64,000 bases of DNA from Dyella lutea (lineage in GTDB: Bacteria > Pseudomonadota > Gammaproteobacteria > Xanthomonadales > Rhodanobacteraceae). The DNA lies in contig NZ_JAMZEK010000002.1 in assembly GCF_024158035.1 (NCBI RefSeq), positions 558,001-622,000 of the forward strand, given 5' to 3'. How positions within the stretch are numbered: the first letter of the stretch is position 1; every line of letters starts with the position of its first letter. The notes beneath the pieces were generated by a model, which did no database searches, was not told the DNA's origin, and was given only the letters and a program-made list of their open reading frames with translations. The position numbers and the translations under genes were made by a program. Shown here in pieces: positions 1 through 64,000 of the stretch.

Positions 1-54
1 CGTGTTCCTCGCGCATGTGACGCCTGTGCTTGCCGTGTGGGCCGACAAGTATAG

Positions 55-1236
<1,182 letters not shown>

Positions 1237-1415
1237 CCGGCGCGGGGTCGGGGAACCAATCGGTGCCGCTGGCGCTCCATGGAGCGGCATGCCGGCGGCG
1301 AGGGGCTGTCGGCCGGTTCCGGTGCAGCCCCCCGGGGGGCATGGCATAATCCGGGATCTTTTACCGGGCGTTCAGCGGAAACAGCAGCTGGCGCCGTCAC
1401 TTACGGGACAACCAG

Positions 1416-1751
1416 ATGAGTTTTGCCATGACCTCCGTGATCGCCCAGGCCGCCCCGGCCGCCGGCCAGGCCGCGAACCCGCTGCTGACCTTCCTGCCGC
1501 TGATCGTGCTGTTCGGCGTGATGTACTTCCTGATGATCCGCCCGCAGATGAAGCGCCAGAAGGAGCATCGCCAGATGGTCTCGGCGCTGGCCAAGGGCGA
1601 CGAGGTGGTCACCAACGGCGGCATCGCCGGCCGGGTGGAAGAGGTGGGCGAGGCCTTCCTCACCGTCGAGATCGCGCCGAACGTCAAGGTGCGCGTGCAG
1701 AAGGGCTCGATCTCCCAAGTGCTGCCCAAGGGCTCGCTGAAGGCCTCCTGA
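1416..1751 (+). CDS. yajC: Sec translocon accessory subunit YajC
   Basis: YajC is a small single-pass inner-membrane protein that associates with SecD-SecF and the SecYEG channel. The 111-residue product has one hydrophobic segment at about residues 20-42 ('LLTFLPLIVLFGVMYFLMI') followed by the family signature 'RPQMKRQKEHR' and a soluble beta-rich domain. It lies between tgt and secD as in most gammaproteobacteria. No strong ribosome binding site is seen before ATG 1416. A GC-rich inverted repeat ('GCGGCGCGCCCC'/'GGGGCGCGCCGC') lies just after the stop but lacks a T-tract. Confidence 0.96.
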   Translation: MSFAMTSVIAQAAPAAGQAANPLLTFLPLIVLFGVMYFLMIRPQMKRQKEHRQMVSALAKGDEVVTNGGIAGRVEEVGEAFLTVEIAPNVKVRVQKGSISQVLPKGSLKAS

Positions 1752-1825
1752 CGACAAGCGCGGCGCGCCCCTGGGGCGCGCCGCGTCCGTTTCCACGTTA
1801 CCGCCGCCGCAGGTGGCTTTGATGG

Positions 1826-3721
1826 ATGCAAGGCATGAGTGATTTCCCCCGCTGGAAATACGCGCTGGTCGCGCTGGCTTTGGTGTTCGGCATCATCTAC
1901 GCGCTGCCCAACGCCTTCCCGCCGGTACCGGCGGTGCAGGTGCAAGCGAACCACGGCGCACCGCTGGATGCCAGCGTGCAGCAGAAGGTGGCCGACGCAC
2001 TGGCCGCGCAGAAGATCGCCTACACCGGACTGGCGATCGACGGCGATCACCTGGTGGCCAACTTCTCGAACGCGGACGTGCAGGCCAAAGCCTCCGACGT
2101 GATCAAGGCCGCGCTCGGCGACAACAACAACTACACCGTCGCGCTGAACCTGGCACCGACCGTGCCGGCCTGGCTGCGCGCGATCCACGCCAAGTCGATG
2201 CCGCTGGGCCTGGACCTGCAGGGTGGCGTGCACTTCCTGATGGCGGTCGACCAGAACAGCGTGATCGACCAGCAGGAGGAGCGCTATGCGGATGACATCC
2301 GCAGCCTGCTGCGGCAGAAGAACATCCGCTATGAGTCGGTGACGCGCGTCAAGGGACGCGGCGACGGCATCAACATCGCGCTGCGCTCGGATGCCGATCG
2401 CAACGCGGCGGCCAGCGACATCGCCAGCGAGTACCCCGACCTCAACGTCAACAACGGCGACAGCAGCGGCGACCGCTTCATGCTCAACGCCGCGGTCAAG
2501 CCGCAGAAGCTGCAGGAGATTGCGCTGGGGGCGATCAAGCAGAACGTCAGCACGCTGCGCAACCGCGTCAACGCGCTGGGTGTGTCCGAGCCGGTGATCC
2601 AGCAGCAGGGCGAGAACCAGATCGTGGTCGAACTGGCCGGCATGCAGAACCCGGCCGAGGCGAAGAAGGTGATCGGCGCGGTGGCCACGCTGGAATATCA
2701 CCCCGGCATCGGTTATCCGGGGGATCCGCAGGCCGTGGATGCCGCGAAGACCGGCAATGTGCCGCCGAATGCGCGCCTGTACTACATGCGCGGTACACAC
2801 CAGCCGGTGCTGGTGGCCAAGCAGCTTATCGTCAGCGGCGACCAGCTGGCCAATGCCACCTCCGGCACCGACCCGCAGAGCGGCACGCCGACGGTCAATG
2901 TCACGCTGACCGCCGCCGGCGCCAAGCGGATGCTGGACTTCACCACCAACAACGTCGGCAAGCCGATGGCGGTGGTCTACGTGGAGACCACGTACGACAC
3001 CAAGACCGTCGACGGCAAGGAAGTGCGTACGCCGCGCGTCACCGAGGAAGTGATCAGCGACGCGCGCATCGACGGCGTGTTCGGCAAGAACTTCCAGACC
3101 ACCGGCCTGGGCAGCCCGAAGGAGGCCTCCGAGCTGGCGCTGCTGCTCAAGGGCGGTTCGCTGGCCGCGCCGGTGGACATCGTTTCCGAATCGGCGCTGA
3201 GCCCGAGCCTGGGCCAGGACAACATCAACAAGGGCTTCAAGGCGGTGATGCTGGGCCTGGCGCTGGTGCTGCTGGCCGCGGCGATCTACTACAAGCTGTT
3301 CGGCCTGGTGGCGGACATCGCGCTGTTCTTCAACCTGGTGATCCTGGTCGCGGTGATGTCGCTGATCGGCGTGACCCTGACCATGCCGGGCATCGCCGGT
3401 ATCGTGCTGACCCTCGGCATGGCGATCGACGCCAACGTGCTGATCTGCGAGCGCATCCGCGAGGAGCTGCGCAACGGCTCGACGCCGCATGCCTCGATCC
3501 GCGCCGGCTACGAGAAGGCCTGGGCAACGATTCTCGATGCCAACGTCACCCACCTGATCGCCGCACTGGCGCTGACCACGATGGGCTCGGGCCCGATCCG
3601 CGGCTTCGGCGTCACGCTGCTGATCGGCATCCTGACCTCGATGTTCACCTCGGTCACGGTGACCCACGCGATCACCGCGCTGATCCACGGCAACCGCAAG
3701 CTCAAGACGCTGTCGGTGTAG
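1826..3721 (+). CDS. secD: Protein translocase subunit SecD
   Basis: SecD works with SecF and YajC to drive late steps of protein export with the proton motive force. The product has an N-terminal membrane segment, a large periplasmic region with 'MPLGLDLQGGVHFLM', and a C-terminal bundle of membrane helices carrying 'TLGMAIDANVLICERI', which are RND-type SecD motifs. Its 631 residues fit the family. ATG 1826 has an AGGTGG box nine bases upstream. ATG 1835 (MSDFPRWKY) gives the N-terminus more usual in relatives, so the start is uncertain by three residues. Confidence 0.97.
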   Translation: MQGMSDFPRWKYALVALALVFGIIYALPNAFPPVPAVQVQANHGAPLDASVQQKVADALAAQKIAYTGLAIDGDHLVANFSNADVQAKASDVIKAALGDNNNYTVALNLAPTVPAWLRAIHAKSMPLGLDLQGGVHFLMAVDQNSVIDQQEERYADDIRSLLRQKNIRYESVTRVKGRGDGINIALRSDADRNAAASDIASEYPDLNVNNGDSSGDRFMLNAAVKPQKLQEIALGAIKQNVSTLRNRVNALGVSEPVIQQQGENQIVVELAGMQNPAEAKKVIGAVATLEYHPGIGYPGDPQAVDAAKTGNVPPNARLYYMRGTHQPVLVAKQLIVSGDQLANATSGTDPQSGTPTVNVTLTAAGAKRMLDFTTNNVGKPMAVVYVETTYDTKTVDGKEVRTPRVTEEVISDARIDGVFGKNFQTTGLGSPKEASELALLLKGGSLAAPVDIVSESALSPSLGQDNINKGFKAVMLGLALVLLAAAIYYKLFGLVADIALFFNLVILVAVMSLIGVTLTMPGIAGIVLTLGMAIDANVLICERIREELRNGSTPHASIRAGYEKAWATILDANVTHLIAALALTTMGSGPIRGFGVTLLIGILTSMFTSVTVTHAITALIHGNRKLKTLSV

Positions 3722-3860
3722 TTGTTGTGCCGCCGGCCGCCCGTCCCGGGCGGCCGGCGACTCGCCCGGTCCGGCACCTGTCCGTACCGGGCTCCGCGCA
3801 GCGGACGGGTCCGCGGCGCGACCGGCCATCCATGGCCGGGACCCCTTGAAGGAATGGTTC

Positions 3861-4838
3861 ATGGAAATCTTCAATCACAACGCCAACGTCAACTTCCTCG
3901 GCATCCGCAAGTACACGATCGGCCTCGCTGCGCTGCTGATGATCGCGTCGGTCGGGCTGATCTTCACCAAAGGCCTGAATTACGCGCTGGACTTCACCGG
4001 CGGCATCTCGGTGGAAGTGAGCTATCCGCAGCCGACCGACGTCGGCCAGGTGCGCGCGGCACTGCAGAAGCACGGTTTCGAGAACCCGCTGGTGCAGAGT
4101 CTGGGCGGTTCGCGGCAGATGTCGATCCGCCTGCAGGCCAAGGAGGACACTGCCGACGCCGCCGCGGACAAGACCGGCGCGACCAGCTCCGCCGCCGCCG
4201 ACAAGGTGGCCAACGACGTGCTCGCTGCGCTGAAGGCGGAGACGCCTGGCGTGACGATGACCAGCCACAGCTTCGTCACGTCCGCCGTGGGCGACGAGGT
4301 GAAGAGCGACGGTTCGGTGGCGGCGATCTTCGTGATCATCGGCATCGGCCTGTACCTGTGGATGCGATTCGAGCGCCGCTTCGCGATCGCCGCGCTGGTC
4401 ACCGAGGTGCACGACGTGCTGGTCACGCTGGGCGTGATCGCCCTGGTGCAGCGCGAGTTCGACCTGACCGTGCTGGCCTCGGTGCTGGCGGTGATCGGTT
4501 ACTCGATCAACGACAAGGTGGTGGTGTTCGACCGTATCCGCGAGCTGTTCCGCTCCGCGCGCAAGGCCGAGCCGGAGGAGATCCTCAACCGCTCGATCAA
4601 CACCACGTTGTCGAGAACCATCATCACTTCGCTTTTCACCGGCATCACCATGGCCGCGCTGTACTTCATCGGCGGGCCGGCGGTGGAGGGTTTCGCGGTG
4701 ACGATGCTGATCGGCATCGTGGTCGGCACGCTCTCCTCGATCTTCGTCGCCAGCCCGATCCTGCTGTGGCTGGGCGTGTCGAAGAAGGACCTGATGCCGG
4801 TCACCAAGGAGAACCCGGAGCTGGCCCGCCGTCCTTGA
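3861..4838 (+). CDS. secF: Protein translocase subunit SecF
   Basis: SecF is the partner of SecD in the SecDF export motor. The 325-residue product begins MEIFNHNANVNF and carries 'LDFTGGISVEVSY' after the first membrane helix and 'GYSINDKVVVFDRIRELF' in the conserved membrane core. ATG 3861 is chosen because GAAGGA at 3848-3853 is well placed; an in-frame TTG at 3846 would add five residues. The gene ends just before a strong intrinsic terminator, closing the tgt-yajC-secDF unit. The 124-base gap between secD and secF is long for this pair and GC-rich. Confidence 0.97.
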   Translation: MEIFNHNANVNFLGIRKYTIGLAALLMIASVGLIFTKGLNYALDFTGGISVEVSYPQPTDVGQVRAALQKHGFENPLVQSLGGSRQMSIRLQAKEDTADAAADKTGATSSAAADKVANDVLAALKAETPGVTMTSHSFVTSAVGDEVKSDGSVAAIFVIIGIGLYLWMRFERRFAIAALVTEVHDVLVTLGVIALVQREFDLTVLASVLAVIGYSINDKVVVFDRIRELFRSARKAEPEEILNRSINTTLSRTIITSLFTGITMAALYFIGGPAVEGFAVTMLIGIVVGTLSSIFVASPILLWLGVSKKDLMPVTKENPELARRP

Positions 4839-4860
4839 TCGGCGCAGCGGTCCGCAACGG

Positions 4861-4886
4861 AAAAGCCCGGCTCATGCCGGGCTTTT
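4861..4886 (+). terminator. Intrinsic terminator after secF
   Basis: A perfect stem AAAGCCCGGC/GCCGGGCTTT with a four-base loop is followed by a T-rich run (TTTTCTTTT). It starts 22 bases after the secF stop. It separates the Sec operon from motAB. Confidence 0.9.
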
Positions 4887-4927
4887 CTTTTGTGCGCACG
4901 TTCATGCAACCGTTCGCACGGAAAGCC

Positions 4928-4954
4928 TCAACTTGCCGACGGGTCCGCCGATAA
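4928..4954 (+). promoter_or_regulatory. Sigma-28 (FliA) promoter for motAB
   Basis: The sequence TCAA, 15 bases, then GCCGATAA matches the flagellar FliA consensus TAAA-N15-GCCGATAA in seven of eight -10 and three to four -35 positions at exactly the expected spacing. It ends 49 bases before the motA start and lies after the secF terminator, so it is placed to drive the motA-motB pair as a late flagellar gene. Confidence 0.85.
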
Positions 4955-5003
4955 ACGGAAGGTGCTGGGGTCACGGCATCTTCAATCAAAGGCGGAATGG
5001 AAC

Positions 5004-5864
5004 ATGCTTGTCGTCGTCGGTGCCCTGGTCGTGATCATCGCCGTGGTGGGCGGCTTCGTGCTGTCCCACGGACATCTCGCCGCGTTGTGGCAACCTTACG
5101 AGCTGCTGATCATCGGTGGTGGGGCGCTAGGCGCGTTCCTCAGCGCCAATCCGTCGAAGATCGTCAAGGCATCGATCCAGGACGCCATCGGTCTGGTCAA
5201 GGGACCCAAGTACAAGAAACAGGACTACGTTGACCTGCTCTCGCTGCTCTACGACATCTTCAGCGTGGCGCGGAAGGAAGGTCTGCTGGCACTCGAGTCG
5301 CACATCGAGAACCCGGAAGAGAGTCCGATCTTCACCAAGTATCCGCGGTTGATCCGCGAGCACCATCTCGTCGATTTCATCACCGACTGCCTGCGCCTGA
5401 TGGTCAGCGGCAGCATGAACGCGCACGAGCTCGAGCCGCTGCTCGACTACGAGCTGGAAACCCACCACCACGAAGCCGAGGCTCCGGCGCACGCGGTGGC
5501 CAAGATGGCTGACGCGATGCCCGGCTTCGGCATCGTGGCGGCGGTGCTCGGCATCGTGATCACGATGGGCTCGCTCAACGGCGGCGACACCTCCGCCATC
5601 GGCGAACACATCGCCGCCGCGCTGGTCGGCACCTTCCTCGGCATCCTGCTGGCCTACGGCTTCATCGGTCCGCTGGCGCAGGCGATGGAGTCCAAGGTGA
5701 AGGAGGACAGCAAGGCATTCGAGTGCGTGAAGGTGGCGCTGATCGCCAACCTGCGCGGCTACAACCCCAAGGTGGCGGTGGAGTTCGCGCGCAAGTCGCT
5801 GTCGTCGCAGTCCCGGCCGAGCTTCCAGGATCTCGAGCTGCACCTCAAGGGCGCTGCGGCATGA
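5004..5864 (+). CDS. motA: Flagellar motor stator protein MotA
   Basis: MotA is the proton-channel subunit of the flagellar stator and makes torque against FliG. The product of 286 residues begins MLVVVGALVVIIAVVGGF, has four predicted membrane helices, and contains the conserved proline segment 'MPGFGIVAAVLGIVITMG' before the third and fourth helices. The start has AAAGGCGGA just upstream. It is preceded by a FliA promoter and overlaps motB by four bases (ATGA), so the two subunits are translationally coupled. No other flagellar genes are in this window. Confidence 0.97.
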   Translation: MLVVVGALVVIIAVVGGFVLSHGHLAALWQPYELLIIGGGALGAFLSANPSKIVKASIQDAIGLVKGPKYKKQDYVDLLSLLYDIFSVARKEGLLALESHIENPEESPIFTKYPRLIREHHLVDFITDCLRLMVSGSMNAHELEPLLDYELETHHHEAEAPAHAVAKMADAMPGFGIVAAVLGIVITMGSLNGGDTSAIGEHIAAALVGTFLGILLAYGFIGPLAQAMESKVKEDSKAFECVKVALIANLRGYNPKVAVEFARKSLSSQSRPSFQDLELHLKGAAA

Positions 5865-7102
5865 GTGAGGACCAGAGCGAACCAGTCATCGTCGTCCGCA
5901 AGATCAAGCGGGTCAGCGGCGGGCACCACGGTGGGGCCTGGAAAGTCGCCTATGCCGACTTCGTGACGGCGATGATGGCGTTCTTCCTGGTCATGTGGCT
6001 GCTCGGCCAGGGCACCAAGCAGCAGAAGGCGGCGATCGCCGAGTACTTCAACAACCCCAGCATGCAGCAGGGCCAGGCCACCGTCGCACCACCGGGACAG
6101 GTGGGCGCCGGCGGCGCCAGCGACAGCATGATCAAGCTGGGCGGTGCGATGGACATTCCGAAGGGTCCGGGCAACGAGCGCCGGTATGCCAAGCCGCAGA
6201 CCTCCAAGGCGGACCTGGAGAAGCTCGCCAAGGCGCAGGAGAAGGCGCGCCTGGAAGACCTGATGAAGCAGCTGAATGCGGCCATCGAGAAGAGCCAGGC
6301 GCTGGCACCGTTTAAGGATCAGCTGCTGCTGGACATCACTTCCGAAGGTCTGCGCATCCAGATCGTGGACAAGCAGAACCGCCCGATGTTCGACCTCGGC
6401 AGCGCCCGGCTGAAGGACTACACCGTCGACATCCTTCACGAGCTGGCGGGCTTCATCAACAAGGTGCCGAACCCGATCAGCATCTCCGGCCACACCGACG
6501 ACGCGCCCTATTCGAACGGCCGCGACTACAGCAACTGGGAGCTTTCCGCCGATCGTGCCAATGCGGCGCGGCGCGCACTGATCGAGGGTGGCCTGCAGAA
6601 CGGCAAGATCGCCCGCGTGGTCGGACTGGCCGATTCGGTGCCGTTCGACAGGAACAACCCGGGTGCGGCGATCAACCGCCGCATCAGCATCATCGTGATG
6701 ACCCACGAGGCCGCCGAGGCAGCCAAGTCTCCGGAAGGGGCCGACAGCGCGCCGGCAGCGGCCGCTTCGGTCCGACCGACGGCGGATGCTGCCCCGGCCA
6801 TCGCCGCTTCGCTTGCCGCCTCGCCGGTGGCACCGGCGATGACGGTGACCGCACCGTCGACACCGACGGTGGTCGAGTCGCGCCCCGCCGCGACCGGGGC
6901 TGCCGCTGACGCGGCACCGGTCGGCCTGGCGACGCCTGCTGCCCAGGGCCTGCCCTCGATGCCGGCCGCGGTGCGGGCCGTGCAGGACGCAGGCATGTCC
7001 ACGACAGTCAGGCCCGGTCGGGAGGGGGCGATGCCTGCGGCGGTGCGTGCAATCCAGGCCGCCGGCTACCCGGCGGCGGCAACGACGACGCGATTGCCCT
7101 AG
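5861..7102 (+). CDS. motB: Flagellar motor stator protein MotB with long Ala/Pro tail
   Basis: MotB anchors the stator to peptidoglycan and carries the proton-binding aspartate. Of 413 residues, the N-terminus holds 'WKVAYADFVTAMMAFFLVMW' with the essential Asp at about residue 33, followed by a plug/linker and an OmpA-type peptidoglycan-binding domain ('SGHTDDAPY', 'NWELSADRANAARR', 'NRRISI'). Beyond about residue 290 there is a roughly 120-residue Ala/Pro/Thr-rich tail ending in two copies of 'MPAAVRAxQxAG', which the short E. coli-type MotB tail lacks. The gene overlaps motA by four bases. Confidence 0.96.
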   Translation: MSEDQSEPVIVVRKIKRVSGGHHGGAWKVAYADFVTAMMAFFLVMWLLGQGTKQQKAAIAEYFNNPSMQQGQATVAPPGQVGAGGASDSMIKLGGAMDIPKGPGNERRYAKPQTSKADLEKLAKAQEKARLEDLMKQLNAAIEKSQALAPFKDQLLLDITSEGLRIQIVDKQNRPMFDLGSARLKDYTVDILHELAGFINKVPNPISISGHTDDAPYSNGRDYSNWELSADRANAARRALIEGGLQNGKIARVVGLADSVPFDRNNPGAAINRRISIIVMTHEAAEAAKSPEGADSAPAAAASVRPTADAAPAIAASLAASPVAPAMTVTAPSTPTVVESRPAATGAAADAAPVGLATPAAQGLPSMPAAVRAVQDAGMSTTVRPGREGAMPAAVRAIQAAGYPAAATTTRLP

Positions 7103-7806
7103 CGACTGCCTGGGAACAACGTCCGCTCGAGCTCGGCCAGGCGCTCGGGCGTGCCTACGTCGGTCCAGTGCCCGCGGTGATGCATGCCGTCGACTGCGGC
7201 GCGGGCCATCGCGGTGCGCAGCAGGGGGGCGAGCGGAAAGCGCGGCGGCTGGCCGGGCAGGGTCGCCGATGCATGCTCCTGCCAGCCATCGAGCACCTCC
7301 CGGCGATAGACCCCCACGCCGGCAAAGGTGAGGCGCGGCTCGCCCCGGGCGTGCAGCTGTCCGGCGGCGTCCAGGTGAAAGTCGCCCGTCGGATGGTGCG
7401 GCGGGTTGCCCACCATCACCAGGTGCGCCACGCCGCGCGGCTCGGCGGGCAGGCGGGCGAGATCGAGGTCGGTCCAGATGTCGCCGTTGATCGCCAGGAA
7501 CGGTTCCGGCCCCAGCAGCGGCAGTGCGTTGAGCATGCCGCCGCCGGTCTCCAGCGGTGTCGCTCCTTCGTACGCGTAGCGGATGCGCAGGCCCCAGCGG
7601 GCGCCGTCACCCAGCGCTTCGGGAAACTGGTCGGCCAGGTGCGAGGTGTTGATTACCACGTAGTGCACGCCGAGCCCCGCCAGCCTTTCCAGGTGCCACA
7701 CGATCAGCGGCTTGCCGCCGACGGCGAGCAGGGGCTTGGGGGTGCGGTCGGTGAGCGGGCGCATGCGTTCGCCCAGGCCCGCGGCGAAGATCAGCGCATG
7801 CCTCAT
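7099..7806 (-). CDS. murU: N-acetylmuramate-1-phosphate uridylyltransferase MurU
   Basis: MurU makes UDP-MurNAc from MurNAc-1-phosphate and UTP in the peptidoglycan recycling route that bypasses de novo UDP-MurNAc synthesis. The 235-residue product has the nucleotidyltransferase signature 'FAAGLGERMRPLT' with 'PKPLL' at residues 7-26 and the metal-binding 'NGDIWTDLD' at about 107-115. It overlaps the upstream kinase by four bases, the known amgK-murU arrangement. Its last four bases also overlap the convergent motB stop. Other sugar-phosphate nucleotidyltransferases look alike, but the kinase partner fixes the assignment. Confidence 0.9.
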   Translation of the reverse strand: MRHALIFAAGLGERMRPLTDRTPKPLLAVGGKPLIVWHLERLAGLGVHYVVINTSHLADQFPEALGDGARWGLRIRYAYEGATPLETGGGMLNALPLLGPEPFLAINGDIWTDLDLARLPAEPRGVAHLVMVGNPPHHPTGDFHLDAAGQLHARGEPRLTFAGVGVYRREVLDGWQEHASATLPGQPPRFPLAPLLRTAMARAAVDGMHHRGHWTDVGTPERLAELERTLFPGSR

Positions 7807-8828
7807 GCGGGTACCGGATGGGTGGTGAGGTCGCGGTCGCCGACGTGTCGCGCCAGCAGGTCGGCCATCGGCTGCAGTTCGGGGTAGCTGCCGGCGATGT
7901 CGATCACGTAGTCGAACACGCGGGGCAGGTCGGCCAGGTAGCCGCGCTTGCCGTCGCGGTAGGCGAGCCGGCAGAAGATGCCCAGCACCTTCAGGTGCCG
8001 CTGCAGCCCGATCAGGTCGAACCAGCGCAGGAAGGTGGCGGTGTCGACCTCATCCTCGATCAGCCCGGCGCCGTGCAGGCGCTCGCGATAGGCCTCGACC
8101 CAGGCCTCGACGCGCTCGCGCGGCCAGGCGATGTAGCAGTCGCGCAGCAGCGAGGCGAGGTCGTAGGCGATCGGGCCGGCCAGCGCGCCCTGGAAATCGA
8201 TGATGCCGGGGCTGGCCAGCGGCGTGTCGTCGTCGATCACCAGCAGGTTGCGGCTGTGGAAGTCACGGTGCACGAACACGGTCGGCTGCGCCAGCGCGCT
8301 GTCCAGCAGCACGCCGAAGGCTTCCTCCAGCGTTTCCAGCTCGTCGTCGTCGGGCGTCACGCCCAGGTGCCGGCCGAGGAACCATTCCGGCAGGATCGCC
8401 AGCTCGCGGGCCAGGAACGCACGGTCGTACTGGGCCAGGTCCGCGGTACCCATGCGGGTCTGGATACGCAGCAGCGCGTCGAGCGCGGCACCGTAGAGCT
8501 GTTCGACCGAGCCTTCGTTCAATTCCGGCAGGTAGGTGCGGGTGCCGAGATCCTCGATCAGCAGGAAGCCCAGCGCGAAGTCGGCCTCATGCACTGCCGG
8601 CACATGCAGTCCGGCGTCGGCAAGGCGGCGTCCGATCGCCAGCCACGGCGCCGGATCCTCCAGGGCCGGTGGCGAATCCATCACGATCCAGCTGCGGCCA
8701 TCGTGGTGGGTACGCCAGTAGCTGCGGAAGCTGGCGTCGGACGATGCGCTCTCCAGCGTGAGGCGGTCGTCGCCGAGCGTGCGGCGCAGCCAGGCGAGGC
8801 GTTCGTTGGCGCGGTCGGTGGAGGTCAT
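7803..8828 (-). CDS. amgK: N-acetylmuramate/N-acetylglucosamine kinase AmgK
   Basis: AmgK phosphorylates the anomeric carbon of recovered MurNAc, and MurU then forms UDP-MurNAc. In Pseudomonas this pathway lowers sensitivity to fosfomycin. The 341-residue protein has the aminoglycoside-phosphotransferase fold with the catalytic 'VHRDFHSRNLLV' (HRD at 187-189) and the magnesium-binding 'IIDFQGA'. ATG 8828 (MTSTDRANER) is preferred; TTG 8837 would add three residues. It is the first gene of the amgK-murU operon and diverges from the cyclic-di-GMP genes. Confidence 0.9.
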   Translation of the reverse strand: MTSTDRANERLAWLRRTLGDDRLTLESASSDASFRSYWRTHHDGRSWIVMDSPPALEDPAPWLAIGRRLADAGLHVPAVHEADFALGFLLIEDLGTRTYLPELNEGSVEQLYGAALDALLRIQTRMGTADLAQYDRAFLARELAILPEWFLGRHLGVTPDDDELETLEEAFGVLLDSALAQPTVFVHRDFHSRNLLVIDDDTPLASPGIIDFQGALAGPIAYDLASLLRDCYIAWPRERVEAWVEAYRERLHGAGLIEDEVDTATFLRWFDLIGLQRHLKVLGIFCRLAYRDGKRGYLADLPRVFDYVIDIAGSYPELQPMADLLARHVGDRDLTTHPVPA

Positions 8829-9215
8829 CGGCGGCAAGGCCCGGGCGAAAAATGCCAGTCTAGCGTCAGCGCCCGTCCGCGGAAGCCGGGGAGGCGCCGG
8901 CGTTGCGAAACCGTTTTCCTGCCGATCACCGGTAAGTCTATGGTCGAAATGATTTTTCCCGACGCTGCGTTACCGCTTGAACCGGCGCGCATTGTGGGCC
9001 ACCTTAGGCGGACGGCGGCCGCAGCGCCCGGGTGATGCAGGCCGGCCAGCCGAGGGAATTCCTGCCTTTGAGTTCGATGCATCTGGTCTTGTCGTCGCAT
9101 CTGTCCGGACTACGTCTCCCGGTGACCGTCGCGCGCGCGACGACATCGTCGGGCAACGTGGACGGTCCGTGCCCCGGGGCCGGTCCGCGGCACCGGCCCG
9201 CCCGCGGTGTACGTC
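8829..9215. other. Divergent intergenic region, amgK / HD-GYP
   Basis: About 390 bases separate the divergent amgK and HD-GYP genes. No protein-coding frame here is convincing. The stretch around 8900-8960 is less GC-rich than its surroundings and is where promoters would be expected, but I see no clear -35/-10 pair. Confidence 0.5.
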
Positions 9216-10439
9216 ATGGCGTTTGAACTGGAAGAACGTTGCATCGACGTCGCCGACATCAAGCTCGGCATGTACGTCTCGCGGCTCGATCTGCCATGGG
9301 AGCAGACCCCGTTCCCGTTGCAGGGGCTGGAGGTGCGCTCGCTGGAGGACATCGACAGGCTCCGCGAGCTCTGCCGTTTCGTCTACGTCGATGCACGCCG
9401 GCAGGTGATTATCGACAACGTCCCGCTGAAGATCCTCAACCGCACCGAGCTGCCCGAGGCACGCTTCCAGGCACGCATCGGCTATCGCGACGAGGTGGAC
9501 TTCGCCGAGGAACTGCCGCGCGCCCGCGAGGCGATGGAGCAGGCGTCTACCCTGGTCGACCGGGTCTTCGACGACGTGATGCAGGGGCGCGAGCTGCCGG
9601 TGGAAAGCGTCGAGCAGGCCGTGCGCCCGCTGGTCGCCAGCGTGCTGCGCAGCGCCGATGCGTTCTTCTGGGTCGAGGGCCTGCGCCGTCGCGACAGTTA
9701 TTCCTACAACCACGCCATCCACTGCAGCGTGCTGGCCGCGCTGTTCGGCCGGCATATGGGTTTCGCCGAGGAGACCATCGTCAGCCTGGCCGCAGGCGGC
9801 CTGCTGATGGACGTGGGCAAGGCGCGGGTACCGGCGGAGTTGCTGACGCATCCCGGCAGGCCGAGCGCGGAAGAGATGGAGCAGATCCGCCAGCACGTGG
9901 CCCACGGCCTGGACATCCTCCATGCATCGGAGCTGCGCGATGCCGACGTGATCGACATTGTCCGTACCCACCACGAGCGGCACGACGGCCAGGGCTATCC
10001 GGCCGGGCTGGCCGGCGTGGAGATCCCGCTGGCCGGTCGCATGCTGTCGATCATCGATGCCTATCATTCGATGATCAGCGAGCACACCTACCGGCCGGCG
10101 GTGTCCCGCCACCAGGCCCTGCGCGCGATCTACGCAGCCAAGGGAACCCAGTTCCAGGCCGAGCTGGTCGAGCAGTTCCAGGTCTGCCTGGGCGTCTATC
10201 CCACCGGTTCGATGGTCGAGCTCACCACCGGCGAGGTGGCGGTGGTGCTGGCGCAGAACCAGGCACGCCGGCTGACCCCGCGCGTGGTGATCCTTAGCAC
10301 ACCGGACAAGCTGGCGTTGACCACCTTCCAGGTGATGGACCTGATGAACCAGCCCGAGGGCAAGCCGCAGGTCCACATCCGCCGGGGCCTGGCGCCGGGC
10401 GAGTACGGCATCGATACCACGGACCTGTTTCTGCAATGA
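9216..10439 (+). CDS. HD-GYP domain protein with DUF3391 N-terminus, altered HD motif
   Basis: HD-GYP proteins usually hydrolyse cyclic-di-GMP. Residues 9-60 ('CIDVADIKLGMYVSRLDLPW') match the DUF3391 domain common in front of HD-GYP domains. The signature 'HHERHDGQGYP' is intact at 252-262, but the defining HD pair is replaced by Met-Asp ('GGLLMDVGKARVP', residues 195-206). A metal ligand is therefore missing, so activity may be lost or changed. ATG 9216 gives 407 residues; GTG 9207 is an alternative. A GGDEF-EAL gene follows after 40 bases, suggesting a cyclic-di-GMP control unit. Confidence 0.92.
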   Translation: MAFELEERCIDVADIKLGMYVSRLDLPWEQTPFPLQGLEVRSLEDIDRLRELCRFVYVDARRQVIIDNVPLKILNRTELPEARFQARIGYRDEVDFAEELPRAREAMEQASTLVDRVFDDVMQGRELPVESVEQAVRPLVASVLRSADAFFWVEGLRRRDSYSYNHAIHCSVLAALFGRHMGFAEETIVSLAAGGLLMDVGKARVPAELLTHPGRPSAEEMEQIRQHVAHGLDILHASELRDADVIDIVRTHHERHDGQGYPAGLAGVEIPLAGRMLSIIDAYHSMISEHTYRPAVSRHQALRAIYAAKGTQFQAELVEQFQVCLGVYPTGSMVELTTGEVAVVLAQNQARRLTPRVVILSTPDKLALTTFQVMDLMNQPEGKPQVHIRRGLAPGEYGIDTTDLFLQ

Positions 10440-10479
10440 CGCCCGGGGCCGACGACCGGAGCGGACGGGGAGTCGCCGC

Positions 10480-11712
10480 TTGCTGAATCGCGATGTGTTG
10501 CTGTCGGCCTTCGATGCCGCGATTCGGGCCCGGACGGGAGAGGATCGCGTGGCGGCAGTCGTGCTCCGGATCGAGGGGCTGCGCGAGCGCCGGCTGCGTT
10601 TCGGCTTTGCCGCCGCGGACGCGGCGGTCGCACAGGTGACCGCCCTGGTCGGCGTCGCCTTGCGGCCGGTGGATACCGTGTTGCGTGTCGGCGAGGATCT
10701 CTTCGCGCTGCTGCTTCCGGGCATGCGCAATGCGCAGCACGCCCTGCTGGCGGCGACCCGGCTCACGCAGGCCTTCGAGCAGCCGGTCGCGGGTCAGGGC
10801 GAACCGTGGCGGGCCCGGCCGGTGATGGGGATTGCGCTCTATCCGGATCATGGCGGGACTCCCGAGGCGGTACTGCTGCGCGCCGACATGGCGATGGACG
10901 AGGCGCTGCGCCTGGGCGAACAGCACGCCGTCCACGACGGTGCCAGCGATCCGGTGACAGTGCGCTATGGCGAGCTTCGCGATGCGATCGAGAGCAACCG
11001 CCTGGCGGTGTTCCTGCAGCCGATCTTCGACCTGCAGAACGGCGGCGTGGCCGCGGCCGAATCGCTGGCCCGCTGGCCGGCGGGCGGTGCCAGCGGCGGC
11101 ATCTCGCCCGCGGACTTCGTGCCGTTCGCCGAACAGAGCGGACTAATTGGCCCGCTCACCCACTGGAGCATCAACGCCACGCTCCGCCATGCGGCGCAGT
11201 TGTCGCCGTCAGCGGAGATGAAATTCTCGATCAACCTCTCGCCGAGGGTGTTCGACCAGCCGGGGCTGGTCGAGAAGCTCATCGGCGCGCTGGAGATCTG
11301 GGGCATCGCGCCCGAGCGCATCGTTGCCGAGGTGACCGAGACGGCACTGGTGAACGACCTGGAGCAGACCGTGCGCCTGCTTCGTCGCCTGCGCGACCGC
11401 GGATTGGGTGTGGCGATCGACGACTTCGGCACCGGCTACGCCAGCATCGCCTATCTGCGGAAATTTCCCGCCACCGAACTGAAGATCGACATCTCGCTGG
11501 TGCGCGGGCTTGCCGGCGATGCACGCGGCGCCAAGCTGATGCGCGCGATCATCGACATGGCCCACCACCTCGATCTGCTCACCGTGGCCGAAGGCGTCGA
11601 GGATCCGGCGACGCGGGCGTTGCTGACGGAGATGGGCTGCGACTTCGGCCAGGGGCACTATCTGGGCGAACCCATCCCGGCCGGCGATTTCATCACACGC
11701 TTCGGCCATTAG
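10480..11712 (+). CDS. Degenerate GGDEF / EAL domain protein
   Basis: The protein of 410 residues has a degenerate GGDEF domain in front ('RVGEDLF' at 69-75 instead of RxGGDEF), so it should not synthesise cyclic-di-GMP. The C-terminal EAL domain has 'ESLARW' at 194, 'EVTET' at 284-288, 'DDFGTGYAS' at 314, a lysine in 'KIDISLVRG' at 335, 'EGVED' at 371 and a glutamine at 391. The metal and catalytic residues I can identify are therefore kept and phosphodiesterase activity is plausible. The start is TTG with GGGGAG eight bases upstream; no ATG fits better. It is probably co-transcribed with the HD-GYP gene. Confidence 0.9.
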   Translation: MLNRDVLLSAFDAAIRARTGEDRVAAVVLRIEGLRERRLRFGFAAADAAVAQVTALVGVALRPVDTVLRVGEDLFALLLPGMRNAQHALLAATRLTQAFEQPVAGQGEPWRARPVMGIALYPDHGGTPEAVLLRADMAMDEALRLGEQHAVHDGASDPVTVRYGELRDAIESNRLAVFLQPIFDLQNGGVAAAESLARWPAGGASGGISPADFVPFAEQSGLIGPLTHWSINATLRHAAQLSPSAEMKFSINLSPRVFDQPGLVEKLIGALEIWGIAPERIVAEVTETALVNDLEQTVRLLRRLRDRGLGVAIDDFGTGYASIAYLRKFPATELKIDISLVRGLAGDARGAKLMRAIIDMAHHLDLLTVAEGVEDPATRALLTEMGCDFGQGHYLGEPIPAGDFITRFGH

Positions 11713-11784
11713 GCCTGTGCGTCCGCAGCGCCATCCGGCTGCCGGGATGCGGGGCGGCCGCCGGGCCGTCCCGCGTCGGATCGA

Positions 11785-13543
<1,759 letters not shown>

Positions 13544-13653
13544 TCACTCGACCTGCGCGGGCAGGATAGGGGCGGATGCGGTCGCCGCGCCCGAAAGCGG
13601 TGCGAGGCCTTGCCCATGCATGGTGCAATGATTCCTGCGACGTCGTGTCCGGA

Positions 13654-13682
13654 TTGACCGTTGCGACCGTAATCCGTACCAT
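13654..13682 (+). promoter_or_regulatory. Candidate sigma-70 promoter for the suf operon
   Basis: TTGACC, a 17-base spacer and TACCAT form a plausible -35/-10 pair (5/6 and 4/6 to consensus) 30 bases before the sufR start. The spacer and the following bases are where the SufR repressor would be expected to bind, but no operator can be defined from one site. Confidence 0.5.
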
Positions 13683-13711
13683 TTTGGTCTGATTTGTCGG
13701 AATCTCCCGTC

Positions 13712-14166
13712 ATGCTCCGCGTCAGCCGCCTTACCGATTACGCCACCGTGGTGATGACTTGCATCGCCGCGCATCCCGACGATGTGCTCAGCACGGCGCA
13801 GATCGCCGACGAAGCCCATCTGGAGCTGCCGACGGTGAGCAAGCTGCTGAAGTCGCTCGGGCACGCCGGCCTGGTCGAATCGTTCCGCGGTGTCAACGGC
13901 GGCTACCGCCTCGCGCGCCCGGCCGGCGAGATCAACCTGGGCGAGATCGTCGAGGCGATGGAAGGGCGTATCGGCATGACCGAGTGCGGCACCGACGGCC
14001 AGTGCGAGCGCGAGTCGCAGTGCGGCGTGCGCGGCAGCTGGCGGCGGATCAACCAGGTGCTCGACGACGCCCTGCGCGGCGTGAGCCTGGCCGACATGCT
14101 TCGACCGCCGGCCACGCCGGCGCTGGCGACCATCGCCATCAGCGAGATCAAGGGCAGGACCACCGC

Positions 14167-14170
<4 letters not shown>
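13712..14170 (+). CDS. SUF system Fe-S cluster assembly regulator (Rrf2/IscR-like)
   Basis: This is an Rrf2-family winged-helix regulator of the type found at the head of suf operons in Xanthomonas and relatives. The 152-residue product begins [15 protein letters not shown], has the DNA-binding helix-turn-helix at about 28-62, and three cysteines (about 92, 98, 104) placed to bind an iron-sulfur cluster. By family analogy it would repress suf when clusters are plentiful. TTG 13694 could add six residues. It overlaps sufB by four bases. Confidence 0.93.
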
Positions 14171-15629
<1,459 letters not shown>

Positions 15630-15633
<4 letters not shown>

Positions 15634-16118
15634 GGTTCGTCGCGCTCGTTGCGCTTGTCATTCTGGCCTGGTTGATGGCCGCTCCCGTGCGCGCCGACCA
15701 GCCACCGGCTGATAACGCGGTGGTTGCGAAGTTTTGCGCTAAGGCAGCCAGCCAGTACGACATGAACCAATGCGCTGGCCGTGTTGGCAAGGCCGCTGAT
15801 GAGGAGCTCAACGCGACCTACCAGGCCGTGCTGCGGAAGTGGGCCGCGTACCCGAAGATGATCGCGAAGCTGCGCCAGGCGCAGCGGGCCTGGCTGAGCT
15901 ATCGCGACGCGGACCTTGCGGCGCGCTTTGCCGATTCCGAGGGTCCCGATCGCGGCACCGCCTTTCCGGCCGCCTATGCGCTCTACCAGGCCAGCCTCGA
16001 GCGCGAACGGACGGCCCGCCTTTGCGACTACCTGCGCGGCGACGCCTACGGCGAGCAGGACAGCGCTCCTTGCCCCGATCTCGTCCGTCATCCGTTCGTC
16101 GTCCCCAAGGCGCCCTGA
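15630..16118 (+). CDS. LprI-family (DUF1311) exported protein inside the suf operon
   Basis: The 162-residue product starts with a signal peptide ([20 protein letters not shown], cleavage near APVRA-DQ). The mature part has the DUF1311 pattern: paired cysteines, '[20 protein letters not shown]', '[20 protein letters not shown]' and '[11 protein letters not shown]'. Family members include the lysozyme inhibitor LprI, but the role of most is unknown. It overlaps the sufB stop by four bases and ends 25 bases before sufC, so it must be co-transcribed with the cluster-assembly genes. A periplasmic protein has no obvious role there. Confidence 0.85.
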
Positions 16119-16143
16119 CGCCACTACTGCGAAAACCCTAGCC

Positions 16144-16901
<758 letters not shown>

Positions 16902-16905
<4 letters not shown>

Positions 16906-18212
16906 GCCAGGCCGCGGCCCCCGTTCCGTTCGTCGAGGCGCAGCGCGAGGCGGCGTTGCCGGTCAGCGGCATCGCCTGGCTGGACGCGGCACGACGCGAC
17001 AACCTCGACGCCTTCCTGGCCGCCGGCCTGCCGGACACGCGCGTGGAAGCGTTCAAGTACACCGCGCTGCGTGCGCTGGGCCAGCGCCGCTACGCCGCCG
17101 GCGATGCGGCAGCGGCCACGCGGGCGATCGATGCGGCGGCGCTGGCGCTGCCCGGCGTCGACGGTCCGCGGCTGGTGTTCGTCAACGGTGTGTTGCGCGC
17201 CGATCTGTCCTCGCTCGATGCGCTGCCTGCCGGCCTGAGCCTGCAGCCGCTCTCGCAGGCGCTGGCCAGCGACGCCGAGCCGCTGCGCTTCGCGCTGGCG
17301 CGCGCCTACCGCGATGCGGGTGACGCGTTCGCCCAGCTCAATGCGGCGTTCGCCGCCGAGGGTGTGGTGCTGCGCGTCGCAGCGGGCGCGCAGATCGAGG
17401 TGCCGGTGCACCTGTGCTTCGTCGGTGCCGCCTCGGAAGGCGACGCGATGTGGCACCTGCGCCAGGTGATCGAGCTGGGTGAGGGCGCTTCGCTCTCGCT
17501 CGTCGAGCATCATCTGGGTCATGGCGAGCACGCCCACCTGGGCACCGTGGTCACCGACATCGCGCTTGGCGAGCGGGCGCGGCTGCAGCACGTGATCCTG
17601 CAGTCGGCCGCCGAGGGCAGCACCCTGGTGCGTCGCACCGGCCTGCAGCTGCGCGCCGGTGCGCACGCCACCCTGCATGCGCTGGAACTGGGCGGCGCGC
17701 TGAGCCGCCACGAACTGCAGGCCGACGTGGCCGGCGACGGCGCGCGGCTGGAGACGCGCGGCGCCTTCGTGCTGCACGGTCGCCAGCACGCGGACACGCA
17801 GATGCTGGTGCGTCATACCGCACGCAACTCCTCGTCCGAGGCGCTGTGGCGCGGCGTCGCCGACGGCCGCGCGCGCGGCGTGTTCCGCGGCGCGATCTAC
17901 GTGGCGCCGGGCGCCGACGGCACCGACGCCAGCCTCAGCAACAAGAACCTGCTGCTGTCCGCCAACGCCGAGATCGACACCAAGCCCGAGCTGGAGATCC
18001 ACGCCGACGAGGTGAAGGCCGCGCACGGCGCCACCGTCGGCCAGCTCGATCCGCGCGCGCTGTTCTACCTGCGCTCGCGCGGTATCCCCGAGGCGCAGGC
18101 ACGCGCCATGCTCACCGCCGCGTTCTGCCGCGCCGTGCTGGACGACCTGCCGAACGAGGCGCTGCGCGAGCACCTGTCCGACCTCGTGGCCCGGCACCTG
18201 CCGCAGGCCTGA
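16902..18212 (+). CDS. sufD: Fe-S cluster assembly protein SufD
   Basis: SufD pairs with SufB in the scaffold complex and is needed for iron entry. The 436-residue product shares the beta-helix core with SufB and ends with the family segment 'DPRALFYLRSRGIPEAQAR'. The conserved histidine region 'EIHADEVKAAHGATVGQLD' is present. Start ATG 16902 overlaps the sufC stop. sufS begins 23 bases downstream. Confidence 0.97.
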
Positions 18213-18235
18213 ACCTCTTCGCCACCGGATCGCCG

Positions 18236-19480
18236 ATGAACGCCGCCACCGCCACCCCGACCGCCTTCGACGTGCAGCGCGTGCGCGCCGACTTCCCGCT
18301 GCTGTCGCGCTCGGTGCACGGCAAGCCGCTGGTGTACTTCGACAACGCCAACACCAGCCATAAGCCGGCGGCGGTGATCGAGGCGGTGGACCGCTTCTAC
18401 CGCGAGTACAACGCCAACGTCTCGCGCGCCGTGCATTTCCTCGGCGAGGAGGCGACCAGCGCCTACGAGGGCGCGCGCGACAAGCTCGCCGCCTTCATCA
18501 ATGCCACCTCGCGCAACGAGCTGGTGCTCACCTCCGGCACCACCCAGGCCACCAACCTGGTCGCCTACAGCTACGCGCTGCCGCGCCTCAAGCCGGGTGA
18601 CGCCATCGTCACTACGGTGATGGAGCACCACGCCAACATCGTGCCGTGGCAGCTCGTCGCCCAGCGCGCCGGTGCCACGGTGAAGGCGGCGCCGATCGAC
18701 GAACGCGGCGAGCTGATCGTGGAGCGCTTCGTCGACCTGCTCACCCCCGAGGTGAAGCTGGCCTGTGTCACCCATGTGTCCAACGTGCTGGGCACGGTGA
18801 ACCCGGTGCGCGAGATCGCCCGCGAGTGTCGCAAGCGCGGCATCCCACTGCTGGTCGACGGTTCGCAGGCCGTGCCGCATCGCCCGGTCGACGTGCAGGC
18901 GCTGGGCTGCGATTTCTACGCGCTCACCGGCCACAAGATGCTTTCGCCCACCGGCACCGGCGCACTGTGGGCGAAGAAGGAACACCTCGCCGCGATGCCG
19001 CCATTCTTCGGAGGCGGCGAGATGATCCGCGAGGTGCGCTTCGACGGCACCACCTTCGCCGAGCCGCCGCACAAGTTCGAGGCCGGCACGCCGAACATTG
19101 CCGGCTTCGTCGGCCTGAGCGCGGCGATCGACTACTACCAGTCGCTCGGCTTCGAGGCGATCCACGCCCACGAGCAACAGCTGCTGGCCTACGCCACCGA
19201 ACGCCTGCGAGAGGTGCCGGGCGTGCGCATCTTCGGCGAGGCGGCCGAGAAGGAGCCAGTGATCTCGTTCCTGGTCGAAGGCGCCCAGGCAACGGATCTG
19301 GCCACCCTGCTCGACCTGCAGGGCGTGGCCGTGCGCTCCGGCCATCACTGCGCCCATCCGTTGATGCAGTTCTACGGTGTGCCCGCCACCCTGCGCGCCT
19401 CGCTGGCGTTCTACAACACCCGTGAGGAAGTGGATGCGTTCGTCGAGGCGCTGGTGAAGGTGCGCAAGTTGTTGATGTGA
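18236..19480 (+). CDS. sufS: Cysteine desulfurase SufS
   Basis: SufS is a group II, PLP-dependent cysteine desulfurase that supplies sulfur for cluster assembly. The 414-residue protein has the PLP lysine in 'ALTGHKMLSPTG' (about 234), the histidine run 'TTVMEHHANIVPW', and the persulfide cysteine in 'RSGHHCAHPLM' (about 372). It is the last gene of the suf operon here. No sufE or sufT follows; an inverted palindromic repeat pair and an unrelated acyltransferase lie downstream. Confidence 0.97.
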   Translation: MNAATATPTAFDVQRVRADFPLLSRSVHGKPLVYFDNANTSHKPAAVIEAVDRFYREYNANVSRAVHFLGEEATSAYEGARDKLAAFINATSRNELVLTSGTTQATNLVAYSYALPRLKPGDAIVTTVMEHHANIVPWQLVAQRAGATVKAAPIDERGELIVERFVDLLTPEVKLACVTHVSNVLGTVNPVREIARECRKRGIPLLVDGSQAVPHRPVDVQALGCDFYALTGHKMLSPTGTGALWAKKEHLAAMPPFFGGGEMIREVRFDGTTFAEPPHKFEAGTPNIAGFVGLSAAIDYYQSLGFEAIHAHEQQLLAYATERLREVPGVRIFGEAAEKEPVISFLVEGAQATDLATLLDLQGVAVRSGHHCAHPLMQFYGVPATLRASLAFYNTREEVDAFVEALVKVRKLLM

Positions 19481-19546
19481 TGGGGCTTGCGCTCGACCAG
19501 CACGTGGCCGGTTGCTCCAGCTGCCCTTGACCTGGATAGCCCTCAC

Positions 19547-19633
19547 CGTCATCCCGGCGGAAGCTGGGATCCAGCGCCTCCGCTTTTTGGTCCCCGCACA
19601 AGTCACTGGATCCCAGCCTCCGCTGGGATGACG
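19547..19633. repeat. Inverted pair of REP-like palindromic repeats
   Basis: Two 28-base arms (19547-19574 and 19606-19633) are inverted copies matching at 26 of 28 positions, with a 31-base spacer. Each arm starts or ends with the core CGTCATCCC and GGGATCCAG. The same family recurs at 39613-39724. The surrounding 19481-19808 has no gene that I can support. Such repeats are dispersed non-coding elements in many proteobacterial genomes. Confidence 0.85.
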
Positions 19634-19808
19634 AGCACGGGGCTTCCGGTATCAACGTGGCGTCCTGGCCTTGTGTGCCGAGGCGGATCCAACTGCAGCG
19701 CCACCGTGTGCGGCCTTGCCATGCCAAGCCCGCCCCGCCACCTGACCCCAATCAAGCCACCCACCCGCCGCCGCGCTACGCTGTGCCCCATCCCATGACG
19801 GTCATCCC

Positions 19809-20699
19809 ATGCTCGCCTCGCTCCCCGCCTTCCTGCGCATCCCGCTCGCCATCGCCCTGCTGATCGTCAACACGATCTTGCACGTGCTGCCGCTGTTCGC
19901 GCTCACCTTCGTCAAGCTGCTGCTGCCGGTGCACGGCGCGCGTGTAGCGCTGTCGCGGGCCTTGGTGGCGCTGGCCGAGAGCTGGATCGGTGTCAACAGC
20001 GCGCTGTTCGACCTGTTTACCCGCACCCGCTGGCAGGTGGAGGGGCTGGAGGGCCTGAAGCGCGACGGCAACTACCTGGTGCTGTGCAACCACCAGAGCT
20101 GGGTCGACATCCCGGTGCTGCAGAAGGTGTTCAACCGCCGCATCCCGTTCCTGCGCTTCTTCCTCAAGAGCCAGCTGATCTGGGTGCCGCTGCTCGGACC
20201 GGCGTGGTGGGCGCTGGACTTCCCCTTCATGAAGCGCCACTCGCGCGAAGAACTGGCGAAGCATCCGGAACTGGCCGGCAAGGACCGCGAGACCACCCGC
20301 AAAGCCTGCGAGAAATTCCGCCACATGCCGGTGTCGGTGATGAACTTCGTCGAGGGCACGCGCTTCACCCGCGCCAAGCACGACGCCCAGGGTTCGCCGT
20401 ATACGCACCTGCTGCGGCCCAAGGCCGGCGGCGTGGCCTTCGTGCTGGATGCGATGGGCGAGGGCCTGCACGCCATCGTCGACGTCACCATCGTCTACGC
20501 CCAGGGCGCCGGGTCCATGATGGATCTCATCGCCGGCCGCGTGCGCGACATCCGCGTGCACATCCGCCAGCGCGTCATCGATCCCGCCCTGCGCGGCGAC
20601 TACGAGAACGATGCGGCTTTCCGCGAGCGCTTCCAGGCGTGGGTCAACGCGCTCTGGACAGAGAAGGATGCCGACGTGGGGCGATTGCTGGGCAGTTGA
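19809..20699 (+). CDS. Acyltransferase of the PlsC/YihG type
   Basis: This membrane-bound acyltransferase should transfer an acyl group to a lysophospholipid or similar acceptor. The 296-residue product has an N-terminal hydrophobic segment (about 10-40), the catalytic 'NHQSWVD' (HxxxxD) at about 94-100 and 'FVEGTRFT' at about 180. The following 'AKHDAQGSPYTHLLRPKAGG' is characteristic of the YihG/lysophosphatidate branch. It stands alone; the start ATG 19809 has only a weak upstream ribosome binding site. Confidence 0.88.
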   Translation: MLASLPAFLRIPLAIALLIVNTILHVLPLFALTFVKLLLPVHGARVALSRALVALAESWIGVNSALFDLFTRTRWQVEGLEGLKRDGNYLVLCNHQSWVDIPVLQKVFNRRIPFLRFFLKSQLIWVPLLGPAWWALDFPFMKRHSREELAKHPELAGKDRETTRKACEKFRHMPVSVMNFVEGTRFTRAKHDAQGSPYTHLLRPKAGGVAFVLDAMGEGLHAIVDVTIVYAQGAGSMMDLIAGRVRDIRVHIRQRVIDPALRGDYENDAAFRERFQAWVNALWTEKDADVGRLLGS

Positions 20700-20952
20700 C
20701 GCACTTATCGTGCGAAGGTCTGCGGCACGCATTGTTCGGGCGCAGGACACGCCACCTTCCTTCGCCCGACGACGGGTTCAGCGAAGCAACGCTTGCTCCG
20801 TGAGCTCCAGCGGTCGATTGCCTTGGCTGTGGCGATCACCGCGCCACCCGCACTTTCTCCAATGTCCACGTCCTGAGGCCTCCGGTCTCGTGGCGCTGCC
20901 GTTCGATGCCACGGGCCGCCTCGCCGCGAGGCAGTAGCCAAGCGGGCAAGGC

Positions 20953-21564
20953 ATGCGTATGATGACCATCATGCGAAAGACATCTGCCAACGCCCGCGCC
21001 GCCGCCAAAGACGCCACCCATGACCGCATCGTGGGTGTCGCCGCCCGGGCGATCCGTCGCAGTGGATACGCCGGCACGGGCGTTGCGGACATCATGAAAG
21101 AGGCCGGTCTGACGCACGGCGCCTTCTACTCGCACTTCCCGTCCCGCGAGGCCATGCTGGCCGAAGCGGCGGCCGCGGCGTGCGCAGAGTCGGTGGCCAA
21201 CGCCGCCGAGGTGGCCGCCAGCGCGCCGCCCGATGAAGCGCTCGACGCCATGCTCGCCGCCTATCTCTCCAAGAAACATGTCGAGCAGTTGGAAACGGGC
21301 TGCCCCCTGGCTGCGCTGGGTTCGGAGACCTCGCGCCAGGCGCCCGAGGTGCGCCGTATCGTGACGCGTCACATCAAGGCGGCCGCCGATCTTATCGCCC
21401 GCCAATCCGCGGACTGGGGCCAGCAGAGCGCGCACGAAAGGGCGCTCATGACGCTTTCCACCATGGTGGGCGCCGTCGTGCTGGCCCGCGCCGTCGATGA
21501 ACCCGCTCTTTCGGACAGCCTGCGCAAGGCGGCACTCAAACACCTGACCTCCAGCGGACACTGA
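20953..21564 (+). CDS. TetR-family transcriptional regulator
   Basis: The 203-residue protein has the TetR N-terminal DNA-binding domain ('IVGVAARAIRRSGYAGTGVA', 'EAGLTHGAFYSHFPSREAML', about 27-72) and a C-terminal ligand domain like the LmrA/YxaF-type regulators ('TGCPLAALGSE'). It precedes an SDR and a quinone-reductase-like gene on the same strand. Its probable operator lies over its own start region, so the true start could be ATG 20953, 20959, 20962 or 20971; GCAAGG before 20953 favours the longest form. Confidence 0.92.
   Translation: MRMMTIMRKTSANARAAAKDATHDRIVGVAARAIRRSGYAGTGVADIMKEAGLTHGAFYSHFPSREAMLAEAAAAACAESVANAAEVAASAPPDEALDAMLAAYLSKKHVEQLETGCPLAALGSETSRQAPEVRRIVTRHIKAAADLIARQSADWGQQSAHERALMTLSTMVGAVVLARAVDEPALSDSLRKAALKHLTSSGH
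20958..20973. promoter_or_regulatory. TetR operator copy 1 (over tetR start)
   Basis: The sequence TATGATGACCATCATG matches 14 of 16 positions of the perfect palindrome found at 21602-21617, and both are followed by the same bases (CGAAAG). Lying over the 5' end of the regulator gene, it would allow autorepression. Confidence 0.75.
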
Positions 21565-21601
21565 GCCTGGGAAGCGCCCGGCTCATTCGTTCGCTCATAA
21601 A

Positions 21602-21617
21602 CATGATGATCATCATG
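21602..21617. promoter_or_regulatory. TetR operator copy 2 (upstream of SDR)
   Basis: CATGATGATCATCATG is a perfect 16-base palindrome, 37 bases after the tetR stop and about 100 bases before the SDR start. Its near-identical copy at the tetR start makes a shared repressor binding site the simplest reading. Confidence 0.8.
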
Positions 21618-21715
21618 CGAAAGTGCCTGAAAAAGTCTCTCAACTACCGCGGTGCGTCGCCCGGCTCGTGCCACCAGCGACGTGCCCATCCCCTACAGCC
21701 GGACGGAGCAGCGTC

Positions 21716-22558
21716 ATGAGCAAGAACAATCAAAGCAAGAAGGTGGCCCTCGTGACCGGTGCGTCATCGGGGATTGGGCAGGCGACTGCCGAGTTGCTAG
21801 CGAGCGCGGGCTACACGGTGTACGGCACGAGTCGACGCGGCGGCTGTGCGGGCGGGCGCGCGTACGAGATGCTGACCCTGGACGTGACCAGCGATGCATC
21901 CGTCGCCGACGCTGTCGCGCAGTTGATGCAGCGGGAAGAGCGCATCGACCTGCTCGTCAACAACGCCGGCTTCGGCGTGGCTCCGGCCGGAGCCGAGGAA
22001 AGTTCGATCGAGCAGGCCCAGTCGATTTTCGACACCAACTTCTTCGGAATCGTCCGGATGACGCGCGCCGTGCTTCCGCACATGCGCAAACAGGGTGCCG
22101 GACGGATCATCAACATGGGCTCGGTACTTGGCTTGTTGCCCATGCCGTACGGAGCGCTCTACTCCGCGACGAAGCACGCGATCGAGGGCTATTCCGAATC
22201 GCTCGACCATGAACTGCGCACCCGGGGCATCCGGGTCTCGGTGGTCGAGCCTGCCTACACCAGCACGCCCTTCGACGCGAACTTCCTGCAGCCGGACGCC
22301 CAGCTCGATGCGTACCGCGAGGCACGCGTCGCTGTTGGCCGGCGCGTGCAGGAAGTGATGGCCACGGCGGATCAGCCGCGTGTCGTGGCGGAGGTCGTGC
22401 TGAAGGCCGCCAACGAGGCCAGCCCGCGACTTCGCTACACGGCGGGCCGGCTCGCCGGGCGGCTGGCGTGGCTGCGGCGATTCGCTCCCGCCGGGGTGAT
22501 GGATGCAGGCATACGAAAGGATCTGCGGCTCGACGCGGCGTCGGCGGTGAGGTCATGA
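21716..22558 (+). CDS. Short-chain dehydrogenase/reductase
   Basis: A classical SDR of 280 residues that should oxidise or reduce a small alcohol or carbonyl with NAD(P). The cofactor motif 'TGASSGIG' is at about 13-20, 'NNAG' at about 83-86, and the catalytic set Ser and 'YSATK' at about 134-151. The start ATG 21716 gives MSKNNQSKKVALVTG. It overlaps the following oxidoreductase by four bases (ATGA), and a TetR operator lies upstream, so the pair is likely induced by the ligand of the regulator. Confidence 0.92.
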   Translation: MSKNNQSKKVALVTGASSGIGQATAELLASAGYTVYGTSRRGGCAGGRAYEMLTLDVTSDASVADAVAQLMQREERIDLLVNNAGFGVAPAGAEESSIEQAQSIFDTNFFGIVRMTRAVLPHMRKQGAGRIINMGSVLGLLPMPYGALYSATKHAIEGYSESLDHELRTRGIRVSVVEPAYTSTPFDANFLQPDAQLDAYREARVAVGRRVQEVMATADQPRVVAEVVLKAANEASPRLRYTAGRLAGRLAWLRRFAPAGVMDAGIRKDLRLDAASAVRS

Positions 22559-23556
22559 AAGCATTCGTCGTCGATCGCTATCAGAAGCAAGCGGCCCTGC
22601 GTCTGGCCGACGTGCCGACCCCGGAACTCCGCGACGACGAGGTCCTGGTCGAAGTGCATGCCGCCGGCGTGAACCTGCTGGACGCCAAGATCCGCAGCGG
22701 CGAGTTCAAGCTCATCCTGCCGTATCGGTTGCCGCTCATCCTCGGGCACGACGTGGCAGGCGTCGTCGTCAGGGTGGGCCGGCGCGTGCGCCAGTTCAAA
22801 CCGGGTGACGAGGTCTACGCGCGGGTGGACGATTTCCGCATCGGCACGTTCGCCGAGTTCGTGCCGGTCAAGGAAGCCTCGCTCGCGCTCAAGCCCAAAG
22901 GGCTGACGATGGAAGAGGCCGCTTCCATTCCGCTGGTGGGGCTGACGGCATGGCAGGCGATGGTCGAGAGAGCGGGCCTGAAGAAAGGCCAGAAGGTCTT
23001 CATCCAGGCCGGCTCGGGCGGTGTCGGCAGTTTCGCCATCCAGCTGGCCAAGCATCTGGGTGCCACCGTCGCCACGACCACGGGCACGAGCAATGTCGAA
23101 CTCGTCCGGAGTCTGGGCGCGGACGTCGTGGTCGACTACAAGTCGCAGGATTTCGAGACCGTCCTGCGCGACTACGACGTCGTGCTGAACAGCCAGGACG
23201 GCAAGACGCTCGACAAGTCGCTTCGCGTCCTCAAGCGTGGCGGCAAGCTCATCTCCATTTCCGGGCCGCCCGATCCCGAGTTCGGGCGCGAGATCGGGGC
23301 ACGCGGCCCGGTGCGCCTGGTGATGCGGCTGCTGAGCTCCGGTGTGAGGCGCAGGTCGCGGCGATTGGGCGTGGGCTACTCGTTCCTCTTCATGAAGGCG
23401 AGTGGGAGCCAACTGCGCGAGATCACCCGACTCATCGACGCCGGGGCCATCCGCCCCGTGATGGATCGCGTGTTTCCGTTCGCCTCGACTAACGAGGCTC
23501 TAGCCTATGTGGAGGCCGGTCGCGCGAAGGGAAAGGTCGTCATCAAGCTGAAGTGA
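22555..23556 (+). CDS. NADP-dependent quinone-reductase-like oxidoreductase
   Basis: The 333-residue product is a medium-chain reductase of the quinone oxidoreductase type. It has a GroES-like N-terminal part ('VEVHAAGVNLLDAKIRSGEF', 'LGHDVAGVVVRVG') and a Rossmann segment 'FIQAGSGGVGSFAIQLAKHL' at about 154-173. Catalytic zinc ligands are absent, as usual for this subgroup. It ends the TetR-SDR-reductase operon. A role in handling quinones or electrophilic aldehydes is likely by family but the substrate is unknown. Confidence 0.9.
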   Translation: MKAFVVDRYQKQAALRLADVPTPELRDDEVLVEVHAAGVNLLDAKIRSGEFKLILPYRLPLILGHDVAGVVVRVGRRVRQFKPGDEVYARVDDFRIGTFAEFVPVKEASLALKPKGLTMEEAASIPLVGLTAWQAMVERAGLKKGQKVFIQAGSGGVGSFAIQLAKHLGATVATTTGTSNVELVRSLGADVVVDYKSQDFETVLRDYDVVLNSQDGKTLDKSLRVLKRGGKLISISGPPDPEFGREIGARGPVRLVMRLLSSGVRRRSRRLGVGYSFLFMKASGSQLREITRLIDAGAIRPVMDRVFPFASTNEALAYVEAGRAKGKVVIKLK

Positions 23557-23759
23557 GCCTTCCTGTCAGGCGCCAGTGATCCGGGTGTCGGCCGGACGCC
23601 GGGCTTGTGCCCATGGGTGGCTTGGCCGCAATGAGGCGCGTGCTGCCGCCAACTCCGGCAGTCCTCAGTCACGCCGTGAGCGCAGGCGCAACGCCGCCTC
23701 TTGCCCGAGTGGCCGCGGGACACAAGCGCCAAAGCTCGCGCGAGGCGGACACCCAACCC

Positions 23760-24131
23760 TCACGGCTCCAGATAAAACTCGATCGGAATCAACTCCACCG
23801 CCCAGTCGCCTTCCTCCCCGATCTGTGCGGCCGGATGCATGGCGGCGATGCGCAGGGCTTCGTCATGGCTGTCCGCCTCGATGATGAACAGGCCGCCCAC
23901 CACTTCTTTCGACTCAATGTACGGCCCGTCGGTGATCTGCGTCTTGCCGGCGCGCGGGCGCAGGGTGCGCCAGTTTTCGAGGTCGCCGAGCGAGGCGGAG
24001 ACCCGCACCTTGCCGGTGGCGCGCATCTTCTCGTCCATGGCCGGGCACTGGCTCACGATGGCTTTCACGGCGTCGGGCGGCAGGGCGGTGAATTTCTCGG
24101 GGGTGAAGTAGGCCAGGCCGAGGTATTTCAT
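23760..24131 (-). CDS. YCII-related domain protein
   Basis: The 123-residue protein begins MKYLGLAYFTPEKF and has the YCII features 'GPYIESKEVVGGLFIIEADS', 'DEALRIAAMHP' and a C-terminal 'ELIPIEFYL'. These dimeric alpha-beta barrel proteins are often small enzymes of unclear function and frequently sit beside ECF sigma factors; none is adjacent here. The start ATG 24131 has a very good AAGGAG ribosome binding site. About 200 bases without any feature separate it from the convergent reductase gene. Confidence 0.88.
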   Translation of the reverse strand: MKYLGLAYFTPEKFTALPPDAVKAIVSQCPAMDEKMRATGKVRVSASLGDLENWRTLRPRAGKTQITDGPYIESKEVVGGLFIIEADSHDEALRIAAMHPAAQIGEEGDWAVELIPIEFYLEP

Positions 24132-24464
24132 GGGATCTCCTTTGCGGTGGGAATGCACTGACGACGAAGCGGAGAGGCGCAGATCGACAACGTGCCGAGG
24201 CAGTGTGCAGCGCTTCACGGCCAGCGTATCTGTCCGGGATCGCATGCGGGCAACCTGCAGGCCGCGTTCCAGGCCGCGGCGACTTCCGCAAGAACCTGCC
24301 ACCACCGCGACCAACCACCTCACCTAAGTCGAGTTGTGCGCGCCGTGGCGCTCGTCCACAGTGAGCAGCCGTTCCGGCCCGTCCGGACGCCGCCCTCGCA
24401 CCGCGCGGGCCGGCACCAGTATCGACAGCAACGCGCCCCGGCCTGGGGCGCATCGGGGAGAACC
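24132..24464. other. Divergent intergenic region, YCII / amidase
   Basis: About 330 bases between divergent genes. Apart from the ribosome binding sites of the two genes I see no repeat, promoter pair or coding frame that I can support. Confidence 0.5.
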
Positions 24465-26264
24465 ATGAAGACGCGTCGTGATTTCCTGACCCAGGCGCCG
24501 CTTGGCCTGCTGGGTGCCGTGGTGGCCGGTGGCGCGCTGGCGCAGACCGGTGAAAGCACCACGCCGCCGCCCGGTTCGCCCGGCGCGTTCAATACGGCGC
24601 CGCCGGTGGGGCCCAAGCTCACCACCGCCACCTTCGCCGAGGCGGAGAAGCTGCAGCAGGTGACGATGACCGAGGCGCAGCGCGCCATGGCCGTGGCCAA
24701 CTGGCCCACCTCCATGGCCGCCCTGCTCGAGCGCCGCACCGGTCCGCGCAAGGTCGCGCTGGAAGAGGGGCTGGCACCGGCCACCACCTGGTTCCCGGCG
24801 ATGGGGCGCGCGCACGTCGGTCCGGCCCACGACCGCTTCGCGCCGTCCAGGGTGGCCGCCATGCCGTTGCTGGCGAAGGACGAGGACATCGCCTTCGCCT
24901 CGGTGGCCCAGCTCGGGGCGTGGATCCACGCACGCAAACTCACCTCCACCCGCCTGACGAAGATCTACCTCGAACGCCTGAAGCGCTTCGACCCCGAGCT
25001 GCGCTGCGTGATCACGCTGTGCGAGGAGCACGCGCTGAAGCAGGCCGCGCAGGCCGACAAGGAGATTGCCGCCGGCCATTACCGCGGTCCGCTGCACGGC
25101 ATTCCGTGGGGCGCCAAAGATTTGCTCGACACCGCCGGCATCCCCACCACCTACGGCGCCGAGCCGTTCAGGCACCGCGTGCCGAAGGAAGACGGCGCGG
25201 TGACCCGCAAGCTCAACGAAGCCGGTGCGGTGCTGGTGGCCAAGCTCAGCCTCGGCGCGCTGGCGCTCAACGACATCTGGTTCGGTGGCCAGACCATGAA
25301 CCCGTGGCTGCCGCAGGAAGGTTCCTCCGGCTCCAGCGCCGGCCCGGCCTCGGCCACCGCGGCGGGCCTGGTGGCGTTCGCTATCGGCAGCGAGACCCAG
25401 GGCAGCATCATCAGCCCGTGCATGCGCTGCGGTACCACCGGCCTGCGTCCGACCTACGGCCGCGTGCCGCGCACCGGCGCGATGACGCTGTGCTGGACGA
25501 TGGACAAGCTCGGAGCGATCACCCGCTCGGTGGAAGACACCATGCTGGTGCTCGACACCATCCGCGGCACCGATCCGGGCGATACCGCCAGCGTGGCGGC
25601 GCATTTCGACTACGACGCCAACGCCCCGATCAGGGGCCTGAAGGTCGGCTATTTCCCGGCCTGGATGAAGGAGGCGCCGGCCACCGACCTGGACCGTGCC
25701 GCGCTCGAGCAGTTGCGCGCGCTCGGCCTGGTGCCGACCGAGGTGTCTCTGCCCGACTGGCCGTACGACGATCTCAACCTGCTGCTGTTCGCCGAGTCCG
25801 CCGCCGCGTTCGAGGAGCTGACGCTCTCCGGCGACGCCGACCATATGCGCGAGCAGACGCCGGACGCCTGGCCGAACCTGTTCCGCGAATCGCGCTTCCT
25901 CTCCGCGGTGGACTTCGTGCAGGCCGATCGCATGCGCCGCCGGGTGGCGAAGGAGATGGAGCGCGTGATGGGCGAGGTGGACCTGCTGCTGGTGCCCTCG
26001 CTGCGCGACGAGATGATGGTGATCTCCAACATGACCGGCCAGCCCTCGCTGACCCTGCGCACCGGCTTCGTCGAGGTGAACCAGGTGCGCAGCGACTGGG
26101 CGCCCAATCCGGCGCACCCGCAGCCGATGTTGGCCAAGCCGCACCGCGTTCCGTATGGCGTCACCCTGGTCGGCCGCCTGTTCGAGGAAGGCACGCTTGG
26201 CCGGGTCGGCCGCGCGCTGGAGGCGAAGGTCAACGTGGCTGGCGAGCGCCCGCAGGGCTTCTGA
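24465..26264 (+). CDS. Exported amidase (amidase signature family)
   Basis: The 599-residue protein begins with a twin-arginine type signal (MKTRRDFLTQAPLGLLGAVV, cleavage near GALAQ), so it should be exported folded. The amidase signature domain has the catalytic lysine in 'GIPWGAKDLLDTAG', the 'GSSGSSAGPASATAAG' glycine-serine loop and the nucleophile serine in 'GSETQGSIISP', giving the Ser-cisSer-Lys triad. About 130 residues lie between the signal and the catalytic domain, longer than usual. GGGGAGA precedes ATG 24465. The substrate (peptide amide, amino-acid amide or nylon-like oligomer) cannot be read from sequence. Confidence 0.92.
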   Translation: MKTRRDFLTQAPLGLLGAVVAGGALAQTGESTTPPPGSPGAFNTAPPVGPKLTTATFAEAEKLQQVTMTEAQRAMAVANWPTSMAALLERRTGPRKVALEEGLAPATTWFPAMGRAHVGPAHDRFAPSRVAAMPLLAKDEDIAFASVAQLGAWIHARKLTSTRLTKIYLERLKRFDPELRCVITLCEEHALKQAAQADKEIAAGHYRGPLHGIPWGAKDLLDTAGIPTTYGAEPFRHRVPKEDGAVTRKLNEAGAVLVAKLSLGALALNDIWFGGQTMNPWLPQEGSSGSSAGPASATAAGLVAFAIGSETQGSIISPCMRCGTTGLRPTYGRVPRTGAMTLCWTMDKLGAITRSVEDTMLVLDTIRGTDPGDTASVAAHFDYDANAPIRGLKVGYFPAWMKEAPATDLDRAALEQLRALGLVPTEVSLPDWPYDDLNLLLFAESAAAFEELTLSGDADHMREQTPDAWPNLFRESRFLSAVDFVQADRMRRRVAKEMERVMGEVDLLLVPSLRDEMMVISNMTGQPSLTLRTGFVEVNQVRSDWAPNPAHPQPMLAKPHRVPYGVTLVGRLFEEGTLGRVGRALEAKVNVAGERPQGF

Positions 26265-26275
26265 AGCGGAGAACT

Positions 26276-26511
26276 TTACGCGGCGATGCGCTCGATACGG
26301 TCGACGGCTTTCCCCACACCCGATGGGCTTCTTCCAGGTCGTAGCCTGCCTGGAGCCCGAGCCAGAAACGTTCGCTCGTTCCCAGCGCAGCAGCCAGGCG
26401 CACGGCGGTATCCGCAGTGATGCCACGCTTGCCGAGCACAATCTCGTTGATGCGGCGCGGCGGTACTCCGGCGGCACGCGCCAGGAATTGCCAGATAGGA
26501 ACCCCGGGCAA
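26276..26511 (-). pseudogene. Broken HigA-like antitoxin remnant
   Basis: The minus strand encodes the second half of a HigA-family antitoxin: 'GVPPRRINEIVLGKRGITAD', then 'TAVRLAAALGTSERFWLGLQ' and 'YDLEEAHRVWGK'. The N-terminal 'HPGEILREEF' region is missing. Near the 3' end one base seems lost: shifting the frame after HRVW gives 'GKAVDRIERIAA' and a stop at 26276-26278 that avoids the convergent amidase gene. In the unshifted frame it would run on to 26230 inside amidase. It abuts the promoter of the intact higBA module and is inverted relative to it. A shortened protein from TTG 26511 cannot be excluded. Confidence 0.75.
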
Positions 26512-26515
26512 GTCT

Positions 26516-26543
26516 TTGAGACTATCGTTTACCGATATACAAT
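26516..26543 (+). promoter_or_regulatory. higBA promoter and operator
   Basis: TTGAGA, a 16-base spacer and TACAAT form a good promoter ending 6 bases before the higB start. An inverted repeat TATCG-N5-CGATA (26523-26537) fills the spacer and is a likely HigA operator for autorepression. The region is AT-rich against its surroundings. The TACAAT box is so close to the ATG that the higB message could be leaderless or nearly so. Confidence 0.75.
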
Positions 26544-26549
26544 AAGGCC

Positions 26550-26828
26550 ATGATCAGGAGCTTCGCCGACAAGGACACGGCGGCCCTCGCCAATGGCGAG
26601 CGTGTACGCCGCTGGATCAACATCGAGAGCGTGGCCCGGCGCAAGCTGGCCCAACTCCATGCCGCTGCCACGCTGGACTTCATGCGAGTTCCGCCAGGCA
26701 ATCGGTTGGAAGCCTTGAAGGGTGATCGCAGCGGGCAGCACAGCATCCGCATCAACGACCAGTTTCGTGTTTGCTTTGTCTGGAAGGATGGCGACGCCTT
26801 CGGCGTGGAAATCACGGATTACCATTGA
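26550..26828 (+). CDS. higB: HigB-type toxin (RelE/ParE superfamily)
   Basis: The 92-residue product has the HigB layout: 'MIRSFADKDTAALANGERVR', 'LAQLHAAATLDFMRVPPGNR', 'LKGDRSGQHSIRINDQFRV' and the C-terminal 'VEITDYH'. Family members are ribosome-dependent mRNA endonucleases that act in the cytoplasm. It is followed after 14 bases by the HigA antitoxin, in the toxin-first order typical of this system. Its own promoter with an operator-like repeat lies immediately upstream. Confidence 0.93.
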   Translation: MIRSFADKDTAALANGERVRRWINIESVARRKLAQLHAAATLDFMRVPPGNRLEALKGDRSGQHSIRINDQFRVCFVWKDGDAFGVEITDYH

Positions 26829-26842
26829 AACGAGGTGACCAC

Positions 26843-27142
26843 ATGGCCCGCAAGACCCTGCTTCCACCGGTACACCCCGGCGAGATCCTGCGCGAAGAGT
26901 TCATGAAGCCGTTCGGCCTCTCAGCCAATGCGCTGGCGACTGCCATTGGCGTCACTGCCGCCCGCGTGAACGAGATCGCTAACGAGCGGCGCGGCATCAC
27001 CGCCGACACCGCTCTGCGGCTGGCCGCGTACTTCGGCACGGATGCCCAAAGCTGGATGAACCTGCAGAAGAACTACGAGCTCGAATGTGCCCGACGCCAG
27101 CTCGCCGCCGAACTGAAGCACATCCGGCCGCGTGCCGCGTAA
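26843..27142 (+). CDS. higA: HigA-type antitoxin
   Basis: The 99-residue product is a full-length HigA: 'VHPGEILREEFMKPFGLSAN', the helix-turn-helix region 'IGVTAARVNEIANERRGITA' and 'SWMNLQKNYELE'. It neutralises HigB and represses the operon. ATG 26843 is preceded by GAGGTG. Its stop codon shares one base with the start of the next gene, so a third protein is translationally coupled to the antitoxin. Confidence 0.93.
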   Translation: MARKTLLPPVHPGEILREEFMKPFGLSANALATAIGVTAARVNEIANERRGITADTALRLAAYFGTDAQSWMNLQKNYELECARRQLAAELKHIRPRAA

Positions 27143-27558
27143 TGCCGGAGACTCCCGCACCATTCCCCCATGCCGCTGTGCTGGCCCGCCTCGATACCGG
27201 TGACTTCGCGGGCCTGCCGGCGGAGTTCGTCGACACGCCGCAGAAGCGCGAGGCGCTGCACGCGCTGCTGAAAGCGAGCGAGGCCGTGCATCGCGCGGCG
27301 GTGAGCACCGCCCAGGTGGCCGATGCGCTGCGTCGCGATCAGAAGTTCGTGCGGCCCGGGCCGCCATCGCCGCACCTGGTGCGCCTGCGGCAGCAGCAGG
27401 CGGCGGCGCGGCAGGCGACGAATCAGGCGCGGCAGGCGTTCATCGTGGCGGCCGATGGGTGGGTGCGGGTGTTTGGACTAAGCGTGCCGGCGCGGAAGAG
27501 CTTGGAGGTGTTTGCTCAAGGCTGGGTCGAGGCCACTTTTCAGCGTGAGGCAAGCTAG
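27142..27558 (+). CDS. Hypothetical protein coupled to higA
   Basis: I do not recognise this 138-residue protein. It starts MPETPAPFPHAAVLARLDTG, has a helical middle rich in Ala, Arg and Gln (about 55-100) that could form a coiled coil, and ends 'WVRVFGLSVPARKSLEVFAQ' and 'GWVEATF'. Its ATG overlaps the higA TAA by one base. A decayed copy of its C-terminal part appears at 32652-32789, which supports it being a real protein family. It could be an accessory member of the toxin-antitoxin operon or an unrelated passenger. Confidence 0.6.
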   Translation: MPETPAPFPHAAVLARLDTGDFAGLPAEFVDTPQKREALHALLKASEAVHRAAVSTAQVADALRRDQKFVRPGPPSPHLVRLRQQQAAARQATNQARQAFIVAADGWVRVFGLSVPARKSLEVFAQGWVEATFQREAS

Positions 27559-27604
27559 CGAAAGTGGACTCTGCCCCTTCTTTGCCCGGAACTCTGGAGG
27601 CTTC

Positions 27605-27952
27605 ATGACACCCCACGACTTCGTAGCGCAACTCAACGCGGCAGTCGTGGAGGAAAACCACGCTACCTACCGAGACCTGCTGCTGAACACCGACATCGAT
27701 CGGGCTTCCGATCCCTACTGGCGACGCGTCCTGAGCGTCTTCCGCGACCTGTCCGCCGATCAGCGGGAGGTGCTGCTTGAGCTGACCCGCCAGGTGACCA
27801 TCGATGCCACTGCCAATGTGCTCGGCGTGATCGACGGCAGCTGCCCGCTCGGCGGCGAGGAGTGCCAGTTTCGTCTGATCAGCGATGGGCGGGATCTGGC
27901 GGGTGATCTGCAGAGCTTGTTCCTGGAGCAGGCGGAGCAGAATTCGCCGTAG
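27605..27952 (+). CDS. Conserved-looking hypothetical protein
   Basis: The 115-residue acidic product (MTPHDFVAQLNAAVVEENHA) is mostly helical and has no signal or membrane segment. A strong GGAGG lies five bases before the ATG, which supports expression. The C-terminal part 'VLGVIDGSCPLGGEECQFRL' suggests a small folded domain with two cysteines. I do not know a function. It is the last gene before a long non-coding stretch. Confidence 0.65.
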   Translation: MTPHDFVAQLNAAVVEENHATYRDLLLNTDIDRASDPYWRRVLSVFRDLSADQREVLLELTRQVTIDATANVLGVIDGSCPLGGEECQFRLISDGRDLAGDLQSLFLEQAEQNSP

Positions 27953-28921
27953 ATATCGACTTTCGGCCCGAAGCAAACACTCGAAAGTGCACTGTGACCT
28001 GTGTTTTGACCTTCGCTGGAAATCGAACGATCGAGCCGACCTCGCCATCTGATTGGATGTTGGGATTGCGTGGCGAAGACCGGCGACTGAAGAAGATGCA
28101 TGCCGGCGTCCCGGTCAGCATGGTGCCGCTTGGGGAGATGACGGCGGACAAGCCAGCTATCTCGACAACCGGAATAGTCCGGTCGACAGGTGATGGCGGG
28201 TGCACAGGTGCACGGCGTGCATGCCATGTCGGTGCGCGCTAACCGGCCAAAGCGATTGCGTACAACGCATGGATTGCGGACTGGACGATCCGATCTGTCA
28301 TGCATGCCGTTTCGGCCCAGGCTTTCCGCACCTGCGTTATGCACAGGTGCTGCCTGATGCAGGTGCACATGCAAAAGCATCAGTCCGAATGGGAAAGTTC
28401 GTAATCATCAGACTAATTACGGGGTGGCACTATGACTCCCGAAAAGTCGGGTGCGCTTTCCTGGCGTGAGCCCGCGTGCGAGAAGCGGGATGCGCGATTG
28501 ACGTGCTTTTCGCGGCGACAGGAGGGTGTTGCTTGCCATGACGCCGATGGGGATCGGACCACCCGTTGCACCGGGATCGCATGAGCTGGCTTGCGGACAC
28601 GGTATCCACTCCGCGCGGGATGAATCTGCGTCGGGCCGTACCTCAGCCGCGATAGCCATCGCTCCCGTCTTGGCGCATGCGTGACGGGCTGGACCTGCAT
28701 CGTCGCACCTGCCGGCGACGCGGTCTTGCCTTGCCTGCATCCGATAGCCGCGGCCGGCTCGTCCGCGTGGTGCCGCATCCGCTCCGCAGGTCGGCATTCG
28801 ACCACGCCGCGGTATCGACAGCGCACGTGCATCGGCAGTGGATGAGCGGGGTGGCCACCGATCCGCTGGGTCCTGCCTCGAACGACAAGCGATGCCGCCC
28901 ATCATCGGCAGGAGGGAATCC
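27953..28921. other. 970-base stretch without a supported gene
   Basis: No frame here has a convincing start, composition or recognisable product. It contains the 10-base sequence GCACAGGTGC twice (28202-28211 and 28341-28350) among several GTGCAC/TGCAC words. It also holds an inverted repeat CTGATGC (28354-28360) with GCATCAG (28377-28383). The 3' end provides the GGAGGG ribosome binding site of the fucosidase gene. It may be a control region for the glycosidase operon or a decayed segment. Confidence 0.5.
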
Positions 28922-30484
28922 ATGGTCAGGCTCAACCGACGAAACTTTCTGGGGGCATCGATCGGGTCGATCGCCGCAGCGCTTTCCTCCGGGATGTCGG
29001 TGCGCGCAACCGGTCGCCCTGAGCGGGGCGGCCTGGACATACCCACACGGGTACCCGGTCGCTTCGAGCCAACGGTCGAGTCGCTCAAGGCATACCAGAC
29101 CCCCGAGTGGTTCCGGGACGCCAAGTTCGGCATCTGGGCGCACTGGGGGCCGCAGGCCGTGCCTCGGCAAGGCGACTGGTATGCGCGCTTCATGTACGTG
29201 CCGGGGCACCCCCACTACGACCATCACGTCAAGAACTACGGTCACCCCTCGGTAGTCGGCTACAAGGACATCATCCCGCTGTGGACCGCCGACAAGTTCG
29301 ATCCCGATGCGTTGATGGAAAAATATGCCGCCGCAGGGGCGAAGTATTTCGTCTCGATGGGCGTGCACCACGACAATTTCGACCTGTGGGATTCGCGGCA
29401 TCACCGCTGGAACGCCGCAGCGATGGGGCCCAAGCGCGACATCGTCGGTGCATGGAAAGCGGCGGCGACGCGGCGCGGCCTGCGCTTCGGGGTGTCCGAG
29501 CATCTCGGCGCCAGCTATTGCTGGTGGTATCCGAACCATCTGTACGACCAGTTCTGGCCGAAGCTCGGGATCGACTACGACGGTGCCGATCCTCGCTATG
29601 AAGACCTCTACCACGACAATCGCGACCAGCCCTTCCGCAACACGCCGGGCAGCTGGTACACCAGCAACCCCGACTATCAACGTACGTGGTACCGGCGGAT
29701 TCGCGATCTCGTCGACCGCTACCAACCCGACCTGCTCTATTCCGACGGCGGGCTGCCGTTCGGCGCGATCGGTCGCTCGCTGGTCGCCGATCTCTACAAC
29801 AGCAGCATCGCCCGCAGCGGAAAGCTGGATGCGGTCTACAACTGCAAGGATTCCGGGTCGGGCGAATTCCACAAGGAATGGGCCGTGCAGGACGTCGAGC
29901 GCGGCGTGCTGAAGGGTATCAACCCGCTGCCCTGGCAGACCGATACCTCGAACGGCGACTGGTTCTTCAACGAGAACGACCGTTACAAGACCGCGGATGA
30001 GGTCGTGACCATGCTGGCCGACATCGTCAGCAAGAACGGCAACCTGCTGCTCAACGTCGTGCTCCATGCCGACGGCAGCCTGCCGCCCGAGTCCGGGCAG
30101 TTGCTCGCCGAGCTCACCGCATGGATGGCAGTCAACGCGGAGGCCATCCACGGCACGCGGCCGTGGAAGATCGACGGCGAGGGGCCGACCGAAGCGGCTG
30201 CGGGCATGTTCAAGGAACAAGTCGCCTACACCGCCCGGGACATCCGCTTCACGACCCGGGGCGATCGCCTTTTCGCGATCACCCTCGGCGAACCGAGGGG
30301 CAGTGTCGCCATCGCCTCGCTGGCCAGCGGCAATCCTTACTCCCGACGACCGGTGCAGCACGTGCGGCTGCTCGGTCATCACGGTGCGATCGCCTTTCGG
30401 CAGGCCGCGCAGGCGCTGCTCATCGATGTCCCCGCGACGCTACCGACCCGCCACGCCAGCGTGTTCGAGATCACCTTCGCCTGA
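28922..30484 (+). CDS. Exported alpha-L-fucosidase (GH29)
   Basis: The 520-residue enzyme should release L-fucose from glycans. It begins with a twin-arginine type signal (MVRLNRRNFLGASIGSIAAA). The GH29 domain shows 'WFRDAKFGIWAHWGPQAVP' at about 61-79, 'HHDNFDLWDS' and the nucleophile region 'DLLYSDGGLPFG' with Asp about 275. The C-terminal 'FTTRGDRLFAITLGEP' is the usual beta-sandwich end. ATG 28922 follows GGAGGG. A beta-galactosidase follows after 55 bases, suggesting joint removal of Fuc-Gal side chains such as those of xyloglucan or host glycans (inference). Confidence 0.93.
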   Translation: MVRLNRRNFLGASIGSIAAALSSGMSVRATGRPERGGLDIPTRVPGRFEPTVESLKAYQTPEWFRDAKFGIWAHWGPQAVPRQGDWYARFMYVPGHPHYDHHVKNYGHPSVVGYKDIIPLWTADKFDPDALMEKYAAAGAKYFVSMGVHHDNFDLWDSRHHRWNAAAMGPKRDIVGAWKAAATRRGLRFGVSEHLGASYCWWYPNHLYDQFWPKLGIDYDGADPRYEDLYHDNRDQPFRNTPGSWYTSNPDYQRTWYRRIRDLVDRYQPDLLYSDGGLPFGAIGRSLVADLYNSSIARSGKLDAVYNCKDSGSGEFHKEWAVQDVERGVLKGINPLPWQTDTSNGDWFFNENDRYKTADEVVTMLADIVSKNGNLLLNVVLHADGSLPPESGQLLAELTAWMAVNAEAIHGTRPWKIDGEGPTEAAAGMFKEQVAYTARDIRFTTRGDRLFAITLGEPRGSVAIASLASGNPYSRRPVQHVRLLGHHGAIAFRQAAQALLIDVPATLPTRHASVFEITFA

Positions 30485-30539
30485 GCGCGTGCGCAGCCGC
30501 ACGACGCCGGCCACTCTCCTTCGACGTGGACAACGACCG

Positions 30540-32624
30540 ATGAATTCAAAAGAACGCGCGACTGCCCGGGTGTTGAAAGTCGCGATCGCGCTTGCACTGG
30601 GTGCCGGGTTTACCGCCACGCAGCTGGCACAGGCGCAGAGTCCGGTCGGCCATGCCAACCCGGCGGGCGAGGGGCAGTTGTTCGTCGGCACCTGTTACCA
30701 GCCGATCGACCGCAGCCCGGCGCAGATCAGGCACGACATCGCGATCATGAAGCAGGCCGGCTTCACCATGGTGCGCATGGGCGATCTCTCCTGGGACTCG
30801 TTCGAGCCGCGCGAAGGCCAGTTCGAGTTCGCGTGGTTCGACGCGATCCTGACCCAGATGCACGCCGCCGGGATCAAGGTGATCCTCGACATTCCCGGCC
30901 TGCCGGCGCCGGTCTGGCTGCATCAGAAGTACCCGGGCGTCGATATCGTCAACCAGGACGGCGTGCGGCTCCATCCAGCCACCCGTTACTGGGACGACAT
31001 CAGCGACCCGGACTATCGGCGTCTGGTCCGGCAGCTCGCCGAGAAGATGCTCGCGCGCTATGCGCACAACCCGGCGGTGGTAGCGGTCGGCTACGACAAC
31101 GAGGTGGGCAGCTCGCCGATGTCCTACTCGGAAGGCGATCGTGCGCGCTTTGTCGCCTGGCTCAAACAGCGCTACGGGACGATCGCGGCGCTCAACAAGG
31201 CCTGGGCCACGCAGCGCTGGTCGCGCCGGATAAACGACTGGAGCCAGGTCGAGCTGCCCTATGGCGAGGGACCGGGGCCGAACGAACGCAACCTCGACCT
31301 GCATCGCTTCTGGTCCGACGTGACCATTGCCGATCTCAGCGACCTCGACGACGTGCGCAAGCACGTCGCGCCCGATCTGCCCGCCGTCTCCAACCTGTGG
31401 CCCGACGCGCCGGCCAAGGGCTTCGATTACCTGCGTTCATGGAACCGGTATTCGACCTACGGAGCCGAGGGCTTCTACCCCGATACCCGCGACCCGCTGG
31501 GTGCCGCGTTCGACGTCATGATGATCAAGGCCGGGCATCGCACGCCGGTCTGGTTCAACGAATTCACCGCCGGTGGCGGTGGCGACTACGGCGTGCCGGG
31601 CCGCTCGCGCATGTGGGCCTATTTCGGGCTGCTCCATTACGCCCAGACGTTCCTGGCCTGGACCTTCAACTCGCACATCGGCGGCGAGGAGCAATCGCTG
31701 TTCGGCCTGCTCGACCACGACGGCCGGCCCTCGTGGAAGGTCGGCGAGTTCGCCCGGATGGCCAAGGAGTTCAAGCAGCTGCAGACGATGGGCTTCCCGC
31801 GCCGGGGCCAGCCGCAGGTCGCGATCGAGGATTCATATGAGACGGCGTGGATCACCAACCCGCCGCCCGGGCCGAACACCATGAGGCAGTACTTCACCGA
31901 CAACTACAGCGACCAGCTCAAGGCCGCCTTCCAGCCCTTTTTCAAGGACAACATCGACGTGGCGGTGATCGACATCGCCCACGACCCGATCGACAACTAC
32001 AAACTCGTGTTGCTGCCGGCCACCTACGTGATGGACGAGCCGACGGCGAAGGCGATCCGGCAGTATGTCGCCCGGGGTGGCACCGTCGTCATGACCGGCT
32101 ATTCGGCCAAGGTCGACGAGACCGGAAAGTGGTTCGAAACGCCACTGCCGGGACGCCTGGCCGACGTCTTCGGGCTGCGCACCGATCCGTTCTATCGTTC
32201 GAAGCAGCCGATCACCCTCCGCTTCGAAGGAAAGGAACTGACCGGTTCCGCCGGCTACTACGAAGTGCTCGAGCCGAGCACGGCAAGCGTGCTGGCGAGC
32301 TTCGGAAACACCCCGCAAAAGAGCCCGGCGATCACCCTCAACCACTTTGGCAAGGGCGAGGCGATCTATCTCGCCACGGCATCGCAAGCGGCGTTCCTCG
32401 GTCCGCTGGTCCGCTCGCTCTATGCGAAGCTGGCGATCGAGCGCGGTCCCGTCACGCCCGATGGCGTCATCGCCCGTGTGGTCGACGATCGCACCGTGTA
32501 CGTCAACACCACCGACGTCCCGGTGACCGTCTCCTTCGATGGCCGCAAGCGCGATGTGCTGACCGACCGCGCCCACAACGGCACGCTGGACCTGCCGGGT
32601 TATGGCGTGGCGGTGCTTCAGTAG
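30540..32624 (+). CDS. Exported beta-galactosidase (GH42)
   Basis: The 694-residue enzyme has a Sec-type signal peptide (cleavage near LAQAQS) and the full GH42 architecture. The TIM barrel has the acid/base Glu in 'VGYDNEVGS' (about 188) and the nucleophile Glu in 'PVWFNEFTAGGGG' (about 341). The trimerisation domain ('VLLPATYVMDEPTAKAIRQY') and a small C-terminal beta domain follow. It should cleave terminal beta-galactose in the periplasm or outside. It is the second gene of the fucosidase operon. Confidence 0.94.
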   Translation: MNSKERATARVLKVAIALALGAGFTATQLAQAQSPVGHANPAGEGQLFVGTCYQPIDRSPAQIRHDIAIMKQAGFTMVRMGDLSWDSFEPREGQFEFAWFDAILTQMHAAGIKVILDIPGLPAPVWLHQKYPGVDIVNQDGVRLHPATRYWDDISDPDYRRLVRQLAEKMLARYAHNPAVVAVGYDNEVGSSPMSYSEGDRARFVAWLKQRYGTIAALNKAWATQRWSRRINDWSQVELPYGEGPGPNERNLDLHRFWSDVTIADLSDLDDVRKHVAPDLPAVSNLWPDAPAKGFDYLRSWNRYSTYGAEGFYPDTRDPLGAAFDVMMIKAGHRTPVWFNEFTAGGGGDYGVPGRSRMWAYFGLLHYAQTFLAWTFNSHIGGEEQSLFGLLDHDGRPSWKVGEFARMAKEFKQLQTMGFPRRGQPQVAIEDSYETAWITNPPPGPNTMRQYFTDNYSDQLKAAFQPFFKDNIDVAVIDIAHDPIDNYKLVLLPATYVMDEPTAKAIRQYVARGGTVVMTGYSAKVDETGKWFETPLPGRLADVFGLRTDPFYRSKQPITLRFEGKELTGSAGYYEVLEPSTASVLASFGNTPQKSPAITLNHFGKGEAIYLATASQAAFLGPLVRSLYAKLAIERGPVTPDGVIARVVDDRTVYVNTTDVPVTVSFDGRKRDVLTDRAHNGTLDLPGYGVAVLQ

Positions 32625-32651
32625 CAGGGGGACAAGCGCGCCACCGTCCCT

Positions 32652-32789
32652 GTTGCGCGACGCGCCCTCGGCTGTAATGAAGCGGGGGCGGATGCGTGGG
32701 TGCGGGTGGTCGGACGGGCCGTACCGCAGCGGGTCGGTGTCGAGGCATTTGCGCAGGCTTGGTCGCGTGGAACGCGCGGGTCGGAGTGA
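32652..32789 (+). pseudogene. Decayed C-terminal fragment related to the higA-coupled gene
   Basis: Reading in the frame that ends at TGA 32787-32789 gives 'ADAWVRVVGRAVPQRVGVEA' then 'FAQAWSRGT'. This matches 'ADGWVRVFGLSVPARKSLEV' and 'FAQGWVEAT' of the gene at 27142-27558, including the distance to the stop. No start codon or N-terminal half is visible. The rest of the 350-base gap 32625-32975 holds nothing else that I can support, apart from the GAGGAGGGA ribosome binding site of the next gene. Confidence 0.65.
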
Positions 32790-32975
32790 TCGCAGCGGCG
32801 GTCCCGCGGGCCGACCTTTACCCGAGGCCTGTGTCGTTAGTCCCATTGTCCGCACCTTCCCACGGGTCTAGGTTTCGCAGGAAGCACGCTCGATAGCTAA
32901 CGGTTGCTGCTGTGGCCGTGGACTGCGAAGGCGTGCTCTGCGATATCGCGCCAGTCGGACGAGGAGGGAGCAGCC

Positions 32976-33509
32976 ATGCAGGGACGTGTCATGCGAAGGG
33001 TGCTGGGGATGGCGCTGGTTGCCCTCTCGCTCGCCGGCTGCATGAGCGACGCGCGCCGTGAGATCGAGGCCGACCGCGTGAAGGCCCATGCCGAACCCCT
33101 GGATCTGAATGGCCCCAAGGGCGAGCCGGTGGCACACATCGGCACCGATGGAAGCCTGGTGCTCGGCGACGAGAAGGTCGCGCTCGATGCTACGCAGCAG
33201 GCGGCGACCCTGGCCTATCGTGACGCGGCCCTTGATGTCGTCGACGTGTCCATGATCGGTGCCGAGAAATACGTCCGGACCGCCGTGCCGCGGTTTCTGT
33301 TCGACTCCGTGTTGCACATGGGCACCGATGGCGGTGCGCGGAGCGTGGAGAAGGGCGCGAAAAAGATGGTCAGTTCGCCCCGGTTCTGCAACGCGCTGGA
33401 CGTCATGCGCCAGAAGCAGGACGCCATGGTGGCGCAGGTGCCCCGGCTACGCGCCTATACCCACGTGAAGACAGCGGACGTCGCGGACTGCCGCAGCGGG
33501 CGGCTCTAG
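32976..33509 (+). CDS. Putative lipoprotein, possibly DUF2884/YggN-like
   Basis: The 177-residue product has a lipoprotein signal ending in the lipobox 'LSLAGC' (Cys about 22). The mature part has 'HIGTDGSLVLGDEKVALDAT' and 'QQAATLAYRDAALDV', which resemble the DUF2884 (YggN) pattern, and two later cysteines. The function of that family is not known to me. GAGGAGGGA precedes ATG 32976. The gene appears to be a single transcription unit. Confidence 0.75.
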   Translation: MQGRVMRRVLGMALVALSLAGCMSDARREIEADRVKAHAEPLDLNGPKGEPVAHIGTDGSLVLGDEKVALDATQQAATLAYRDAALDVVDVSMIGAEKYVRTAVPRFLFDSVLHMGTDGGARSVEKGAKKMVSSPRFCNALDVMRQKQDAMVAQVPRLRAYTHVKTADVADCRSGRL

Positions 33510-33692
33510 CGGGTTTTTCGGCGCCCGGGTGAGCCGAGAAACGGTTGCGACCGGAGCGCGACGCGCAGGGGGATGTCGAATTCCGCCGACACCGCCCGTC
33601 GTCCCCTCGACAGGCGACGAGCCCGATGCGGAACGTCACCTGTCGATGACCGGTCCGTATCGCCGCCCGCCACCTATTCCGAGGAACACCCC

Positions 33693-34346
33693 ATGACCAT
33701 CACCATCACCGCCTTCGAACGCTCGCCCGACGGCGGCATGGGCCTGGCCCGCGATACGCGCGTGCGCTGGGCGCTGGAGGAAGCCGGCCTGCCCTACGAC
33801 GTGCGCTACGTGTCGTTCCAGGCGATGAAGGAGCCGGCGCATCTGCGGCTGCATCCGTTCGGCCAGATCCCGACCTACGAGGAGGGCGAGCTGGCGCTGT
33901 TCGAGACCGGGGCGATCGTCTTCCACATCGCCGACCGGCATGCGGGCCTGTTGCCGGAGGACGCCGACGCGCGGGCGCGCGCCGTCATGTGGATGTTCGC
34001 CGCGCTCAGCTCGATCGAGCCGTGCATCCTGGAGCTCGTCACCGCGCGGTTCCAGGAGGGCGACAAGCCGTGGACGCCGGAGCGCCTGCCGCTGGTGAAG
34101 GAGCGCATCCGCCAGCGCCTCTCCCTGCTCGCCACCCGCCTGGGCGACGCCGAGTGGCTGGACGGCGCGTTCAGCGCGGGTGACCTGATGATGGTCTCGG
34201 TGCTGCTGCGGACGCGGCCCTCCGGCCTCCTCGACGAGTTCCCCGGTCTCGCCGCCTACGTCGCGCGCGGGGAAGCGCGACCGGCCTACCAGCGCGCGTT
34301 TGCGGCCCAGCTGGAGGCCAATACCGGCAAGCGGCCGGGGGGCTGA
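33693..34346 (+). CDS. Glutathione S-transferase family protein
   Basis: The 217-residue protein has an N-terminal thioredoxin-like domain ('RVRWALEEAGLPYDVRYVSF', 'HPFGQIPTYEEGELALFETG' with the conserved cis-proline and 'ETGAI') and a helical C-terminal domain ('EWLDGAFSAGDLMMVSVLLR'). It should conjugate or bind glutathione, but the substrate is unknown. GAGGA lies nine bases before ATG 33693. It is monocistronic as far as can be seen. Confidence 0.92.
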   Translation: MTITITAFERSPDGGMGLARDTRVRWALEEAGLPYDVRYVSFQAMKEPAHLRLHPFGQIPTYEEGELALFETGAIVFHIADRHAGLLPEDADARARAVMWMFAALSSIEPCILELVTARFQEGDKPWTPERLPLVKERIRQRLSLLATRLGDAEWLDGAFSAGDLMMVSVLLRTRPSGLLDEFPGLAAYVARGEARPAYQRAFAAQLEANTGKRPGG

Positions 34347-34755
34347 TCCGATCGGGCAGGGCAGGCCGTCCCGGTGCAAGGTCGCAGGGTTCTTGCGGCG
34401 CACAGCCCGGGCTGGAGCGGGCGACTGACGGTGGCGTGGTGCATGGCGCTTGGGGTGACCGTTGGCGTGTCTCCCTGGCCATCTATCGCATTGGGGATGC
34501 GGAGTCGGAGTGGTGACCCATGGCGATGCTCGGTGCCGTCGCCGGCCTGTGTGTATGGGCCACGTTCTGTGCGGTGGCAGATGCTCCTCTCGGCAGCAGC
34601 CCGGGTCCGCCGCGCAACGAAGCGGATGACGCCACGATCGGTGACGAACGGCACTGTGTCCTTGCCGGACCCGTCGCGATGATGGTTCTGGCTCGAATGG
34701 TCCCGCAGGCGCCTGGGCCGTTTGCCGGACATTTCTGCGGCACCCCGGAGGGAGC
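34347..34755. other. Intergenic region, GST / membrane protein
   Basis: About 410 bases. Short open frames exist on both strands but their predicted products are low-complexity and lack good ribosome binding sites, so I call no gene. The 3' end has the GGAGGGAGC site for the next gene. Confidence 0.5.
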
Positions 34756-35307
34756 ATGGACGACCGACGATTCGCGCGCTTGCGCGTAGCCATGACGGCG
34801 GTTGTCGCCCTGGCCGAGTGGATTTTCCTCGCCTGGCAACATTTCCACGGAGGGGTGCCCAGTCACCATTTTCTCGATCGCGCCGATATGCCGGCCATCT
34901 CGAACGGCTGGGGCGGCCTCATGTTGCCGGGAATGACCTGGTTCCTGCTGGGGCGCACGCACCGGCGCGTGGTCGCGCAGGACGCAGCCGCGACGCGGCA
35001 TGCGCTGTTAGGTTTCGCTGGCGCCTTGTGTTTTGGCGTGTTGCTGTCGATCTTTTTCATGCGTGGCGACGACCGGATCACCGGCGTGATGTTCGAATCG
35101 CTGTTCCTGGTTGCGCTGGTGCTGCCGATCCACCGCGCGGAGTGCCTGCTCGGTTTCGTGCTCGGCATGGCCTACGTGTTCGGCGGGGTGCTGCCGAGCA
35201 TCGTCGGCTCGGTGCTGGCGCTGATCGCGCTGGTGATCCACCGCTACATCCGCACAGGCCTGCTGTTTCTCGGGCGCATGCTGGCCGGAAGGATGCGCCG
35301 GGCCTGA
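34756..35307 (+). CDS. Hypothetical integral membrane protein
   Basis: The 183-residue protein has about five hydrophobic segments, including 'AMTAVVALAEWIFLAW', 'LLGFAGALCFGVLLSIFF' and 'LPSIVGSVLALIALVIH', and a basic C-terminus. Histidines in the first loop ('HFHGGVPSHHFLD') are notable. I do not recognise a family. A strong ribosome binding site supports translation. It may form part of a small unit with the AraC gene downstream, although 127 bases separate them. Confidence 0.75.
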   Translation: MDDRRFARLRVAMTAVVALAEWIFLAWQHFHGGVPSHHFLDRADMPAISNGWGGLMLPGMTWFLLGRTHRRVVAQDAAATRHALLGFAGALCFGVLLSIFFMRGDDRITGVMFESLFLVALVLPIHRAECLLGFVLGMAYVFGGVLPSIVGSVLALIALVIHRYIRTGLLFLGRMLAGRMRRA

Positions 35308-35434
35308 CGCATACGCGCGTAACGGAGCGGATCGGAGCCCGCCCCTGAAAGCTGCCTGGCGACCGCATGCGGAGCGTGTCCAGGGCGTCCCTCAGGCAAG
35401 CCTCTCTCGTCACCCGCAGCACCATAATCGCAGC

Positions 35435-36277
35435 ATGTCCTCGGAGCATCCCGATTTCCAGGTCCAGACGCTGCTCAGCACGCCGATGGTCGAGCTGCGC
35501 GACGTGGTCTGCGCGGGGAGCTGCCGGCACAAGAGCGCGGTCGAACGCGCCAGCCGTACGCATCTGGTGTTTCCCTACCGCGGCACCTACGTGCGCCATG
35601 TCGACGCGGACGACGCGGTGGCGGACGCCAGCCAGGTGCTGTTCTTCAACGCCGGCGAGGATTACCGGATCAGCCACCCGAACCCGGGCGGCGATGCCAG
35701 CCTGTCGATGACGCTGGACGAGGTGCTGCTGCGCGAGATCGCCCCGGCCGAGCTGCTGGCGCCAGGTGAGCCGCTGCGCTTTCGGCAGACGCGCTTGCGC
35801 ATCGACCCGCGCGCGCAGGTGCTGGTGGCCTTGCTGCGCCACTCGCTGCGCGAGGGCGTGGCCGAGCCGATGGAAGGCGAGAGCCTCGCGTTGACGCTCG
35901 CGCATCGTGCGCTGGCACCGCGCACGACCCACGTGGCCGGCGCCAGCCAGGCGCGTCAGCGGCTGGTCGATCGCGCCAAGCTGGTGCTGGTACGCGACCT
36001 GGCGCGGCGCTGGACGCTGGCCGAGGTGGCGGCGGAGGTTGGCGTTTCGGCGGTCTATCTCACCCAGAGCTTCCACCAGGTGGAGGGTGTGCCGCTGTAC
36101 CGCTACCAGCTGCGGCTGCGGCTGGCGCGCGCGCTGGATCTGCTGCGCGACTACGAGGATCTGGCTGCGCTGGGCATGGAGCTGGGCTTCTCCAGCCACA
36201 GCCACTTCACCGCGGCGTTCCAGAAAATGTACGGGCGCACGCCCAGTGAGTTCCGGCAGATCGCGCTGCGGCGCTGA
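35435..36277 (+). CDS. AraC-family transcriptional regulator
   Basis: The 280-residue protein has a cupin-like sensing domain ('THLVFPYRGTYVRHV', 'LFFNAGEDYRISHPNPGGDA') and a C-terminal AraC domain with two helix-turn-helix motifs ('WTLAEVAAEVGVSAVYLTQS' and 'ALGMELGFSSHSHFTAAFQK'). It ends with the typical 'YGRTPSEFRQIAL'. The target is unknown; candidates are the small zinc-ribbon protein and the PEP-mutase-like enzyme immediately downstream. Confidence 0.93.
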   Translation: MSSEHPDFQVQTLLSTPMVELRDVVCAGSCRHKSAVERASRTHLVFPYRGTYVRHVDADDAVADASQVLFFNAGEDYRISHPNPGGDASLSMTLDEVLLREIAPAELLAPGEPLRFRQTRLRIDPRAQVLVALLRHSLREGVAEPMEGESLALTLAHRALAPRTTHVAGASQARQRLVDRAKLVLVRDLARRWTLAEVAAEVGVSAVYLTQSFHQVEGVPLYRYQLRLRLARALDLLRDYEDLAALGMELGFSSHSHFTAAFQKMYGRTPSEFRQIALRR

Positions 36278-36421
36278 TCGCTAAAGTTTTCGATAGCTGC
36301 CGGAAGTCGCACGGGGGTCTACTGTCTCCACCCCGCGCGGGGTCGATCACCTTCCTGCCCGGCCCCCATGAGCGGGGCGGCGCTGGAAGGTCTCTCTTCC
36401 CGTTTTGCAAGGAGAACCGAC

Positions 36422-36577
36422 ATGAGCAAGCGAACCTGTGCTGCCTGCGATTACGAACTGGACGACACCGCCATCCAGGTGCGGATCGGCGGGGCGGTCG
36501 TCGAGGTGTGCTGCGACGAGTGTGCGACGAAGCTGAAGGAGGCCTACGCCTCCGCGCAGGCTGCGCAGCAAGCCTGA
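36422..36577 (+). CDS. Small zinc-ribbon-like protein
   Basis: This 51-residue protein begins MSKRTCAACDYELDDTAIQV and has two CxxC-like pairs (Cys 6 and 9, Cys 32, 33 and 36 in 'VEVCCDECATKLKEAY'), which would make a small metal-binding (TRASH or zinc-ribbon) fold. AAGGAG sits at good distance before the ATG. A short, exposed metal site suggests a metal sensor or chaperone role, but the function is unknown. It lies between an AraC regulator and a lyase gene. Confidence 0.8.
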   Translation: MSKRTCAACDYELDDTAIQVRIGGAVVEVCCDECATKLKEAYASAQAAQQA

Positions 36578-36657
36578 GCCGATGGTGGCCGCGACGGCGG
36601 CACCGTGTGTCGCCGTCCTTTCCGAATACTTTTCTGGATAACCCGCTGGAGTTGGAT

Positions 36658-37425
36658 GTGACCACACAGAACGACAAGGCCCGGCTGTTCCATGCCCTGC
36701 ATGTGCGCGGCCAGCCGCTGGTGCTGTTCAACGCCTGGGATGCAGGCAGCGCGCGCGCCGTGGCCGAGGCCGGTGCCGGCGCGGTCGCCACCGGCAGCTG
36801 GTCGGTGGCCGCCGCCAACGGTTTCGCGGATGGCGAGCAGATGCCGTTTCCGTTCGCACTGGACAACCTGCGCCGCATCGTTGCCGCGGTCACCCAGCCG
36901 GTGACCATCGACCTGGAAAGCGGCTATGGCGAGACGCCGGCGCATGTCGCCGCCACCGTGGCCGCCGCGCTCGAGGCCGGCGCCGTCGGTTGCAACCTGG
37001 AGGACAGCTTTCCGGCCGACGGCAGCCTGCGCGACGCGGCCGACCAGGCCGTGCGTCTGTCCGCCGCGCGCCAGGCGGCGGACCAGGCCGGCACGCCGTT
37101 GTTCATCAACGCGCGTACCGACGTGTTTTTCCAGAGGCCGGCCGAAGCGCACGACATGGGCATGGTGGAAGAGGCGCTGCGGCGCGCCCGCCTCTATGCC
37201 GACGCCGGGGCCAGCGGCCTGTTCGTGCCCGGGGTGATCGCCGAGCCCCTGATCGCGCGCCTGGCCGACGCCTCGCCGCTGCCGCTCAACATCATGGTGT
37301 TGCCCGGCGTGCCCGGCCGCGCGCGCCTGGCCGAGCTCGGCGTGGCCCGCATCAGCCACGGCCCCGGCCCTTATCGCGGTGCCATGCAGTGGCTGACGGA
37401 AGCGGCTCGGGCTGCGATGGGCTGA
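36658..37425 (+). CDS. Isocitrate lyase / PEP mutase superfamily protein
   Basis: The 255-residue protein belongs to the PEP mutase/isocitrate lyase superfamily. It shows 'LFNAWDAGSARAVAEAGAGA', the magnesium-binding 'IDLESGYGE', 'GCNLEDSF' and 'FINARTDVFF'. The KKCGH catalytic loop of isocitrate lyase is absent, so a small lyase or mutase activity such as oxaloacetate hydrolase, methylisocitrate lyase-like or C-C lyase is more likely. The start is GTG 36658 with GGAG seven bases upstream; no suitable ATG exists. Confidence 0.9.
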   Translation: MTTQNDKARLFHALHVRGQPLVLFNAWDAGSARAVAEAGAGAVATGSWSVAAANGFADGEQMPFPFALDNLRRIVAAVTQPVTIDLESGYGETPAHVAATVAAALEAGAVGCNLEDSFPADGSLRDAADQAVRLSAARQAADQAGTPLFINARTDVFFQRPAEAHDMGMVEEALRRARLYADAGASGLFVPGVIAEPLIARLADASPLPLNIMVLPGVPGRARLAELGVARISHGPGPYRGAMQWLTEAARAAMG

Positions 37426-37599
37426 GCGGAGCGACTCGGGCCTGCCGATTGACGACCGAAGGCCTTCACCGGAGTGCGCCGGCGGTGGCATGGATGGGCT
37501 GGAGTGGTCAGTGGCCAGGTCGCTGTCATGGAAGACGGCCGGGGGCTGGGCAGAAACCGGGGTGAAGCGCGAGGGTCAGGTTCACCTGCAAGGCAACTG

Positions 37600-37800
37600 T
37601 CAGAGCAAACCTTTCCAGGAACTCGCTGTGGGTTCCCTCGCGGGCCACACGGGGCACAACGCCTCCACCGCTTCCATCAGCTCGACCCAGTCGGACAGAT
37701 CGTCTTTTGCCGGCGGCGAAACCGACACGACGTAGCCCCCGACCAGCGGCTCGGCCACCCGATCAGGAGGATTCGTCGGCAATTTGGGCGAGGAGCTCAT
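37600..37800 (-). CDS. Small acidic protein overlapping the nucleotidyltransferase
   Basis: The 66-residue product (MSSSPKLPTNPPDRVAEPLV) has a conserved-looking C-terminal part 'DLSDWVELMEAVEALCPVWP'. It begins 38 bases inside the 3' end of the nucleotidyltransferase gene in another frame, which points to tight translational coupling. I do not know its function; the pairing resembles nucleotidyltransferase toxin/antitoxin or MNT/HEPN-like couples, but this small protein is neither a typical HEPN nor AbiEi protein. The 174 bases beyond it hold nothing recognisable. Confidence 0.6.
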   Translation of the reverse strand: MSSSPKLPTNPPDRVAEPLVGGYVVSVSPPAKDDLSDWVELMEAVEALCPVWPAREPTASSWKGLL

Positions 37801-38302
37801 CGAGCCATTCCGTGCGATCGAACAAGGCGAAGTATTCGCGGACTTCGGCCATGTTGAGCTTCCCGCGCTGGGCCCGCAACAGCGCCCGGATGTCGTCGAG
37901 GTCGCGGGTGCGGGACGGGTTGTTGACCAGCGCCTGGAGCTTGAATCCGATCAGGCCTTCGGCACTGATCACGCGTAGCGATCCCAAGGCCGTGGAACGC
38001 TCCGCTGCGTCGGCAAGCAAACGCCGTGCGATAGGGCGATGCGCGTACAGCAAGTCCAGACCCTCATCGCCGCGCAGATAGTTGGCGGCATCCTCGCTGC
38101 GATGCACGCAGCGATAGCCCAGGTCGAGCAGGATGCCGTGCAGCCGGTCTGCGTCGTCCGCATCGGCGAGGAAGTCCACGTCCCGGGTAGCGCGCACGAC
38201 CTGATGAGCCGCCAGCGCCAGTCCGCCGATCAGTGCAGGCGTCGTCCTGCAGCCGGTGAATGCGGTAAGGGCTTGTTTGATCTGATCGACAAGGCGCGAC
38301 AT
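37763..38302 (-). CDS. AbiEii/MNT-like nucleotidyltransferase
   Basis: The 179-residue protein has the minimal nucleotidyltransferase core: 'PALIGGLALAAH' with the GG at 26-27 and 'RATRDVDFLAD' with the metal-binding Asp pair at 41 and 43. It also has the later 'DLLYAHRPIARRLL' and 'GLIGFKLQALVNNPSRTRDL' with the basic/helical segment of the AbiEii/DUF6036 type. Relatives act as toxins in phage defence or as housekeeping transferases. It overlaps a small downstream gene by 38 bases. Confidence 0.85.
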   Translation of the reverse strand: MSRLVDQIKQALTAFTGCRTTPALIGGLALAAHQVVRATRDVDFLADADDADRLHGILLDLGYRCVHRSEDAANYLRGDEGLDLLYAHRPIARRLLADAAERSTALGSLRVISAEGLIGFKLQALVNNPSRTRDLDDIRALLRAQRGKLNMAEVREYFALFDRTEWLDELLAQIADESS

Positions 38303-38439
38303 GCGCTACATGTTCCGCCAAAAGCCGGGTCGAAGGATACTTTCCAGTTGGCGGTGTCTGGCAGCGAGGGACTTGGCGGGAGGCGCCGCGATCGCATCCA
38401 TGGCGTCCGGACGGTAGGGAGCAGGAAGTCGTCGCGCGA

Positions 38440-38886
38440 TCAGCTCAGCTTCCGCCGCAACCACTCCGCTCCCTGCGATGCCCCAAGACACGCCAGCAGC
38501 GCCAGCACCCACGGATTGCCGGCGACCGACCACGCGGCTGGATCGGCCTGGAACCAGCTGCCGCCCTGCAGCACGGCGACGACAAGGCCGGCGATGACGA
38601 GGGCGGCAAGCAGCAGGCGGGTGAGCTGTTTCTCCAAGCCGGTTTCCGGGGCGGTGGCGGCGGTGGGTACGGGGCCGGCCCCGGCGGCGAGCCGTTCGGC
38701 GAAGTCGATGGGCAGGCCGATCGCATCGTCGGCGCGAGCGGCGGCGTCGATGCGCCGATAGGCGGCTTCGCGGGCATCGGCTGGTGCGCGGCCCTCGCGT
38801 GCGGCCTGCAGTGCCGCTTCCTGTGCCTGCCACTCGCGGGCGGCGGCAGGCTGTTCGAAGAAATCGATGTCGCGATGCTTGCTCAT
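38440..38886 (-). CDS. Putative anti-sigma / membrane partner of ECF sigma factor
   Basis: The 148-residue product has a soluble, charged N-terminal half ('EWQAQEAALQAAREGRAPAD') and two hydrophobic segments at about 93-111 ('LLLAALVIAGLVVAVLQGG') and 122-137. It overlaps the ECF sigma gene by four bases, the usual position of an anti-sigma factor, but no zinc-binding HxxxCxxC motif is seen. The assignment rests on context. The 137 bases between its stop and the divergent nucleotidyltransferase start hold no gene. Confidence 0.7.
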   Translation of the reverse strand: MSKHRDIDFFEQPAAAREWQAQEAALQAAREGRAPADAREAAYRRIDAAARADDAIGLPIDFAERLAAGAGPVPTAATAPETGLEKQLTRLLLAALVIAGLVVAVLQGGSWFQADPAAWSVAGNPWVLALLACLGASQGAEWLRRKLS

Positions 38887-39452
38887 GACGGAACTCCCAG
38901 CCGGGTTTCCAGCGTCTCGCGCAGTTTCAGGCGCGTGCGGAACAGGTGGCTCTTGATGGTGCCGGCGGCCAGGCCGGTGACCTGCGCGATCTCGGGAATG
39001 CTCAGTTCGTCCAGATGATAAAGCGTGAGCACGGTGCGTGGCAGCGGGGGCAGGGTGTCGATGGCGGCCAGCAGGTGGCCGTGCATCTCCTCGTCGGCGC
39101 AGTCGCTTTCCAGGTCGCGGCCGTCGCCGATCGAGTCCAGCAGCGAGAGGTCGTCGTCCTCGCCCAGCGCGTTGTCGACGATGGCGATGCGCTTGCGCTC
39201 CAGGTGGCGCAGCGCGACGGTGTAGGCGACCCGGCCGATCCACGACTTCAGCGCGCTCTCGTGGCGGTACTGGTGCAGGTGCTGGTGCACCTTGAGGAAG
39301 GTGTCCTGGCACAACTCGCGGGCATCCTCCGGATTGCGCACCATGCGCTGGATGATGTGCCAGCACAGCCCCTGGTACTCGCGCACGAGGCGCGCGAACG
39401 CACCCGGCTTGTTCGCCAGTACGGCATCCACCAGGGCGCGGTCGTCGGTCAT
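38883..39452 (-). CDS. ECF-type RNA polymerase sigma factor
   Basis: The 189-residue sigma-70 family protein has region 2 ('FARLVREYQGLCWHIIQRMV', 'ARELCQDTFLKVHQHLHQYR') and region 4 ('LYHLDELSIPEIAQVTGLAA', 'GTIKSHLFRTRLKLRETL'), so it is an RpoE-like alternative sigma factor. Start ATG 39452 gives MTDDRALVDAVL; in-frame upstream extensions lack support. It is translationally coupled to a membrane protein that is probably its regulator. Its regulon cannot be read from the window. Confidence 0.93.
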   Translation of the reverse strand: MTDDRALVDAVLANKPGAFARLVREYQGLCWHIIQRMVRNPEDARELCQDTFLKVHQHLHQYRHESALKSWIGRVAYTVALRHLERKRIAIVDNALGEDDDLSLLDSIGDGRDLESDCADEEMHGHLLAAIDTLPPLPRTVLTLYHLDELSIPEIAQVTGLAAGTIKSHLFRTRLKLRETLETRLGVPS

Positions 39453-39612
39453 CGGGTGCGAGCTTCCATCGGGGCACAGATACGCGCATGTGCCGGACGG
39501 TTGCATCGGTGTGGGATGACTTTTGGGAGGGGCTTTTTGCGGGACGAGGCTGTTGTCCTTGGACGCTTCGGCGTGCGCCTCGCCTGAGAGCTTGCGACGC
39601 CGCCCCTTTTTG

Positions 39613-39724
39613 GACGTCATTCCCGCGAAAGCGGGAATCCACTTTGATCCTATGGAGGGGGCAACATGGATGACCGGCATACGCCGTTGAAAGGCTCCTC
39701 CCGCTTTCGCGGGAATGAGGTCGG
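39613..39724. repeat. Second inverted pair of REP-like repeats
   Basis: The left arm (39613-39641) contains the hairpin TTCCCGC-GAAA-GCGGGAA preceded by GACGTCA. The right arm (about 39696-39724) is its inverted relative with CCCGC-TTTC-GCGGG. The arms are about 55 bases apart. The core agrees with the element at 19547-19633. The remaining intergenic sequence 39453-39870 between the divergent sigma-factor and membrane-protein genes shows no gene. Confidence 0.85.
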
Positions 39725-39870
39725 TATACAGGAGGCTATCTGGCGAGGGGCCAGGACCCGCGCCGGAGCCCATCCATGCGAGCCTTGGGGCAGGCCGCGA
39801 GTCCGGATGCAACCGCCGTCGCGGTGCCCGTATCTATGGCCCCGTCACCCAACCACCGCTGGAGCACCCC

Positions 39871-40197
39871 ATGATCGACGGCAACCTGATCCCCATTGTC
39901 CTGTTCCTCTGCATCACCTACGCCATCAAGTCGGTCATCGATGCGCGCTTTCGCCAGAAGATGGTCGGCGTGGGCGGCTCGGAGGAGCTGATCCGCTCGA
40001 TCCTGCAGGGCGAGGAGGTGCGCCGCCGTCACGCCTCGCTGCGCTGGGGCATCATCCTGCTGGCGCTGGCCGGCGGCTTCGCCCTGATCCAGCAGTCCGA
40101 CTGGCATGAGCTGACCCCCGGCATGATCGCCGTGCTGGCCGGCGCCACGGGCCTGGGCAACCTGGTGTACTTCGCGATCGCCCGCAAGCTGAACTGA
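39871..40197 (+). CDS. Small inner-membrane protein, possibly DUF6249-like
   Basis: The 108-residue protein has three hydrophobic segments ('LIPIVLFLCITYAIKSVI', 'WGIILLALAGGFALIQ', 'MIAVLAGATGLGNLVYFAIA') and an amphipathic basic loop between the first two. It begins MIDGNLIPIVLF with GGAG upstream. It is divergent from the ECF sigma operon, and proteins of this kind often accompany such sigma factors, so it may belong to the same regulon (inference). Confidence 0.8.
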   Translation: MIDGNLIPIVLFLCITYAIKSVIDARFRQKMVGVGGSEELIRSILQGEEVRRRHASLRWGIILLALAGGFALIQQSDWHELTPGMIAVLAGATGLGNLVYFAIARKLN

Positions 40198-40349
40198 TCG
40201 CCCCGCCCGCGGCCGCGTCCTGCGGCCTGAGGGCACCCGCGCCGGCGCACGCTCCGCCGCCGGCGCCGCTCCTCCCCCTGTCCCTGCGCATCGAGTGCCG
40301 CGTGAACGCGGCGCCGCGGAGCCGTGCGCGCCCGTCGTGGAGAATCCCC

Positions 40350-40688
40350 ATGTCCAAGACCCTGATCGCCCTGCTCGTCGCCCTGCCGTTCGCGGCACCG
40401 GCCGCCGCCACCCAGTACCTGCGCGTGGTCAATGCGGCTGCTTCGCCCATCGTCGCGGTGGAAGCCGCGCCGGTCGGCTCCTCCGAATGGGCCCAGCTGA
40501 CGCTGGCCGACCGCCCGCTGGCGCAGGGGCACCAGTTGGGCGTGGCTGTGCACGGCGTGTACCGCTGCCGCTACGACGTTCACGTGATCCACGCCGACGG
40601 CAGCGAGACGTTGTCGCGCGGTTTCAACCTGTGCCGTCACCTGCGTTCCGGCCCGCCGACCCTGACCGCCCGCGTGGACGAGGCCTGA
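40350..40688 (+). CDS. Small exported protein of unknown function
   Basis: The 112-residue product has a clear signal peptide (MSKTLIALLVALPFAAPAAA). The mature part of about 92 residues, starting near TQYLRVVNAAAS, is beta-rich and has two cysteines ('YRCRYDV' and 'NLCRHL') that could form a disulfide. GTGGAGA precedes the ATG. I do not recognise the family. A perfect GC-rich hairpin follows the stop. Confidence 0.75.
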   Translation: MSKTLIALLVALPFAAPAAATQYLRVVNAAASPIVAVEAAPVGSSEWAQLTLADRPLAQGHQLGVAVHGVYRCRYDVHVIHADGSETLSRGFNLCRHLRSGPPTLTARVDEA

Positions 40689-40696
40689 GCCTCTTC

Positions 40697-40727
40697 CGCC
40701 ACGCCGCGGCTTGTCCGCGGCGTGGCG
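40697..40727. terminator. Perfect GC-rich hairpin after exported-protein gene
   Basis: A 13-base perfect stem CGCCACGCCGCGG/CCGCGGCGTGGCG with a five-base loop lies eight bases after the stop codon. There is no T-tract, so it may stabilise the 3' end or work as a weak terminator. Confidence 0.55.
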
Positions 40728-40863
40728 ACGCAGGTCCGCCCATGCGGGCCGCGCTGGCAGCGGCGACACCTTGCGCGAAGCCGCCCCCGGGACTCCGGGG
40801 CGGGTCGCTACCGGGCCGCATCGCAGCATGCGGCCCGGGACGGGGCCGGATTATGATCGGCGG

Positions 40864-41418
40864 ATGATCACGCGCTCTTTCCCCGTCCCCACCTTTCGTG
40901 CCGCCACCGCGGCAGATATCCCGGCCGTGGTGGCCCTGGTCGAATCGGCCTATCGCGGCGAGTCCGGCCGGCGTGGCTGGACCACCGAATCGAACCTGCT
41001 CGACGGCCAGCGCACCGATGCGCAGGACGTCGGCGAGGCGATCGGCCGTGCGGACAGCCTGGTGCTGCTGGCCGAGCTCGATGGCGTGCTGGTGTCGTGC
41101 TGCCATCTGGAGAAGCAGGACGGTGCGGCCTACTTCGGCATGTTCGCGGTCGATCCCGCGCGGCAGACCGGCGGCATCGGCAAGCAGGTGATCGCCGAGG
41201 CCGAACGCGTGGCGCGCGAGCGCTGGGGCGTGGACCGCATGCGCATGACGGTGATCGTGCAGCGCGAGGAGCTGATCGCCTTCTACGAGCGCCGCGGCTA
41301 CGTGCGCACCGGCCAGAGCAAGCCGTTCCCGTACGGCGACGAGCGCTTCGGCATCCCGCGCCGCGACGACCTGCGCTTCGAGGTGCTGGAAAAGCCGCTG
41401 GCCGGGGTGGCCGCATGA
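40864..41418 (+). CDS. GNAT-family N-acetyltransferase
   Basis: The 184-residue protein has the GNAT fold with the acetyl-CoA loop 'VDPARQTGGIGKQVIAEAE' at about 98-116 and a C-terminal 'ELIAFYERRGYVRTGQ'. The acceptor is unknown. It overlaps the following Rieske ferredoxin gene by four bases. From general knowledge of Xanthomonas-type genomes this GNAT-Rieske pair often follows sufS; here it is 21 kb away. Confidence 0.9.
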   Translation: MITRSFPVPTFRAATAADIPAVVALVESAYRGESGRRGWTTESNLLDGQRTDAQDVGEAIGRADSLVLLAELDGVLVSCCHLEKQDGAAYFGMFAVDPARQTGGIGKQVIAEAERVARERWGVDRMRMTVIVQREELIAFYERRGYVRTGQSKPFPYGDERFGIPRRDDLRFEVLEKPLAGVAA

Positions 41419-41738
41419 GCGGCCCGGCGGGCTGGGTGAAGGTGGGCACCCGCAGCGAGATCCTTCCCGGCGAGTTCCGCATCGCCTGGGACGGCGACAC
41501 CGCGATCGCGGTCTACAACATCGACGGCGACCTCTACGCCATCGAGGACGTGTGCACCCACGACGGCGCCGAGCTGGCCGGTGGCGAGGTGCATGGTTTC
41601 GAGGTGGAATGCGTGCGCCACGGCGCGCGCTTCGACCTGCGTACCGGCGCGGTGACCTGCCCGCCGGCCTACGAGCCGGTCGCCACCTTCCCGGTGCGCG
41701 AGGAGGACGGCTTCATCTGGACGCGCGACGACCGCTGA
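41415..41738 (+). CDS. Rieske-type [2Fe-2S] ferredoxin
   Basis: The 107-residue protein has the Rieske cluster motif CxH...CxxH: Cys 47 and His 49 in 'DVCTHDG' and Cys 66 and His 69 in 'ECVRHGARFD'. It resembles ferredoxin subunits of non-heme iron oxygenases but no oxygenase gene is nearby, so its electron partner is unknown. Its start overlaps the GNAT stop. A tie to iron-sulfur metabolism is plausible from its usual place beside suf genes. Confidence 0.93.
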   Translation: MSGPAGWVKVGTRSEILPGEFRIAWDGDTAIAVYNIDGDLYAIEDVCTHDGAELAGGEVHGFEVECVRHGARFDLRTGAVTCPPAYEPVATFPVREEDGFIWTRDDR

Positions 41739-41783
41739 TCGCGGGCGGCGGGAGCCGCGTCCTTGGAGGGGAAAGGGGCATTC

Positions 41784-42584
41784 ATGGGGAACAGGGAGGC
41801 ACCGCGGGGGCGGGCCGTTATCGCGTTCGCGGTGTTGTTCGTGCTGTACCAGTCGGCCGAGGGGATCGGCCAGCGGCTGCTGCACAGTTTTCCGCTGCAG
41901 GCGGCGCTGATGATCACCTGCGTGCTGGCGGCCTGGCCGCTGTCGCGCTGGCTGGGCTGGCGCGGTTACGGCGCCTATGCACTGGACCGGCGCTCCTCGT
42001 CGGCGGCATGGCTGGCATTCGGGCTGGTGGTGGCGCTGATCGCCAACGCGCTGGCGATCCTGGTCGGTGAGCGGCTCGGCATCTATGCGCCGACCGGACC
42101 GGCGCTGTCCGCGGCCGGTTTCCATGCGCTGCTCGCCGCCTTGCCGGTGCTGGCGCTGTCCACGTTCGTGCCGTCGCTTGCCGAGGACATCCTGACGCGC
42201 GGCTTCTGGTACCGCGCGGCCGGCATCACCTGGCCCCGAGGCGTCGTCTTCGTCGTGTTTTCGGCCGGCTATTTCTTGCTCAACCACCTGTACCGGCTGG
42301 AGCGGGGGCCGAACGAGTGGCTGATGATCTTCTGCATGGGCGTCGCCTACGCCACCGCGCTGTGCCGTGCCGGCACGCTGTGGGCCGCGGTCGGCCTGCA
42401 CTGGGGCTGGAACCTGGCCAACGGCGTGCTCGATCCGCTGTTGCCGGCGGACACGGTCGATGTGGCCGGCAGCCGCTGGCTGATCGCCGGCGTGCATCTG
42501 CTGGTCGCGTTGCTGGTGGTGGCGGTGCCGCCGCCGTCACGGGTGGTAGATGAAGGCCAGCGATTGCGTCCACTGCGTGGCTGA
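41784..42584 (+). CDS. CPBP-family intramembrane metalloprotease
   Basis: The 266-residue polytopic membrane protein has the three CPBP (CAAX-protease-like) motifs. These are an acidic motif 'SLAEDILTRGFWYR' (ED in place of the usual EE), 'LLNHLYRL' and 'VGLHWGWNLANG'. It has about eight hydrophobic segments. Substrates of bacterial members are largely unknown; some protect against bacteriocins. ATG 41784 is preceded by AAAGGGG. Its last 48 bases overlap the convergent MipA-like gene. Confidence 0.88.
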   Translation: MGNREAPRGRAVIAFAVLFVLYQSAEGIGQRLLHSFPLQAALMITCVLAAWPLSRWLGWRGYGAYALDRRSSSAAWLAFGLVVALIANALAILVGERLGIYAPTGPALSAAGFHALLAALPVLALSTFVPSLAEDILTRGFWYRAAGITWPRGVVFVVFSAGYFLLNHLYRLERGPNEWLMIFCMGVAYATALCRAGTLWAAVGLHWGWNLANGVLDPLLPADTVDVAGSRWLIAGVHLLVALLVVAVPPPSRVVDEGQRLRPLRG

Positions 42585-43307
42585 CCCGAAGCGGCTCACC
42601 AGCGGGCTGTTTGCCGCGCCGCCGAGCAGGCGTCCGTAGACCACCGAGAGCGCCAGGCCGGTGTGCTTGCTGGTCGGCAGATACAGGTCGTACTCCAGCG
42701 AGGCCATTTCGCTGCCACCGCCAGGGCGCCAGGCGCGAACGCCGAGCGCGCTGGCGGAGGCCTGTCCGATGCCGAAGAAACGGTTCATCGCGGCGCCGTT
42801 CATCAGCGACCAGCGCACGCTCGCCGCCTGCTCCAGCGGGCCGATCGACGGCAGGTCGGTGTCGGCGTACAGGTTGAGGTAGGCGCCGGCGCCGGCGGTG
42901 TCGTGGCTGAGGTTGGTCCCCACATCCACGGATTTGTTCAGCTGCCACTCGAGGTAGCCGCCGGCATTCAGGCGGGGCGCCAGGCTGGGCACCTTGCCGC
43001 CGAGCGGACCCAGGTCGGTGCGTTCGCGGCCCCACTGGTAGCTGCCGTAGAAGCCGCCGCGCAGCGCGGGGCCGTGCAGCAGCTCCACCTCCAGCCCGTC
43101 CAGCGTGGACAGGCTGCCGATCCCGGGCAGTTCGACATCGATGTACGGCACCGGATCCTCGCGCTGGTGCCGCGAACCGGGCCAGGCAGGCATGCGCTGC
43201 ATTCCCACGCCTACCGCAACCACGGTACTCTCGCTGGCCCTGGCGGCAAGCGGAAGCATCGTGAGTGTCAGGGAGATGGACAGGATGAGTCGGGCGCTCG
43301 ATGGCAT
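42537..43307 (-). CDS. MipA/OmpV-family outer membrane protein
   Basis: The 256-residue protein has a signal peptide (cleavage near ARASE) and a beta-barrel-type sequence ending in 'SLAFIYHP'. MipA/OmpV features include 'YIDVELPG', 'GGYLEWQLNKSVDVGTNL' and 'SVVYGRLLGGAANSPLVSR'. Relatives scaffold murein enzymes or form outer-membrane channels. It diverges from the HAD phosphatase gene and overlaps the protease gene tail to tail. Confidence 0.85.
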   Translation of the reverse strand: MPSSARLILSISLTLTMLPLAARASESTVVAVGVGMQRMPAWPGSRHQREDPVPYIDVELPGIGSLSTLDGLEVELLHGPALRGGFYGSYQWGRERTDLGPLGGKVPSLAPRLNAGGYLEWQLNKSVDVGTNLSHDTAGAGAYLNLYADTDLPSIGPLEQAASVRWSLMNGAAMNRFFGIGQASASALGVRAWRPGGGSEMASLEYDLYLPTSKHTGLALSVVYGRLLGGAANSPLVSRFGSATQWTQSLAFIYHP

Positions 43308-43443
43308 GGGCGTCGTGGGGTTTCGGGCAGGGATCCGGTTTTCCGGTCAACGCGCGAGGCGCGCCAGCGATGACATCCGGGCCATCGCAAGAATCGCAAG
43401 AAAGGGAAAGGACGGGGAAAGACTGCCTGCCTAGCCTTTCACC

Positions 43444-44169
43444 ATGCCTACGAACGTGAAGACGCCTGTGCCTGTTTCCGGTTGGACCATCCTGTGTGAC
43501 TTCGACGGCACCATTTCCGTCGAGGACGTGATCGACTCGCTGCTCGACCGCTACGGCCGCCCCGGCTGGGAAGCGCTGGAGCAGGACTGGCGTGCCGGTC
43601 GCATCGGCTCGCGCGAATGCATGAGCGGGCAGGTCGCCCTGCTCGACATGACGCGCGAGCAGCTCGACACCCATCTGTCTCACCTGTGGATCGACCACGC
43701 CTTCCCCGGCTTCGTGGCCAAGGCGCGCGAACTGGGCGTGCCGATCCGCGTGGTCAGCGACGGCCTGGACTACGCGATCCACAAGATCCTCGGCCGCTAC
43801 GGCCTCGACGACCTGCCGCTGGCCGCCAACCACCTGGCGCCGGGCACGCCGCCGCAGCGCTGGCAGCTCACCTCGCCGTTCCAGGCCGAGGGTTGCCGCA
43901 GCGGTACCTGCAAGTGCGCCTGCGTGGCGCAGGCCCGCGCCTCCGGCACCACCCGTACCCTGCTGATCGGCGACGGCGCCTCGGATTTCTGCGCCGCCGA
44001 CCGCGTCGACTTCGTGTTCGCCAAGCATCGCCTGATCGAGCATTGCCGGGCCGCCGGCATCCCCTACGTGCCGATCACCGGCTTCGAGGACGCGCTCGAC
44101 TTCCTGCCCCGCCTGCTCGACGGCAGCCTGCTCGCCGAGGCGACGCAGGACGCCGTGGCTACCCCCTGA
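43444..44169 (+). CDS. MtnX-like HAD-IB phosphatase
   Basis: The 241-residue protein has the HAD motifs 'LCDFDGTIS' (nucleophile Asp at about 19), 'VVSDGLD' and 'LLIGDGASDFCAA', placing it with MtnX/phosphoserine-phosphatase-like enzymes. A cysteine cluster 'CRSGTCKCACVAQ' at about 152-164 is unusual for a HAD enzyme and could bind metal. It opens a run of six plus-strand genes with very short gaps, so its substrate is probably an intermediate of that pathway rather than of methionine salvage. Confidence 0.87.
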   Translation: MPTNVKTPVPVSGWTILCDFDGTISVEDVIDSLLDRYGRPGWEALEQDWRAGRIGSRECMSGQVALLDMTREQLDTHLSHLWIDHAFPGFVAKARELGVPIRVVSDGLDYAIHKILGRYGLDDLPLAANHLAPGTPPQRWQLTSPFQAEGCRSGTCKCACVAQARASGTTRTLLIGDGASDFCAADRVDFVFAKHRLIEHCRAAGIPYVPITGFEDALDFLPRLLDGSLLAEATQDAVATP

Positions 44170-44195
44170 TCCCTACTTCTTTTTCCGGTAATTTC

Positions 44196-45602
44196 ATGAA
44201 CGCTTTCGACAAGAACACCGGCCTGGTGATCGACGACGCGCAGCTGCTCGCCGACGAGGCCAAGTACAGCTCCTTCGGCGACACCGTCCACTACGTGGAC
44301 CCGCCGAAGATCTTCCGTACCTGCAACGGCAGCTACATGTACGACACGGCAGGCACGCCGTTCCTGGACCTGCAGATGTGGTACTCGGCGGTCAACTTCG
44401 GTTACGCCAACCAGCGCCTCAACAACGTGCTGAAGAACCAGATCGACCTGCTGCCGCAGGTGGCCAGCCAGTACCTGCACCAGACCCGCATCGAGCTGGC
44501 CAAGACCATCGCGCTCGATGCGAAGAAGAAGTTCGGCCTCGACGGCCGCGTGCACTTCAACGTGGGCGGCGCGCAGGCGATCGAGGATTCGCTCAAGCTG
44601 GTGCGCAACTTCAAGAACGGCAAGAGCCTGATGTTCGCCTTCGAGGGCGGCTATCACGGCCGCACCCTGGGCGCCTCGTCGATCACCTCCAGCTACCGCT
44701 ACCGCCGCCGCTTCGGCCACTTCGGCGAGCGCGCGATGTTCCTGCCGTTCCCGTACCCGTTCCGACGCCCGAAGGGCATGACCGCGGAAGAGTATTCGGA
44801 GAACTGCGTGAACCAGTTCGCCCGCCTGTTCGAGACCGAATACAACGGCGTGTGGGACCCGAAGACTGGCCAGTGCGAGTACGCCGCGTTCTACGTCGAG
44901 CCGATCCAGGGCACCGGCGGCTACGTCGTCCCGCCGATGGGCTTCTTCAAGGGCCTGAAGAAGGTGCTCGACCAGTACGGCATCCTGATGGTGGTCGACG
45001 AGATCCAGATGGGTTTCTGGCGCACCGGCAAGCTGTGGTCGATCGAGCACTTCGGCGTGGTGCCGGATGCGGTGGTCTTCGGCAAGGCGCTGACCAACGG
45101 CCTGAACCCGCTCTCCGGCCTGTGGGCGCGCGAGGAGATGATCAACCCGACCATCTTCCCGCCGGGCTCCACCCACTCCACCTTCAACTCCAATCCGCTG
45201 GGCACCTCGCTGGGCCTGGAGGTGATGAAGATGGGCTACGAGCTGGACTACGAGACCTCCGTACCGAAGAAGGGCGCGCACTTCCTGGAGGGCCTGAAGG
45301 ACCTGCAGAAGAAGCACAAGGAGATCGGCGACGTCGACGGCCTGGGCCTGGCGCTGCGCGCCGAGATCTGCACCGACGACGGCTTCACCCCGAACAAGGC
45401 GCTGCTCGACCGCATGGTCGACATCGGCCTGGCCGGCGACCTGGAGCACAACGGCAAGAAGATCGGACTCGTGCTCGACGTCGGCGGCTGGTACAAGAAC
45501 GTCATCACCTTCGCCCCCTCGCTGGAAATCACCCACGAGGAGATCGACCTGGCCATCGCACTGCTGGATCAGCTGATCACCAAGGCGAAGCGTTCGATGT
45601 AA
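44196..45602 (+). CDS. Class III (PLP-dependent) aminotransferase
   Basis: The 468-residue enzyme is a fold-type I class III transaminase, related to 4-aminobutyrate and lysine-6 aminotransferases. It shows 'HFNVGGAQAIEDSLKL', 'FEGGYHGRTLGASS', 'MVVDEIQMGF' and the PLP lysine in 'VVFGKALTNGLNPL' (about 297). It lies directly before an acyl carrier protein and a ketoacyl synthase. A substrate bound to carrier protein, such as a beta-ketoacyl thioester, is therefore worth considering, though a free keto acid or amine is also possible. Confidence 0.92.
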   Translation: MNAFDKNTGLVIDDAQLLADEAKYSSFGDTVHYVDPPKIFRTCNGSYMYDTAGTPFLDLQMWYSAVNFGYANQRLNNVLKNQIDLLPQVASQYLHQTRIELAKTIALDAKKKFGLDGRVHFNVGGAQAIEDSLKLVRNFKNGKSLMFAFEGGYHGRTLGASSITSSYRYRRRFGHFGERAMFLPFPYPFRRPKGMTAEEYSENCVNQFARLFETEYNGVWDPKTGQCEYAAFYVEPIQGTGGYVVPPMGFFKGLKKVLDQYGILMVVDEIQMGFWRTGKLWSIEHFGVVPDAVVFGKALTNGLNPLSGLWAREEMINPTIFPPGSTHSTFNSNPLGTSLGLEVMKMGYELDYETSVPKKGAHFLEGLKDLQKKHKEIGDVDGLGLALRAEICTDDGFTPNKALLDRMVDIGLAGDLEHNGKKIGLVLDVGGWYKNVITFAPSLEITHEEIDLAIALLDQLITKAKRSM

Positions 45603-45625
45603 TTCCAACCAGGGACGCTTTCGAC

Positions 45626-45904
45626 ATGACCGAGCCGCAATCCATCGACGCCATCCGCGACCAGGTGTTCGCGATCATCGCCAAGCAGGCGAAGATCGAC
45701 GTGGCCACCATCCGCAACGATTCCACCCTGAAGGACCTGGGCGTGGCGTCGCTGGACGCGATCGAGGTGATCTTCGATATCGAGGAACACTTCGACATCC
45801 ACTTCCCCGACCAGGGCACCAACTTCGACACCGACACGGTGCAGCACCTGATCGATGCCGTGGTGGCCGCCCAGGCTGCCGGCGGGGAAGGCGGCGCGCA
45901 GTGA
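45626..45904 (+). CDS. Acyl carrier protein
   Basis: The 92-residue acidic protein is a stand-alone carrier protein with the phosphopantetheine serine in 'LGVASLDAIEVIFDIEEHF' (about Ser42), where the usual DSL is ASL. It is clearly different from the primary fatty-acid AcpP, whose neighbours fabD/fabG/fabF are absent. Its stop overlaps the GTG start of the ketoacyl synthase (GTGA), so the two are made together and should interact. Confidence 0.93.
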   Translation: MTEPQSIDAIRDQVFAIIAKQAKIDVATIRNDSTLKDLGVASLDAIEVIFDIEEHFDIHFPDQGTNFDTDTVQHLIDAVVAAQAAGGEGGAQ

Positions 45905-47130
45905 CCGAAGTCGACAACCGCGCCATCGCCATCACCGGCATGGGCGCGATCAGCGCCTTCGGTGAAGGTGCCGAGGCCCTGTGGTCCGGGTTGCGCGAGG
46001 GGCAAAGCGGCATACGCCCGCTGCGCCACGAGCGCGCCGCCGACCTGCGCGTGCGCATCGCCGCGCAGGTGCCGGAGAGCTTCGATCCGGCCGCGCATTT
46101 CGGCGAGCGCGCGCTGCCGATGCTCGATCGCGCCTCGCAGTTCGCGCTGTTCGCGGCGAACGAGGCGATCGCCCAGTCCGGCCTGGATTTCGCCGCCGGC
46201 GGTCTCGGTGGCCGCACCGGCGTGGTGGTCGGTACCGGCGTGGGTGGCGAGACCACCCAGGATGAGCAGAGCCGCCGTCTCTACGCGGAAAACGCCACGC
46301 GCCTGCATCCGCTTACCATCGTGCGGCTGATGATCAACGCACCGGCCAGCCAGATCAGCATGGCGCACGGCCTGCGTGGGCCGTCGTTCGCGGTGGCCAG
46401 TGCGTGCGCGTCCACCAATCACGCCATTGCCCAGGCTGCGTTGATGATCCGCGCCGGCCTGATCGACGTCGCCGTGGCCGGCGGTACCGAAGCCTGCCTC
46501 AGCTACGGCGCGTTGCGCGCGTGGGAAGCCATGCGCGTGCTGGCCGACGACACCTGCCGTCCGTTCAGCGCCAATCGCCGCGGCCTGGTGTTGGGTGAGG
46601 GCGCCGGTGTCTTCGTGCTCGAGTCGATGGCCCATGCGCAGGCGCGCGGTGCCAACATCCTCGGCGTGCTGGCCGGCGTGGGCATGAGTGCCGACGCCGG
46701 CGACATCGTGGCCCCCGACCCGGCCGGCAGCGGTTCGGCGATGACCCAGGCGCTGGCCGACGCGGGTCTGGCACCCGAGGACATCGACTACATCAACGCC
46801 CACGGCACCGGCACGCCAGCAAACGACCCCACCGAGACGCGGGCGATCCATGCCGTGTTCGGCGCCCATGCTCCGAAGCTGGCGGTGTCCTCGACCAAGT
46901 CGATGCACGGCCATGCGCTGGGCGCTTCTGGCGCGCTGGAGCTGGTCGCGGTGCTCGGTGCGCTGCGCGACGGCGTGGTGCCGCCGACCGCCAACCTGGA
47001 CATGGCCGATCCGGCCTGCGACCTGGACTATGTGCCCAACCAGCCGCGCCAGCTCAAGGTGCGCGCGGCACTCAGCAACTCCTTTGCGTTCGGCGGCCTC
47101 AACGCCGTGCTGGCGGTGCGCGCCGCCTGA
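45901..47130 (+). CDS. Beta-ketoacyl-ACP synthase (FabF-like, accessory)
   Basis: The 409-residue condensing enzyme has the thiolase-fold triad: Cys in 'SACASTNHAIAQ' (about 169), His in 'NAHGTGTPANDPTE' and His in 'KSMHGHALGASGA'. This Cys-His-His set fits an elongating FabF-type synthase. It begins at GTG within the ACP stop. Being coupled to its own ACP and followed by a transferase, it is likely part of a specialised acyl pathway rather than bulk fatty-acid synthesis. Confidence 0.93.
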   Translation: MTEVDNRAIAITGMGAISAFGEGAEALWSGLREGQSGIRPLRHERAADLRVRIAAQVPESFDPAAHFGERALPMLDRASQFALFAANEAIAQSGLDFAAGGLGGRTGVVVGTGVGGETTQDEQSRRLYAENATRLHPLTIVRLMINAPASQISMAHGLRGPSFAVASACASTNHAIAQAALMIRAGLIDVAVAGGTEACLSYGALRAWEAMRVLADDTCRPFSANRRGLVLGEGAGVFVLESMAHAQARGANILGVLAGVGMSADAGDIVAPDPAGSGSAMTQALADAGLAPEDIDYINAHGTGTPANDPTETRAIHAVFGAHAPKLAVSSTKSMHGHALGASGALELVAVLGALRDGVVPPTANLDMADPACDLDYVPNQPRQLKVRAALSNSFAFGGLNAVLAVRAA

Positions 47131-47160
47131 GGCATCGGGCGCGCACGGTCGACGACGTCC

Positions 47161-48228
47161 ATGGCCTATCTCGCTCAACTGGAGCCGGAGAACCTGCTGC
47201 GGCAGTTCCTTGCCCATCCGCCGGACGGCTTTGTGGCCGCCACCACGCCCTCGGGCATGCCCACCTTCGTGGCACCGTTCGACCTGCTGACCACGGCGGA
47301 CGACGCGCTGCGCCAGCGGGTGATGGCCTTGCCGGGCTATGCCCGCTGGGGTCGCCTGTTGCGTTGGCGCACCCGCTTCGTCGGCTGCACTGCGACCGAG
47401 TTCGCACCGTTGCCGCGTAACGCCGAACCCGAAGCGCTGGCAGGCGAGTTGGTGTCCGGCTACGGCCGCGACTGCGCACTGTTGGTGGTGAAGGACATCG
47501 CCCCGGAATCGCCGCTGCTGGACGTGGCCGACAACCTGCGCTCGGCCGCGCTGGCGCGTGCGCTGGAGGCAGAGGGTTGTGTGCTGCTCGAGGGCATGGC
47601 GCTGGCCTGGGTGCCGATCGATTTCGACAGTGAAGAGGATTATCTCGCGCGCCTCTCGCGCAGCCGCCGCAAGGAGATGAAGCGCAAGCTGCGCTCGCGC
47701 GCGGACCTGCGTATCGAGACCTGGCGCACCGGCGACGCGGCCTTCGCGATCGAATCGGTGATGGAGCGCTTCATCGCGCTGTACGAAAACGTCTACGCAC
47801 AGAGCGAGATCCACTTCGACCACCTCTCGGCCGATTACCTGCGTGCGCTGCTGCGCGATGCCGGCAGCGGCGGCCTGGTGTTCACCTACTTCGCCGGCGA
47901 CGAGCTGATCGGCTGGAACCTCTGCTACGAGTACGCCGGCAAGCTGGTGGACAAGTACATCGGGCTGGCCTATCCGGCCGCGCGCGAGCACAACCTGTAC
48001 TTCGTCAGCTGGATGGAGAACCTCGAGCACGCGCGGCGTCGCGGGCTGAGCCATTACGTGGCCGGCTGGACCGATACCGCGGTCAAGCGCCAGCTCGGTG
48101 CGCGTTTCTGCATGACCCGGCACGCGGTCTACGTGCGCAACCCGCTGTTGCGCGCGCTGTTCCGCCGCATCGCCCACCACTTCGAAAGCGAGCCGGTGCA
48201 GCCGGCCAAGGCCATGGACCCGGCATGA
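47161..48228 (+). CDS. FemAB/DUF482-like GNAT acyl or aminoacyl transferase
   Basis: The 355-residue protein resembles large GNAT-fold transferases (FemAB/DUF482 type), with 'LSRSRRKEMKRKLRSRADLR' at about 169-188 and a C-terminal GNAT half ('FTYFAGDELIGWNLCYEYAG', 'LEHARRRGLSHYVAGWTDTA'). Such enzymes join acyl or aminoacyl groups to amines. The next gene overlaps by four bases. It could use the adjacent acyl-ACP as donor, which is inference. Confidence 0.82.
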   Translation: MAYLAQLEPENLLRQFLAHPPDGFVAATTPSGMPTFVAPFDLLTTADDALRQRVMALPGYARWGRLLRWRTRFVGCTATEFAPLPRNAEPEALAGELVSGYGRDCALLVVKDIAPESPLLDVADNLRSAALARALEAEGCVLLEGMALAWVPIDFDSEEDYLARLSRSRRKEMKRKLRSRADLRIETWRTGDAAFAIESVMERFIALYENVYAQSEIHFDHLSADYLRALLRDAGSGGLVFTYFAGDELIGWNLCYEYAGKLVDKYIGLAYPAAREHNLYFVSWMENLEHARRRGLSHYVAGWTDTAVKRQLGARFCMTRHAVYVRNPLLRALFRRIAHHFESEPVQPAKAMDPA

Positions 48229-49103
48229 CCCGCCCCATCGTCCTCGATATCGACCGTTCCGTCGGGCCGCTGCCGCAGCGGCTGGTGATTCCGCTAGAGC
48301 ACTGGCAGGAAGCGCTGCGCTTCGGCTGTTCGCTGCGCATCATGGAACGCTTCCGGCGCGTGCTCGACGATACCCTGCCGGCCGAGCACGGCACGGTGAT
48401 GCTGGGCAGCGGCGATTTCCATCACCTGACCTGGCCGCTGGTCGAGCGCGTGCGCGCTGCCGTGCCGTTCCAGGTGGTGGTGCTGGACAACCACCCGGAC
48501 AACATGCGCTACCCGTTCGGCGTGCACTGCGGCTCTTGGGTACGCCGCGTGGCGATGCTGCCGACGGTCAGCCACGTGCACGTGGTCGGCATCGGTTCGT
48601 CCGACATCGGTGCCGGCCATGCCTGGGAGAACTACCGCACGCCGCTGCGCGAGGGGCGCCTGAGCTACTGGAGCGTGGGCGTGGACGTGGACTGGGCGGC
48701 GCGTGCCGGATTGGCGCACGCATTTCATGCCTTCGATGACGCCGGTGCGCTGGTGCAGGCGTTCGCTGCCGAGCAGCGTGATGCGCCGCTGCCGACCTAC
48801 CTGTCGATCGACAAGGACGTGTTCGCCGCCGACGTGGCCCGCACCAACTGGGACCAGGGCCATTTCAAGCTGTCCCACGCGATCGGCGTGATCGACAGCC
48901 TGCGCGCCGGCGGCCTGGTCGGCAGCGACATCACCGGCGAGATCTCCGCCTACCGCTACCGCAGTTGGTGGAAACGGCGGCTGGCCGCGATCGATGACCA
49001 ACCGGAAGTGGACGTCGGCGAACTGGCCGAGTGGCAGGCGCAGCAGCACGCGCTGAACGGCGAGCTGCTGCGCGCGATCGAGGGCGTCGCCGCGGCAGGT
49101 TGA
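48225..49103 (+). CDS. Arginase/ureohydrolase-superfamily-like protein
   Basis: The 292-residue protein shows the metal-binding pattern of the arginase/deacetylase fold in order. These are 'GSGDFHHLTW', 'VVLDNHPDNMRYP' (DxHxD) and 'LSIDKDVFAADVARTNWDQG' (SxDxD). All expected manganese ligands appear present, so hydrolysis of a guanidino, amidino or amide group is plausible. It is more divergent from true arginases than their own subfamilies. It closes the plus-strand operon and overlaps the transferase gene by four bases. Confidence 0.8.
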   Translation: MTRPIVLDIDRSVGPLPQRLVIPLEHWQEALRFGCSLRIMERFRRVLDDTLPAEHGTVMLGSGDFHHLTWPLVERVRAAVPFQVVVLDNHPDNMRYPFGVHCGSWVRRVAMLPTVSHVHVVGIGSSDIGAGHAWENYRTPLREGRLSYWSVGVDVDWAARAGLAHAFHAFDDAGALVQAFAAEQRDAPLPTYLSIDKDVFAADVARTNWDQGHFKLSHAIGVIDSLRAGGLVGSDITGEISAYRYRSWWKRRLAAIDDQPEVDVGELAEWQAQQHALNGELLRAIEGVAAAG

Positions 49104-49116
49104 GGCGGACGGACGC

Positions 49117-49395
49117 TCAGTCCTTGCCGTCGTCGATGCTGTTCTCCAGTAGCTTGCCGTCGCGCGCGTCCACGCCCACTTCGTGAACGACGCCTTTGGC
49201 GCGGATGTCGAACGAGTAGCGCAGGCCGCTGCCGCCGCGCTCGGTTTCCAGTTCTTCCTTGACGATCTTCCCGGGCACGGCGTGCAGCGCGATGGCCCGC
49301 GCGGTCGCGATGTCGATCTTCGGTGCAGGCTTCGTGGCGGCGAAGGCGGAACCGCACAGGGCAAGGCTGGCGGCGAGAACGGCGAGTTTGCGCAT
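49117..49395 (-). CDS. PepSY-domain exported protein
   Basis: The 92-residue product has a signal peptide (MRKLAVLAASLALCGSAFAA) and one PepSY domain ('IATARAIALHAVPGKIVKEE', 'YSFDIRAKGVVHEVGVDARD'). PepSY proteins are periplasmic and may inhibit proteases or modulate histidine kinases. It lies 13 bases from the end of the convergent ureohydrolase-like gene and is separated by about 130 bases from the DegT gene, so it may be its own unit. Confidence 0.9.
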   Translation of the reverse strand: MRKLAVLAASLALCGSAFAATKPAPKIDIATARAIALHAVPGKIVKEELETERGGSGLRYSFDIRAKGVVHEVGVDARDGKLLENSIDDGKD

Positions 49396-49526
49396 GATGG
49401 AATCCTCGTGTGGACAATGTGGCCACCTCTCCGCGGTGGGTCGCGGGGTGGCTACGCCAGCCTCAGGGATGGCACTTAGTTCGGGCTTATCGCCGGCTTA
49501 GGCCGGGCTTACGGAAGCCGTGGCGT

Positions 49527-50735
49527 TCAGTCGAGCATGGGGGCGAGCACCGCGACGATGTGCTCGAACGAGGCGTCGTCAAGCCAGTGGCTGTTGCTGA
49601 TGGTGATTGCCCGCGCGGCGAAGTCGGTGGCGTGCGGTGTCGACGTGCGCGGCACGCGGTCGGCGAGGTAGGCGTAGTCCGGCAGTGCGTGCACGAACAG
49701 CCGGCTCACGCCGAGGCCGGAGGTCCACAGCGCGGCCAGCGCCGCGCGGGCCCGGTGCGCGTCGGGCATCAGCAACATCAGGAACGGCCAGCTGCCGGCG
49801 GTGTGCGGGGTCTCCCCGAACACGGTCACCCCGGGCAGCGCGCGCAACCGGGCGACGCGCGCCAGTGCGCGCGTGCGATTGGCTGCAAGGAAGGCCGGCA
49901 GCCGGGTCGCCGCGCGCGAGCCCACGCCGCGGCGCCAGCGCCCGACGCGATGGAATGGAATCTCGGGCGGGAAATGGTCGCCGACCGCGGCGACCGGATC
50001 GCCCTCGCGCAGCGCACGGCGCAGCGGTACGCCGTAGGCCAGCCGCAGCCCGAGCGGGTGGTACAAAGCGGCCAGGCCGAGCAGCTCCAGGCTGCGCCGT
50101 AGCTCCCAGCCGGGCTTTGCCGGCACGTCGCGTGCGGCGGTGGCGTACAGGGCATGGCGCAGGTCGTCGTCACGCGTCACCAGCAGGCCGCCCTCGAAGA
50201 TCGACAGGCCCTTGCCGGCGGCGAGGCTGAAGAAACCGATGTCGCCGCGCAGCCCCACGCTGTGGCCGCCGTCGCGCGCGCCCAGCGCCTGCGCGGCGTC
50301 CTCGATCACGAAGGCGCCGTGCTCGCGGGCGACATCCAGTGGCGCGTCGAGATCGGCGACCAGGCCGCCGAGATGTGTCGGGACGATCGCCAGTGTGCGC
50401 TCGTCGCAAAGCTCGGCGAGCGCACGGCGGTCCATGTCCCAGTGGTCCGGACGGGTGTCGCACAGGCGCAGGGTCAGACCCAGCCGGTGCACGGCAATGG
50501 CCACCAGCGGACAGGTGAAGGCCGGTACCACGACCACGTCGCGGCCAGGCGCGCGCTCGCGCAGCGTCGCCAGGGCAATCAGCAGGGCCGCGGTGCCGGA
50601 GCATTCCAGCTGCAGCGGCGGCGTTCCCAGTTGCGCCGCCAGTCGCCCGGCGAGCGCGTCGCCCCGCGGCAGCAGGTCGGCGGCCTGCAGGGGCAGGCCG
50701 GCGGTTGGGGGGATCTCGCGCAGCCGGCGGAGCAT
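49527..50735 (-). CDS. DegT/DnrJ/EryC1/StrS-family aminotransferase-like protein
   Basis: The 402-residue protein has the DegT fold: 'LQLECSGTAALLIALATLRE', 'VPAFTCPLVAIAVHRLGL', 'FVIEDAAQALGARDGG' and the PLP-lysine region 'FFSLAAGKGLSIFEGGLLV'. Family members aminate sugars or related keto compounds, usually on a nucleotide carrier. ATG 50735 is listed; GTG 50744, overlapping the upstream stop as GTGA, would add three residues. It is the last gene of a long minus-strand run and would be the second aminotransferase of the locus. Confidence 0.88.
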   Translation of the reverse strand: MLRRLREIPPTAGLPLQAADLLPRGDALAGRLAAQLGTPPLQLECSGTAALLIALATLRERAPGRDVVVVPAFTCPLVAIAVHRLGLTLRLCDTRPDHWDMDRRALAELCDERTLAIVPTHLGGLVADLDAPLDVAREHGAFVIEDAAQALGARDGGHSVGLRGDIGFFSLAAGKGLSIFEGGLLVTRDDDLRHALYATAARDVPAKPGWELRRSLELLGLAALYHPLGLRLAYGVPLRRALREGDPVAAVGDHFPPEIPFHRVGRWRRGVGSRAATRLPAFLAANRTRALARVARLRALPGVTVFGETPHTAGSWPFLMLLMPDAHRARAALAALWTSGLGVSRLFVHALPDYAYLADRVPRTSTPHATDFAARAITISNSHWLDDASFEHIVAVLAPMLD

Positions 50736-50740
50736 GACGG

Positions 50741-51130
50741 TCACGCCGCGTCGGGCGGCGCTTCCTCGCGTTCGGCCAGGCCCAGGCAGACGATACCGGC
50801 GATGATCGCCGTCGCGCCGATCAGCTTGGTCGCCGTGAGCGGCTCGTGGAACAGCCATACCGACAGCAGCATCACGCTGACCACCTCCAGGTGCGACGCG
50901 GCGAAGGCCGGACCGATCGGTGCGTGCTTGAGCAGGCTCATCCAGGTGAAGAAGGCGCCGAGGTAGCCGAGCACCGCGCCGTACACCCACGGCTCGCCGA
51001 ACAGCCGCCACAGCCAGGCCACGCTGGCCTCGACCGGCAGCGCATGGTTGCCGGCCATCTTGAAGGAGATCTGCGTGAGCGTGTCGAACGTCATCAGCAG
51101 GGCGAAGCCGACCAGGTAGAAGCGCTTCAT
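50741..51130 (-). CDS. Half-size EamA/DMT transporter, subunit 1
   Basis: The 129-residue membrane protein has four predicted helices, for example 'YLVGFALLMTFDTLTQISF' and 'TKLIGATAIIAGIVCLGLA'. It corresponds to one EamA domain, half the usual transporter. It overlaps its partner gene by four bases and the DegT gene by a possible GTGA. Paired half-size EamA proteins such as ArnE/ArnF work as heterodimers that flip lipid-linked substrates; similar pairing is likely here. Confidence 0.85.
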   Translation of the reverse strand: MKRFYLVGFALLMTFDTLTQISFKMAGNHALPVEASVAWLWRLFGEPWVYGAVLGYLGAFFTWMSLLKHAPIGPAFAASHLEVVSVMLLSVWLFHEPLTATKLIGATAIIAGIVCLGLAEREEAPPDAA

Positions 51131-51486
51131 GCGCCGGCTCCCACGATCGCCACGCCGGCGCTCACCAGCAGGATGCCGGCCACGCGCAACCGGGTGAGTT
51201 TCTCGCCGAACAGGAAACGCCCGGCGACCATGATCGCCACGATGTTGATCGACCCCAGCAGCACGCCTTCAGACAGCGGCACCAGCGAGAGGAAGGCGAT
51301 CCAAACCAGGAACTCGAACACGTAGCAACCCACGCCCAGCCACAGCCAGGGGCGCGAAGCCATGTACTTCCAGCGGGCGAAGCCGTCGCCGGCAGCCGGA
51401 TCGCCTGCCGCCGCCTTGAAGGCGAGCTGGCCGCCGGTATCCAGCACCACGTTGGCCAGCCAGAGTGCGACGGTGAGCAGCGGCAC
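51127..51486 (-). CDS. Half-size EamA/DMT transporter, subunit 2
   Basis: The 119-residue membrane protein also has about four helices ('LLTVALWLANVVLDTGGQLA', 'GVLLGSINIVAIMVAGRFLF', 'VAGILLVSAGVAIVGAGA') and is a single EamA domain. GTG 51486 is chosen because TGAGG is eight bases upstream and the esterase stop lies just before; no ATG fits the hydrophobic start. It overlaps subunit 1 by four bases, which supports a fixed partner ratio. Confidence 0.82.
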   Translation of the reverse strand: MPLLTVALWLANVVLDTGGQLAFKAAAGDPAAGDGFARWKYMASRPWLWLGVGCYVFEFLVWIAFLSLVPLSEGVLLGSINIVAIMVAGRFLFGEKLTRLRVAGILLVSAGVAIVGAGA

Positions 51487-51494
51487 GGCCGGCC

Positions 51495-52331
51495 TCAGGC
51501 CGCCGCCGCGACGGCGTCGCGGCCGGCCACGATGGCGTCGAAGAAGCGCGCGGACCGCTCGATCAGCGTGCGGCGCTCCTTGTCGATGGTGATCATGTGG
51601 TAGCTGTCGTCCAGCAGCAGCAGTTCGGTCGGCGCGTTCACGCCGCGCAGCACGGTCTCGGCATTGCGCACGCTGGCCACGTCGTCCTCGCTGGCGTGGG
51701 CGACCAGGCAGGGCGAGACCACCTTCGGCAGCAGGCCGCGCACGTGGTTGGACAGCTGGTAAAGGTCGGCCAGCGAGTGCCAGGGGTTGCCGAGCAGGCC
51801 GGCCACGGTACTGTCGCCCGAGCGCATCGCCGCGGCGACCTGGTTGCGCAGGCGTTCGTCGCGCAGGCCGTAGGGGGGCTGTTCCTCGAACATGCGGTGG
51901 CGGCCCAGGCCGAGCTTCTTCACCAGCGGCAACAGGAACGACAGCTTCGCCGTCCACGGGATGCTCCAGCCGTCGTAGCGGAAGGTGGCGCCGTATACGC
52001 CGACACCGGCGACCTGCCGCGGCCGCTCGGCGGCGAGCTTGAGCGAGAGCAGGGCGCCCATCGACAAACCGCCGACGAACAGGTGATCGACCCGCTCCAG
52101 CAGTTTGTCGGCGGCGGCCTCCACACTGGCATACCAGTCCCGCCAGCCGGTGGCGAGCAGGTCGTCGATGTCGCCGCAGTGGCCGGCCAGCTGCATGCCG
52201 TAGACGGTGAAGCCGGCGTTGTTCAGGCCCTTGGCGAGCAGGCGCATCTCCATCGGCGTGCCGGTCAGGCCGTGGATCAGCAGCACGCCGCGGCGGTCGC
52301 CTTCGAGGAGAAAATCGGTGGGTCGGATCAC
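51495..52331 (-). CDS. Alpha/beta hydrolase (carboxylesterase Est30-like)
   Basis: The 278-residue serine hydrolase has the oxyanion region 'LLIHGLTGTPMEMRLLAKGL', the nucleophile elbow 'VGGLSMGALLSLKLA' (Ser about 90), and the late Asp and His in 'VAHASEDDVAS' and 'DDSYHMITID'. It resembles monoglyceride lipases/carboxylesterases acting on short to medium acyl esters. Eight bases separate it from the EamA pair and 44 from the exporter operon upstream, so it probably belongs to the same transcript. Confidence 0.9.
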   Translation of the reverse strand: MIRPTDFLLEGDRRGVLLIHGLTGTPMEMRLLAKGLNNAGFTVYGMQLAGHCGDIDDLLATGWRDWYASVEAAADKLLERVDHLFVGGLSMGALLSLKLAAERPRQVAGVGVYGATFRYDGWSIPWTAKLSFLLPLVKKLGLGRHRMFEEQPPYGLRDERLRNQVAAAMRSGDSTVAGLLGNPWHSLADLYQLSNHVRGLLPKVVSPCLVAHASEDDVASVRNAETVLRGVNAPTELLLLDDSYHMITIDKERRTLIERSARFFDAIVAGRDAVAAAA

Positions 52332-52375
52332 GGGGTATTCCTGCGCATGGGCTGACAGCCTGCCGGGTGCGCTTT

Positions 52376-53290
52376 TCAGTGGACTTTCGCGGGGTTGGCG
52401 GGTTGGCCGAAGCGGACCAGCACCCGCTGGCCCACCCGCACATCGTCGGGCGGCGGCCGGTCGAAGGCCAGGACGCAGTTCACGGTGCGCAGATTGGCCC
52501 GCTGCTGCGGGTCGTCCTCCAGCGTGGACGGACCCACCACGCGGCCGATGCGCAGCACGTGGGCCGGCCAGCTGCGGTCCGCACCGCTGCCGTCGGTGCT
52601 GACGGTGGCCGTCATGCCGACCTTCACCGCGTCGACGTAGGATTCGCTCAGTTCCGCCCGCACGATCGGCGGGGTCAGCGGCAGCAGGGTGAACAGGGCG
52701 CCGGAGGCGGGCGAGACGCTGGCACCGGTCTGCGCGGTGATCTTGACCACCTGGGCGGCCAGCGGTGCGCGCAGGGTCCGCAGGTCCAGCTCATAGCGGG
52801 CCGCGTCGCGCTTCTGGGTGGCCATCGCCACCGCCGCGTCGGCCCCCGCACGCTCGGCCACCAGCGACTGCACGGCAGCAGCGGCGGCATCGGCGCTCTG
52901 GCCATCGCCGGCGCCGGCCTGGGCCGCTTCGGCCAGCCGTTTGGCCTGGACCTGGCTGGTCTTCAGCTTGCCGTCGATCAGCTCGCGCTGGGCCTTCGCC
53001 TGCGCCAGTGCGGCCTCAGCTGCCTCCAACTGCAGGCGGGCCGGCTCCGGGTCCAGCGTCGCCAGCACCTGTCCCCTGGCCACGCGGTCGCCCTCGTGCA
53101 CGTCGACCGCGGTCAGGGTGCCCTCGCGCGCCACGTCGAGCTTGAGCAGGCCGCCCTCGACGTCGATGCGGCCGCGGGCGACGGCGGCATAGGTGGGAGC
53201 GACGCTGGCGGGCGTCGGCGGGGTCTCGTGCGAGCAGCCGGCGGCCGCCAGCAACAGGGGTACGAGCAGGGTGAGGTGCAGCGGCTTCAT
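52376..53290 (-). CDS. Periplasmic adaptor (HlyD/DevB-like) lipoprotein
   Basis: The 304-residue membrane-fusion protein has a lipoprotein signal ending 'LLAAAGC'. A lipoyl-like half follows ('VDVHEGDRVARGQVLATLDP'), then an alpha-hairpin rich in Ala, Gln and Glu, and the closing barrel ('LRTLRAPLAAQVVKITAQTG'). It should connect the inner-membrane ABC exporter to the TolC-like outer-membrane protein. It overlaps the ATPase gene by four bases. Confidence 0.9.
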   Translation of the reverse strand: MKPLHLTLLVPLLLAAAGCSHETPPTPASVAPTYAAVARGRIDVEGGLLKLDVAREGTLTAVDVHEGDRVARGQVLATLDPEPARLQLEAAEAALAQAKAQRELIDGKLKTSQVQAKRLAEAAQAGAGDGQSADAAAAAVQSLVAERAGADAAVAMATQKRDAARYELDLRTLRAPLAAQVVKITAQTGASVSPASGALFTLLPLTPPIVRAELSESYVDAVKVGMTATVSTDGSGADRSWPAHVLRIGRVVGPSTLEDDPQQRANLRTVNCVLAFDRPPPDDVRVGQRVLVRFGQPANPAKVH

Positions 53291-54045
53291 GGCGCGGTTC
53301 CTTCGGGCGTCGCGGCCGGCGGCGCGGGACGGCGGTCGCTGAGGATGCGGCCATCCTCCATCGACAGCACGCGGTCGGCGTGACGGATCAGGCGGGGATC
53401 ATGGCTCACGCACAGCACGGTGGTGCCATGGGTGCGGGCGATCCGGTGGAGGATATCGATGATGGTCTGGCCGTTGGCGGCATCCAGCGCGCTGGTCGGT
53501 TCGTCGGCGAACAGCAGTTCGGGCTGCTTGGCCAGCGCGCGGGCGATCGCCACGCGTTGCTTTTCGCCGCCGGACAGCTCGCTGGGGCGCAGGTGCATGC
53601 GCGGGGTCATGCCGACCTCGTCCAGCGACTGGGTGGCGCGCTCGCGCGCCTGCCGGCCGGACAGGCCCAGGTAGTGCAGCGGCAGTTCCACCTGCTCCAG
53701 CCCGGTGAGCGCGGGGAACAGGTTGAAGCCCTGGAAGACGAAGCCGGTATGCAGCAGGCGGAAGCGCTCCAGCGCGCGGCTGTCCAGCCCGCCCAGCTCG
53801 CTGCCCAGCGCGATCACGCGGCCGGCATCGACCTTCTGCAGGCCGCTGAGGATCGCCAGCAGCGTGCTCTTGCCGCAGCCGGACGGTCCGGAGATCAGGG
53901 TCAGTTCGCCGGCCTCGATCGACAGCGTGAGGCCGTCCAGCACCTGGGTGCGCACCTTGCCGGAGACGAACGCCTTGGCGATGCCCTCGGCGCGCAGGGC
54001 CGGGCCGACGGTTGCAGTGGCAGTCACGGGCGCGGGACGGCTCAT
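53287..54045 (-). CDS. ABC exporter ATP-binding protein (DevA/LolD-like)
   Basis: The 252-residue ATPase has Walker A 'SGPSGCGKST', Q-loop 'GFVFQGFNLFPALTG', signature 'LSGGEKQRVAIARALA', Walker B 'LLFADEPTSALD' and H-loop 'VLCVSHDPR'. It groups with LolD/MacB/DevA-type exporters. ATG 54045 overlaps the permease stop by four bases, and its own stop overlaps the adaptor start, so permease, ATPase and adaptor are translated as a chain. Confidence 0.94.
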   Translation of the reverse strand: MSRPAPVTATATVGPALRAEGIAKAFVSGKVRTQVLDGLTLSIEAGELTLISGPSGCGKSTLLAILSGLQKVDAGRVIALGSELGGLDSRALERFRLLHTGFVFQGFNLFPALTGLEQVELPLHYLGLSGRQARERATQSLDEVGMTPRMHLRPSELSGGEKQRVAIARALAKQPELLFADEPTSALDAANGQTIIDILHRIARTHGTTVLCVSHDPRLIRHADRVLSMEDGRILSDRRPAPPAATPEGTAP

Positions 54046-55175
54046 CGCAGCAGGCTCGCCGGGTCGGCGCGGCGCAGGCTGCGCATCGCCACCAGGCCGG
54101 AGACGGCGGCCAGGGCCATCGCCAGCACCACGCACAGCAGGGTGATCGGGATGTTCAGCACCACCGGCACGTCCTGGCTGCGCGCGGCCACCAGCAGCAG
54201 GAAGCCGAGCACGGTGGCGCCGAGCAGGCCGATCGCGCCGACCCAGAAGGCCTGCTCCAGCACTACCCAGCGCAGGTTGCCGACGCCGACGCCCAGCGCG
54301 TTCAGCGTGGCGTACTCGCGCACCGAGCCGGCCACCGCGGCCATCAGGGTCTGGCTGGTGATTACCGCGCCGACCAGGAACACGATGCCGGCCAGGAACA
54401 CCACGCCAGCGCCCGCGCCGGTGTCGAGCATCCAGTACAGCACCGAGCGGCGCGCGAACGTGCGCGCGGTCCACACGTCGTAGGGGCCGAAGCCCTTGTC
54501 GCCGCGCAGGCGCGCGGCCACCGCGTCGGCCTGGGCGGGATCGTGCAGGCGGGCGAGCAGGTAGGTCGGGCGGCCCAGGTCGGTGGGGTCGTTGTCGAGC
54601 TGGCGCGCGGTATCCAGCGAGGTCACCACGTTGACGCCGCCGAGTGCACGCAGCCCGCTGCTCTCGCCGACCACGCGCACGCGGTGGCCGTTGATCACCG
54701 CGGTGTCGCCGACCGTCACGCCCAGCTTGTCGACGTCCGCGCGGTCCACGATTACCGCATCGGGTTCGGCCAGTCGCTCGCGCAGCGCCGGCGGCAGCGC
54801 CTGCGAGAACATCAGCCCGTCGGCGCGTGCGTCGATACCGGTGACGTAGACCGACTCGCCGCCGGTGTCGTGGGCGCCGCGCCAGTCGGCGTCGACCCAG
54901 TAGAACGGCTCGACCCTCGCCACCGCCGGGTCCATGCGAAGGCGCATTTCCACGTCCGGGTCGATCGGCCGGCCCAGACTCACGCTCTGCGTGCCGGGGT
55001 AGCCGATCCACAGGTCGGCGCTGGAACCGGTGATGTACACGCTGGCGCTGGAGAAGATGCCCAGCACCAGCGCCGCCTGCAGCAGCTGCAGCAGGCCGGC
55101 GAAGCCGACGGCCAGGATCGCCGGCAGGAAGCGCCGCCACTCGTACACCAGTGTCTTGCGGGCCAGCGCGACCAT
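54042..55175 (-). CDS. ABC exporter permease (FtsX/DevC-like)
   Basis: The 377-residue permease has an N-terminal helix ('FLPAILAVGFAGLLQLLQAA'), a periplasmic domain of about 200 residues and three C-terminal helices ('VVFLAGIVFLVGAVITSQTL', 'AFWVGAIGLLGATVLGFLLL', 'LLCVVLAMALAAVSGLVAMR'). This is the FtsX/MacB layout without a fused ATPase, as in DevC. It overlaps both neighbouring genes. Substrates of such exporters include glycolipids, lipoproteins and peptides. Confidence 0.92.
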   Translation of the reverse strand: MVALARKTLVYEWRRFLPAILAVGFAGLLQLLQAALVLGIFSSASVYITGSSADLWIGYPGTQSVSLGRPIDPDVEMRLRMDPAVARVEPFYWVDADWRGAHDTGGESVYVTGIDARADGLMFSQALPPALRERLAEPDAVIVDRADVDKLGVTVGDTAVINGHRVRVVGESSGLRALGGVNVVTSLDTARQLDNDPTDLGRPTYLLARLHDPAQADAVAARLRGDKGFGPYDVWTARTFARRSVLYWMLDTGAGAGVVFLAGIVFLVGAVITSQTLMAAVAGSVREYATLNALGVGVGNLRWVVLEQAFWVGAIGLLGATVLGFLLLVAARSQDVPVVLNIPITLLCVVLAMALAAVSGLVAMRSLRRADPASLLR

Positions 55176-56587
55176 CAGCGCGGCTCCTTGCCGACGTCGG
55201 CGGCAGACGCCGCGTCGTCAGGCAGCGGCGCGCCGCCCAGCGCCTTGTACAGGCGGACGAAGGCCAGGTCGCGGGCGGCGGTCGCCTCGGTCAGCGCCAG
55301 TGACGCCTGTGCCAGCGCCAGCTGGCTGTCGATCTGCTCGGCGGGCGCGGCCAGATGCAGTTGCACGCGGGTGGCGGAAGCCTGCTCGGCGCGGGCCAGC
55401 GCCGCATGGGCGCGTTTGCTCGCATCCTGCCGTTCGCGCTGGCGCTCAAGCTGGCCGAGCGAGGTTTCCACTTCGGCCACGCCCTCCAGCACGGCCTGGC
55501 GGTAGGCGTACACGCTGGCCTTCAGGTCGTGCTTGCTGGCGCGCAGCTCGGCTTCGCGCGCGCCCCAGTCGAACAGCGGGATGTCGATCGCCGGGCCGGC
55601 CGAGAGCAGGGCATTGTCGCTGGTGCGACGGTGAGTGGTGAGGTTGGTCGACCACACCAGTGAGCCCCCCAGGCCCAGCCGCGGCAACAGGTCGGCACGG
55701 GCGATGCCGGCGTCGCCCGCGGCCCGGAGTACCTCGGCCTCGGCGCGGGCGATTTCCGGGCGCGTGCGCAGCAGGTCGGCCGGGGCCTGGTCGATGCGAA
55801 GCTCACCCAGCGAGGGCACTGGCGCCGGCTTCAGCCACGCAGGATCGGGTTCATTGCGGCCCAGCAGCACGGCCAGTTGCTGGGACAGGCGGTCGATCTC
55901 GCCGCGCGGCTCGGCCAGGGCGGCCTCGGCCTGGGCCAAGTCCGCCTCGGCCTGGGACTCGGTCTGCGGGGCGGCTAGTCGCAGCCGGACGCGTACCTGC
56001 GCCTGCTGCAACAGGCGCTGGCGCAGGTCGCGCATGGCATCGAGCGTTGCCTCGCGCTGCTGGGCGGCGCGCAGCTCGAGCCAGTCGCGCACGACCTCGC
56101 CGACCAGGCTGACCCGGATCCGTTGCAACTCGGCCGCGCTGGCATCCACGGCGCCGCTCGCCTGGCGGTTCGTTGCCGTGCCGCGGCCGAACAGGTTCAG
56201 TTCCCAGGTGGCATCGAAGCCGGCGACGAAGAACGAGGCGCTGGCATCCGGATCGATGGCGTCCTCGGTCTTGGCGCGCAGGCGCGGCAGGTACTGGACC
56301 CGGGCGCTGCGGAAGCGCTCGCGCGAGGCGAGCAGGCGCTCGGTGGCTTCGGCCGCCTGCAGGTTGTCCCGTAGCGCGGTGTCGACCAAGGCGTCGAGTG
56401 CGGGGTCATGGAAGGCCCGCCACCAGCCGCGCAGGTCCACCGGCATCGCCGAGGCCTGCGGCACGGGGTGGTTCCAGCGGGTCGGGACGGGCGCATCCAG
56501 CTTCGGCACGTCGATGCCGGCACAACCCGCCAGCAGGCCGATCGAAACGGCCAGCGTGGCGCGCGCAAACCGATGGGTGAAGCGCAT
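55175..56587 (-). CDS. TolC/NodT-family outer-membrane efflux lipoprotein
   Basis: The 470-residue protein has a lipoprotein signal ('GLLAGC') and the two-repeat TolC-type coiled-coil layout, with NodT-family segments such as 'ATERLLASRERFRSARVQYL' and 'PLFDWGAREAELRASKHDLK'. It should form the outer-membrane exit duct for the ABC exporter. It is the first gene of the exporter set and shares one base with the permease gene. 128 bases separate it from the kinase gene upstream. Confidence 0.92.
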   Translation of the reverse strand: MRFTHRFARATLAVSIGLLAGCAGIDVPKLDAPVPTRWNHPVPQASAMPVDLRGWWRAFHDPALDALVDTALRDNLQAAEATERLLASRERFRSARVQYLPRLRAKTEDAIDPDASASFFVAGFDATWELNLFGRGTATNRQASGAVDASAAELQRIRVSLVGEVVRDWLELRAAQQREATLDAMRDLRQRLLQQAQVRVRLRLAAPQTESQAEADLAQAEAALAEPRGEIDRLSQQLAVLLGRNEPDPAWLKPAPVPSLGELRIDQAPADLLRTRPEIARAEAEVLRAAGDAGIARADLLPRLGLGGSLVWSTNLTTHRRTSDNALLSAGPAIDIPLFDWGAREAELRASKHDLKASVYAYRQAVLEGVAEVETSLGQLERQRERQDASKRAHAALARAEQASATRVQLHLAAPAEQIDSQLALAQASLALTEATAARDLAFVRLYKALGGAPLPDDAASAADVGKEPR

Positions 56588-56715
56588 GTCAGCGCCGGAT
56601 CGTGTCGACCCGGGAGCTTGCCCGGTCCGGGCCGGAGGTGCAGCAGAAGGAGAAAAACGTGGCGGGGAGGAGCGCTGGGCGGGTCATTGCGAAAGATTCC
56701 ACGATATGGGTTTCA

Positions 56716-58110
56716 TCAACTTTTCGATGGCGACGGAAACTGCAGGCCGATCCTGAGTCCGCCCCCGACGGCCGCGCCAAAACCGAGGCGCGCATCATGT
56801 TGCTGGGCGATCTGCTGCACGATCGCCAGGCCCAGGCCGGTGCCCGATGCCTGGGTGCCTGCCACGCGAAAGAAGCGCTCGCCGAGGCGCTCGAGCGCTT
56901 CCGGGGGGACGCCGGGGCCGGAGTCCTCCACCTGCAGCAGCACCCCCTGGTCGGGCAAGGGCAGCACGCTCACGGTGGCCCGGGCGCCCTGGCCGGCATA
57001 GCGCAGGATATTGTCGATCAGGTTGTCCAGCAGTTCCTGCAGCGCGGCGGCGTCGCCGTGGATCACCGCAGGGTGGTCGGGGCCCTGGTAGCCAAGGTCG
57101 ATCCCCGCGCGCAGCGCCTCCGGGATGCGCATTTCGACGGCCCGGGGCACCAGCTTGGCGAGGTCGACGTCGCCGGTGGTCGAGCGTTCCTTCCACGGGC
57201 TCTGCGCACGGGTCAGCGCGAGCAGCTGGGTGGAGGTACGGGCGGTGCGCTCGGTCAGCTGTTCGATGTGCTCCAGTGCATCGCGTACCACCGCGGGGTC
57301 GCTGCTGCCCCGGGCGCGGTCGACATGCAGGCGCAGCCCGGCCAGCGGCGTGCGCAACTGGTGCGCGGCATCGGCGATGAAGCGCTCCTGCAGCGACAGC
57401 ACGGTGCGCAAGCGCTCGAACAGGCCGTCGATGGTGCGGGTGAGCGGCAGGATCTCCACCGGGACGTCGGCCCCGGTGATCGGCTCCAGCTCGTGTTCGC
57501 GCATCGCCAGGCGCCGGGTCAGCGGATGCAGGATGCGCAGTCCGCGCGTCACACCCAGCCAGACCAGCGACAGCACGCTGAGGATCAGCCCGGTCTGCAG
57601 CGGTATGGCCAACAGCAGGATCTGCCGTGCACGGTGCTGGCGGTCGCGCAGGGTCTCGGCGATGGTCACCGTGAGCACGTCGGAGGGATCGGCGGGCGAG
57701 CGCAGGCTCAGTGCCGCGCCGCGCAGGGAGCGACCGGCGAGCCGGGAATAGAACAGTTCGGGACTGGCGTCGGCCGCCGGCGGCGGTGGCTGCTCGAAGT
57801 CGCCGTTGCCGCCCAGCAGCCCACGCTTGCTGGAGCGGACGCTGTAGTAGTTATGGCCGTCCGGCTCGTATTCGATAAGGAAGCGGGCTTCCTGCGGCAG
57901 GTCGCTGGAGACCTCGCCGGAGCGGAACATCTGCGCCAGCGTGCGCACGTCGTTGGCCAGATCCGCGTCGTGCACGCGGTTGGAGTAGTTGAGTGCCACG
58001 CCATAGGTGATCACCGCGTCGATGACCAGCAGCAACAGCATCGGCAACAGCAGGATGAACAGCAGCCGGCGCCGCAGGCTGGGGCGGCGCTGGCCGGCGG
58101 CCTCACTCAT
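56716..58110 (-). CDS. Sensor histidine kinase (QseC/TctE-like)
   Basis: The 464-residue kinase has two membrane helices ('LLFILLLPMLLLLVIDAVIT' and 'ILLLAIPLQTGLILSVLSLV') flanking a periplasmic domain, a HAMP region, the H-box 'FIADAAHQLRTPLAGLRLHV', the N-box 'LLDNLIDNILRYAG' and G-boxes 'VEDSGPGVPP' and 'GTGLGLAIVQQI'. ATG 58110 is preferred over TTG 58125. It overlaps the response-regulator gene by eight bases. Its position suggests it senses a signal that controls the exporter. Confidence 0.94.
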   Translation of the reverse strand: MSEAAGQRRPSLRRRLLFILLLPMLLLLVIDAVITYGVALNYSNRVHDADLANDVRTLAQMFRSGEVSSDLPQEARFLIEYEPDGHNYYSVRSSKRGLLGGNGDFEQPPPPAADASPELFYSRLAGRSLRGAALSLRSPADPSDVLTVTIAETLRDRQHRARQILLLAIPLQTGLILSVLSLVWLGVTRGLRILHPLTRRLAMREHELEPITGADVPVEILPLTRTIDGLFERLRTVLSLQERFIADAAHQLRTPLAGLRLHVDRARGSSDPAVVRDALEHIEQLTERTARTSTQLLALTRAQSPWKERSTTGDVDLAKLVPRAVEMRIPEALRAGIDLGYQGPDHPAVIHGDAAALQELLDNLIDNILRYAGQGARATVSVLPLPDQGVLLQVEDSGPGVPPEALERLGERFFRVAGTQASGTGLGLAIVQQIAQQHDARLGFGAAVGGGLRIGLQFPSPSKS

Positions 58111-58777
58111 CGGCCGTTTCCTCAAGCAGATAGCCGAGGCCGCGCACCGTGCGCACGTTGGCGCCGCTGCCGTGCAGCTTGCGGCGCAGGCGATGGATGG
58201 CGATGTCCAGCCCGTTGTCGGTGAGGTCCTGGTCCCAGTTGCACAGCGCCTCGACCAGTTGGGCGCGGTTGGTAATGCGGTCCGGGCGGCTGGCCAGCGC
58301 CTCGATCAGGCCGAACTCGCGCGCGGTCAGCTCCAGCGGCGCGTCATCGATCCATGCGCGATGGCCGGGCAGGTCCAGGCGTAGCCGTCCGATACGGACC
58401 TCGGTGCTGCCCTTGCTCGCCGAGCGACGCAGCAGGGCGCGGACGCGGGCCTCGAACTCGGCCAGGGCGAACGGCTTCACCAGGTAGTCGTCGGCGCCCA
58501 GGTCGAGCACGCGCACGCGCTCGTTGAGGCCCTCCCGGGCCGTGATCACCAGTACCGGCACGCCTGAGCCACGCTGGCGCAGGCGATGCAGCACCTCACT
58601 GCCGTCGAGGCCCGGCAGGCCCAGGTCGAGCACCAGCAGGTCGTGGGCGCTGTCGCGCAGCGCGATATCCGCCTGCGCCCCGTTGGCCACGTGATCGACG
58701 GCATGGCCCCCCTGGCGCAGCGCATCGGTGATGGCGGCAGCGATGGCAGGGTCATCTTCGGCGATCAGGATGCGCAT
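58103..58777 (-). CDS. OmpR-family response regulator
   Basis: The 224-residue regulator has a receiver domain with the acidic pair 'AEDDPA' and the phospho-acceptor Asp in 'LLVLDLGLPGLDG' (about 51), and an OmpR-type winged helix ('LELTAREFGLIEALASRPDR', 'DIAIHRLRRKLHGSGANVRT', 'VRGLGYLLE'). It is first in the minus-strand run (regulator, kinase, exporter). It diverges from the M1 peptidase gene across 172 bases. Confidence 0.95.
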   Translation of the reverse strand: MRILIAEDDPAIAAAITDALRQGGHAVDHVANGAQADIALRDSAHDLLVLDLGLPGLDGSEVLHRLRQRGSGVPVLVITAREGLNERVRVLDLGADDYLVKPFALAEFEARVRALLRRSASKGSTEVRIGRLRLDLPGHRAWIDDAPLELTAREFGLIEALASRPDRITNRAQLVEALCNWDQDLTDNGLDIAIHRLRRKLHGSGANVRTVRGLGYLLEETADE

Positions 58778-58949
58778 GGGACACCTTGGGGCGGGGGAGT
58801 CGGCGCGGGCTACGACAATGTCCACCGCCGGTAGTTGCAGTCGTACATGATGCCTTGCACACCCCCGGAAAGGCGACACGTCGCGCCCAGTCTTGCCGCC
58901 GCCGCTTGATTGTTCCAGTCTGGGGTGTTGCCGTACCACAGGGGGAGTC

Positions 58950-61184
58950 ATGCGGTCTTCGTTCCGATCCGGCGGGTGGTTGCCCGTCCTGTTTGTCCTG
59001 GCGTGGCCGGTTGGGGCATTGGCCCGCCAGACCGCGCCAACGGCGCCTGCGGCCGATGTGCCCGCAGCGGCGGCTACTTCCACCACGCCATACGTGCCGA
59101 TTCCGCTGGCCGCTCCGGACGCCGCGGCGGTCAGTACGCCGAGCGGGCCGAATGCCTGGGGGGGCGAGCGTACCGGCAATGAGCCGACGCTCTCCGACCG
59201 CGTGGTCAGCTACCACATCGACGCCGAGCTGGATGCCGCGAAACATGCGGTGCACGGCAAGGAGCAGCTGCAGTGGCGCAACCGCAGCGACCGCGAGGTG
59301 CGCAGCATCTACATGCACCTGTACCTGAACGCGTTCGCCAACGAGGGCAGCACCTTCTTCACCGAGCGCGAGGTACTCACCGCGCACGGCAGTTCGCGCG
59401 GCAACGCCAGCCTGAAAAAAGGACAGTGGGGCTGGATCGACCTGAACAGCGTGCGCCAGGCCGATACCGACCTGAAGTGGAGCTTCGTGCATCCGGACCA
59501 CGGTCCGGCCACCGACCATACCGTGGTCCGCGTGGACCTGGCCCAGCCGGTGCCGCCGGGGGGCGAGCTGACCTTGGACATCGACTTCCTCAGCCAGTTG
59601 CCGCGGGTGGTCGAGCGCACCGGCTGGTTCGGCGACTTCAACCTGGTGGCGCAGTGGTTCCCGAAGATCGGCGTGCTGGAGCTGCCGGGCGAGCGTGGGG
59701 CCACCGAAGTGCGCTGGAACTGCCACGAGTTCCATTTCGACAGCGAGTTCTACGCCGACTTCGGCCTGTACGACGTCCGGCTGACGGTGCCTTCGGATTA
59801 CACCGTGGGTGCGGTCGGCCAGCTCGATGGCCCGCCGCAGACCGCCGACGGCAAGACCACCTATCACTACGTGCAGGGCGACGTGCACGATTTCGCCTGG
59901 GTCGCCGCGAAGGGTTACCGGACGCTGGACGGCACCTACGAAGGGCCGGGTAGTCCAAAGGTGGCGGTGCGGGTGATCTACCCGCCCGAATACGTGGCCA
60001 GCGCCACGCCGGTGCTGAAGGCCAGCATCGACTCGCTGGGCTATTTCTCGAAGACGCTGGGCGCTTATCCCTACAAGACGCTGACGGCCGTCGTGCCGCC
60101 TTATAACGCCGGGGAGGCCGGCGGCATGGAGTACCCGACCTTCTTTACCGCCGAGGGCTACAAGGAGGTCGAGCCGGGTACGCTCACCCAGTTCGCGCTG
60201 GACTTCGTGACCATCCACGAGTTCGGTCACGGTTATTTCTACGGGATCCTGGCCTCAAACGAGTTCGAGGAGCCGATGCTCGACGAGGGTCTGAACGAGT
60301 ACTGGGACCAGCGCATGCTGCGCGAGCGTGGCCAGGACATCGATCTTGCCTCGCCGCTGATGAAATGGCTGGGGATCGTGCCGCAGATGAGCGGGTTCAC
60401 GGTGGAGCGCCTGACGGCCGGACTTCGCCGGCCCCCCGATCCGATCGGCGAGAACGCCTGGGATCGTCTTTCTTCCTCGAGCTACGGCAGTGTGTATTCG
60501 CGCACGGCGACCGCCATGCACGACCTGGAGGAGCGGCTCGGCAGGCCGGTGATGGAAAAGGCGTTCCGCGAGTACTACAAGCGCTGGCGCTACCGCCATC
60601 CGTCGGCCGCCGACCTGCGCGCGGCGCTGATCGACGTCTCCGGCAAGCCGGAGATCGTGAACCAGGTGTTCGACCAGACCGTGTACGGCACCGCCTGGGT
60701 CGATGACGCGGTGACCTCGATAGACAACGAAGAGATGCTGCCGCAGGCGGGCACGGAAGTTGTTGATGGCAAGCGCATCGAGGTCGATGCCGAAGCGCTG
60801 AAAAAGAACATCGCCAAGGCGCGCGCCGACTGGAAGAAAAAGCATCCGGACGATGCCTCTGGCCAGGGGCCTTACCGCTGGCGCAGCACAGTGACGGTGC
60901 GCCGATTCGGTGCTCCAGTGCCGCAGACCTTGCGAGTCACCTTTAGTGGAGGCAAGCACGCAGACGTGAACTGGGATGGCAGGGGGCGCTGGAAGCGTTT
61001 TGAGTTCATCGGAGACGGCACCGTGGTGTCGGCCGAGCTCGACCCGCAGCACACCGTCTACCTGGATGCCGACAAGCTCAACGACAGCTATGCCACCAAG
61101 GCCAATGGCGCCGCCTCGCGGCGCTGGGCGGCCGATGCCGCGGCGCTGCTGCAGAACCTGTATTCCTTGCTGGGGACCCTGTGA
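58950..61184 (+). CDS. Exported M1-family metallopeptidase
   Basis: The 744-residue protein has a signal peptide (cleavage near GALARQ), an N-terminal beta domain ('VVSYHIDAELDAAKHAVHGK') and the gluzincin zinc site 'TIHEFGHGYFYG' (HEFGH about 423-427) with the third ligand in 'LDEGLNEYWDQR'. The exopeptidase motif before it is 'GEAGGMEYPTFF' (GGMEY rather than GAMEN). It should cleave N-terminal residues from peptides in the periplasm or outside. GGGGGAG precedes the ATG. It is coupled to a membrane protein by a TGATG overlap. Confidence 0.93.
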   Translation: MRSSFRSGGWLPVLFVLAWPVGALARQTAPTAPAADVPAAAATSTTPYVPIPLAAPDAAAVSTPSGPNAWGGERTGNEPTLSDRVVSYHIDAELDAAKHAVHGKEQLQWRNRSDREVRSIYMHLYLNAFANEGSTFFTEREVLTAHGSSRGNASLKKGQWGWIDLNSVRQADTDLKWSFVHPDHGPATDHTVVRVDLAQPVPPGGELTLDIDFLSQLPRVVERTGWFGDFNLVAQWFPKIGVLELPGERGATEVRWNCHEFHFDSEFYADFGLYDVRLTVPSDYTVGAVGQLDGPPQTADGKTTYHYVQGDVHDFAWVAAKGYRTLDGTYEGPGSPKVAVRVIYPPEYVASATPVLKASIDSLGYFSKTLGAYPYKTLTAVVPPYNAGEAGGMEYPTFFTAEGYKEVEPGTLTQFALDFVTIHEFGHGYFYGILASNEFEEPMLDEGLNEYWDQRMLRERGQDIDLASPLMKWLGIVPQMSGFTVERLTAGLRRPPDPIGENAWDRLSSSSYGSVYSRTATAMHDLEERLGRPVMEKAFREYYKRWRYRHPSAADLRAALIDVSGKPEIVNQVFDQTVYGTAWVDDAVTSIDNEEMLPQAGTEVVDGKRIEVDAEALKKNIAKARADWKKKHPDDASGQGPYRWRSTVTVRRFGAPVPQTLRVTFSGGKHADVNWDGRGRWKRFEFIGDGTVVSAELDPQHTVYLDADKLNDSYATKANGAASRRWAADAAALLQNLYSLLGTL

Positions 61185-62098
61185 TGGCCTGGAAAAACTC
61201 CCGCCGGGTCGACTTCGGCTCGGTCGCTGCCGCCCCGTTCGCCGCGATGCAGTGGCGCCTGCTGCTGCTCTGGGTGGTACTCCTGCTGCTGCCCACCGCG
61301 GTGCTGGTGCTGCCGCTGTGGAAGTCGCTCGGCGAGCTGCTCGATCACTCGGTGCATGTACCGGAGTGGGCGCAGTCCTTCCACGCGATGATGTTCGGCG
61401 ACGTGGCGTCACAGCTTGGCCGTAACGGCGGCTGGCTCGGTGGTGCCGCGCTGGCCGGCATGACCGTGGCCATGGTGTTGCTTCCGCTGCTGCACGGCAT
61501 GGTGGTGGCTTCGGGGCGAGCCGGTCGCGCGCTGGGCTTCGGCCACCTGCTGCAGAGTGGCCTGATCGAATACGGTCGCATGTTCCGGCTGATGTTGTGG
61601 TCGCTGCTGCCGTATGCGGTGGCGCTGGGCATGTCGGCCCTTGCGATGAAGGTCGCCGGCGAGCATGCCCGCGCCGATGTGCTGCAGTCGCAGGCCGACG
61701 CCGCCAGGCATGCCGCACTGTGGACGGCTCTGGTGCTCTTCGTGCTGGCGCAGGCGATCGTCGAGTCCTCCCGTGCCGCCTTCGTGGCCGACCTTGGACT
61801 GCGTTCGGCCACGCGCGCGTTCGGCCGTGGCGTGACGCAGCTGCTGCGGCGCCCGCTGAGCACCTTGCTGAGCTACCTGGTGATCAGCGCCATCGGCCTG
61901 GCGATCGCGCTGGCGCTGGGGGTCTGGCGCGCACACACGCCGGCGATCGGCCTGGGCGGCTTCCTGCTCGCGCTGGCGATCAGCCAGGTCACGGTCGCGG
62001 TGACCGGATGGATGCACGCGGCGAGGGTCTTCGCGCTGGCGCGGGTGGCCGGTTCGCTGGTGCCCGCACGCCGTGGGGGCTTCTCGCCGACGCGCTGA
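61184..62098 (+). CDS. Polytopic inner-membrane protein coupled to the M1 peptidase
   Basis: The 304-residue protein has about six hydrophobic segments, including 'LLLLWVVLLLLPTAVLVLPL', 'MTVAMVLLPLLHGMVVASG' and 'LLSYLVISAIGLAIALALG'. I do not recognise a named family. ATG 61184 shares one base with the peptidase stop (GTG 61181 would add one residue), so the two are translationally coupled and may act together, for example in anchoring or transport. Confidence 0.82.
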   Translation: MAWKNSRRVDFGSVAAAPFAAMQWRLLLLWVVLLLLPTAVLVLPLWKSLGELLDHSVHVPEWAQSFHAMMFGDVASQLGRNGGWLGGAALAGMTVAMVLLPLLHGMVVASGRAGRALGFGHLLQSGLIEYGRMFRLMLWSLLPYAVALGMSALAMKVAGEHARADVLQSQADAARHAALWTALVLFVLAQAIVESSRAAFVADLGLRSATRAFGRGVTQLLRRPLSTLLSYLVISAIGLAIALALGVWRAHTPAIGLGGFLLALAISQVTVAVTGWMHAARVFALARVAGSLVPARRGGFSPTR

Positions 62099-62118
62099 GT
62101 GCCGACGATCCCGGTCGC

Positions 62119-62682
62119 TCAGTCGGCCGGGATCGTGCGGAAGCGCACCAGCACCAACTCGCCACTACCCTCCAGCCGCAAGCGCTGGCCCGTCCCGGAA
62201 GGAAGCCAGGCCGGTACGTCGGTGGCAAGCTCCCAGTCCGACGTGCCCAGTTGCACCGTGGCGCGGCCAGCAAGCAGCCATGCCAGCCAGCCCTGGCCGG
62301 TCGTGGGAAGCAGCATGGGGCCCTGCAGCGGGCGTGCGATCAGTTCGGCGCTTTCAGGGTGGTCGCGTTCCAGGCGGACGATGCGCGTGGGCTCGTGCAG
62401 ATGCAGTGTCTGCCCTGGTTGCACGCCCGTCACCTGCAGTCGCAGCAGTTGTAGGCCATCGGCAGCATCCAGCGCCAGTGGCGCATCGAGGGTTGCGAGC
62501 TGGGTCGGGGCGTCGTCGCGAAACGCGGAATGGGTCCCGGGCCCGAGGTGCTGGAGATGCAGCCGCCATGGCGAAACGGCATGGCGATGATGGTCCGCCG
62601 AGGCCAGTTCGATGCCGGCCGTGTGGCCGCTGGGATCCGGCACTGCCGGCAGCGTGCGCAACGTGACCGGGCCGGCGTTCAT
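62119..62682 (-). CDS. HutD/Ves-like cupin protein
   Basis: The 187-residue protein has the two-part cupin layout of the HutD/Ves family: 'SPWRLHLQHLGPGTHSAFRD' and the later 'TTGQGWLAWLLAGRATVQLG'. The substrate and function of that family are poorly known, and the match is by pattern only. It overlaps the acetyltransferase gene upstream by four bases and is convergent with the membrane-protein gene. Confidence 0.65.
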   Translation of the reverse strand: MNAGPVTLRTLPAVPDPSGHTAGIELASADHHRHAVSPWRLHLQHLGPGTHSAFRDDAPTQLATLDAPLALDAADGLQLLRLQVTGVQPGQTLHLHEPTRIVRLERDHPESAELIARPLQGPMLLPTTGQGWLAWLLAGRATVQLGTSDWELATDVPAWLPSGTGQRLRLEGSGELVLVRFRTIPAD

Positions 62683-63218
62683 GCCCAGGCGCGACGGGGC
62701 TCGCGGAACGGCGGGTAATAGGCGAACACGTGCGTGTTGCTGCCGTAGAAGTCCATGTCCTCGATGTGCTCGCCACCCAGTCGCTCGGCGACACGGTCGG
62801 AAGCTTCGTTGCCGATGCGGACCAGGCTGATCACGCGCCTGGCGTGCAGGGTGTTCCAGGCGAAGTCGAGGATGGCTGCACCAGCCTCGGTGGCATAGCC
62901 GTGGTGGCGATACTCGGGCTTGAGCATCCAGCCCATCTCCAGGTCCGGCCAGCCCTCGGGGTACATCAGCCCGGCGCGACCGAGGAACTCGCCGGTTTCC
63001 TTCAGCTCCAGCGCCCACATGCCGCAGCCGCGCAGTTGCCAGTGGCCCAGCAGCATCGCCAGCGAGCGCCAGGCGTTGGTGCGGTCCAGCGGCTGGCCGT
63101 CGCCGATCCAGCGGGTGCTCTCGGGGTCGGCTAGCATGGCGGCGTAGTCGTCGAAGTGCCGCTCGGTGAGCGCGGTCAGGCGCAGACGTGCCGTTTCGAT
63201 GGTGGGGATGTTGGACAT
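62679..63218 (-). CDS. RimJ/RimL-type GNAT acetyltransferase
   Basis: The 179-residue protein has the Acetyltransf_3 pattern: 'IETARLRLTALTERHFDDYA' at the start, 'EMGWMLKPEYRHHGYATEAG' with the acetyl-CoA loop at about 92-111 and 'ISLVRIGNEASDRVAERLGG' near the end. Acceptors are often protein N-termini or small amines. ATG 63218 is used; ATG 63224 would add two residues. It overlaps the HutD-like gene. Confidence 0.92.
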   Translation of the reverse strand: MSNIPTIETARLRLTALTERHFDDYAAMLADPESTRWIGDGQPLDRTNAWRSLAMLLGHWQLRGCGMWALELKETGEFLGRAGLMYPEGWPDLEMGWMLKPEYRHHGYATEAGAAILDFAWNTLHARRVISLVRIGNEASDRVAERLGGEHIEDMDFYGSNTHVFAYYPPFREPRRAWA

Positions 63219-63231
63219 GGCCATTCGGTTT

Positions 63232-63702
63232 TCAGCGACCGCTATCCAGCAGTCGGCTGAGCGCTTGCGTACTTGAGGCCAGGGCGTCCTCCCAAGCCAA
63301 GCCCACGATTCTCTCACCTGTGATCGAATCCACAAAATCCTCCGCCTCGCCGGGCGGCAGCAGATGCCGATAGTCGACGGTCACCTCGGTACCGGCCGGC
63401 AGGTTGGCCAGCGCGAAGATGAAACCCAGATGCCAGAGGCCGGTGGGCGAGAAGCTGTGGTTGACGTAGCACTCGTCGGGCCAGTCCGGCGACACCGTGT
63501 AGCGGTCCTCGAACCAGCGTGCGCTGGCGTGGCGCAGAGCGGCGAGTTCCGGATGGTTTTCCAGTTCGTCGTGACGCCAGGTGCGGTCGATCGCGTCGGG
63601 CGCGGTGATGATGCTGCCGGCGCGAACCGCTTCGTCGAGGAACAGGCCCTGGCCGGCACCGCCAATGGTGGAGGCGGCTATGCGGTAACGCGGAAGGATC
63701 AT
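63232..63702 (-). CDS. SET-domain protein (putative lysine methyltransferase-like)
   Basis: The 156-residue protein is a compact SET domain: an N-terminal 'GGAGQGLFLDEAVRAGSIIT', the 'CYVNHSFSPTGLWHLGFIFA' segment corresponding to the NHS motif of the cofactor pocket, and 'GTEVTVDYRHLLP' corresponding to the catalytic tyrosine region. Bacterial members may methylate proteins; the target is unknown. ATG 63702 is chosen; an upstream in-frame ATG exists. It lies 13 bases before the acetyltransferase gene and is likely co-transcribed with it. Confidence 0.88.
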   Translation of the reverse strand: MILPRYRIAASTIGGAGQGLFLDEAVRAGSIITAPDAIDRTWRHDELENHPELAALRHASARWFEDRYTVSPDWPDECYVNHSFSPTGLWHLGFIFALANLPAGTEVTVDYRHLLPPGEAEDFVDSITGERIVGLAWEDALASSTQALSRLLDSGR

Positions 63703-63820
63703 GGAAAGCACGGCACTCGGGGCCCGGATCGGGCGCGGCGGAGTGTAGCGCAAGCGTGGCGGGCCGCCAGCGACCCGCCACGCCGCCCCATCCATGGGTC
63801 GGGGAGTCCCTTATGGGGGA

Positions 63821-64000
63821 TTACTTGGCGCTGGCCTTGTGCTTTACCTTGGCGGCCTTGGCCGGCGCGCCGGCGGCATTGCCACTGAACTGGATGGCCT
63901 GCTGGTTGCGCTTGAGCGTGGCCGGGCCCATGCCCTTGACCTGGGCCAGGTCGTCCAACGTCTTGAACGGGCCATGCGCCTCGCGCCAAGCCACGATGGC
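63821..64000 (-). CDS. ComEA-like helix-hairpin-helix protein (5' end outside window)
   Basis: The minus strand ends with an open frame encoding 'AIVAWREAHGPFKTLDDLAQ' and 'VKGMGPATLKRN', then an Ala/Lys-rich tail and a TAA stop. This is the second helix-hairpin-helix of a ComEA-type DNA-binding protein, used in DNA uptake or as a small periplasmic DNA-binding protein. The start and any signal peptide are beyond the window edge. Confidence 0.9.
   Translation of the reverse strand, partial: AIVAWREAHGPFKTLDDLAQVKGMGPATLKRNQQAIQFSGNAAGAPAKAAKVKHKASAK

Follow-up and report, generated by a model that had tools for sequence, protein, structure and literature searches.

In the literature on leaderless TetR-family genes, acuR of Rhodobacter sphaeroides was the one close case among the papers listed, a set that leaves subscription papers mostly uncovered. 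The gene encodes a TetR-family self-repressor in the acuR-acuI-dddL operon, and its transcript begins exactly at the AUG, as determined by 5'RACE (PMC3017554). The promoter and an inverted-repeat operator are placed just before the ATG, mutations in the operator lead to constitutive expression, and acuR lacks a Shine-Dalgarno site while the downstream genes have one (PMC3017554). Lambda cI and Tn1721 tetR are named there as repressor genes that are also translated from leaderless transcripts (PMC3017554). In the TetR/tetA system, two short palindromic operators control both regulator and target (PMC3511530), and the Snowprint approach predicts operators from conserved inverted repeats beside homologous regulators (PMC10858194).

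Here we analysed a stretch of 64,000 nucleotides, called the window below, in which two palindromes flank a tetR gene. We consider it very probable, from the comparison of related sequences, that the TetR protein encoded between the two palindromes uses both as operators, and that they would serve a leaderless, self-repressed tetR and a repressed SDR-dehydrogenase operon. The locus would work like acuR but with an additional operator for the enzymes.

Genes and palindromes of the locus

Three genes on the forward strand make up the locus. The tetR gene (20971..21564, +), read from ATG 20971, encodes 197 aa with a TetR_N and a TetR_C_13-type domain; the N-terminal helix-turn-helix domain scored 45.7 bits against PF00440 (cut-off 24), and the ligand-binding C-terminal domain scored 33.2 bits against PF21993 and 28.6 bits against PF16925, both above 27. 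It is followed by a gene for an SDR-family oxidoreductase (21716..22558, +), which exceeded the cut-off of NF004823 (410 bits, cut-off 310), and by a gene for a zinc-type alcohol dehydrogenase/quinone oxidoreductase-like protein (22555..23556, +), which stayed under the cut-off for each of the best 25 of 27 NCBIfam models. The dehydrogenase and SDR genes overlap by 4 bases and probably belong to the same operon. Further upstream, the genes at 16902-19480 were read by eye as sufD and a sufS-type cysteine desulfurase.

CATGATGATCATCATG is a perfect 16-bp palindrome at 21602-21617, and TATGATGACCATCATG at 20958-20973 is a 14/16 copy of it. The earlier note had described a perfect palindrome upstream of the SDR gene and a 14/16 copy over the tetR start; both were confirmed, and its coordinates 20958-21617 span the two copies correctly. 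When the 64 kb were scanned at up to 3 mismatches, only these 2 copies matched, while dinucleotide shuffles of the window gave a mean of 0.21 matches and reached 2 in 2 of 100 cases. As the window holds five perfect 16-bp palindromes, a palindrome alone is unremarkable, and chance was judged by conservation; what is remarkable about the copies is their pairing, place and conservation rather than their palindromicity. Another of these perfect palindromes, CATCGTGATCACGATG at 5552-5567, lies within a gene reading as motA-like and looks like chance.

The copies were extended to two predicted operators, O1 at 20957..20974 (GTATGATG-AC-CATCATGC), which covers the tetR start, and O2 at 21601..21618 (ACATGATG-AT-CATCATGC), which lies between tetR and the SDR gene. 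Each carries 13 of the 16 scored letters of ATATGATG-NN-CATCATAT.

Conservation of both sites in relatives

Related loci were collected in two ways. Among 398 genomes of the order, a search at E ≤ 1e-45 gave matches in 23 genomes and 24 loci, and a GTDB scan gave at least 581 relatives, of which the best 80 were analysed; these include Delftia, Acidovorax, Variovorax, Paraburkholderia, Rhodanobacter, Dyella, Luteimonas, Nevskia and Marinomonas. The resulting 104 tetR loci represent 102 distinct contexts, since two pairs agree by eye (L053/L112 from Rhodanobacter and L066/L137 from Dyella). Going by these pairs, the window probably belongs to the Rhodanobacteraceae. A site was counted when at least 12 of the 16 scored letters matched, taking the best match within 120 positions (order loci) or 100 positions (GTDB loci) on the tetR side and within 320 or 220 positions, respectively, on the SDR side; by a hand estimate, the chance of a score of 12 in such stretches is about 1% at most.

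A site before the downstream gene was found in 104/104 loci (24/24 of the order, 80/80 of the best GTDB relatives), and a site at the tetR start in 97/104 (24/24 and 73/80, respectively); the seven remaining tetR-side sites, all among the best 80 GTDB loci, scored 9-11 of 16. In all 24 order loci the second site lies 30-42 bases past the tetR stop. Both sites are kept in relatives with TetR identity as low as 55%, and in three of the order loci (L049, L051, L057) they are kept although a gene other than the SDR orthologue comes next. The window's copies score lower than those of many relatives. The earlier proposals that the palindrome pair represents one TetR operator and that tetR would be autoregulated are strongly supported by the comparison of the 104 loci.

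Promoter geometry and the tetR start codon

The left half of O1 contains TATGAT (20958..20963, +), a predicted -10 element, and a predicted -35 element (TAGCCA, 20935..20940, +) lies 17 bases before it. The ATG follows seven bases after TATGAT, and transcription normally begins about seven bases past a -10 element. The -10/-35 spacing places the transcript start at the tetR ATG, as a sequence pattern in which the window's own -35 element is weak. Among the order loci, the best promoter within 60 bases had its -10 element at TATGAT in 23 of 24, the exception being L046, the window's closest relative, where the best-scoring promoter lies elsewhere. TATGAT itself is a good -10 element, so the placement is partly built in and the -35 region provides the independent evidence. 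In that region, the motif T-T/A-G-C was present on 48/102 tetR sides versus 2/102 SDR sides. Hexamers resembling TTGACA in at least 3 of 6 positions occurred on 76/102 tetR sides (shuffle mean 43.4, maximum 57) and on 33/102 SDR sides (shuffle mean 43.9).

A Shine-Dalgarno run of at least 4 was found at 5 of the 97 tetR starts that lie at the operator, and at 40 of 51 SDR starts; the latter count is generous, as it takes the best of several candidate ATGs and covers the 51 of 102 starts that allowed scoring. In the window, the SDR gene has GGAG at 21705-21708, and its ATG lies 97 bases from O2. The left half of the operator is a predicted -10 box, and only on the tetR side does it have a -35 partner, so the transcript is expected to start at the initiation codon; a leaderless tetR mRNA is the likeliest reading of these patterns.

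The same promoter was considered for the SDR side and is not supported, as TATGAT stands there without a -35 partner. What is conserved on the SDR side, among the best 80 GTDB loci, is a T-rich stretch (-16 to -9) followed by G at position -8 (62/80).

The tetR start codon itself takes a fixed place in the site. Within the 18-mer, 69 loci have the tetR ATG at offset 14 and another 30 have it at offset 16, which makes 99 of the 104 loci (24 of the order and the best 80 of GTDB), which strongly supports the earlier suggestion that the gene would start within its own operator. In the five exceptions (L113, L126, L131, L142 and L145) the ATG lies 32-40 bases from the operator start; these genes would have a short leader, and their Shine-Dalgarno runs of 2, 2, 2, 2 and 3 do not reach 4. 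The mechanical call of open reading frames puts the window's tetR start at ATG 20953. Judged by the relatives, the start is most likely ATG 20971, at the right edge of the operator, from which the protein begins MRKTSAN.

The same operators and repressor could also be combined with a leadered tetR mRNA that is translated from ATG 20959 (or 20953), which would place the start upstream of the operator or within its left part. Loci of the offset-14 class, among them the window, have in-frame ATGs at offset 2, offset 5 or both, and AAGG at 20948-20951, seven bases before ATG 20959, would be usable if transcription began further upstream. However, neither of these two ATGs shares the tetR frame in the 30 offset-16 loci, ATG 20953 is absent from the closest relative L046, and the -35/-10 geometry sets the transcript start at the later ATG. 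As the early ATGs are in frame in the window, the choice among 20959, 20962 and 20971 rests on the relatives and on the promoter geometry; with both pointing to 20971, we regard a leadered tetR as unlikely and retain the leaderless start at 20971.

Specificity of the site and further copies in the genome

The exact consensus 18-mer occurs at 9 sites in 8 of the 398 order genomes. Eight of these sites belong to the locus studied here and come from 7 of the 23 orthologue-bearing genomes; the other 16 of the 23, the window's own included, have inexact sites without an exact 18-mer. All 9 exact sites adjoin TetR genes whose recognition helix reads LTHGGFYAHF. In G339, a genome without the orthologue, the exact ATATGATGATCATCATAT (L157, 1501-1518) immediately precedes a distant TetR gene whose helix is GLTHGGFYAHF. 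The window's own TetR, with its inexact sites, has the helix LTHGAFYSHF. The pattern LTHG-G/A-FY-A/S-HF is present in 104/104 loci, although this constancy is partly built in for the best 80 GTDB loci, as THG[GA]FY[AS]H was one of two search patterns; of the 24 order loci, which were found by whole-protein search, 22 have the helix LTHGGFYAHF, and the remaining 2, the window and L046, have LTHGAFYSHF.

A related site lies at a gene boundary in 9 of 20 distant TetR loci (29-41% identity), compared with 1 such site elsewhere in 60,417 bases. Seven still weaker TetR loci (L039-L045) were excluded from this count; in a looser scan, 0/7 of them had a site 200 bases or less from the gene. Two of the distant loci, L021 (2094, 2113) and L024 (1408, 1427), have two sites each, 19 bases apart.

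The window's own genome of 4.4 Mb contains 26 places within 2 mismatches of the 14-bp core. In the 15 of these 26 that were read, GCGAAAG follows O1 and O2 only. Four places lie within 2 mismatches of TATGATGNNCATCATA, including O1 and O2. The search for further copies that the earlier note had proposed yielded two extra TATGATGNNCATCATA-like places, neither of which resembles an operator of this TetR protein. The third place (L004) lies within a stretch that we take to be an enolase gene. At L070 (1501-1516; C5:132741-132756) an inexact site, TATGATGAAATTCATA, lies in a short gap between helicase/nuclease-like and ATPase-like genes, named by reading, and no TetR gene adjoins it. A larger regulon was rejected, as the two TATGATGNNCATCATA-like places besides O1 and O2 do not resemble operators of this TetR, with 15 of the 26 looser matches read; judged from these copies, the regulon is probably this one locus. 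The genome contains 4 TetR_C_13 matches.

Alternatively, the palindromes might serve a different regulator or have a structural role, for instance as terminators or repeats. In the window, 16-bp palindromes are not rare, and a strong RNA hairpin (21550-21600, -23.8 kcal/mol) spans the tetR stop just before O2. This hairpin lacks a T run and is a possible tetR terminator. A terminator conserved between tetR and O2 was rejected, given the missing T run in the window and a z below -2 in only 16/80 of the best GTDB relatives, in which a T run before O2 is conserved. Against a structural element or another regulator, the site is conserved while the hairpin is not, it hardly occurs at other places in the window's own genome, and its exact form adjoins TetR genes with one and the same helix throughout the 398 genomes; we regard such an origin as very improbable, and the palindromes are treated below as candidate operators of the neighbouring TetR.

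The earlier note had also pointed out that both copies continue with identical bases. This holds for the window, where the copies with the trailing GCGAAAG share 20 of 22 bases, but not for the operator in general. GCGAAA opens only 6 of the 104 SDR-side copies, the window's included (24 order and best 80 GTDB loci), so the tail is no general part of the operator and was rejected as such; on the tetR side GCGAAAG is coding sequence. A further reading, in which copy 2 is left over from a duplicated tetR start (palindrome plus ATGCGAAAG) and has no function, deserves hardly any credit: the 22-base near-identity does extend over coding GCGAAAG, and the two tails of a locus are more alike than permuted pairs (mean 3.57 of 8 versus 2.94, reached in 0/1000 permutations, with relatedness not controlled), but the SDR-side site is kept in every one of the loci compared, mostly with other tails, and reading on from the copy in L046 leads to a stop after MRN.

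A model for regulation of the locus

With both copies read as operators, a TetR dimer would bind ATATGATG-NN-CATCATAT-like DNA at O1 and O2. At O1, with TATGAT as the predicted -10 box on the left and the start codon in the right half, the bound repressor would block RNA polymerase at its own promoter. When O1 is unoccupied, transcription would start at the ATG or within about two bases of it, and translation of the resulting leaderless tetR mRNA would probably be weak. Repressor bound at O2 would block a separate promoter of the SDR-dehydrogenase operon, whose mRNA would have an ordinary leader with a Shine-Dalgarno site. The repressor might be released by a small molecule, which may be a reactive carbonyl or quinone removed by the enzymes. 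Both sites, their conservation, the start-codon geometry, the -35/-10 pattern and the missing tetR Shine-Dalgarno site were computed here. From the sequences we infer repressor binding, the transcription start and an inducer.

Since both predicted targets are oxidoreductases, it is a reasonable guess, and no more, that the inducer is a reactive carbonyl or quinone. Cys111 of the TetR protein is invariant in 104/104 loci (24 order and best 80 GTDB); PDB 2fd5 and 3qbm have the cysteine at the corresponding position, and YxaF lacks it. Electrophile sensing through Cys111 is suggested by this pattern, and only suggested. It is a doubtful but conceivable extension that a TetR-SDR-dehydrogenase module is widespread in beta- and gammaproteobacteria, in which the regulator's -10 element, operator and start codon are fused in one 18-bp element and its mRNA is leaderless, the enzyme operon has a normal leader, and Cys111 senses the reactive electrophiles that the enzymes detoxify.

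The analysis provides a sharply defined predicted operator for a widespread TetR group for which the literature searched describes none, links its recognition helix to the half-site ATGAT and corrects a start codon misplaced by mechanical annotation. It also supplies about a hundred natural variants for the study of leaderless, self-repressed regulator genes and, once the inducer is known, a possible repressor-operator pair for biosensors.

Comparison with known systems

Literature text containing ATGATGATCATCAT, ATGATNATCAT or ATGATGNNCATCAT gave no report of this operator, which is weak evidence of absence in a body of text that mostly leaves subscription papers uncovered. The operator inference used here follows the same logic as the Snowprint method. 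The best solved relative by sequence is the TetR-family protein of PDB 2fd5 (profile E 5.4e-24), presumably PA3133 of Pseudomonas aeruginosa. It shares the GCPL cysteine motif and the helix region, GLTVGGFYAHF, in which one helix residue differs (V for H).

Unlike TetR/tetA, where the genes are divergent and share one intergenic region, the genes here are co-directional, with one operator before each. Like Lambda cI and Tn1721 tetR, the locus has a repressor gene with a leaderless transcript, predicted in the present case. The window's TetR is unrelated to cI and at most distantly related to Tn1721 TetR, and operators and gene layout differ.

The closest resemblance is to acuR. By the curated model NF051457 the window's TetR is not a member of the AcuR family (24.3 bits, cut-off 247). 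As in acuR, a self-repressing TetR-family gene would carry its operator at the promoter, be leaderless and lack a Shine-Dalgarno site for the regulator, features predicted here from the sequence. Unlike the acuR operon, which has one mapped promoter-operator before acuR, a second predicted operator precedes the enzyme genes. The mechanism is already known from acuR; the present locus, whose reading as self-repressed is strongly supported, adds an unusually well-conserved example, a corrected start and a specific prediction of a leaderless promoter.
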